Assembly: GCA_023132435.1 (NCBI GenBank)
Contig: JAGLYF010000165.1
Location: forward strand, 1-32,524
Length of the DNA: 32,524 nt
Source of the DNA: Calditrichia bacterium
GTDB taxonomy: Bacteria > Calditrichota > Calditrichia > JAJRVZ01
Direction of reading: 5' to 3'
Shown here: piece by piece, positions 1-32,524 of the stretch
Position numbering within the stretch: the stretch's first letter is position 1
Layout of the letters: every line of letters begins with the position of its first letter
Position numbers and translations under genes: made by a program
Notes under the pieces: model-generated
Told to the model about the DNA's origin: nothing
Seen by the model: the letters and a program-made list of their open reading frames with translations, nothing else
Database searches by the model: none

Positions 1-26
1 CGCAAAATACGGTGTGATAATTTGGG

Positions 27-57
27 GGAAGTGTCATTTTTACACACTTCCTTTTTT
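27..57 (+). terminator. Rho-independent terminator upstream of pheS
   Basis: GGAAGTGT at 27-34 pairs perfectly with ACACTTCC at 44-51 across a 9-nt loop, and six T residues follow at 52-57. The hairpin lies between the window edge and pheS, so it should end or attenuate an upstream transcript. In many bacteria that upstream gene is rplT. A frame ending at TGA 15-17 (last codons Q-N-T-V) could be the tail of such a gene, but too little is present to name it. Its position just before a phenylalanyl-tRNA synthetase operon also leaves attenuation possible; no leader peptide is visible. Confidence 0.8.
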
Positions 58-74
58 AATTTTAAAGGTAAAGA

Positions 75-1079
75 ATGTTAGATCTGATTGAAAAACTTAA
101 AGAAAAATTTAAGAGTGATCTTTCACAGATCAAATCGCTCCCTGAAGTAGATAAACTCAAGATACAATATATGGGACGTAAGGGAGAAGTAGCAGATTTA
201 TTTGACCGTATGAAAGATTTAGCACCTGATGAACGACCACAGATCGGAAAATATCTTAATGAATTAAAATCCTATTTAAATACTGAAACAGAAAATTTAC
301 TATTCAGGTTGCAAAAGAAATCAACAGATTCACAATTGGATTTAACCTTACCGGGCAGAAAACCTTTTGTTGGTAGAAAACATCCCCTGACAAAAACTAT
401 GGATGAAATTAAATCCATTTTTTATGGTATGGGTTTTTCTGTAGAAGATGGACCGGAGATCGAGACAGATTATTATTGTTTTGAAGCACTTAATATGCCG
501 AAAAATCACCCGGCCCGGGATATGCAAGATACTTTGTACATTACGGATGATATCGTTCTGCGTACACATACCTCACCGGTCCAGGTGCGGGTGATGGAAA
601 AAACTCAGCCACCTGTCAGAATAATTGCCCCAGGCCGTGTTTACAGACGTGATACACCGGATGCCAGCCATTCACCATTCTTTCATCAGGTTGAGGGTCT
701 CGTCGTGGACAAAGGGATTTGTTTTGGGGATTTAAAAGGTGTTATTACCGCTTTTGCTCATAAAATGTTTGGTTCCGATATTAAAGTCCGTTTCCGCCCC
801 AGTTTTTTCCCGTTTACAGAACCTAGCGCAGAGTATGATTTCCTTTGCGTATTTTGCATGGGAAAAGGGTGCCGGGTATGTAAAAATACCGGTTGGGTGG
901 AGATTTCAGGCGCCGGAATGGTCGATCCCAATGTATTTAAGTATGTTAATTATGACTCAGAAAAATACACAGGCTATGCATTCGGTATGGGGGTCGACCG
1001 GATTGCCATGCTTAAATACGGCATTTACGATATTCGTCTCTTTTTTGAAAACGATTACAGGTTTCTCGAGCAATTTTAA
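75..1079 (+). CDS. pheS: Phenylalanyl-tRNA synthetase alpha subunit
   Basis: Catalytic alpha subunit of the cytoplasmic (alpha-beta)2 enzyme that charges tRNA-Phe. The 334-residue length is normal for bacterial PheS. An N-terminal coiled-coil tRNA-binding arm (about 1-85) is followed by the class II synthetase core, with the motif RRDTPDASHSPFFHQVEG, then RFRPSFFPFTEPSAEYD, and the C-terminal motif 3 region GMGVDRIAMLKYG. A Cys cluster (CVFC and CRVC, around residues 259-271) precedes TGWVEISGAGMVDPNVF; this metal-site-like insertion occurs in a subset of PheS proteins. The start ATG follows a modest AAAGGTAAAG ribosome-binding site. It is separated from pheT by a hairpin-rich spacer, and the two presumably share a transcript. 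Confidence 0.98.
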   Translation: MLDLIEKLKEKFKSDLSQIKSLPEVDKLKIQYMGRKGEVADLFDRMKDLAPDERPQIGKYLNELKSYLNTETENLLFRLQKKSTDSQLDLTLPGRKPFVGRKHPLTKTMDEIKSIFYGMGFSVEDGPEIETDYYCFEALNMPKNHPARDMQDTLYITDDIVLRTHTSPVQVRVMEKTQPPVRIIAPGRVYRRDTPDASHSPFFHQVEGLVVDKGICFGDLKGVITAFAHKMFGSDIKVRFRPSFFPFTEPSAEYDFLCVFCMGKGCRVCKNTGWVEISGAGMVDPNVFKYVNYDSEKYTGYAFGMGVDRIAMLKYGIYDIRLFFENDYRFLEQF

Positions 1080-1080
1080 A

Positions 1081-1157
1081 TAACCCACCACTTAATCCCC
1101 TCCCTTATACATAAGGGAGGGGAAATCCCCCGAGTACTCGGGGGATAGGGAGGGTTA
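1081..1157. repeat. Nested inverted-repeat element between pheS and pheT
   Basis: Two bases after the pheS stop is a 77-base block of nested palindromes. TAACCC (1081-1086) pairs with GGGTTA (1152-1157). Inside it a perfect 12-bp hairpin (1097-1108 with 1111-1122) is followed by a perfect 22-base palindrome centred on GAGTACTC (1125-1146). The core CCCGAGTACTCGGG recurs at 28203-28218, so this is probably a dispersed intergenic (REP/MITE-like) sequence. No T-tract follows, so it is not an evident intrinsic terminator. It may shape processing or stability of the pheS-pheT transcript. Confidence 0.7.
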
Positions 1158-1222
1158 ATATTTCGTTTCTTTCAGAAACAGATAAAAAATAAAGATAAAT
1201 TTAAAATCAAAAAAACAGATTT

Positions 1223-3607
1223 ATGAGAGTATCTTACAATTGGCTTAGGGATTATGTGAATTTTGATATATCACCCGATGAATTGGCTGAAAAACTAACG
1301 ATGGCCGGATTGGAAGTTGAAGAAGTTATTCCCCTTTTTCCAAAATTTGAGGGAATAATCGTCGGGCGTGTTCTTTCGGTTGAAAAGCATCCAAATGCTG
1401 ATAAACTGTCGCTATGCAGTGTTGACACGGGCAATGGACAATTGGAGGTGATATGTGGTGCCCCAAATGTTGCTGAGGGTCAGACTATTGCTTTCGCACC
1501 AATCGGTACAAAACTACCCAACGGATTAGTTATAAAAAAAGTTAAAATCCGGGGCATTGAATCCTCCGGAATGATTTGTTCTGAGCAGGAACTTGGTCTG
1601 GCAGAACATTCCGATGGTATCTGGGAGTTATCCTTAAACCTGGCGTTGGGCAAGGATTTGTATGAGCAACTTGAGAAGAATCAGGATTATGTCCTGGATA
1701 TATCGGTTACACCAAATCGTCCGGATGCGATGAGTATGGTCGGCGTTGCCCGGGATGTGGCTGCTATTTTATCTAAAAAATTGAAAAAACCGGATATTAA
1801 AAAATCAGAAATTTCAGAGAAGGCCTCTGATGTCGTATCGGTGACTATTAAAAATGCGGAAGGGTGTCCCCGATATGCGGCAAGAGTTATCCGAAAGGTT
1901 AAAATGGGTAATAGCCCTCAATGGATGGCTGAAAGACTTATTGCTGGAGGCTTCAGGCCCATTAACATCATTGTAGATATTACAAATTACGTATTACTCG
2001 AATTAGGGCAACCATTGCATGCCTTTGATTTGTCGCAGATTTCCGGTAATAGAATTGAAGTACGTGACTCATTAAAAAATGAAGAATTCACAACTCTGGA
2101 TGAGAAAGAAAGGAAACTTCCGCCAAATACGGTAATGATCTGCGATGCAGACAAACCTGTGGCCATTGGTGGTATAATGGGTGGAATAAACTCTGAGGTG
2201 TCTGAAACAACTACCGATATTCTGTTGGAAAGTGCCTATTTTAACCCGGTGCGTATCGGTGTCTCTTCAAAAAAATTAGGACTTCCTTCAGAAGCTTCCC
2301 AACGATTTGAGCGTGGCGTGGATCCAAATGGTATCCCATTTGCTTGCGACCGGGCAGCATTCCTAATAGCAGAACTGGCCGGTGGTGAAGTTCTTGAGGG
2401 GATTGTTGATGAATATCCAATAAAATATAATCCAAAAAAAATTGACGTACGGCTGGAAAGAATTAATCATCTGTTGGGCACACAATTAACTGAAAAGGAA
2501 ATAAGCGGAATCTTTTTCCGACTTGAGATCACATATCAGAAGGGAAAAGCAACTATTCCCACTTTTCGACCTGATCTCGAAAGGGAAGTCGATCTTATTG
2601 AGGAAATTGCACGTCTGATAAATTATGACAATATACCGGTAAAAGAGCAGACAAACATTGAATACGATGCGTCACAAAACCGTGATGAAATACTCCATCA
2701 ATTTTTAGAAAGTGAAATCAGGGAGCAGGGTTATTATGAAGTTTTAACAAACAGTATGGTTTCATCACGTGAACTGGAGAAAATTGAAAAAAATGATTTT
2801 ATAAAAATCATGAATCCCATAAGCGATGATATGAATATCATGCGTCGTTCGCTGATTCCCGGTCTGTTAAAGGTACTGGCATATAATCTCAATCGAAGCG
2901 CAACTGATTTGAGAATTTACGAGATGGGTCGGGTCTTTCATAGTTCAGATACGGAATCCGCAGATTCACAGCCGTATTATTTGAGTGGTATAATCCATGG
3001 TTCACGCAGAAATCAAGGTTGGTCAGAAAAGGCTTCTGCTGTTGATTTTTATGATATTAAGGGATCTGTTGAAGCGTATCTGAACAAAATATTCCTTGAC
3101 AATTTTGAATTTATTTTATATGATAAGACAGTATATTTTGATCAGGATCAGGTAATTGCAATCCGGGCCAAAAATCAGAATTTGGGATATTTTGGCCGGA
3201 TAAAACCGGAGATCGCCCAACGATTTGATGTAGACTCAGATGTATATGGCTTTGAATTTTCTGTTAATGCTATAAAAAATCGTATTAATCTGAATCAGCT
3301 CTTTGAGATGTATTCAAGATTTCCATTTGTCGAAAAAGATCTTGCCTTTATTGTATCAGATGAAATAAAAGCGGGAGAATTAGAGGATCTGATATATAAA
3401 GTTGGTAAACCGCTTGTCAATAAAGTTAATGTTTTTGATTTTTTCAAAGGGAAACAATTAGATGATACCAAAAAGAGCATCGCTTTTCGCATACGCTTCC
3501 AGTCTTCTGAGAGAACATTAAATGATAAGGAGGTTAGTAAGATATTCAATAAGATAATTAGTGATGCGGTAAAAAACTACAATGCAACATTGCGTGAATC
3601 GACATGA
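1223..3607 (+). CDS. pheT: Phenylalanyl-tRNA synthetase beta subunit
   Basis: Large subunit of the PheRS heterotetramer, needed for tRNA binding and for editing of mischarged Tyr-tRNA-Phe. At 794 residues it is the usual bacterial length. Visible domains in order are the N-terminal region (MRVSYNWLRDYV), an EMAP/OB-fold tRNA-binding domain at about 40-150 (VEKHPNADKLSLC, VICGAPNV), the B3/B4 editing region at about 210-390 (GGINSEVSE, SEASQRFERGVD), B5 at about 405-480, the catalytic-like core, and a C-terminal ferredoxin-fold anticodon-binding domain at about 700-794 (YSRFPFVEKDLAF). The start ATG has only a weak ribosome-binding site. The stop overlaps the next start as ATGA, indicating translational coupling to the small coiled-coil gene that follows. 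Confidence 0.97.
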   Translation: MRVSYNWLRDYVNFDISPDELAEKLTMAGLEVEEVIPLFPKFEGIIVGRVLSVEKHPNADKLSLCSVDTGNGQLEVICGAPNVAEGQTIAFAPIGTKLPNGLVIKKVKIRGIESSGMICSEQELGLAEHSDGIWELSLNLALGKDLYEQLEKNQDYVLDISVTPNRPDAMSMVGVARDVAAILSKKLKKPDIKKSEISEKASDVVSVTIKNAEGCPRYAARVIRKVKMGNSPQWMAERLIAGGFRPINIIVDITNYVLLELGQPLHAFDLSQISGNRIEVRDSLKNEEFTTLDEKERKLPPNTVMICDADKPVAIGGIMGGINSEVSETTTDILLESAYFNPVRIGVSSKKLGLPSEASQRFERGVDPNGIPFACDRAAFLIAELAGGEVLEGIVDEYPIKYNPKKIDVRLERINHLLGTQLTEKEISGIFFRLEITYQKGKATIPTFRPDLEREVDLIEEIARLINYDNIPVKEQTNIEYDASQNRDEILHQFLESEIREQGYYEVLTNSMVSSRELEKIEKNDFIKIMNPISDDMNIMRRSLIPGLLKVLAYNLNRSATDLRIYEMGRVFHSSDTESADSQPYYLSGIIHGSRRNQGWSEKASAVDFYDIKGSVEAYLNKIFLDNFEFILYDKTVYFDQDQVIAIRAKNQNLGYFGRIKPEIAQRFDVDSDVYGFEFSVNAIKNRINLNQLFEMYSRFPFVEKDLAFIVSDEIKAGELEDLIYKVGKPLVNKVNVFDFFKGKQLDDTKKSIAFRIRFQSSERTLNDKEVSKIFNKIISDAVKNYNATLREST

Positions 3608-3858
3608 GTTTAGAGCAATTCAACCGTTTACAACAATTAGTTAAGGAATCTGCGGACCTTATTGTCCGTTTGAAATTTGAAAATAACACACTAAGAGAAA
3701 AAAACGAAAAATTACAGGAAGAAGTAAAAGACGGCACAAATAAATCTGTTCAGAAACTAAAGCGCTTAAAGGCGGAAAATAGTTTACTGAAACAGCGACA
3801 GGAAAGAGTTACTTCCAGGCTTATGCATTTAAGAAACAAAGTAAAAAGCCTGACATAG
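3604..3858 (+). CDS. Small coiled-coil protein, ZapB-like by position
   Basis: An 84-residue, highly charged, probably entirely helical protein with heptad-like patterning (for example LKFENNTLREKNEKLQEEV). There is no signal peptide or membrane segment, so it should be cytoplasmic. Its ATG overlaps the pheT stop (ATGA) and zapA starts 28 bases after its stop, so all three are probably co-transcribed. Small coiled-coil proteins of this size next to zapA suggest a FtsZ-ring accessory factor analogous to ZapB, which partners ZapA in E. coli. That role is inferred from neighbourhood and secondary structure only. Sequence similarity among coiled coils is uninformative, so no gene symbol is given. 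Confidence 0.75.
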   Translation: MSLEQFNRLQQLVKESADLIVRLKFENNTLREKNEKLQEEVKDGTNKSVQKLKRLKAENSLLKQRQERVTSRLMHLRNKVKSLT

Positions 3859-3885
3859 GGTGTTGAGTCTTAATACAAGGATATA

Positions 3886-4173
3886 ATGCCAACAAATCAA
3901 TTAAGAGTAAATATTTTTGGCGCTGAGTACGTTCTGAAAGCGACTGAAAATCAGGAAGAACTTATAAAAATTGCTGAATATGTCGACCAAAAAATGAAAG
4001 AAATCGATAGGTCTCAGGCAATTAATTCAAATGTAAAAATAGCTATTTTAGCAGCATTGAATATCGCTGAAGAATTATTTCAGAATCAAAAATATCAAGA
4101 ACGTTTACTAGAGCAAGTAAATCACGAATCACAAAAACTTAATCGTTCTTTGCAAGATGTAATAGATCTTTAA
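3886..4173 (+). CDS. zapA: Cell division protein ZapA
   Basis: A 95-residue ZapA-family protein, which binds FtsZ and promotes bundling of protofilaments at the division ring. The N-terminal beta-hairpin signature (VNIFGAEYVLKATENQEEL) leads to VDQKMKEI and the conserved helix IAILAALNIAEELF, followed by a C-terminal coiled-coil tail (about 64-95) used for tetramerisation. The length is typical. It follows the small coiled-coil gene, and a 6S RNA begins within about 25 bases of its stop. The zapA-6S RNA order is also known in E. coli (zapA-ssrS) and in other bacteria, which supports both calls. Confidence 0.92.
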   Translation: MPTNQLRVNIFGAEYVLKATENQEELIKIAEYVDQKMKEIDRSQAINSNVKIAILAALNIAEELFQNQKYQERLLEQVNHESQKLNRSLQDVIDL

Positions 4174-4196
4174 AACGACAAACGGCATTTAGCACT

Positions 4197-4372
4197 GCCC
4201 TGTATCTAAACGTGGTGCTTATTTAAGAACCAACACCTTTAAACAGGGAGCTCGGCTCTGGGCGGCAAATGTATGCCCCATGAGGGGAAACGTGACCCGT
4301 TCAGGAGGGTACCCATCATACTGGAAACAGGTTCAAAAATGGCATTTCACGTTTAATACAGGGCTTTTTTTT
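4197..4372 (+). ncRNA. ssrS: 6S RNA (RNA polymerase regulator)
   Basis: The gap between zapA and rny folds into one long hairpin, as 6S RNA does. The 18-base arm at 4197-4214 (GCCCTGTATCTAAACGTG) pairs with 4348-4364 with a single unpaired base. It closes a roughly 168-nt RNA of the usual 6S length, and eight T residues at 4365-4372 follow as an intrinsic terminator. Inside, GGTG/CACC (about 4214-4236) can form the small side hairpin seen in the 6S central bubble, and several GC-rich stems (4255-4315) can form the terminal arm. 6S RNA mimics an open promoter and sequesters housekeeping holoenzyme in slow growth. Evidence is structure, length, terminator and the zapA neighbour; a covariance search would be decisive. 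Confidence 0.82.
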
Positions 4373-4408
4373 GTTGGAATTCTAAATGAACAGGGGGCAG
4401 GAGGAAGA

Positions 4409-5965
4409 ATGTTTTTAACACTTCTGATAACTATCGTTATTACTTCGATCATTTTTTTAGTAATAGGATGGATTCTAAATTCTTCATTTGGTAAAAAATC
4501 TTTAAAAAGCGCAAAAGAAAAAGAAAATGAGATCATTGAAAATGCGAAAATTGAAGCAGAAAATGAAAAAAAAGAAAAACGTCTCGAAGTGGATGAAGAA
4601 TTTTATAATCTCAAACAAAATCTCGAAGAGGAATTTCGCAACAAAAAAAGATCTCTACAAAAGGAAGAACAACGACTGAATGAAAAAGATACGAATATCG
4701 ATCGTAAATCAGATTTTATTGCTAAAAAAGAACAGGAACTGAATGTTTTAGAAAAAAACTTAAAGATTCAGGATGAACAGAATTTACAGCGACAAGAAAA
4801 ATTAAAGACAATCATTGATGATCAAAATCAGATTCTGGAGAAAATTGCCGGATTGACTGCAGTCGAAGCAAAAAAAGTACTGATGGATAATCTGATCGAG
4901 GATGCGAGAAAAAGCGCAGCAAAGACAATTAAAAACGTTGTGGAAGAAGCAAAAGCAGAAGCAAAAAATCAATCAAAAAATATTATAATTTCCGCGATGC
5001 AGCAGTCCGGTGTGGATATGGCGATCGAGTCCACTGTCTCAACTGTTTTGCTCTCCGCTGATGATATGAAGGGACGGATTATCGGACGCGAGGGAAGAAA
5101 CATACGCGCCTTTGAAATTGTCACCGGGGTGGACGTGATTGTTGACGATACGCCTGGTTCGATTATATTAAGTGCTTTTGATCCAATGCGTCGTGAAATT
5201 GCCCGGATCGTAATGGAAAAACTTGTCACTGATGGAAGAATACATCCGGGTCGGATAGAAGATATGTATGAGAAGATCAAAAGCGAAATGGATGAGTATA
5301 TAAGGGAATTGGGTGAACAGGCCCTTCTCGAATGTGGGGTCCATGGTGTTCACCAGGAATTGGTCTATCTGTTAGGAAAATTGAGATTTAGAACCAGTTT
5401 TGGTCAAAACGTTCTCCAGCATTCAAAGGAAGTAGCTGCAATTTCAGGTATCGCTGCTGCTGAATTAGGATTAGATGTTAATCTGGCCACACGGGCTGGT
5501 ATATTACATGATATCGGGCGGGGAACAGAAAAATCAACAGATACAAACCATGCTGAAATAGGGGCTGATATAGCGAAAAAATTTAATGAAAGTGAAATTA
5601 TCCAGAATGCGATCGCTGCTCATCATAGTACTGTAGAACCTAATTCTGCGGTAGGAGTGATTGTCCAAATCGCCAATGAATTGAGCAAAGCCAGACCAGG
5701 TGCCCGAAGAGAGGCTGTGGAGAATTTTATCAATCGTATGCGACAGATGGAAGCAATCGCCGAATCTTTTGATGGTGTACACCACTCATATGCCATTCAA
5801 GCCGGTAAAGAGATCCGGATTATTGTTTCTCATGAAAAAGTCGATGATATGACACTGCATCAACTTGCCCTGGATATAGCAAAAAAGATAGAAGAGGAAA
5901 TTGAATACCCCGGTCAAATTAAAGTTGTGGTTATACGGGAATTTAGAGGCGTAGATTATGCCTAA
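4409..5965 (+). CDS. rny: Ribonuclease Y
   Basis: Membrane-anchored endoribonuclease that starts decay of many mRNAs. The frame is open upstream to 4280, but that stretch is the 6S RNA. The start at 4409 is preferred because it follows GGAGGAAG, begins directly with the expected transmembrane anchor (MFLTLLITIVITSIIFLVIG) and gives 518 residues, close to the roughly 520 of B. subtilis RNase Y. A long charged coiled coil spans about 30-190. It is followed by a KH RNA-binding domain (GRIIGREG at about 222-229) and an HD phosphohydrolase domain with the metal-binding HD at about 367-368 (AGILHDIGRG), then AHH. Its stop overlaps the folD region, so the two are probably one transcript. Confidence 0.95.
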   Translation: MFLTLLITIVITSIIFLVIGWILNSSFGKKSLKSAKEKENEIIENAKIEAENEKKEKRLEVDEEFYNLKQNLEEEFRNKKRSLQKEEQRLNEKDTNIDRKSDFIAKKEQELNVLEKNLKIQDEQNLQRQEKLKTIIDDQNQILEKIAGLTAVEAKKVLMDNLIEDARKSAAKTIKNVVEEAKAEAKNQSKNIIISAMQQSGVDMAIESTVSTVLLSADDMKGRIIGREGRNIRAFEIVTGVDVIVDDTPGSIILSAFDPMRREIARIVMEKLVTDGRIHPGRIEDMYEKIKSEMDEYIRELGEQALLECGVHGVHQELVYLLGKLRFRTSFGQNVLQHSKEVAAISGIAAAELGLDVNLATRAGILHDIGRGTEKSTDTNHAEIGADIAKKFNESEIIQNAIAAHHSTVEPNSAVGVIVQIANELSKARPGARREAVENFINRMRQMEAIAESFDGVHHSYAIQAGKEIRIIVSHEKVDDMTLHQLALDIAKKIEEEIEYPGQIKVVVIREFRGVDYA

Positions 5966-5975
5966 AGGAGACAGG

Positions 5976-6863
5976 ATGAATCAGGAAGATAAACTGATTG
6001 ATGGCAAGATCGTCAGCAATCAAGTTAAAGAAGAAGTCAGGGAAGAAACTGAAAAACTAATCGCCAGGGGTATCAAACCCGGTTTGATTGTTGTTTTAGT
6101 AGGAGAAGATCCTGCCTCAGCTGTTTATGTGCGTAATAAAAGTAAGGCCTGCGAGAAGGCAGGTATTGTGTCAGAAACGATAAAATTACCTGAAGATACA
6201 AGTGAGGAAGATCTTTTAAATCTGATTGAACAATTAAATAAAGACCCTCAATATCATGGTATCCTCGTTCAATTGCCTCTTCCTGATCATATTAATGAAA
6301 CAAAAGTGATCGAGCTTATAAATCCCTTAAAGGATGTGGATTGTTTTCATCCGGTTAATGTTGGAAAATTGGTAAGCGGCCAGCCTTATGTTCTACCCTG
6401 CACACCGGCAGGTATCTTAAGACTCTTACAGGCCAATGATATAAGTACAGAAGGAAAACATGTGGTAATCATTGGGCGAAGTAATATTGTCGGTAAACCG
6501 TTAGCCAATCTTCTGATACAAAAATCTCCGCAGGCAAATTCTACTGTAACAGTTGTTCACAGTCGAACCAAAAATATCGCCCATTATACGCGACAGGCTG
6601 ATATCTTAATCGCGGCGATGGGTACGGCTAATTTTGTGACTGAAGATATGATTAAAGAGAATGTAGTAATAATCGACGTAGGTATAAATCGCGTCTCAGC
6701 CGATAATGAAAAAGGGTATATTTTAGCAGGAGATGTTGATTTCAACAACGTTTTACCAAAAGTTTCAAAGATAACACCAGTTCCGGGAGGAGTGGGGCCG
6801 ATGACCATCGCCATGCTTCTCAAGAATACACTGGCTGCGGCTGAATATCAAGAAAGTAAATAA
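5976..6863 (+). CDS. folD: Methylenetetrahydrofolate dehydrogenase/cyclohydrolase
   Basis: Bifunctional cytoplasmic enzyme interconverting 5,10-methylene-, methenyl- and 10-formyl-tetrahydrofolate, the last being a one-carbon donor for purine synthesis. The family signatures are present: YVRNKSKACEKAGI with the catalytic Lys, GILVQLPLP, the nucleotide-binding VVIIGRSNIVGKPLANLL, and PVPGGVGPMTIAML near the C terminus. An upstream in-frame ATG at 5958 overlaps rny. The ATG at 5976 is preferred because AAAGGAG lies 5 bases before it and MNQEDKLIDGK matches the usual FolD N terminus, giving 295 residues. It fits with the purine genes further downstream in the window, though they are in a separate cluster. 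Confidence 0.96.
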   Translation: MNQEDKLIDGKIVSNQVKEEVREETEKLIARGIKPGLIVVLVGEDPASAVYVRNKSKACEKAGIVSETIKLPEDTSEEDLLNLIEQLNKDPQYHGILVQLPLPDHINETKVIELINPLKDVDCFHPVNVGKLVSGQPYVLPCTPAGILRLLQANDISTEGKHVVIIGRSNIVGKPLANLLIQKSPQANSTVTVVHSRTKNIAHYTRQADILIAAMGTANFVTEDMIKENVVIIDVGINRVSADNEKGYILAGDVDFNNVLPKVSKITPVPGGVGPMTIAMLLKNTLAAAEYQESK

Positions 6864-6870
6864 TTAATTT

Positions 6871-6898
6871 ATCTTTATAGAGAATAAACTATAAAGAT
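6871..6898. other. AT-rich hairpin after folD
   Basis: ATCTTTATAG (6871-6880) is perfectly inverted as CTATAAAGAT (6889-6898) around an 8-base loop, immediately after the folD stop. There is no following T-tract and the stem is AT-rich, so termination is possible but not well supported. The rest of the 136-base gap before the next gene shows nothing recognisable. Confidence 0.4.
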
Positions 6899-6999
6899 TG
6901 ATTAGCTTCAATATTTTTACGATCTTCACAAAAATCCGGAACTAAAACAGAAAATTTTTGTAAATTTTATTAACAGTAGTCATAAAAGGTAATTATTTA

Positions 7000-7329
7000 A
7001 TGACTGACTTTCTTCTTATAGCACTTCTGATTTTTTTTGCAATTCAGGTGGTAACATTTCTTAAAATCGTTTCCATTATCGGACAGATGAATAAATTACT
7101 ATTTGAAGTGAGACTTCTGTTTAAACACAGTGGTATATTTTTCCAACCACAGAAAAATAAAGTCATTAAATCAAATTCCTGTCAGTACTGTAAATATCGT
7201 AGGTCATTTATCCAGTTAACGGATGAAGAGAGTAAAGATAATTTTTATTATAAATGTAAAAAACATGATATAGAAATTTCACTCTCAGATTCTTGCGCCC
7301 AATTTCAAAGGGATTATAGACAGGTCTAA
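7000..7329 (+). CDS. Small membrane protein with a Cys/His cluster
   Basis: A 109-residue protein of unknown function. A hydrophobic N terminus (about 4-30) looks like a single membrane anchor. The C-terminal half is soluble, with C-x2-C (CQYC), then C, H and C residues (CKKHD, SDSC), which could bind a metal such as zinc, although the spacing does not match a named zinc ribbon. It ends three bases before the DUF58 gene, so the two are likely co-expressed. No family was recognised. Codon use and base composition look like the neighbours. Confidence 0.7.
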   Translation: MTDFLLIALLIFFAIQVVTFLKIVSIIGQMNKLLFEVRLLFKHSGIFFQPQKNKVIKSNSCQYCKYRRSFIQLTDEESKDNFYYKCKKHDIEISLSDSCAQFQRDYRQV

Positions 7330-7332
7330 GGT

Positions 7333-8235
7333 TTGAACCAAGTTTCTTTATTTAAAAAATATCTAGATCCCGCCGTTCTGAGCAATATTAATAATTTAGA
7401 ATTACGAGCCAGGTTGGTTGTTGAAGGATTTATTACCGGGCTTCATAAAAGTCCATTCCACGGTTTCAGTGTTGAATTCTCGCAACATCGTCCCTATAAT
7501 TATGGTGATAATCTGAGATATATTGATTGGAAGGTATTTGGCCGCACAGACCGGTTCTTCATAAAACAGTTTGAAGAAGAGACAAATTTGAAAGCTTATA
7601 TTCTTCTGGATGTAAGCAAATCAATGACTTTTCGCACAACATCAGTTTCCAAACTTAATTATGGCAAAAACCTAGCGGCGGCTATGTCCTACCTTATGCT
7701 TCTACAACGCGATGCAGTAGGACTATCCTTATTTGACTCGCAAATACAGAAAATTTTACCTCCTCGCTCAGTCTCTTCTTATCTTCAGCCAATTTTAACA
7801 GAATTAGATACCATACAGGCAGGAAAAGACACGGATATCGGAGGAATTCTTCACACAATGTCGGAGAGATTAAAACGCAGAGGGTTAATTATTCTAATTT
7901 CAGACCTCTATGATGATCCCGGAAATGTACTTTCCGGTTTGCGGCATTTTCGGTATAACCAACACGAAGTCCTGGTTTTTCATCTGCTTGATCCGGCTGA
8001 ATTGAGTTTTGATTTTGAAGGTGATATCGAATTTGAGGATTTAGAATCCGGAGAAAAAATCAGAACATATCCATGGTATATTCGTCAGGAATATATTGAA
8101 GCTGTTAAAAAATTCGAGCAAAGTTATCGCCGTCAGTGTCGGGAGTATCTGATTGATTATCATTTACTTACGACAGACCAAACACTGGATCTGGCTTTAA
8201 TGGAGTACATGATCAAAAGAAAAAAACTTGGATAG
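7333..8235 (+). CDS. DUF58 domain protein (vWA-like)
   Basis: A 300-residue cytoplasmic DUF58 protein. It shows the family hallmarks LRARLVVEGFITGLHKSPFHGFSVEFSQHRPY, GDNLRYIDWKVFGRTDRFFIKQFEEETN and the vWA-like metal-site strand LLDVSKSM (DxSxS-type), followed later by LIILISDLYDD. Members usually sit beside a MoxR AAA+ ATPase and are thought to act in MoxR-linked maturation or stress pathways; no MoxR gene lies in this window. The start is TTG at 7333, three bases after the upstream stop, with only a weak AAGG before it; no better in-frame start precedes the conserved region. The substrate is unknown. Confidence 0.9.
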   Translation: MNQVSLFKKYLDPAVLSNINNLELRARLVVEGFITGLHKSPFHGFSVEFSQHRPYNYGDNLRYIDWKVFGRTDRFFIKQFEEETNLKAYILLDVSKSMTFRTTSVSKLNYGKNLAAAMSYLMLLQRDAVGLSLFDSQIQKILPPRSVSSYLQPILTELDTIQAGKDTDIGGILHTMSERLKRRGLIILISDLYDDPGNVLSGLRHFRYNQHEVLVFHLLDPAELSFDFEGDIEFEDLESGEKIRTYPWYIRQEYIEAVKKFEQSYRRQCREYLIDYHLLTTDQTLDLALMEYMIKRKKLG

Positions 8236-8250
8236 AATTATTTGAGATTT

Positions 8251-8286
8251 GTGATTTGTTATACGTGATTTGTTATACGTGATTTT
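8251..8286. repeat. Short tandem repeat, 14-bp unit
   Basis: GTGATTTGTTATAC occurs twice head to tail (8251-8264 and 8265-8278), followed by a partial third copy (GTGATTTT). It lies in the gap between two convergent genes, where slippage would be neutral. No function is apparent. Confidence 0.75.
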
Positions 8287-8295
8287 CGAATTGTA

Positions 8296-8664
8296 TCAAT
8301 GAGAATCGGAACTTATGTCTTCCAAGTTAACAAATCTGATAAAGTCATACCGTCGAAGTGAATTGATAAATTGTCCGAGACGATCATCAACCGGTTCAAT
8401 CGATTCCCCAAATTCTTTTTTCATTTTTTCACCAATTTCTGCGAATGATACTTTCCCATCAATATTCTTCCAGGCGAAAGATCCAATTTTATCCAGCTTT
8501 ACAGAATAATCCGGGCTTTTTAATCTTGGTAACAGGTATTTTTTTAATAAAGGATTTTTAAACTTTGGTTTTTTGATTACGACAAATTGAGTTTCCGGAT
8601 CAGTCTCCCAATCCATTTTACGTTCAGGAATTAACTGCGTCCAGTCTGTTTGATCCTTTTCCAA
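8296..8664 (-). CDS. PqqD-like peptide-binding protein
   Basis: A 122-residue protein with the PqqD fold region at about 52-115: LDKIGSFAWKNIDGKVSFAEIGEKM followed by EPVDDRLGQFINSLRRYDFIRF. PqqD-type domains (RiPP recognition elements) bind precursor peptides, and free-standing ones partner radical-SAM or other peptide-modifying enzymes. Neither an enzyme nor a precursor peptide was found nearby. The start is TTG, chosen because AAAGGA lies 6 bases upstream and no better start exists. It is downstream of, and in the same direction as, the OPT transporter gene, but a terminator and a 31-bp palindrome separate them. A role linked to peptide uptake is speculative. Confidence 0.75.
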   Translation of the reverse strand: MEKDQTDWTQLIPERKMDWETDPETQFVVIKKPKFKNPLLKKYLLPRLKSPDYSVKLDKIGSFAWKNIDGKVSFAEIGEKMKKEFGESIEPVDDRLGQFINSLRRYDFIRFVNLEDISSDSH

Positions 8665-8692
8665 GCCCGTTCCTTTCTAAAAATATAAACAA

Positions 8693-8723
8693 GATGTAGT
8701 CCATCTTGAAGATGGACTACATC
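8693..8723. repeat. Perfect 31-bp palindrome
   Basis: Arms of 15 bases (GATGTAGTCCATCTT at 8693-8707 and its exact reverse complement at 8709-8723) flank one central base. It lies 29 bases upstream of the PqqD-like start and just past the OPT terminator. Possible roles are an operator, an mRNA 5' hairpin or a dispersed palindromic repeat. No second copy was seen in the window. Confidence 0.8.
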
Positions 8724-8734
8724 TATCATTATAT

Positions 8735-8765
8735 AAAAAAGGGGAGTATAAAATGATTCCCCTTT
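8735..8765 (-). terminator. Rho-independent terminator of the OPT transporter gene
   Basis: Read on the minus strand, AAAGGGGAAT (8765-8756) pairs with ACTCCCCTTT (8747-8738, one G-T wobble) across an 8-base loop and runs into six T residues. It begins nine bases after the transporter stop codon. Confidence 0.8.
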
Positions 8766-8773
8766 AAAAAAGA

Positions 8774-10741
8774 TTAAAGTTGTTCCCGTGCATTATTTAG
8801 TGGCACTTTAATCAGCAAGTAAAATAATCCAATAAAGGCTAAAATCCCTAGCCAAGGCGTTGGATCAAACAGGGTATAATCGGATAGATTAAATGTACCC
8901 TCACTCAAACTGACTCCCGCGACAACAAAAGCCAGAATCACTGCCGTCAGGGATTCACCGGCAATCAGACCGGAAGATAGAAGAACACCTGTATTTTCAG
9001 CCTTTGTTTTCTGCGCATTCGTCGCATTATTTTTCTTCAGCGAAGATTCCAGGAACCATTTAATGATTCCACCTACAAAAATGGCGGCAGTCGAATGAAA
9101 AGGCAAGTACATTCCAACAGCAACCAACATCGGAGAAGGTGCTTTTACAAGAATAAGCCCAAAGGCCAGAAACATTCCGGAAAGGACCAGGGGCCAGGCC
9201 ATATCACCACCGACTATACCGCGGGCCATCAATGCCATAAGCCCTGCCTGAGGGGCAGGAAGATTTTCACTGCCAATATGATATACCTGATCAAGAACAA
9301 TCATAGCCCAGATGAGGACCAAGGCGGCAGCAACAACACCAATTATCTCACCAATTTGCATACGCCACGGTGTTCCACCAAGAATATGTCCAACTTTCAG
9401 ATCCTGCATCATATCTCCGGCAATACCGGCGGCACAACAGACAATCCCTGCAACGCCCAAAACAGCCATAATTCCCTGATTTCCGGTTACCCCTATACCA
9501 ACCATCAGTAAGGCGGCGATAAGCAGTGAGGAAAGCGTTAAGCCGCTTATAGGGTTATTTGAACTGCCAACCAGACCAACAAGATAACCGGCAACAGCGG
9601 CGAAAAGAAAGCCAACAATAATCATCACAATTGTTAAGAGAACTGATCCACCAATTGATCCGCTAAAATAGTGATAGAGTAAAAAAAGCGGAATTGCAGT
9701 AGCTCCGATTGTAATCATCACTTTTTTAAAATCCAAATCAATTTCAAGCCGGCTTACCTTTTCATCACCACCCGATTTTGAATCGGCAATATCTCTCAAA
9801 GCCTTTTTAATTCCTGTGACAAGCGCAGAGCGGAGATTATACAAAGTATAGAAGGCGGCAACAATCATTGTGCCTACAGCAAGGGGTCGCACCTGACGCA
9901 TCCATACTTCCATACTGATATCCACCCAGCTGCTGCCGGTTTCCAGTAAATTACTCAAATCAGGATTGAGAAAAACAAAGGCAGGAACCAGAAATAACCA
10001 GCCAGACACAGCTCCGGCGAAGAGGACAGCAGAAACCCGCATACCTACAATGAAACCAACACCTATCAATGCAGGGGATGCAGCGGGCGATTCAAATAGA
10101 AATCCACCTCCGTAGCTAATTTCTTTTCCAAGCATGTTGATTTTTGATGAAGCCATAGGGAAAAAGTCCCGAACATAGTCCTTAACCATGTGAAGACCAT
10201 TGGCATTTTTAAATAATTCCCAAAGAGCAGCAAGACCCATGGCACTAAACACATATACAGCACCGGTTTGTCCTCCCTGACCGGCTTTGACAATCTCAGA
10301 AGCGGCTACGCTTTCCGGGAAGGGAAGATCGGCTTCTTCGACGAGAGAGCGCCGTAGAATAATGACAAATAAAACTCCAAGAACACCGCCAATAAGCATA
10401 ATCGCAGTACTTTCCCAATAGCGAAGTTCCTCCCAGACGCCACTAATAACAAAGGCAGGAATGGTAAAAATCGCACCGGCAATTAGTGCTTCACCAACAG
10501 AGGCCGTAGTTCTTGCCATATTTTCCTCTAAAATTGTACCATTAAAGATTCTTAGGGCGGCCATAGCAACCACAGCCGCGGGAAATGTGGCAGCAACAGT
10601 CAATCCGGCTTTCATCCCTAAATAAGCGTTGGCTGCACCTAATACAATAGCCATTATAACACCCAGGACAATCGCTTTTACCGATAATTCCTTCATATCA
10701 GAATCTGCAGGTACAAACGGTTCAAACGCCGTTTTTTCCAT
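8774..10741 (-). CDS. OPT-family oligopeptide transporter
   Basis: A 655-residue polytopic inner-membrane protein of the OPT (oligopeptide/yellow-stripe-like) family, which take up small peptides or metal chelates by proton-coupled transport. The hydrophobic pattern suggests about 14-16 membrane segments. Family-typical stretches include VLGAANAYLGMKAGLTVAATFPAAV near the N terminus, LPFPESVAASEIVKAG, and GIVCCAAGIAGDMMQDLKVGHILGGTPWRMQ. The start ATG has a strong AAGGAG site. A promoter (10806-10834) and a terminator (8735-8765) frame it as a single-gene unit. The substrate cannot be told from sequence; bacterial members are often annotated as peptide importers. Confidence 0.93.
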   Translation of the reverse strand: MEKTAFEPFVPADSDMKELSVKAIVLGVIMAIVLGAANAYLGMKAGLTVAATFPAAVVAMAALRIFNGTILEENMARTTASVGEALIAGAIFTIPAFVISGVWEELRYWESTAIMLIGGVLGVLFVIILRRSLVEEADLPFPESVAASEIVKAGQGGQTGAVYVFSAMGLAALWELFKNANGLHMVKDYVRDFFPMASSKINMLGKEISYGGGFLFESPAASPALIGVGFIVGMRVSAVLFAGAVSGWLFLVPAFVFLNPDLSNLLETGSSWVDISMEVWMRQVRPLAVGTMIVAAFYTLYNLRSALVTGIKKALRDIADSKSGGDEKVSRLEIDLDFKKVMITIGATAIPLFLLYHYFSGSIGGSVLLTIVMIIVGFLFAAVAGYLVGLVGSSNNPISGLTLSSLLIAALLMVGIGVTGNQGIMAVLGVAGIVCCAAGIAGDMMQDLKVGHILGGTPWRMQIGEIIGVVAAALVLIWAMIVLDQVYHIGSENLPAPQAGLMALMARGIVGGDMAWPLVLSGMFLAFGLILVKAPSPMLVAVGMYLPFHSTAAIFVGGIIKWFLESSLKKNNATNAQKTKAENTGVLLSSGLIAGESLTAVILAFVVAGVSLSEGTFNLSDYTLFDPTPWLGILAFIGLFYLLIKVPLNNAREQL

Positions 10742-10805
10742 AAGCGCTCCTTGTGAATTGATTGTTTGTAATTAATTGAAAGATTTCAGGAAGAAAATTG
10801 TGTAG

Positions 10806-10834
10806 AAACTACTTTTTAACCCCAAAAAAGTCAA
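10806..10834 (-). promoter_or_regulatory. Sigma-70-type promoter for the OPT gene
   Basis: On the minus strand TTGACT (10834-10829) is followed after exactly 17 bases by TAGTTT (10811-10806). This puts the predicted transcript start near 10799 and leaves a leader of about 58 bases before the ATG at 10741. Confidence 0.55.
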
Positions 10835-10846
10835 GAGATATTTATC

Positions 10847-10914
10847 CGCCGCTTTCATACTTGTAGTTGGGAAGGTTCTCCAGGAAATGTAGCAAAATCG
10901 AACTATGAACGGCG
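10847..10914. other. Imperfect stem-loop in the OPT-truA divergent gap
   Basis: CGCCG plus TTCATA (10847-10859, with a two-base bulge) pairs with TATGAA plus CGGCG (10904-10914), closing a loop of about 45 bases. It lies upstream of the OPT promoter and 115 bases before truA. It could be part of a small RNA or a truA leader, or chance. A second short hairpin (GGGCTT 10941-10946 with AAGCCC 10953-10958) follows. Nothing else is recognisable in this 287-base divergent gap. Confidence 0.3.
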
Positions 10915-11028
10915 CTAAGTTTAGGATATATTATAGGTTAGGGCTTTTTTTTAAGCCCAAATCGATTTGCAATAAGTTTAAAGAATGATTAAGTTAATCC
11001 TTGTTTTTTAAGAATTTTTATAAAAAAT

Positions 11029-11754
11029 ATGCGGTTTCGCCTCATAATCGAATATGACGGATCAGCCTACAATGGTTGGCAAATACAAAATGGCCAGTTA
11101 ACTGTCCAGGGTGAAATTGAGCACGCATTAAAACAGATTTTTTCGGATCATATTGGAATTGTTGGTGCCGGTCGCACAGATACGGGAGTTCATGCACGAG
11201 GACAGGTTGCCCATTTTGATCTCGAATATCAGACAGATCCCGGAAAATTGCTGCGTTCTTTGAACGGGATATTAAAAACAGATATTCGGATTAAAGATAT
11301 TTCGTTGGTAAATTCCAACTTTCATGCACGGTACAGCGCAAAATTACGTGAATATCATTATTGCATTGCTCTTCAACCAACAGCGCTACTGCGTGATTAT
11401 TCATGGCATTTAACTTATAACCTTGATCTGAAGCGAATGAACAAAGCAGCAAAAGGCATTGCAGGTCGAAATGATTTCACCAGCTTTTGCCGCATAAAAT
11501 CAGAAGTGAATAATCATTTTTGTCACATAAAAAAAGCACAGTGGCTCAAAAAAAATGATCTTTTAATATTTATAATTCAGGCGGACAGGTTTCTTCACGG
11601 TATGGTGCGCGCGCTTGTGGGAACATTTGTAGATGTAGGCAGATCCAAACTAAATGTCGCTGATATAAATGACATATTGAGAGATAAAAATCGTTCATTA
11701 GCCAGTCAATCTGCACCAGCCAGAGGATTGATTTTGGAAAAAATATTTTATTAA
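11029..11754 (+). CDS. truA: tRNA pseudouridine(38-40) synthase
   Basis: A 241-residue TruA, which isomerises uridines 38-40 in the tRNA anticodon arm. The N terminus RLIIEYDGSAYNGWQIQ and the catalytic motif GAGRTDTGVHARGQVAHF with Asp at about residue 51 are clear. Further family stretches are FHARYSAKLREYHY and, near the C terminus, FLHGMVRALVGTFVDVGRSK. The length is typical. The gene starts at an ATG preceded by an A/T-rich leader without a strong ribosome-binding site. An inserted element separates it from fsa, so the original neighbour was probably fsa. Confidence 0.96.
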   Translation: MRFRLIIEYDGSAYNGWQIQNGQLTVQGEIEHALKQIFSDHIGIVGAGRTDTGVHARGQVAHFDLEYQTDPGKLLRSLNGILKTDIRIKDISLVNSNFHARYSAKLREYHYCIALQPTALLRDYSWHLTYNLDLKRMNKAAKGIAGRNDFTSFCRIKSEVNNHFCHIKKAQWLKKNDLLIFIIQADRFLHGMVRALVGTFVDVGRSKLNVADINDILRDKNRSLASQSAPARGLILEKIFY

Positions 11755-11773
11755 AAATAGGCAATTTATAGAT

Positions 11774-12331
11774 AGGTAGTGTCAAAAGTTACATGAAAAA
11801 ATGAAAAATAGGATTAAAAGATGAAACCACAGAGACCTCAGAGAAATACTCTGAGAACTCTTAAAGAATATCCCTTTAAAGATATTACTGAGAAAATAAT
11901 ATCCTGTGCTATAGAAGTTCATTCTTCACTTGGACCAGGTCTATTAGAAAATTTATATGAAGAGGCAATGGAGCATGAACTAAAGTCACGGGGTATTGTA
12001 TATAAAAGACAGAAAGAACTTGAGATTAAATATAAGGGTAATCCTATTGGGAATTATAGATTAGATTATTTGATAGAAAACAAGGTGATTGTTGAATTAA
12101 AGTGTGTTGAAGCAATAAAGGGTATTCATATTGCTCAAGTGTTGACTTATCTGAAAGCAGAGAATCTAAGAGTTGGACTGTTGATCAATTTTAATGTAGA
12201 CAAATTAAAAGAAGGAATAAGGAGAGTCATATTATAAGAGATCACAGAGAGGAGATAATGAGAAGCAGTATTAACAAAAATAAAATTAATAGATTACTCC
12301 GTGTACTCTGTGGTTATTTTTTACACTACCT
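11774..12331. mobile_element. Inverted-repeat-bounded mini-element carrying a GxxExxY gene
   Basis: The block begins AGGTAGTGT (11774-11782) and ends with the exact inverse ACACTACCT (12323-12331). The similarity continues inward: both arms have A-rich tracts and then an AACCACAGAG-like sequence (11824 onward; inverted near 12300-12315). ATAGAT directly abuts both outer ends (11768-11773 and 12332-12337), as a target-site duplication would; counted with overlap, TATAGATAG is shared. The only gene inside is the GxxExxY protein, with no transposase. This indicates a non-autonomous insertion between truA and fsa. The mobilising enzyme is unknown. Confidence 0.6.
11821..12237 (+). CDS. GxxExxY protein, PD-(D/E)XK nuclease-like
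   Basis: A 138-residue member of the GxxExxY family (PDDEXK_3). The name-giving motif is visible as GLLENLY at about residues 40-46, in the context IEVHSSLGPGLLENLYEEAM. The nuclease-like site is LDYLI (Asp about 82) followed by VELKC (Glu and Lys about 92 and 94). The biological role of the family is not established. The first 20 or so residues (rich in Q, R, P) are encoded by the element's repeat sequence and precede the conserved start region DITEKII, so this N terminus may be non-conserved. An AGGA before the ATG is a modest ribosome-binding site. It is the only gene in the inverted-repeat element. Confidence 0.88.
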   Translation: MKPQRPQRNTLRTLKEYPFKDITEKIISCAIEVHSSLGPGLLENLYEEAMEHELKSRGIVYKRQKELEIKYKGNPIGNYRLDYLIENKVIVELKCVEAIKGIHIAQVLTYLKAENLRVGLLINFNVDKLKEGIRRVIL

Positions 12332-12353
12332 ATAGATAGAAGGAGAGGAATAT

Positions 12354-13004
12354 ATGAAGTTCTTTATCGATACAGCAAATATCGACGAAATTAAGGAAGC
12401 GGCGAGCATTGGCGTTCTTGATGGTGTCACTACGAATCCAACCCTGATTTCAAGGGAAGAAGGGCATCCAACAGATATTTTGCGAAAGATCTGCGAAATC
12501 GTAGACGGTCCAATCAGTGCAGAAGTTATTTCTCTCGATTGGGAAGGTATGGTTAAAGAAGGAACAGAGATAGCAAAACTTCACCAGAATATTGTAGTAA
12601 AAATTCCGATGACCAAAGAGGGTCTAAAAGCCGTAAAGGCGCTGAATTCGGACGGTATAAGAACAAATGTCACTCTGGTTTTCACTGCTATCCAGGCATT
12701 ACTGGCGGCCCGGGCCGGAGCTAGTTTTATCAGTCCCTTTGTTGGACGACTTGATGATATTACAACACCCGGAATGGAAGTAATCTCCCAAATTGTGCAA
12801 ATCTTCCGTAATTATAGTATTCAGACAGAAATCATTGTGGCCAGTGTTCGAAATCCCTTACATGTCCTTGACGCTGCCTTGATGGGCGCTGACATTGCTA
12901 CGATCCCCTTTAAAGTGATCGAACAACTTACAAAACATCCGTTAACGGACAAGGGAATTGAGAACTTCTTAAAAGATTGGGAAAAAGTTAAAAAACGCAT
13001 GTAA
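12354..13004 (+). CDS. fsa: Transaldolase / fructose-6-phosphate aldolase family
   Basis: A 216-residue short transaldolase of the TalC/FSA type, a cytoplasmic class I aldolase barrel acting in the non-oxidative pentose phosphate pathway or on fructose 6-phosphate. It shows [28 protein letters not shown], the Schiff-base Lys in [13 protein letters not shown] (about residue 85), and [33 protein letters not shown]. The ATG is preceded by AGGAGAGG. Whether the in vivo activity is transaldolase or aldolase cannot be decided here. The element described above ends 22 bases upstream of the start and may have changed its promoter context. Confidence 0.93.
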
Positions 13005-13017
13005 AATTCGTATCATT

Positions 13018-14229
13018 ATGTCAAGAAAAACTATTCGAACAATCTTTATTTTCTGTATAGGGATAATAGCAGGAATCTTTTTATATCTTCATTTTGGATC
13101 AGATTCTGAGAGTTCATCATTAGGAGAAGATTCCCTTTTTGTAAATAACCTATACGATAATTCTTCAATAGATAAAATTAATCAGGATATTAATTCCTCC
13201 AGACAAAACAGTATAACCCGGGCAGTAAGTATATTAAGTCCTGCCGTTGTTGGAATCAATGTAACCCAGGTACGTGAATATCAAAGAAGGAGCCCATTTT
13301 CTACCCGGGATCCTCAGTTACGTGAATTCTTCCCGGATCTTTTTAAAGACTATCGTTATCAGCAGCAAATAAGCTCCCTTGGTTCAGGTTTTATTATCTC
13401 TTCTGATGGTTATATTCTTACCAATGAACACGTCGTTGAAAATGCCACCGAGGTAATCATTACGATAACAAATGGTGAAAAAGCGGAAGCGCAAATAGTC
13501 GGCATTGATCCGAAATCCGATGTGGCCTTGTTGAAAATTGATATAAATTCTCTACAATATGCAAAATTAGGTAATTCGGATGACGTTATATTGGGTGAAT
13601 GGGCTATTGCTGTTGGTAATCCTTTCGGTCTTTTTGAAATTAACAACAGGGCAACGGTAACTGTCGGGGTCATTAGCGCGCTTAACCGGGATTTTGGAGA
13701 AATGAGTGGACGTATTTATCAGGATATGATCCAAACAGATGCCTCAATAAATCATGGAAATAGCGGTGGACCGTTATGTAATGCTCTTGGTGAAGTGATT
13801 GGAATGAATACGTTTATTTATTCAGATCGGGGGGAGGGATCTGTCGGAATTGGATTTGCCATCCCAATAAACAGAATATCACGATTGATCGAGGATTTAA
13901 AAACAAATCGGAAAATCGATAGGGATTTCTGGATTGGTATACGTGTTAAAAATCTTGATCGTGTCATAGCGCGTAAAATGGGGTATAATGGTACAGATGG
14001 TGTTGTTGTAACTTATATCGACAGACGAAGTCCTGCAGAAAAGGCAGGTATGAAGCTTGGAGATATTGTCATAAAGCTCGGAAATACCGCTATTGCACTT
14101 GACAAACATATGACTGAAGCAATTTACGAAGAAGATCTCAGAGTTGGTGATACTTTAGCTATTCAAGTGTGGAGAGATGGTAAGATAGTTAATCTGAACT
14201 TGAATCTGGAAAGCATCAGGGACTATTAA
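13018..14229 (+). CDS. HtrA/DegP-family periplasmic serine protease
   Basis: A 403-residue envelope-stress protease. An N-terminal hydrophobic segment (about 6-24) is a signal peptide or anchor. The trypsin-like domain carries the triad His138 (TNEHVV), Asp168 (SDVALLKI) and Ser249 (GNSGGPL). One PDZ domain follows at about 300-400 (GVVVTYIDRRSPAEKAGMKLGDIV). A single PDZ resembles DegS or HhoA rather than two-PDZ DegP. It starts 14 bases after fsa and purB follows after one base, so it is inside the operon. The ribosome-binding site is weak. It degrades or refolds misfolded exported proteins by family knowledge. Confidence 0.94.
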   Translation: MSRKTIRTIFIFCIGIIAGIFLYLHFGSDSESSSLGEDSLFVNNLYDNSSIDKINQDINSSRQNSITRAVSILSPAVVGINVTQVREYQRRSPFSTRDPQLREFFPDLFKDYRYQQQISSLGSGFIISSDGYILTNEHVVENATEVIITITNGEKAEAQIVGIDPKSDVALLKIDINSLQYAKLGNSDDVILGEWAIAVGNPFGLFEINNRATVTVGVISALNRDFGEMSGRIYQDMIQTDASINHGNSGGPLCNALGEVIGMNTFIYSDRGEGSVGIGFAIPINRISRLIEDLKTNRKIDRDFWIGIRVKNLDRVIARKMGYNGTDGVVVTYIDRRSPAEKAGMKLGDIVIKLGNTAIALDKHMTEAIYEEDLRVGDTLAIQVWRDGKIVNLNLNLESIRDY

Positions 14230-14230
14230 T

Positions 14231-15526
14231 ATGATCGATAGATACTCCATGCCCGAGATTGCCGATATCTGGAGTGATAATAATCGATTTTCAATCTGGC
14301 TAAAAATAGAAATCTTAGCCGTAGAAGCACTTTCCGATGCAGGAGTTGTACCAAAATCATCTCTTGAAACAATAAAAGAAAAAGCTGATTTTGACGTTTC
14401 CCAAATCCTTAAAATTGAAGAAGAGGTGAAACACGACGTAATTGCTTTTCTTACCAATGTGGCTGAATATGTGGGTGAGGATTCACGCTACATTCACTAT
14501 GGAATGACCTCTTCTGACGTTTTGGATACGGCCCTGGCTGTTCAGATGGTACAGGCTGGTGAAACCATAAAAAAATTACTTGCTGAACTGATTTCTGTAA
14601 TTAAAACCCGGGCTTTAGAAACCAGGAATATGGTGATGGTCGGACGATCGCACGGAGTTCATGCCGAACCGATCACTTTTGGTTTTAAATTAGCATTGTG
14701 GTATGATGAATTAAATCGTCAGATGGAAAGATTGAGTCAGGCCATCGATACTATCAGGGTTGGACAGATTTCAGGGGCAGTTGGAACTTTTGACCATCTT
14801 GATCCATCTATCCAGGACTATGTATGTGAGAAATTGGGACTTAAATCTGCCAATATTTCATCCCAAATTCTCCAGCGCGACCGTCATGCACATTACATGA
14901 ATACGATATCCCTTATTGGCGGAAGCCTTGAAAAAATTGCAATTGAAATCAGACATCTTCAGCGTACCGAGGTTCTTGAAGCGACAGAGTTCTTTTCTAA
15001 GGGTCAAAAAGGTTCTTCGGCTATGCCGCATAAAAAAAATCCGATTATCAGTGAACGTATATGCGGACTTGCCCGCTTATTAAGGGGAAACGCTTTAGCT
15101 GCCATGGAAAACATGGCCCTCTGGCATGAAAGAGATATATCTCATTCATCGGTTGAAAGGGTAATCCTTCCGGATTCCACGATCACATTATATTATATGC
15201 TGAAAAAAGCTATAGAATTAATTAAGAATCTGGAATTGAATCCGGAAAAAATGCAAGAGAACCTGAATTTAACACATGGGTTAATATTCTCACAGGCTGT
15301 GATGCTGGCTTTAACCAAAAAAGGTCTTAGTCGGGAAGAATCTTATAAATTGGTCCAGCGAAATGCTATGAAGGTATGGGACGAAAATATTTCCTTTTAT
15401 GAAGCCCTAAAAGGGGACAACGAGTTTTTGGCGGTGATATCAATAAATGAAATTGAAGATATATTTAAATTAGAGAACCGGTTAAAAAATCTTGACACTA
15501 TTTTTACAAGAGTTGGCCTGGGTTAA
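14231..15526 (+). CDS. purB: Adenylosuccinate lyase
   Basis: A 431-residue enzyme acting twice in purine synthesis, cleaving SAICAR to AICAR and adenylosuccinate to AMP, with release of fumarate. The fumarase/aspartase superfamily signature GSSAMPHKKNP is at about 261-271, with the catalytic-loop Ser included. GMTSSDVLDTA (about 91-101) and GRSHGVHAEP (about 138-147) supply further active-site residues. The length is typical of the shorter bacterial type. It begins one base after the htrA stop and is followed by purC after 18 bases, so the purine genes are coupled. Confidence 0.97.
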   Translation: MIDRYSMPEIADIWSDNNRFSIWLKIEILAVEALSDAGVVPKSSLETIKEKADFDVSQILKIEEEVKHDVIAFLTNVAEYVGEDSRYIHYGMTSSDVLDTALAVQMVQAGETIKKLLAELISVIKTRALETRNMVMVGRSHGVHAEPITFGFKLALWYDELNRQMERLSQAIDTIRVGQISGAVGTFDHLDPSIQDYVCEKLGLKSANISSQILQRDRHAHYMNTISLIGGSLEKIAIEIRHLQRTEVLEATEFFSKGQKGSSAMPHKKNPIISERICGLARLLRGNALAAMENMALWHERDISHSSVERVILPDSTITLYYMLKKAIELIKNLELNPEKMQENLNLTHGLIFSQAVMLALTKKGLSREESYKLVQRNAMKVWDENISFYEALKGDNEFLAVISINEIEDIFKLENRLKNLDTIFTRVGLG

Positions 15527-15544
15527 ATAAAAAAGGAGGTACCA

Positions 15545-16255
15545 TTGTCGAATAAAAAACTTCTTGACGAAGTAGGCGCAAAAAAGATTTACGAAGGTGA
15601 TTCTGAAGATAGGCTTATCCTGTCCTTTAACGATAGCATGGTTGATGCTGATGGCAACCTGAAGGGAAAAGTCAAGGGGAAAGCTGCTAAGAACAATGAT
15701 ATTTCCAGCCAGATTTTTGAATATCTTGAGAGTTATAATGTGATGACACATTTTATCTCGAAATTGAGTGATAAGGAAATGCAGGTCAAGAAAAGTGAAA
15801 TATTACCTTTAGAAATTATCGTCTCAAATGCCGTAGATAAAAGCCTGAGTAAAAGGTTCGGAATGGAAGAAGGTTCTTTACTCAATGCACCTGTAGTTGA
15901 ATACTATTATAAAAATGAAAAATTGAAAAATCCAATCGTCAATGAATCTCATATTAATGCTCTTAATCTGATCGGTCAGGAAGAAGTCCATTATCTGGGT
16001 AGAACGGTTGCCAAAGTTAATGCCGTGCTTAAATCATTTTTTGAAAGAAGAAATATGATCCTGGTAGAATTACGAATAACATTAGGCAGATATAAAAGCT
16101 ATCTACTGGTCGGAGACGAAATATCACCGGATACCTGTATATTTTGGAGCATCGACAATGAACATAATATAGATAAGGATGTTTATAGCTATGATAAAGG
16201 TAAAGTGGAAGAAATTTATCAAAATATAGTCAACCAGATAAGTATAAGGGATTAA
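15545..16255 (+). CDS. purC: SAICAR synthetase
   Basis: A 236-residue phosphoribosylaminoimidazole-succinocarboxamide synthase, condensing CAIR with aspartate to give SAICAR, the substrate of PurB encoded just upstream. Recognisable are GAKKIYEGDSEDRLILSFND, KGKAAKNNDISSQIFEYLES, PLEIIVSNAVDKSLSKRFG and LVGDEISPDTCIFWSI near the C terminus. The start is TTG, fixed by a strong AAAGGAGG site 6 bases upstream. The length is normal for the bacterial single-domain enzyme. Confidence 0.96.
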   Translation: MSNKKLLDEVGAKKIYEGDSEDRLILSFNDSMVDADGNLKGKVKGKAAKNNDISSQIFEYLESYNVMTHFISKLSDKEMQVKKSEILPLEIIVSNAVDKSLSKRFGMEEGSLLNAPVVEYYYKNEKLKNPIVNESHINALNLIGQEEVHYLGRTVAKVNAVLKSFFERRNMILVELRITLGRYKSYLLVGDEISPDTCIFWSIDNEHNIDKDVYSYDKGKVEEIYQNIVNQISIRD

Positions 16256-16259
16256 ATTC

Positions 16260-16904
16260 ATGATTGCACCTGATGGGATAAAAGTAATTGTTATAACTCT
16301 TCTGATCTTTGTTTTATGTATAATTGTCACATATTTCTTTCCTGTTCTTCTGTTGAAAATCCTTACCGGTATTGTTGCGATTATATTTCTGTTCAATTTT
16401 TACTTTTTCAGAGATCCGGAACGAAATATACCCAAGGGGAATGATTTGATACTCTCACCTGCCGACGGAACGGTCGTAATGATAGAGGATGTTGATGAAC
16501 CCTATTATTTTAAGACAAAAGTGAGAAGAGTAAGTATTTTTTTATCAGTGTTCGATGTACACGTAAACCGGATACCTGTCATCGGTAAAGTTGAATTCCT
16601 TAAATATATTAAGGGTAAATTCCTGGTGGCTTTTGCTGATAAAGCTTCAGAGGAAAATGAACAGTCAATTATTGGTATCCGTCATGAAAAAGGGAAGATT
16701 CTTTTTAAACAGATTGCCGGTATAATTGCCCGCAGAATTATCTATCATGTTGTTGAAGGGGATACAGTTGATGCAGGAGACCGCTTTGGTTTAATACGAT
16801 ATGGCTCCCGGGTTGATATGTTTTTTCCTGAAAATGTAGAACTAAAGGTTTCTCTTAAAGATAAAGTTTATGGCGGTGAAACAATAATTGGAGAATTTAA
16901 ATAA
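16260..16904 (+). CDS. psd: Phosphatidylserine decarboxylase proenzyme (short type)
   Basis: A 214-residue pyruvoyl enzyme that decarboxylates phosphatidylserine to phosphatidylethanolamine. The N-terminal 50 residues contain two membrane segments. Then follow FYFFRDPERNIP, LSPADGTVV and SVFDVHVNRIPVIGKV. The autocleavage site Gly-Ser is at about 182-183 (FGLIRYGSRVDMF), which makes the Ser-derived pyruvoyl group. This short form is the type usually found next to pssA, which is the next gene with no gap. The ATG starts four bases after the purC stop, so phospholipid and purine genes share the transcript. Confidence 0.95.
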   Translation: MIAPDGIKVIVITLLIFVLCIIVTYFFPVLLLKILTGIVAIIFLFNFYFFRDPERNIPKGNDLILSPADGTVVMIEDVDEPYYFKTKVRRVSIFLSVFDVHVNRIPVIGKVEFLKYIKGKFLVAFADKASEENEQSIIGIRHEKGKILFKQIAGIIARRIIYHVVEGDTVDAGDRFGLIRYGSRVDMFFPENVELKVSLKDKVYGGETIIGEFK

Positions 16905-17630
16905 ATGGTAAAAGTTTCCCGGTCGATAGTCCCCAGTTTTTTTACCGTTGGTAATATGTTTTGTGGATATTATTCTATTATTTCCGCATTTAACGGTAAA
17001 ATATCACTCGCGGCCTGGATGATATTTGCCGGAGCGTTTCTTGACATAATGGATGGCAAAATCGCCAGATTTACCAAGTCAGCCAGCCAATTTGGTGTGG
17101 AATATGATTCCCTCGCAGATGTAATAACTTTTGGATTTGCTCCATCATTCCTCCTCTATTCGGTTTATGCAAAAAACCTGGGTGTGGTCGGTATACTGCT
17201 TAGTTTTTTGCCCCTTTTATTCGGAAGTATTCGTCTTGCACGCTTTAATATTCAATTAAAAGGATTCGATAAAAACTATTTTACAGGCTTACCGATACCC
17301 GTTGCAGCATTAACTTTGTCAAGTTTCGTGATATTTTCAGAGTTTTTTTATGATAATGCCGGGAAATTTCCAAAAATCATGATCATTCTTCTATTTGTCG
17401 TTTCTATACTAATGGTAAGCACCATTAGATATGAAACAATGCCAAACCTGAATTTTAAAGGCTCTGTGAAAGAAAAAACGAAAGTAATTCTTATAATAAT
17501 CGGGGCTATATTAATAATTATATTTCCACAAATCGTTGTATTTCCATTTATGGTATTATATATTTTAACAGGTTTGATTACCTGGATATTACTTTTAAAT
17601 ACCGACAATTCTCTAGAAAAGGATGCCTGA
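16905..17630 (+). CDS. pssA: CDP-diacylglycerol-serine O-phosphatidyltransferase
   Basis: A 241-residue integral membrane enzyme producing phosphatidylserine from CDP-diacylglycerol and serine, the substrate of Psd just upstream. The CDP-alcohol phosphatidyltransferase signature DGxxARx8GxxxDxxxD is complete: Asp50-Gly51, Ala54-Arg55, Gly64, Asp68 and Asp72. About six to eight membrane segments are predicted by eye. The start abuts the psd stop and the end overlaps purS by eight bases, so translation is coupled on both sides. Confidence 0.94.
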   Translation: MVKVSRSIVPSFFTVGNMFCGYYSIISAFNGKISLAAWMIFAGAFLDIMDGKIARFTKSASQFGVEYDSLADVITFGFAPSFLLYSVYAKNLGVVGILLSFLPLLFGSIRLARFNIQLKGFDKNYFTGLPIPVAALTLSSFVIFSEFFYDNAGKFPKIMIILLFVVSILMVSTIRYETMPNLNFKGSVKEKTKVILIIIGAILIIIFPQIVVFPFMVLYILTGLITWILLLNTDNSLEKDA

Positions 17631-17880
17631 TTTGAAAGTTAAAGTAAAAGTTGTTTTGAAAGATGGGATTCTTGATCCTCAGGGAAAAGCTGTACTACAC
17701 GCGATAAATGATTTAAAATTTAAAGGTGTAGGCGACGTCAGAATTGGCAAGTATATAGAATTGACATTTGATAGTCTAGATCAGTCTTTAGTTGAAAATG
17801 AAACAAAAGAGATCTGTCAAAAGCTCCTGGCTAATCCTGTAATAGAAAATTTTGACTATGAAATAGAGGAATTGACGTGA
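17623..17880 (+). CDS. purS: FGAM synthase subunit PurS
   Basis: An 85-residue small subunit of the three-part phosphoribosylformylglycinamidine synthase (PurS-PurQ-PurL). The pattern KVKVVLKDGILDPQGKAVLHAINDLKF and VRIGKYIELTFD is characteristic. It overlaps pssA by eight bases and purQ by four (GTGA). PurS bridges PurQ and PurL and helps ammonia channelling. The large subunit gene purL is not in this window. Confidence 0.95.
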   Translation: MPDLKVKVKVVLKDGILDPQGKAVLHAINDLKFKGVGDVRIGKYIELTFDSLDQSLVENETKEICQKLLANPVIENFDYEIEELT

Positions 17881-18572
17881 GAGCGGCGATAATTGTTTTT
17901 CCAGGTTCTAATTGTGATCATGATGCGTATATTGCCTTCAAGAAGATTCTGGATCAGCCAACCGACTTTGTATGGCACAAAGAGACAAATTTGGATTCAT
18001 ACGACCTTATTGTTCTGCCAGGAGGGTTTTCTTATGGTGATTACCTTCGCTGTGGCGCTATTGCTCGTTTTTCTCCGGTAATGAAAGAAGTTATTGAAAA
18101 GTCAAAATTGGGTGTCAAAGTAATTGGGATTTGTAATGGTTTTCAGATACTGACGGAATCAGGTTTGTTGCCGGGCGCACTTACTATGAATAAATACCGT
18201 CAATTCATTTGCAAGGATGTCAATTTAAAAGTAGAAAACAGGCAAACAGTATTCACACATTTATGTAATGAAAAAGAGGTATTAACTATTCCGATTGCTC
18301 ATAGTGAGGGTAATTACTATTGTAGTGCGGAGGAGTTGTCACAATTGGAAGCGAATAACCAAATTGTCTTCAGATATAGCACACCTGATGGCAATATCAA
18401 TACCGAAGCAAATCCAAATGGATCAATCGTGAATATTGCCGGTATAATAAATAATACTGGCAATGTCCTTGGTATGATGCCACATCCTGAGCGTAATGCA
18501 GAACATTTGCTCGGAAATTCAGATGGTAAAAAAATATTATCATCTATTGTGGATAGCTTTAGAAGGAATTAA
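17877..18572 (+). CDS. purQ: FGAM synthase glutaminase subunit PurQ
   Basis: A 231-residue class I glutamine amidotransferase supplying ammonia for FGAM formation. The nucleophile is Cys86 (GICNGFQIL), and His203 and Glu205 (MMPHPER) complete the triad. The N terminus AAIIVFPGSNCDHDA is typical. The start is GTG overlapping the purS stop. As PurL is a separate protein in PurS-type organisms, purL should lie elsewhere in the genome. Confidence 0.96.
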   Translation: MRAAIIVFPGSNCDHDAYIAFKKILDQPTDFVWHKETNLDSYDLIVLPGGFSYGDYLRCGAIARFSPVMKEVIEKSKLGVKVIGICNGFQILTESGLLPGALTMNKYRQFICKDVNLKVENRQTVFTHLCNEKEVLTIPIAHSEGNYYCSAEELSQLEANNQIVFRYSTPDGNINTEANPNGSIVNIAGIINNTGNVLGMMPHPERNAEHLLGNSDGKKILSSIVDSFRRN

Positions 18573-18575
18573 AAT

Positions 18576-18839
18576 ATGCGGAAAAAAAGTACTGCTTTCA
18601 TCATATTTATTATAATAGTTGGAGCATTGATCGGGACAGCGATAGGAGAAGTCATCGGCATTCTTGTTCCACAAGGTGTAGTACAGGACTTTTTTTTAAA
18701 GTCAGCCAGTGCCAGTATCGGTCCGGGCACACTCGATATCATATTGTTGACAATTACGCTGGGATTTTCATTTAAATTAAACGTGATGGGCGTAATCGGC
18801 ATCCTGATAGCCGCTTATGCCCTTCGTTGGATAGATTAA
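18576..18839 (+). CDS. DUF4321 family small membrane protein
   Basis: An 87-residue protein with two hydrophobic segments (about 6-28 and 52-83). The first carries GALIGTAIGEVIG and an intervening loop holds VPQGVVQDFF, matching the DUF4321 pattern as remembered. Its function is not known. It starts three bases after purQ and tatA follows after 19 bases, so it belongs to the same transcript. It may be membrane-housekeeping, but no role is claimed. Confidence 0.8.
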   Translation: MRKKSTAFIIFIIIVGALIGTAIGEVIGILVPQGVVQDFFLKSASASIGPGTLDIILLTITLGFSFKLNVMGVIGILIAAYALRWID

Positions 18840-18858
18840 AAGAGGAGAGGGCATAGAT

Positions 18859-19116
18859 ATGTTTGGAATAGGGACTACAGAGTTAATTATAATCATGTTC
18901 ATCATTCTGCTCATTTTTGGCGCAAAAAAATTACCGGAATTGGCTCAGGGCCTCGGTAAAGGAATCCGGGAGTTTAAGAAGGCGAGTAATGATATTCAGG
19001 AAGAATTATCTGTAAACAAGCCGGATGAACAAATAAAAAGCACCGAAAATGAAAAGAAAGACGAGAAGAAAGATGAAATGAAGAGTGAAGAGACTGAGAA
19101 AAAAAATATAAAGTAG
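18859..19116 (+). CDS. tatA: Sec-independent translocase component TatA/E
   Basis: An 85-residue TatA-type protein. FGIGTTELIIIMFIILLIFGAKKLPELAQGLGKGIREFKK shows the short membrane helix, the FG hinge and the amphipathic helix typical of the pore-forming subunit that exports folded proteins. The tail (about 50-85) is very rich in Lys and Glu, as usual. It has a strong AGGAGAGG site. tatB or tatC is not in this window. It ends the long fsa-to-tatA run. Confidence 0.93.
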   Translation: MFGIGTTELIIIMFIILLIFGAKKLPELAQGLGKGIREFKKASNDIQEELSVNKPDEQIKSTENEKKDEKKDEMKSEETEKKNIK

Positions 19117-19214
19117 AAAAATTTTTTTTGGGACCTGATCTTTAAAATCGTCGTATAAACTTAGGTGTTGGTTTAGATTTTTTATTTAATTTCAACTAAA
19201 GACATAGATTCTTT

Positions 19215-19991
19215 ATGGATGAAAACCTTGTTCGACAGATCAATGTTCCATTTTTACCTCTCATTCTTATTATAATTACTGTAAATATTTCTTTCGCACA
19301 ACTTGGTTTACAAACCCCTGTTTACAATTTTAATACTCACTCTGATTCAACCGGTGTCAGTTTTCCAAAAACCGTTTTACCTTTAAGAAATTGGCAGGAT
19401 CCTGCAGATCAGTATTTTGAGATTAAACATGAAAGCAAAAAACTGGATATCAATCAGTATATTTCTCCAAATATAATCCCGAAAGATCCTTTTAAATTAG
19501 ATATGCGTGGAAGTTCCTACTACGTCCCTCGGATGGTTCGGGATGAACTGAATTTGATAATGAACAGGCCTCGGGAAAACGCATTTGTTCCGATTTTTCC
19601 GGTTGCTTTTCTTGCTTTACAATTAGCAAGTGAGTACCTGCTAATCCAGCTAAAAACAGAAATAACTGCCCAGGATATTGAAAATGGCAGGGAAGGATTA
19701 CCTGTATTGGAAGAGTTATGGAAAGAAAATCCACAAACGATGAGCGAACTATATAAGAAGGAGATGTTGAGAGACAAATACACGATGCTGGAATTGCAAA
19801 GATTGATTGAAATCCTGGCTGATAATAAACTGGTCAAAAGAAAACTGATCGAAAACAGCGAAACACAATTTTTTTATGCGCTTGGAAAAAATCAATATTA
19901 CCAGATAATAGAAAGAGGAAAAGCAGAAAAATATAACTCACAAACTAACCTCAATTTACCTTCAGTCGAATTAGATCCCGAAGTAAAATAA
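19215..19991 (+). CDS. Unknown membrane protein with winged-helix-like C terminus
   Basis: A 258-residue protein of no recognised family. Residues 11-28 are a signal peptide or first membrane segment (ending SFA before QLG). A soluble region of about 95 residues follows, then a second hydrophobic stretch at about 125-147. Residues about 160-233 (LPVLEELWKENPQTMSELY, then YTMLELQRLIEILADNKLVKRK) resemble a BlaI/MecI-type winged helix. If both segments span the membrane, the winged-helix part would face the cytoplasm and the middle part the periplasm. It stands 98 bases after tatA and faces the convergent hmuY-like gene. Domain reading is by eye. Confidence 0.7.
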   Translation: MDENLVRQINVPFLPLILIIITVNISFAQLGLQTPVYNFNTHSDSTGVSFPKTVLPLRNWQDPADQYFEIKHESKKLDINQYISPNIIPKDPFKLDMRGSSYYVPRMVRDELNLIMNRPRENAFVPIFPVAFLALQLASEYLLIQLKTEITAQDIENGREGLPVLEELWKENPQTMSELYKKEMLRDKYTMLELQRLIEILADNKLVKRKLIENSETQFFYALGKNQYYQIIERGKAEKYNSQTNLNLPSVELDPEVK

Positions 19992-20012
19992 AATTAAAAA
20001 TGGCGAAAACAG

Positions 20013-20103
20013 ACTCGTCGCTCGTTTCTGGTTGCTCGCTGCTCGTTAAATCCTACAATGTAACGAGCAAATATCTGCGAGAAACGAGTGACGAGAGACG
20101 AGT
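20013..20103. repeat. Nested inverted repeat between convergent genes
   Basis: Three co-axial stems are visible: ACTCGTC (20013-20019) with GACGAGT (20097-20103), CTCGTTTCT (20021-20029) with AGAAACGAG (20080-20088), and TGCTCGTTA (20040-20048) with TAACGAGCA (20061-20069). The element lies between two convergent genes and could act as a bidirectional terminator or be a relic of a dispersed repeat. No T-tracts follow on either side. Confidence 0.6.
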
Positions 20104-20133
20104 ATCGAGTGCCAAGTTTCAAATTACCAATTC

Positions 20134-21150
20134 CTAAAATGTACCAACATTTTCTGTATAGTGAAGTTTAATTATTGCTACTCCCTCAGACTGGGTAGGA
20201 AAATCTTTTGCAATAAATTCCAGTTTCGCATGATGGCCATCAACTGTTTTAACTATGTAAACATTTGGAACCGGGGATAGAGTATGTGTTGCCGGATTAT
20301 ATGACCACCAGGAATCACCAATAGCCAGGGCAGTGGTTGAATCATCAACAACATACCCGTCGGCCGGAATAGCTTGAACACTGTCAAATTCGACATCCTC
20401 GTACATTATTGCCGAACAATCTCCCGGACCGCTTGTTCCACCGTTTAAATTTACGGTGAGATAGGTAGTTTTGATATCCCAATCCATCGATGTGGTTTCA
20501 TCTGTTACTTCAACGATTTTTGCCTCTTTCAGATTAAAATATACCGATTCAATTGTCGATAAGGTAATTTCTGTCGTAAGTGTACGGCCTATAGTAGACT
20601 GGGTTTCATACGAGGATGGTGAACTTACTTTTTCGATATAAATGGTTAATTCACCATTTGTACGGCTTGTAAAAACCGCGTCGGATATTTTAAATTTATA
20701 AAACTCACCATCGGTAGATCTAATTACATAAAAATGATCAAGCGGATTAACGGTGTGGGTGGTTACATCATAATAATACCACTTTTCACCAATGTAACCG
20801 CCATTTTGATCATCGGTCATATAGGTGATTTCCGGAGCATTTTTTACATCTTCAAATGCTATTCCTTCTACCTTTGCCGCATAAACGGAGCCGGGAGCGG
20901 TAGAGCCACCATTGAGATGAATCCGCGTTAATATATCGAGCGAGAGATCCCAACCTGTATCTAAGAGGGGATCGGTTACTTCAACTACAGATTTTTCGGC
21001 AAGATTAATGTAATAAATCTGATCGTAAGTCACCGCAAGTTCCATTGGTTCTCCAATTGGTTCAGGTCCAAGTGGCTCATTTTCATTTGTGCTACATCCA
21101 AATAAAACGAATAAACTGAAGATTAAAAAAATAATCGATAATAGATTCAT
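20134..21150 (-). CDS. Lipoprotein with two tandem HmuY-like domains
   Basis: A 338-residue lipoprotein. A signal peptide ends in the lipobox VLFGC with Cys19, so it should be lipid-anchored. Two similar units follow, at about 42-190 and 190-335. Each has YxNLxExxxVEVTD, a WD strand, LNGGxxxPG, an acidic middle part and a [YF]xVxxxDGxxxKLx strand. This is the pattern of HmuY, the haem-binding partner of TonB receptor HmuR in Porphyromonas. HmuY proteins normally have one such domain, so the tandem form is unusual. The HmuY haem-ligand histidines could not be placed with confidence. A strong AAGGAG site precedes the ATG. It lies downstream of the TonB receptor in the same direction. Confidence 0.8.
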   Translation of the reverse strand: MNLLSIIFLIFSLFVLFGCSTNENEPLGPEPIGEPMELAVTYDQIYYINLAEKSVVEVTDPLLDTGWDLSLDILTRIHLNGGSTAPGSVYAAKVEGIAFEDVKNAPEITYMTDDQNGGYIGEKWYYYDVTTHTVNPLDHFYVIRSTDGEFYKFKISDAVFTSRTNGELTIYIEKVSSPSSYETQSTIGRTLTTEITLSTIESVYFNLKEAKIVEVTDETTSMDWDIKTTYLTVNLNGGTSGPGDCSAIMYEDVEFDSVQAIPADGYVVDDSTTALAIGDSWWSYNPATHTLSPVPNVYIVKTVDGHHAKLEFIAKDFPTQSEGVAIIKLHYTENVGTF

Positions 21151-21193
21151 AATACACTCCTTATATAATAATTAGCCTGATCAATTCATAGCG

Positions 21194-21319
21194 CGGCATC
21201 CCGATTCATCGGGACAAACAAAGAAAAGAAGTCCACGGATTACACGAATTGTCACAGATTTTATTTAAAAATTATTATTATTTTAGTTTTAATCCGTGCA
21301 AATCAGTGTAATCCGTGGA
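21194..21319. repeat. Inverted-repeat block between TonB receptor and HmuY-like gene
   Basis: A small hairpin (ATCCCGATTCATCGGGA, around 21198-21214) is followed by a larger inverted repeat: TCCACGGATTACAC (21232-21245) against GTGTAATCCGTGGA (21306-21319). The same CCACG-ATTACACGAATT theme recurs at 26469-26579 and in part at 28137-28151, so it is a dispersed intergenic repeat family. It lies within the probable receptor-lipoprotein transcript and might influence relative expression. Confidence 0.7.
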
Positions 21320-21381
21320 TAAAAGTTTTTTAAGATTTTGCTAAAATAACAAAGTTTTTGGCTATAATAGCATAATTCATG

Positions 21382-23472
21382 TTAGTTTAATTCAATGCCT
21401 ACAAATATTATACGTCCTGGTAGAGCGACATAATTACGGTTTTGATAATCAAATATATTATTTACTTCCACGAATACCGAGAGAGGTTTATATATCCTTT
21501 GGAGAAGACGGGTATTCCACAGAGCGTACCAGGATGCGATGATTTCCTGACCATGAATATTAACTAAAAGACGCTCACCAATATATCGCCAGCGCATATT
21601 TCCGGAAAATCCAGGTTTGGCAAAATCCCAATCAAATTTCACTCGTGCTGAATGTTTCGGGCGATTATAAAAGGGCTCATCGCTTGATAAATCAAGTGTT
21701 TCGGTATAAACGTATCCCATTGTTAAACGATAATATGTCCAAAAACGAAACAAACTATCAAATTCAAAACCCTGTGTTTTTCCTTCGGTAATATTCTCAT
21801 ATGTATAATACTGAATACCATCCGTATCCTGGTAGAGGAATAGGCTATTTATCATGTTATCAACATGGTTATGAAAAAAATTGACTTTAAATATTGTCTG
21901 TGGGGAAACGTGATATTCAAGGCCAAAATTTAAACTTCTTGAAGACTCAGGATGAAGTTCAGGGTTTCCATAAGCAATGTATGGTTGCGAAGTTAAACCT
22001 GAATGATCAAGGTCAAGATAGAGTTCTATAAAATTTGGCGCTCTGAATCCACTACCATAAGACCCACGAATTCGAAAAGCATCAGTTGGTTTATATAAAA
22101 ATCCTATTTTGGGTGATAAATGCCATCTAAATTCGGAGTGATAATCAGCACGGATTCCAAGATTAAACTCAATAAGCTTATAAAAAATCTCATCCTGCGC
22201 GTATATAGAAACATTTTTTACTGATTTTTCACCGCTTTCCACACGATTTGATTGCAACCAATTATAAGAGCCATCTCCCCCAATGGTAAAAATATGATTA
22301 GCAATAACACGATTATATCTAAATTCTGTACGACTCAAAGTTTCGATGTTTTTAACATAGGTATCAGCTCGATTAATTTCTTTTGTGAAGGATGTATGAT
22401 ATAGACGAAATTTGAAATTGGAGCGATTTTTCATAATCCAGTCATTGCTGGCATTGATATACCAATTTTGTGTATCTGTTATCCGATTACCGCCATCAAA
22501 CCCTGCTTGTCGCTGATTGAAATACTCACCACTGACTTGGACTGAATAAAATTCTGATGATTTATATTTTAGTTTGGAGAATAAATTAAAATTCTTGAAT
22601 GCATCAGCAGTTGTGTTAGCTGTTGTAGGATCTAAATCATAACCATCCGCTCTTTTTGTTTCTGCGGTAAATAGGGCAGATGTTTTCTTATGGGCCAGTG
22701 ATAGGTCAACTCTGGCATTTCTCGATTCATAACTACCAACACTGGCATTAAAAAAGTAATTAAAACTATCTTCTGGGTCCTTGGTAATAATATGAATTAC
22801 CCCGCCAACAGCCTCACTCCCATACAAAGATGAAGCAGCCCCTTTAACAATCTCAATTCTTTCGATATTTTGCACAGAAAGCCGGGATAAATCTAACTTT
22901 CCGGCAATCCTTCCAATAACCGGAACACCGTCTACTAATATCAGCGTATGTTCATCGTTCAGGCCCTGCAATTGGGCGCTTAAGATCCCACCACGCGCTC
23001 CATCCTGTGTAATAATAATTCCGGCTCTTTCTTCTAATACTTCACCAACATTTTTAGCACCTAAATTCATTATTTCATCAGCGTGAATTACTTCAGTTGA
23101 TACCGGGCTGTCTTTAATCAATCGCCTAGATCTTGTCCCTGTGACGACAATATTATCGGCCTGATAGATTTCTTCTTCCATTTCCAGGTCACACCTGAGT
23201 TGTTCATCAGGTTTGAGGATAATGGTCGGGCTGTTCCTTAATTTATAACCAATATACGTTGCGATAATTGCATATTCACCTGCCGGTACATCCTTTATCT
23301 CGAACTCACCTTTATTATTCGAAGCTGCACCAAAGGAAGTATTCTCCAAATAGATATTAGCTCCAATAATAGGCGCTCCATTAATAGAAGAGGATATTTT
23401 GCCGACAACCACTGAAGCAAAGAGATGATTCGTAATAAATAAAAATAACACAACAATAAGTGATAATTTCAT
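21382..23472 (-). CDS. TonB-dependent outer-membrane receptor (haem/iron type)
   Basis: A 696-residue outer-membrane receptor. A signal peptide (about 1-19) is followed by a carboxypeptidase-D-regulatory-like beta domain at about 20-105 (GKISSSINGAPIIGANIYLE). The plug follows at about 110-225 (NIVVTGTRSRRLIKDSPVSTEVI; VEIVKGAASSLYGSEAVGGVIHIITK), then a 22-strand-type barrel containing FRAPNFIELYLD and ending GRIIFVGIELN. Such receptors import haem, siderophores or cobalamin with TonB-ExbBD energy. The HmuY-like lipoprotein gene next to it points to haem. GAGGAAAG precedes the ATG. A candidate sigma-54 promoter lies about 33 bases upstream and tandem dyads about 145-180 bases upstream. Confidence 0.93.
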   Translation of the reverse strand: MKLSLIVVLFLFITNHLFASVVVGKISSSINGAPIIGANIYLENTSFGAASNNKGEFEIKDVPAGEYAIIATYIGYKLRNSPTIILKPDEQLRCDLEMEEEIYQADNIVVTGTRSRRLIKDSPVSTEVIHADEIMNLGAKNVGEVLEERAGIIITQDGARGGILSAQLQGLNDEHTLILVDGVPVIGRIAGKLDLSRLSVQNIERIEIVKGAASSLYGSEAVGGVIHIITKDPEDSFNYFFNASVGSYESRNARVDLSLAHKKTSALFTAETKRADGYDLDPTTANTTADAFKNFNLFSKLKYKSSEFYSVQVSGEYFNQRQAGFDGGNRITDTQNWYINASNDWIMKNRSNFKFRLYHTSFTKEINRADTYVKNIETLSRTEFRYNRVIANHIFTIGGDGSYNWLQSNRVESGEKSVKNVSIYAQDEIFYKLIEFNLGIRADYHSEFRWHLSPKIGFLYKPTDAFRIRGSYGSGFRAPNFIELYLDLDHSGLTSQPYIAYGNPELHPESSRSLNFGLEYHVSPQTIFKVNFFHNHVDNMINSLFLYQDTDGIQYYTYENITEGKTQGFEFDSLFRFWTYYRLTMGYVYTETLDLSSDEPFYNRPKHSARVKFDWDFAKPGFSGNMRWRYIGERLLVNIHGQEIIASWYALWNTRLLQRIYKPLSVFVEVNNIFDYQNRNYVALPGRIIFVGIELN

Positions 23473-23504
23473 TCTTTCCTCACTTTAACAAGACCACTAT
23501 GTAC

Positions 23505-23521
23505 TACAAAAATCATACCAA
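23505..23521 (-). promoter_or_regulatory. Candidate sigma-54 promoter for the TonB receptor gene
   Basis: On the minus strand the sequence TTGGTATGATTTTTGTA fits TTGGCACGNNNNTTGCA at ten of thirteen defined positions, with the invariant GG and the correct spacing. The -12 element is GT rather than GC. It predicts a transcript start near 23494 and a 22-base leader containing the ribosome-binding site. It is supported by the adjacent sigma-54 activator gene and by upstream dyads at a distance typical of enhancer sites. Confidence 0.55.
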
Positions 23522-23616
23522 TATGAAATCTTAAAATAATATCTGCATAAATTGAATATTTTTATTATATTAGGAGTAATGACAGTTTTACTTAATAATG
23601 GGTTGAAATTGCAATA

Positions 23617-23633
23617 TGTCTCATAATGAAACA
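23617..23633. promoter_or_regulatory. Activator-binding dyad 1 (candidate enhancer site)
   Basis: TGTCTCATAATGAAACA is a 17-bp dyad; seven of eight base pairs in its half-sites match the inverted sequence TGTTTCAT/ATGAAACA. Its centre is about 107 bp upstream of the candidate sigma-54 -24 element of the receptor gene. Confidence 0.6.
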
Positions 23634-23637
23634 ATAA

Positions 23638-23654
23638 TGTTCCTAAATGAAACA
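23638..23654. promoter_or_regulatory. Activator-binding dyad 2 (candidate enhancer site)
   Basis: TGTTCCTAAATGAAACA shares its right half ATGAAACA and its TGT edge with dyad 1; its left half is more degenerate (five of eight). The two centres are 21 bp apart, two helical turns, so two activator dimers would lie on the same DNA face. It ends 11 bases before the ccsA-like start, so occupancy could also repress the activator's own operon. Confidence 0.5.
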
Positions 23655-23665
23655 TAATATTTAAA

Positions 23666-24484
23666 ATGGTGATAACATTTCTAAAAGTTATTTCTCCGCT
23701 TGCCTATCTGGTTAGTGCTATCTTTTTCTACATTTATTTTAATCAACGTGATAAAGCCTACTTGAAAAGGGCAAGATTTCTCGATCATACAGCCATTCTG
23801 ATTCATGCCATATTCTTAATTGTATTAACGTTCGAGATAGGACATTTACCATTAGCAGATGCTTTTCAGGCACTCTCGGTATTTATGTTTATATTTGCGA
23901 TACTGAATAAGATTATCGTTCGGGAAGACAAGGATTATTCATTGGGTTTCTTTTATTCAGGTATTTTATTTGTTTTACAAGGTATTTCTGTTCTATTTAT
24001 CTCAGAAAACGCTATTCTCCCTGATGTTTTAAAGGATGTTGCTTTTGAAATACACGTCATTTTCAACCTGGTAGGATACGCGGCCTTTTCCTCTGCCTTT
24101 CTCCTCGCTACAATGTATCTGTTTTTAATTCATGAAATAAAAAGCAACAAAATGGGTTATTTCTATGACAGACTTCCGTCATTGGCGTATTTGGAACAAT
24201 TAAACTATAATGCCATTCTGATAGGATTTATATTCAATTCCATTGGAATACTTATTGGATCATTTATAGGAAGTTCAGCGTGGGGAACTTATTGGACATG
24301 GGATCCTAAGTTGACCTCTGCTTTATTGGCCTGGATTTTATATTTGATATCGATTATCGGAAAAAAACGATATCGTTGGCATGGTAGAAGAATTGCTCAT
24401 TTCAGTCTTTTAGGATTTTTCTGGATTTTATTTTCAATGTTGATTATTACGCAATTCTTTTCGGGAATTCACTCATTTAAGTAA
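23666..24484 (+). CDS. CcsA/HemX-type cytochrome c assembly membrane protein
   Basis: A 272-residue inner-membrane protein with about eight hydrophobic segments. The tryptophan-rich WWD-type motif is WGTYWTWDPK at about 206-215, and conserved-type histidines include His130 (FEIHVIFNLVGYAAF) and His245 (RRIAHFSLLG). The family comprises CcsA/ResC/CcmC, which carry haem to apocytochrome c, and HemX, an integral protein encoded beside hemA that affects GluTR levels in Bacillus. No ccs1/resB partner is present. The following gene, seven bases downstream, has a HemA-like N-terminal half, so the arrangement mirrors a hemX-hemA operon. HemX-like function is therefore favoured, but that is inference. 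Confidence 0.85.
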   Translation: MVITFLKVISPLAYLVSAIFFYIYFNQRDKAYLKRARFLDHTAILIHAIFLIVLTFEIGHLPLADAFQALSVFMFIFAILNKIIVREDKDYSLGFFYSGILFVLQGISVLFISENAILPDVLKDVAFEIHVIFNLVGYAAFSSAFLLATMYLFLIHEIKSNKMGYFYDRLPSLAYLEQLNYNAILIGFIFNSIGILIGSFIGSSAWGTYWTWDPKLTSALLAWILYLISIIGKKRYRWHGRRIAHFSLLGFFWILFSMLIITQFFSGIHSFK

Positions 24485-24491
24485 GAATATT

Positions 24492-26456
24492 ATGCATATA
24501 TATCAATTTAGTATTAAAAAACCGAAATCCGGCTTAACCAAGAGAGATGATTGGGTCAAAGATTGCTATCGTAAATTTAAAAGATCAGATATAAATGAGC
24601 TTTTTATAATCCGGCAGAATAATCTGGTTGAAGTGTTTGCGGTAGGTTCAAATTCAAATGTCATCATTAAACCCTTGAATGACTACATCGGTCAAAAATT
24701 GAATAGCCCTCTCCATACTACGGATAATTCACTTGTCGATCATGAAACCTTAAAGTATTTTTTCGAGCTTTTAATAGGCCGAAAAGAAGGCTTACCTGCT
24801 GATCCGCGAGTCTTGTTACAAATACGGGAAGAATTTAACCTTGCTCTTGATGAGGGATCCGTTGGATTGATTTTAACAAAAATGTACCGTCAGGGCGAGA
24901 AAATAGGTAATGATCTTCAGAATGATCCTATTATTAGCAAGAATTGTGTCGTCTATCCTGAAGTATTGCTAGATATTGCGAAGAAAATATCCGGCAATTT
25001 TGATGATTTCCAATTTATTTTTATTGGCGCACAGATTTCTGATATGCAGGAGGTTGTTAATGCTGTAAAAAGAACTGAAAATCACAAATATTATTTATAT
25101 CATGATGATTTTTCTAAAGCCTATCAATCCGGGATCGAACTAGGATGTATTCCAATCAACAGAACACAATTTAAAAATCAGCTTGATGATAATACTATAT
25201 TAATAGATTTTGAAAAATCAGGTGTTAAAATAATTAACTGGATCATTCCTGCAGCAAAAAGAAATAAAAATCTATTATATATTTATTTTGATTTATCAAA
25301 AAATAAACAGGTTGCAGCATCCTCAAATTCCCCCAATATATTTATCCAGTCACATACACAAATAACTGGATTGATTGATATTCACACCAGAAACAGGAGG
25401 GACTATCTTAAGTCAATTTATCCTGGTTTAAAGGATGAAATCAGATCATTTTATGCCTGGTTATATTCGGATGATCGTTTTGTTTTTAATAATATTGTTT
25501 CTACCGACCGTCGCATGCAAAAAGTATTAGAACTCATGCGTCGAATAGCGCCATCCGATATCAATGTATTAATAACCGGAGAGACGGGAACCGGTAAAGA
25601 ACTTATCGCCAGAGCCATACATCAAAACAGCCTGCGTTCAGATGCTCGTTTTGTTGCAGTAAATTGCAGCGCCATCCCCGAAACACTATTAGAAGGGGAA
25701 TTATTCGGCTATGAAAAGGGCGCCTTTACCGGTGCAATTTCTGCAAAAAGAGGGTTGATTGAAATCGCTTCAGGTGGAACCTTATTTCTGGATGAAATCG
25801 GTGATTTACCTCCCATCATCCAGGTGAAATTATTACGTGTGCTTCAGGAACGGGAAATCCTGCAAATTGGTAGCACGACACCGGTAAAAGTCGATATCCG
25901 GCTGGTAACAGCAACCAACCACAATTTGGAGGAATTAACTCAGGAAGGTAATTTCAGATCGGACTTATTTTACCGGGTAAATACAGTGCAGATTAATCTG
26001 CCGGCATTAAGGGAGCGCCGGGAAGATATACCGATATTAACAAAGTATTTTATAAATCGATTAAACCGTAATAATGGAAAACAGATTAATAAAATTTCAG
26101 AAGAAGTAAACAAAAGATTTATCTCGTATGATTGGCCAGGTAATATCAGAGAATTAGAAAATATTATTGAGCGTGCTTTTGCTGTTTCGATTGGCGAAGA
26201 AATCACAGTGACTGATCTGCCTACACGTCTTCAGTCTTATCCGATCAGAAATTACACGTCCTGGAAAGAATCAGTCCCAGTGGATAGTTCACTAAAGAAA
26301 ATAGAAGCGGAGCATATCAGAGATCTTCTCATCAATAAAAAAATAAAATTGTCTGAAGCAGCAAAAATTTTGGGTATCGGACGAACAACGCTGTGGCGCA
26401 AAATGCGCGAGTTTGGTATTTCCAGAGATCAAATTGATGATAATATTGAGGTATAA
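24492..26456 (+). CDS. Sigma-54 activator with a degenerate HemA (GluTR) sensor domain
   Basis: A 654-residue protein. The C-terminal half is a standard sigma-54 activator: Walker A GETGTGKE (363-370), sigma-54 contact loop GAFTGA (410-415), Walker B LFLDE (431-435), and a Fis-type helix-turn-helix (620-640). Residues 1-326 replace a receiver or GAF domain and align with glutamyl-tRNA reductase. The strand around HIYQFSIKK, VEVFAV, PRVLLQIREEF, LTKMYRQGEKIG, DIAKKI, FIFIGA and the spinal-helix end SFYAWL match HemA positions nearly without gaps. The catalytic STCNR motif is replaced by a Cys-free R-Q-N-N-L (41-45), and GAG is GAQ. Catalysis is therefore unlikely; sensing of haem or another tetrapyrrole-pathway signal is inferred. 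It is probably co-transcribed with the CcsA/HemX-like gene. Confidence 0.9.
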   Translation: MHIYQFSIKKPKSGLTKRDDWVKDCYRKFKRSDINELFIIRQNNLVEVFAVGSNSNVIIKPLNDYIGQKLNSPLHTTDNSLVDHETLKYFFELLIGRKEGLPADPRVLLQIREEFNLALDEGSVGLILTKMYRQGEKIGNDLQNDPIISKNCVVYPEVLLDIAKKISGNFDDFQFIFIGAQISDMQEVVNAVKRTENHKYYLYHDDFSKAYQSGIELGCIPINRTQFKNQLDDNTILIDFEKSGVKIINWIIPAAKRNKNLLYIYFDLSKNKQVAASSNSPNIFIQSHTQITGLIDIHTRNRRDYLKSIYPGLKDEIRSFYAWLYSDDRFVFNNIVSTDRRMQKVLELMRRIAPSDINVLITGETGTGKELIARAIHQNSLRSDARFVAVNCSAIPETLLEGELFGYEKGAFTGAISAKRGLIEIASGGTLFLDEIGDLPPIIQVKLLRVLQEREILQIGSTTPVKVDIRLVTATNHNLEELTQEGNFRSDLFYRVNTVQINLPALRERREDIPILTKYFINRLNRNNGKQINKISEEVNKRFISYDWPGNIRELENIIERAFAVSIGEEITVTDLPTRLQSYPIRNYTSWKESVPVDSSLKKIEAEHIRDLLINKKIKLSEAAKILGIGRTTLWRKMREFGISRDQIDDNIEV

Positions 26457-26468
26457 AAAATTTATTGG

Positions 26469-26579
26469 GTCCACGAATTACACGAATTGATGCATGAATT
26501 TCACGAATTAGTCAACGATTATTTAATACATATTTGTTAAAATTCGTGTAATTCGAATTAATTAGTGTAATTCGTGGAC
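26469..26579. repeat. Long imperfect inverted repeat (MITE-like)
   Basis: The left arm at 26469-26510 starts GTCCACGAATTACAC and the right arm at 26540-26579 ends with its exact inverse. The inner parts of both arms repeat CACGAATT-like words. Related copies lie at 21232-21319 and 28137-28151. A short shared tail (a TTTGCG word and AGATATTTA) follows here (26595-26612) and at 28160-28183. There is no coding content; it may be a non-autonomous mobile or fold-back repeat that could also stop transcription after the activator gene. Confidence 0.7.
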
Positions 26580-26632
26580 TATTTTTCTTTATGTCTTTGC
26601 GGTAGATATTTATAAAAAGATCAGGTTAATTT

Positions 26633-27463
26633 ATGAATATAATTATATTATTGATAAAACTTTCACGCCCGGCAAATGTTATTATTTCATTTTTAACAAT
26701 TATTGTCGCTGCAGAATTAGCCTGGGGACTGGATCCATTTAAAAATGTGCTTTTAGCCGCTCTATCCGCAGCCTTGATTACCATGGGAGCGAATGTTATA
26801 AATGATTATTATGATATTGAGATTGACAGGATAAACAAACCTAACAGACCTCTTGCTGCCGGAACCGTATCAAAAAAAACCGCATTTATCTATTTCATAT
26901 CTGTCTATATCCTTGCCTGGTGTTTAGCGTTATACATGAATGTCTGTATGTTTCTGATTGCTTTTACGACGAGCATACTTCTGTTTTTTTATAGTTTTCG
27001 TTTAAAGCGAACAGTTCTCTGGGGTAATCTTACTGTAAGTTTTGCCACGGCTATGGCTTTTGTTTATGGCGGTGTGGCAGTCGGTCATTATAAAGAAACT
27101 TTTTTTCCGGCTGCTTTTGCTTTTTTATTTCATTTTGGCAGAGAAATATTAAAAGATATTCAGGATATAGAGGGCGATAAACAAGCGGGTGCAAATACAT
27201 TTCCGGTTAAGTATGGTATTTCCAGGTCCATTGGATTGATATCTGTGGATTTTATTCTGTTGGTATTCTTAACGGCAATTCCTTATATTTTGGGCATATA
27301 TAGCATAAGATACTTCCTGACTATTTGTTTTGGTATCTATCCCGTTTTGTTGTTCGTTCTTTACAGGTCACGAAAGGATAGCGATCCTGCAAACCTGGGC
27401 TTTTTAAGTAATCTGTTAAAAGCAGATATGATTATCGGATTATTGGCAATCTATTTAAAATAA
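26633..27463 (+). CDS. UbiA-family prenyltransferase, DGGGP-synthase type
   Basis: A 276-residue integral membrane prenyltransferase with about eight to nine membrane segments. The two Asp-rich motifs are NDYYDIEIDRINKPNRPLAAG (about 57-77) and REILKDIQDIEGDKQAGANTFPVKYG (about 170-195). Both match the geranylgeranylglycerol-phosphate geranylgeranyltransferase group, which also has bacterial members of uncertain product. A haem O synthase was considered because of the nearby haem genes, but the motif details differ. It ends three bases before maf, so those two are co-transcribed. Confidence 0.88.
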   Translation: MNIIILLIKLSRPANVIISFLTIIVAAELAWGLDPFKNVLLAALSAALITMGANVINDYYDIEIDRINKPNRPLAAGTVSKKTAFIYFISVYILAWCLALYMNVCMFLIAFTTSILLFFYSFRLKRTVLWGNLTVSFATAMAFVYGGVAVGHYKETFFPAAFAFLFHFGREILKDIQDIEGDKQAGANTFPVKYGISRSIGLISVDFILLVFLTAIPYILGIYSIRYFLTICFGIYPVLLFVLYRSRKDSDPANLGFLSNLLKADMIIGLLAIYLK

Positions 27464-27466
27464 ATT

Positions 27467-28066
27467 ATGCTTTCATTACTAAAAAATATTGATGAATTTG
27501 ATATTATTCTGGCCTCACAGTCACCACGCCGATTCGAATTACTCAAAATGATAGGATTAAGTTTTAAAGTGCGGCCCAGTTATGCCGAAGAAATAAATAA
27601 GGACAATCTATCACCAGTAGAGTATACGACAAACAATGCCCGGATAAAGGGTCATTCAATCGCACAAACATCACCGGAAAGTCTTGTTATTTCTGCAGAT
27701 ACAATTGTTGTATACAAGGGAGATATTCTGGAAAAACCAAAAGAAGAAGCACATGCCCGTGATATATTGAAGAGATTAAGTGGAAACACCCACGAAGTTG
27801 TCACCGGTTTTGGTATTTCCCTCTTATCGAAGGATAAATTTGTGTTTAATCATGAAATTACAAAAGTGACTTTTCGTAATCTCAGTCAAAACGAAATAAG
27901 TGCCTATATCAATACCGGGGAACCCTTTGATAAGGCTGGTGGATATGGAGCTCAGGGCGCTGGTTCTTTGTTGATAAAACGGGTTGAAGGATGTTTTTTT
28001 AATGTTGTTGGTCTGCCATTAGCCAATTTTTTTTCTACCCTGGATAAATTTTTGATGAAAATATAA
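27467..28066 (+). CDS. maf: Maf-family nucleotide pyrophosphatase
   Basis: A 199-residue Maf protein, a house-cleaning nucleoside triphosphate pyrophosphatase acting on non-canonical or canonical dTTP/UTP-type nucleotides. Diagnostic motifs are ILASQSPRRFELLKMIG, the catalytic SADTIV (about 76-81), EKPKEEAHARDILKRLSGNTHEVVTG and YINTGEPFDKAGGYGAQG. Some annotations call it a septum formation inhibitor. The length is typical. Confidence 0.95.
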   Translation: MLSLLKNIDEFDIILASQSPRRFELLKMIGLSFKVRPSYAEEINKDNLSPVEYTTNNARIKGHSIAQTSPESLVISADTIVVYKGDILEKPKEEAHARDILKRLSGNTHEVVTGFGISLLSKDKFVFNHEITKVTFRNLSQNEISAYINTGEPFDKAGGYGAQGAGSLLIKRVEGCFFNVVGLPLANFFSTLDKFLMKI

Positions 28067-28087
28067 AAATACGGATAGTTCAAATCT

Positions 28088-28220
28088 CACAACGACGCAG
28101 CACGATTAACGTGAAGCGTGGTGCGTAGGGCGTGATGTGTAATTCGTGGACCCATTTACTTTGCGTCTTTGCGCGAGATATTTACGCTATTAACGCCAAA
28201 AATCCCGAGTACTCGGGATT
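28088..28220. repeat. Composite repeat island between maf and the response regulator
   Basis: Three repeat types sit together. ACGCAGCACG (28095-28104) is inverted at 28117-28126 with one mismatch. GTGTAATTCGTGGAC (28137-28151) is a half-copy of the arm seen at 26469-26579, with a shared tail. The perfect 20-base palindrome AATCCCGAGTACTCGGGATT (28201-28220) has the same core as the element after pheS. No gene is seen in this 229-base gap. Confidence 0.65.
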
Positions 28221-28295
28221 ATTTTAGGCACTTTAGATCACTTTTAACTTTAGACACTTGCGGTTTACCGCGCTATGAATAGATCAAGGAAACTA

Positions 28296-28727
28296 ATGAT
28301 AGAAAAAAAGCAAAAAAAACGTATTTTGGTCGTAGATGATGATCCCACTATGATTAAACTGATTCAGTTCTATCTGCTCAAAGATGATTTCGACATCACA
28401 CCGTGTACGAAAGGGAAGGAGGCACTTTCGATTCTAAAAACAAATCATTTTGAGGTTATTCTGATAGATATATTGATGCCGGAGATGGATGGATATACTT
28501 TACTTCAAAAGATGAAAAAAGAATTAAAAATAGATGCACCTATCCTCGTTGTTACGGCTCATGGCTCCAGTGATAATTTGATGAAAATGATTGACGATGG
28601 GGCCTACGATATCCTGCAAAAACCCTTTACAACCAACCGATTAAAACTCACCCTTAGAAATGCCCTGATCCACAAAGATTTACTGGATAAATGCAAGGAT
28701 CTGGAAGCACAATTACTCAAGGATTAA
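28296..28727 (+). CDS. Single-domain response regulator
   Basis: A receiver-only (CheY-like) protein of 143 residues from the chosen start. An in-frame ATG lies at 28275, but the ATG at 28296 has AAGGA five bases upstream. The fold markers are ILVVDDDPT (acidic pocket), the phosphoacceptor Asp in VILIDILMPEMDGY, the Thr in VVTAHGS and the Lys in LQKPF. A C-terminal helix of about 20 charged residues follows, and no output domain is present. No histidine kinase gene is in the window. Its stop is nine bases before nadB, but a functional link to NAD synthesis is not evident. Confidence 0.92.
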   Translation: MIEKKQKKRILVVDDDPTMIKLIQFYLLKDDFDITPCTKGKEALSILKTNHFEVILIDILMPEMDGYTLLQKMKKELKIDAPILVVTAHGSSDNLMKMIDDGAYDILQKPFTTNRLKLTLRNALIHKDLLDKCKDLEAQLLKD

Positions 28728-28735
28728 TAGATTCC

Positions 28736-30340
28736 ATGAAAATCGAGACAGATTTCCTGGTTATAGGAAGTGGAATTGCCGGACTGAGTTTCGCATTAAA
28801 TGCTGCAGAAATTGGTAGTGTTACGATTATCACAAAAAAAGAAGATAAAGAGTCTAATACAAATTATGCCCAGGGTGGAATTGCCTCAGTTTTAAGCCCA
28901 AATGATTCATTTGAAAACCACATTAATGATACATTGCGTGCGGGATCTGGATTATGTCATGAACATGCGGTCAGGTTTATGATTGAAAACGGGCCGGCTG
29001 CGATCGAAAAATTATTGAGGACCGGCGTTGAATTTTCCAAAACCAATGAACAGTCTCTCGATTTGATTCGAGAAGGTGGTCATTCCAGGGAAAGGATCGT
29101 ACACGCCCGGGATTATACAGGACGGGAAATTGAAAGGGCATTGCTGCAAAATGTAAAAAATAATAGCAATATTGAGATTCTCGAAAATCATATTGCTATC
29201 GATCTTATAACTGAACACCAAACGGTAGGAAGAGATTATAGCAAAGGTATCCATTGCTGGGGTGCCTATGCCCTGGATGTTGAGAATAACAAGGTAAGAA
29301 TCATATCAGCCCGGGTGATATTGCTATCAACTGGTGGTTGTGGTCAGGTATATCTGCATACAACTAACCCTTCAATCGCTACCGGTGATGGAATAGCTAT
29401 GGCATATCGGGCCGGTGCAACAATAGCAAATATGGAATTTATGCAATTTCATCCTACCAGCTTGTTTAAAGAAGGATCAGATGCTTTCTTGATATCAGAG
29501 GCTGTCCGAGGATATGGCGCCATTTTGAGGGATAAAGATGGAAATTCCTTTATGAAAGAATACCATAAGAGCGCCGAACTTGCACCAAGAGATATTGTTG
29601 CCAGGGCAATTGACCGGGAAATGAAAAGGAGTGGGGAGCCCTGTGTCTATTTAGATCTGACACACAAAAATGCCGAATCAATAAAAAAACACTTTCCAAG
29701 TATTTATAAAAGATGTCTTGATTTTCAGGTGGATATTACCAAAGAATGGATACCGGTTGTTCCTGCTGCCCACTATATGTGTGGAGGTGTTGTCGTTGAT
29801 ATGAAGGGAAGTACTACAATTAAAGGATTATTTGCCTGTGGTGAGGTCGCTTTCACCGGTGTACATGGGGCAAATCGTCTGGCAAGTAATTCGCTTCTGG
29901 AAGCACTGGTGTTTACAGAGCCTGCCGTTCAGGAGGCATCTGTTTATTTAAAGATAACAAAATTAAATATCCCGGATATACTGCCCTGGAATCTGGAAGG
30001 TACTTTTAATCAGGATGAATGGGTTTATTTAGTTCATGACAGGCATGTGATTCGTGAAGTGATGTGGGATTATGTTGGAATCGTCAGGTCTGACTTTCGG
30101 CTGGCCAGAGCTTCGCGAAGACTCGATGTCATTACTGCGGAGGTTGAAGAATTTTACAAAAAGACTGTGGTAACGAATGATCTAATTGAATTACGCAACA
30201 TTGCGACGGTTTCTCAGCTGATCGTTCGTAGCGCCTTAAATCGAAAAGAGAGCAGGGGATTACACTATAATACTGATTATCCACAACGCGATGACAAACT
30301 CTGGAATCATGACACACATTTATCGCAATCGGTGATATAA
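28736..30340 (+). CDS. nadB: L-aspartate oxidase
   Basis: A 534-residue flavoenzyme converting L-aspartate to iminoaspartate, the first step of de novo NAD synthesis. An FAD-binding N terminus (FLVIGSGIAGLSFAL) is followed by NYAQGGIASVL, HARDYTGREIERAL, EFMQFHPTSL and APRDIVARAIDREM. PAAHYMCGGVVVD and HGANRLASNSLLEALVF then lie in the FAD/substrate region, with a helical C-terminal domain at the end. The frame is open to an ATG at 28691 inside the response regulator gene; 28736 is preferred because MKIETDFLVIGSG is the normal N terminus. The stop shares a base with the next start (TAATG). Partners nadA and nadC are not in the window. Confidence 0.95.
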   Translation: MKIETDFLVIGSGIAGLSFALNAAEIGSVTIITKKEDKESNTNYAQGGIASVLSPNDSFENHINDTLRAGSGLCHEHAVRFMIENGPAAIEKLLRTGVEFSKTNEQSLDLIREGGHSRERIVHARDYTGREIERALLQNVKNNSNIEILENHIAIDLITEHQTVGRDYSKGIHCWGAYALDVENNKVRIISARVILLSTGGCGQVYLHTTNPSIATGDGIAMAYRAGATIANMEFMQFHPTSLFKEGSDAFLISEAVRGYGAILRDKDGNSFMKEYHKSAELAPRDIVARAIDREMKRSGEPCVYLDLTHKNAESIKKHFPSIYKRCLDFQVDITKEWIPVVPAAHYMCGGVVVDMKGSTTIKGLFACGEVAFTGVHGANRLASNSLLEALVFTEPAVQEASVYLKITKLNIPDILPWNLEGTFNQDEWVYLVHDRHVIREVMWDYVGIVRSDFRLARASRRLDVITAEVEEFYKKTVVTNDLIELRNIATVSQLIVRSALNRKESRGLHYNTDYPQRDDKLWNHDTHLSQSVI

Positions 30341-31551
30341 TGGAACTGATTATTGCCATCATAGGTCTTATATTCTCCTTTTTTTTTGCAGGTTCTGAAA
30401 CAGCATTTATAAGTACCAATCCTCTTCGAATTGAAATATGGACAAGAAAAAAACTCCGATCAGCCATACGTGCTCAAAAATATTTTAAAAATCCTGATAT
30501 TTTTCTCTCAACTACACTGGTAGGAAATAATCTGGCGAATGTATTGGCCACCACATATGCAACTATATTTTTGATCACATATTGGGATGAAACTTTATCC
30601 TGGATTGTTATTACACTGACTATTCTCTTATTTGGAGAAATTATACCAAAAGTACTATTCCGAACCTATGCACATAGCCTGATATTAAAAATCGTGGATA
30701 TTATGCGGTTTTTCCATTTTTTGCTAAATCCGTTGATCATTTTAGCCACAAGAATAAGCTTATCTGTGATCAGATTATTTCGACTAGGCAGTAAGAGCGA
30801 AAAAACAATGTTTGATAAGGATGATATTGTTGCCATGCTAAGAGAGGCAAGATTGTCAGGTGTTGTCGATGAAGAAGAACAAAAAATCATATCCCGGGTG
30901 CTTAATCTTCCTGATACACTCGTTCGTGAAGCGATGGTTCCAAGAACATCCATCCAGGCAATCAGTGAGAAATCAAAAATATCAGATATAAGAAATTTTA
31001 TGATCGAAACCGGTAAAACAAAGATACCGGTATACAAATCAACAATTGATAATATTACCGGTATTATCTTTATATACGATCTTTTTGCTGATAATACGCG
31101 TTTAATAGAGGTCATAAAACCCGTAACCTATGTTCCCGAGAATAAAAAATGCAACGAACTTTTGCATGAATTCAAAGAAATGAATACAAGTATCGCGATT
31201 GTTATCGATGAATATGGCGGGACTGCAGGTCTTGTAACCATCGAGGATTTGGTTGAGGAACTTCTTGGTGAGATTGAAGAATCGACAGAGAATTCAGAAC
31301 AACCAATTATAAGAATAAATAAAACCACCTGGAAAATAAGAGCCTCAGAATCCATTGAAATAATAAATGAGCAAATTGGTGTGAATATACCAGAAGGTGA
31401 ATACGAGACATTGGCAGGATTTATATTGGCTGAACTCGGTCGTATACCAGAAACAGGGGAAAAGATTGCCCTGAATGATAGTTTAATAATGATTACAAGA
31501 GCTAGTAGAAACATAATCGAGGAAGTACGTTTGGTTAAGATAGAATCCTAA
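30340..31551 (+). CDS. CNNM/CorC-type membrane protein (hemolysin-like)
   Basis: A 403-residue protein with an N-terminal DUF21 (CNNM) membrane domain at about 1-150 (FSFFFAGSETAFISTNPLRIE; TTLVGNNLANVLATTYAT; FGEIIPKVLFRTYA). A pair of CBS domains follows at about 185-315 (VREAMVPRTSIQAIS; VIDEYGGTAGLVTIEDLVEELLGEI), and a C-terminal CorC_HlyC domain at about 325-403. Family members are linked to magnesium or cobalt efflux; the older name hemolysin is misleading. The start overlaps the nadB stop by one base, indicating coupling. Confidence 0.93.
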   Translation: MELIIAIIGLIFSFFFAGSETAFISTNPLRIEIWTRKKLRSAIRAQKYFKNPDIFLSTTLVGNNLANVLATTYATIFLITYWDETLSWIVITLTILLFGEIIPKVLFRTYAHSLILKIVDIMRFFHFLLNPLIILATRISLSVIRLFRLGSKSEKTMFDKDDIVAMLREARLSGVVDEEEQKIISRVLNLPDTLVREAMVPRTSIQAISEKSKISDIRNFMIETGKTKIPVYKSTIDNITGIIFIYDLFADNTRLIEVIKPVTYVPENKKCNELLHEFKEMNTSIAIVIDEYGGTAGLVTIEDLVEELLGEIEESTENSEQPIIRINKTTWKIRASESIEIINEQIGVNIPEGEYETLAGFILAELGRIPETGEKIALNDSLIMITRASRNIIEEVRLVKIES

Positions 31552-31686
31552 AATTATTTTTGTAAATAAATGCTGATGATGTTAATTTATGTACTGATTT
31601 AAATTATCTAATGATAATATCTCTCAATCAATTTAGTGAGCCATTTCAGTATTGAGGGAATATTTTAGAATAATTATGGAGAAATT

Positions 31687-32367
31687 ATGATAATTAAAGA
31701 GCTATTTAATATATTCAAAAAAGATTCATTGATGGATCAGGCCTATGAAAGAACCTATGAAATGATCGATATCACCTTTGATATGTATAAGGAAATTCAA
31801 AATCGATTACGAGAAGACGCAAAGTATAAATTTAGTTTTGATATCCGTGACCAGGATATTGCCATCAACAAATATGAACGTGAAGTAAGACGAAATGTAT
31901 TTAATCATTTGTGTGTTGCCGGTATGGAAGATCTCAATTCGGGTCTGGTCTTAGTTAGCATTATTATAGACATAGAGCGGGTTGGTGATTACACAAAAAA
32001 TATGGTTGAATTGGCTGAATCCATTAATAGTGTACTCAAAGGTGGTAAATTTGAAAAAGATCTTAAAAAAGTTGAAAATGCGGTAGAAGATACTTTTGAG
32101 CGTGTTCGGGAGATATTTGAACAAGCCGATGATAAAAAGGCTGAGAATCTGTTGGTTGAGTATAAATGGGTGAACAAAATTTGTGATAAACATGTAAATG
32201 ATCTTCTAAATGAAAAAGACTCCAAGATATCGAGTGGAAAAGCGGTCGCTCTAGCCCTCTATTTCAGACATCTCAAGCGCATCAATTCTCATTTGCGTAA
32301 TGTGGCTTCGAGTGTGGTCAATCCATTTCCGAGAATTGGATTCCGGGTAAAAAAACAAAAAGATTAA
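31687..32367 (+). CDS. PhoU-domain protein
   Basis: A 226-residue all-helical cytoplasmic protein of the PhoU family. It shows the two three-helix repeats with acidic metal-binding patches: the first around EREVRRNVFNHLCV and IDIERVGDYTKNMVELAE, the second around VNKICDKHVNDLL and YFRHLKRINSHLRNVASSVV. PhoU proteins regulate phosphate (Pst) or sodium-phosphate (NptA) transport and PhoR signalling. No transporter or two-component gene is visible beside it within the window. The usual second E-x3-D/E-R-I-x-D motif is changed to H-x2-R-I-x-S-H, so metal binding may be altered. Confidence 0.85.
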   Translation: MIIKELFNIFKKDSLMDQAYERTYEMIDITFDMYKEIQNRLREDAKYKFSFDIRDQDIAINKYEREVRRNVFNHLCVAGMEDLNSGLVLVSIIIDIERVGDYTKNMVELAESINSVLKGGKFEKDLKKVENAVEDTFERVREIFEQADDKKAENLLVEYKWVNKICDKHVNDLLNEKDSKISSGKAVALALYFRHLKRINSHLRNVASSVVNPFPRIGFRVKKQKD

Positions 32368-32477
32368 TAAAATAGAGAAATTGATTTTTTACATCTTTTT
32401 ATAACCTATTATTCAACTTAGCCGGGTTAATTCATTAATTTTAGATTTATCAAATAGCAACAGTAAAGTTTCCCCTT

Positions 32478-32508
32478 CGCCGGCAGGTTTGAAATGCGCC
32501 TACCGGCG
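32478..32508. repeat. GC-rich hairpin repeat at window end
   Basis: CGCCGGCAGG (32478-32487) pairs with CCTACCGGCG (32499-32508) with one mismatch around an 11-base loop. The sequence is far more GC-rich than its surroundings, and the block CGAATCCCCGCCAG continues to the window edge. It could be the edge of a dispersed repeat. The rest of the 157 bases after the PhoU-like gene holds nothing recognisable. Confidence 0.5.
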
Positions 32509-32524
32509 TGCGAATCCCCGCCAG

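Follow-up and report, generated by a model that had tools for sequence, protein, structure and literature searches.

We describe a Calditrichia protein that is likely (probability of roughly 0.82) to be a sigma-54 enhancer-binding activator controlling heme supply, with a dead glutamyl-tRNA reductase (GluTR, HemA) as its sensor. GluTR is the first enzyme of heme synthesis, and Calditrichota are a little-known bacterial group. At the sequence level, the data show a GluTR-derived domain, an invariant recognition helix, and dyad-promoter modules at genes for heme synthesis and for TonB receptors and HmuY. That the protein, hereafter the fusion, regulates heme supply through these tandem dyads is likely, although there are no expression, binding, or ligand data. 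Its gene lies within the 32,524-nucleotide stretch of DNA that we analyzed (the window), together with the features listed in Table 1.

Table 1. Features of the window, by position
Feature	Positions	Strand	Evidence
Two-domain HmuY-family (hemophore-like) protein, behind the receptor; proposed target	20134..21150	-	
Outer-membrane receptor, TonB-dependent, with a barrel of the heme/B12/catecholate type; proposed target	21382..23472	-	
Promoter of sigma-54 type, TGGTATGATTTTTGTA, directed toward the TonB receptor	23505..23520	-	matrix from other genomes
Enhancer-like pair of dyads in tandem, TCTCATAATGAAA and TTCCTAAATGAAA, with a spacing of 21 bp	23619..23652	.	3 mismatches in total to TTTCA-N3-TGAAA twice
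HemX/CcsA-like membrane protein (PF01578), upstream of the fusion	23666..24484	+	family match, 7.7e-34
Fusion ORF	24492..26456	+	
Sensor domain, residues 1-326, a degenerate GluTR (HemA) without the catalytic Cys/His; comprises the N-terminal domain, the Rossmann domain, and the spinal helix	24492..25469	+	profile, hhalign, fold, alignment
AAA+ sigma-54 activation domain plus lid, residues 336-582	25497..26237	+	Pfam, motifs
Fis-type HTH, residues 601-641	26292..26414	+	HTH_8 match

A GluTR-derived domain on a sigma-54 activator

The fusion is a complete sigma-54 activator of 654 amino acids, and its ORF boundaries agree with those given in a first-pass annotation that had been made from sequence alone. 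It matches Sigma54_activat (PF00158; 5.4e-70, residues 336-501), the AAA lid (6.6e-27, residues 507-582), and HTH_8 (4.9e-08), and its AAA+ domain carries the Walker A motif GETGTGKE and an intact GAFTGA loop. The recognition helix, [GS]RTTLWRK, is invariant in all 13 fusions with a complete C-terminus.

Taken as a single sequence, the N-terminal half gives only a weak GluTR signal, with a Pfam GlutR_N match of 0.0088 that falls under the cut-off and, as the sole phmmer match in the whole PDB, the GluTR structure 1gpj (E 0.041). Comparisons that draw on homologues are strong where these are weak, and we therefore regard the assignment as decisive. A profile of eight homologues matched the GluTR entries 1gpj (1.6e-18) and 4n7r (1.3e-15), every other PDB entry scoring 0.69 or above, and hhalign against 10 canonical HemAs gave a probability of 99.8% (E 1.8e-30) over 306 columns, covering residues 22 to 328. 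The AlphaFold model (pLDDT 79.5) again retrieved 1gpj as the top hit in a fold search (E 1.5e-14, TM 0.74 on the query). When residues 1-327 were compared with related whole genomes, the matches were canonical HemA genes, with STCNR and in hemX-hemA-hemC operons, and further fusions. The core fold is retained up to the spinal helix, which leads straight into the AAA+ domain. We regard a GluTR-derived sensor on a sigma-54 activator as very likely.

The first-pass annotation had claimed that residues 1-326 are HemA-like up to the spinal helix, and this held by profile, hhalign, and predicted fold. Its anchor stretches also proved to be in register in a 40-sequence alignment, with W323 aligning with the invariant HemA Trp and Q110 with the Gln of GEPQI..Q. 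It had named a missing GluTR match or an unrelated fold as refuting results; with GluTR matched by both profile and structure, neither occurred. The search that it proposed for further GluTR-sigma-54 combinations yielded 15 fusions in total.

Distribution and origin of the fusion

The fusion is present in 13 of the 40 Calditrichia genomes and in two KSB1 genomes. A scan of a genome collection, made with a six-sequence alignment that is blind to members resembling the window's, returned named records that were Calditrichota and candidate division KSB1 MAGs. Most of the genomes are MAGs (that of the window is 92% complete). One alternative explanation is that the N-terminal half is an artefact of assembly or gene prediction, or that its resemblance to GluTR arose by chance. 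The weak single-sequence matches favor this view, but the copies come from separate genomes, and the profile, profile-profile, and fold comparisons all give GluTR. The recurrence of one architecture across the class therefore rules against an assembly fusion, and this explanation is all but excluded. In one genome (G029) the fusion gene (L030 9246-11188) has a frameshift in the AAA+ domain, reflecting either decay or a MAG error.

A branch with support of 100/99 sets all the fusions apart in a tree that includes 15 fusion domains and 25 canonical ones. A single origin is likely, though not proven, since the tree has no root and several of the fusions sit on long branches. Canonical HemA and the fusion occur together in nine genomes (G002, G006, G008, G011, G013, G018, G026, G029, and G035), and some relatives without heme genes (G010 and G030) are also without the fusion. 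We suggest that a hemX-hemA pair was duplicated, that the HemA copy then lost its active site and dimerization domain, and that an activator module of AAA+ and Fis-HTH domains was attached directly to the spinal helix of this degenerate copy. Duplication of the pair would fit with the fusion-adjacent HemX-like proteins forming a group of their own (see below).

Loss of enzyme features and what the domain could sense

In the window's fusion, Asn43 and Tyr89 occupy the positions of the catalytic Cys and His, respectively. The Cys is absent from all 15 fusions and the His is kept in only one, while the alignment shows no conservation among fusions of the active-site Ser, Thr, Asn, Arg, and Glu motif, of the GEPQI signature, or of the residues lining the NADPH and glutamate pockets. 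The C-terminal dimerization domain is missing in 15 of 15, with the AAA+ domain in its place after the spinal helix. What remains includes the Trp close to where the spinal helix ends and, in the window's fusion, a GAQ (residues 179-181) in place of the GAG nucleotide motif. These results bear out two earlier claims, that the catalytic Cys motif STCNR was lost and that the protein is probably a pseudo-enzyme (given the loss of the Cys, the His, and the dimerization domain); a third, loss of the GAG motif, held in part, as GAQ remains.

The first-pass annotation had listed heme, NADPH, or Glu-tRNA as possible signals, and our analysis narrows this list in favor of heme status. That the domain still senses NADPH or glutamyl-tRNA, its ancestral substrates, draws some support from the retained GluTR fold and the partly surviving nucleotide motif. 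Set against this are the lack of residue conservation at the catalytic and nucleotide sites and the universal absence of the dimerization domain, which make both ligands improbable as signals and this alternative very unlikely. Heme status is suggested instead by the identity of the target genes, namely the hem operon and the HmuY/TonB receptor genes. No His or Cys is common to all 15 fusion domains in the alignment; a common axial heme ligand is therefore wanting, and direct heme binding by the domain has not been shown.

Tandem dyads and sigma-54-type promoters

Tandem copies of the dyad TTTCA-N3-TGAAA, spaced 19-22 bp or about two helical turns apart, were first seen in the intergenic DNA behind or before the fusion gene; in eight loci they lie behind it and ahead of the next gene. 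Sigma-54-type promoters of the form TGGCAY-N5-TTG[TAC] follow 75-230 bp downstream, the distance being 75-150 bp in the intergenic DNA where the dyads were first seen.

The dyads also recur at the canonical heme synthesis genes. A tandem dyad lies upstream of the hem operon in seven of nine fusion genomes (G002, G006, G008, G011, G013, G018, and G035) but in none of the 13 class relatives that lack the fusion and have enough DNA upstream of the operon to be counted (Fisher 2e-4, or 1e-3 when a genus represented by three species is counted once). Genome-wide searches led to genes that had not been preselected. In G011, exactly two perfect tandem dyads were found, at the fusion locus and at the canonical hem operon, and in G002 a tandem dyad with one mismatch precedes the hem operon. 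The two perfect tandem dyads of G018 lie at the hem operon and at a lipoprotein-TonB operon on a contig other than that of the fusion, and in G014 the tandem-dyad match, some 15 kb away from the fusion, is at an operon encoding a lipoprotein, a TonB receptor, and a membrane protein. There is no dyad upstream of the G029 hem operon, and that of G026 has three perfect single dyads (L135 2762, 2872, and 3070) that are 110 and 198 bp apart and thus not in tandem.

Of 21 target regions, 19 have a tandem dyad, compared with 0.03% of Markov-shuffled regions, and all 21 have a sigma-54-like site, compared with 10% of shuffled regions. These figures are flattering because the regions were selected in part for the sites that they carry and also supplied the promoter pattern; the hem-operon contrast and the rank of the window promoter are fairer tests. 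For the same reason, we rely in the window on a promoter matrix built from 18 sites, all from other genomes, with the window site left out, and elsewhere on the dyads. By this matrix, TGGTATGATTTTTGTA ranks first among 65,018 window positions (14.4 bits); it starts 48 bp before the receptor ATG and lies 98 bp beyond the tandem dyad. That dyad has a chance expectation of 0.02 per window and is the sole intergenic tandem dyad in its genome, facing the TonB receptor-HmuY pair. Although the window dyads are imperfect, the two other matches in their genome, on contigs 236 and 280, fall within ORFs and were dropped.

Use of sigma-54 remains an inference because the -12 element is mostly GT or GA rather than the classical GC. 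A search with the strict classical consensus GG-N10-GC gave only scattered matches, mostly in coding sequence. The gene for sigma-54 itself, rpoN, is present in the window's genome (PF04552, 7.8e-61); it was not found in G014.

It remains conceivable that the tandem dyads serve another regulator and that the fusion controls something else, as there are no binding data and further activator genes lie near some of the loci. The hem-operon contrast, the eight loci with dyads between the fusion gene and its neighbor, the invariant recognition helix, and promoters of a type requiring such an activator all speak against this, and we consider it unlikely.

Proposed target genes and heme-gene inventory

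In the window, the genes for the TonB receptor and the HmuY-family protein diverge from the HemX-like gene. The HmuY-family protein matches PF14064 (3.8e-26) and the HmuY structure 3h8t (6.3e-11), heme binding being inferred from the family, and the receptor scores slightly higher as B12-type than as hemin-type. The order HemX, fusion, TonB receptor, HmuY is seen in G009, which represents another lineage that lacks heme genes, while G029, G007, and both KSB1 genomes have a conserved lipoprotein, a TonB receptor, and mostly a 241-amino-acid membrane protein downstream.

Canonical HemA, HemB, HemC, and ferrochelatase had no match in the window's genome (G000), G009, or G014, and neither canonical HemA nor ferrochelatase was matched in G007. 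As no heme-copper oxidase was found in the window's genome, heme use by this organism is not shown.

The HemX-like neighbor

At 10 of the 15 loci, some of them in genomes in which HemA was not detected, a HemX-like gene is the immediate neighbor of the fusion. The fusion-linked HemX-like proteins form their own clade apart from canonical HemX (support 98/93), and His130 and His269 are invariant across all 30 HemX sequences, the HemX-like partner included. In Staphylococcus aureus, HemX keeps HemA scarce while heme is plentiful, and HemA increases when heme runs short; how HemX exerts this control is undefined, and hemX is reportedly never found without gtrR (PMC5801465). Whether HemX is the partner that carries the heme signal to the fusion is, in our judgment, a toss-up, as the evidence is adjacency and regulation of a GluTR-fold partner is inferred.

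A competing possibility is that the pseudo-GluTR domain is itself the sensor, binding heme or another tetrapyrrole (cobalamin or a porphyrin intermediate), with the HemX-like neighbor a passenger or engaged in a separate heme-handling role. In its favor, one fusion lineage without an adjacent HemX still has dyads at hem and TonB operons, and the receptors score as both hemin and B12 type. Against it stand the want of a conserved His or Cys, the persistence of HemX-fusion adjacency across Calditrichota and KSB1, and the grouping of fusion-linked HemX in one clade. On balance we lean slightly against direct sensing, which is still possible, most of all for the fusions that have no HemX next to them. 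In one family (L028, L029, L052, and L087), a conserved glycosyltransferase gene lies by the fusion instead of HemX, which is not adjacent there, and the target sites are elsewhere in the genome.

Proposed mechanism

In our preferred reading, the activator would bind the dyads as side-by-side dimers and loop to the sigma-54 polymerase. When heme is short, it would turn on heme synthesis or uptake; in heme-replete cells, by analogy with S. aureus HemX/HemA (PMC5801465), the HemX-like protein may keep the pseudo-GluTR domain inhibited. The output would be the hem operon where one exists and elsewhere a TonB receptor with HmuY or another lipoprotein, so that in the window's genome, apparently without heme synthesis, it would be the TonB receptor-HmuY operon. 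DNA binding by the fusion, activation (including ATPase activity), its sign, and its signal are all inferred, and our preference for activation at heme shortage over heme excess is moderate.

A bolder version, on which we would not bet in either direction, holds jointly that a duplicated HemX-HemA pair became a membrane-coupled sensor of heme status in which HemX passes the signal to a dead HemA, that this HemA drives sigma-54 transcription of heme synthesis, and that lineages losing heme synthesis kept the sensor while its output shifted to heme scavenging.

Relation to known systems

The fusion shares with GluTR HemA/GtrR (PF05201/PF01488) its fold, its domain order up to the spinal helix, and a gene beside hemX, but it lacks the catalytic Cys and His and the dimerization domain and is joined to AAA+ and HTH domains. 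With NtrC, NorR, and DmpR, it has in common the AAA+ domain with a GAFTGA loop, the lid, the Fis-type HTH, and paired dyads before GG-N10-G promoters; those activators carry a receiver, GAF, PAS, or V4R sensor where the fusion has a GluTR remnant. The HemX-HemA pairs of Bacillus subtilis and S. aureus likewise place a PF01578 membrane protein beside a GluTR-fold protein with a link to heme supply, with HemX altering HemA abundance post-transcriptionally and reportedly never occurring without HemA (PMC5801465). In the pair described here, by contrast, the HemX-like protein has a transcription activator as its partner, and the two genes stay together in genomes with no detected HemA. As in Porphyromonas gingivalis HmuR-HmuY, a TonB receptor and an HmuY-family protein are encoded together in the window, which differs in having two HmuY domains in one protein and in the proposed sigma-54 control by a pseudo-HemA activator.

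The component families are thus known. The open-access literature searched describes neither this architecture nor a protein of this kind controlling hem operons through sigma-54, and to that extent the earlier claim that the architecture is undescribed held; the combination and the circuit, in which a dead pathway enzyme appears to govern the pathway and its replacement, are new to that literature. To our knowledge, no earlier sigma-54 activator senses through a dead enzyme of the pathway that it regulates. If the proposal is true, a biosynthetic enzyme has turned regulator and outlived its pathway. The control of HemA by HemX would also become testable, with a HemA fold next to HemX wired to an assayable transcriptional read-out, and phyla in which genetics is scarce or absent would gain a defined DNA motif with which to map heme regulation.

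Additional features of the fusion-associated loci

Several further elements recur at these loci. A lipoprotein of about 160 amino acids (SGTVTFxGTWPxxGEIQV), without a Pfam family, precedes the TonB receptor in the place of HmuY (L030 11416-11856, L091 11394-11870, L093 7962-8444, L094 12971-13453, L133 7171-7659, and L134 4114-4644); it is a predicted beta-sandwich for which a fold search gave no clear structural relative. Behind the TonB receptor lies a membrane protein of about 240 amino acids with no family above cut-off (L030 14201-14914, L051 3724-4449, L091 14154-14879, L094 15781-16506, and L134 1015-1728), a possible heme-uptake component. One genus (L088, L089, L090, and L091) encodes PAS-repeat proteins of about 970 amino acids after the fusion or its TonB operon.

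In four genomes (G002, G011, G013, and G035), a strong terminator hairpin occurs about 90-150 nt past the sigma-54-type site under the dyads, marking what may be sigma-54-dependent small RNAs belonging to the heme regulon (L027:2470-2836, L088 3790-4180, L089 8177-8559, and L090 7249-7637). These candidates match no Rfam family, and the three hairpins tested have fold z scores of -3.0 to -4.4. The window also contains a 6S RNA at 4194-4368 on the plus strand (Rfam RF00013, 52.4 bits).
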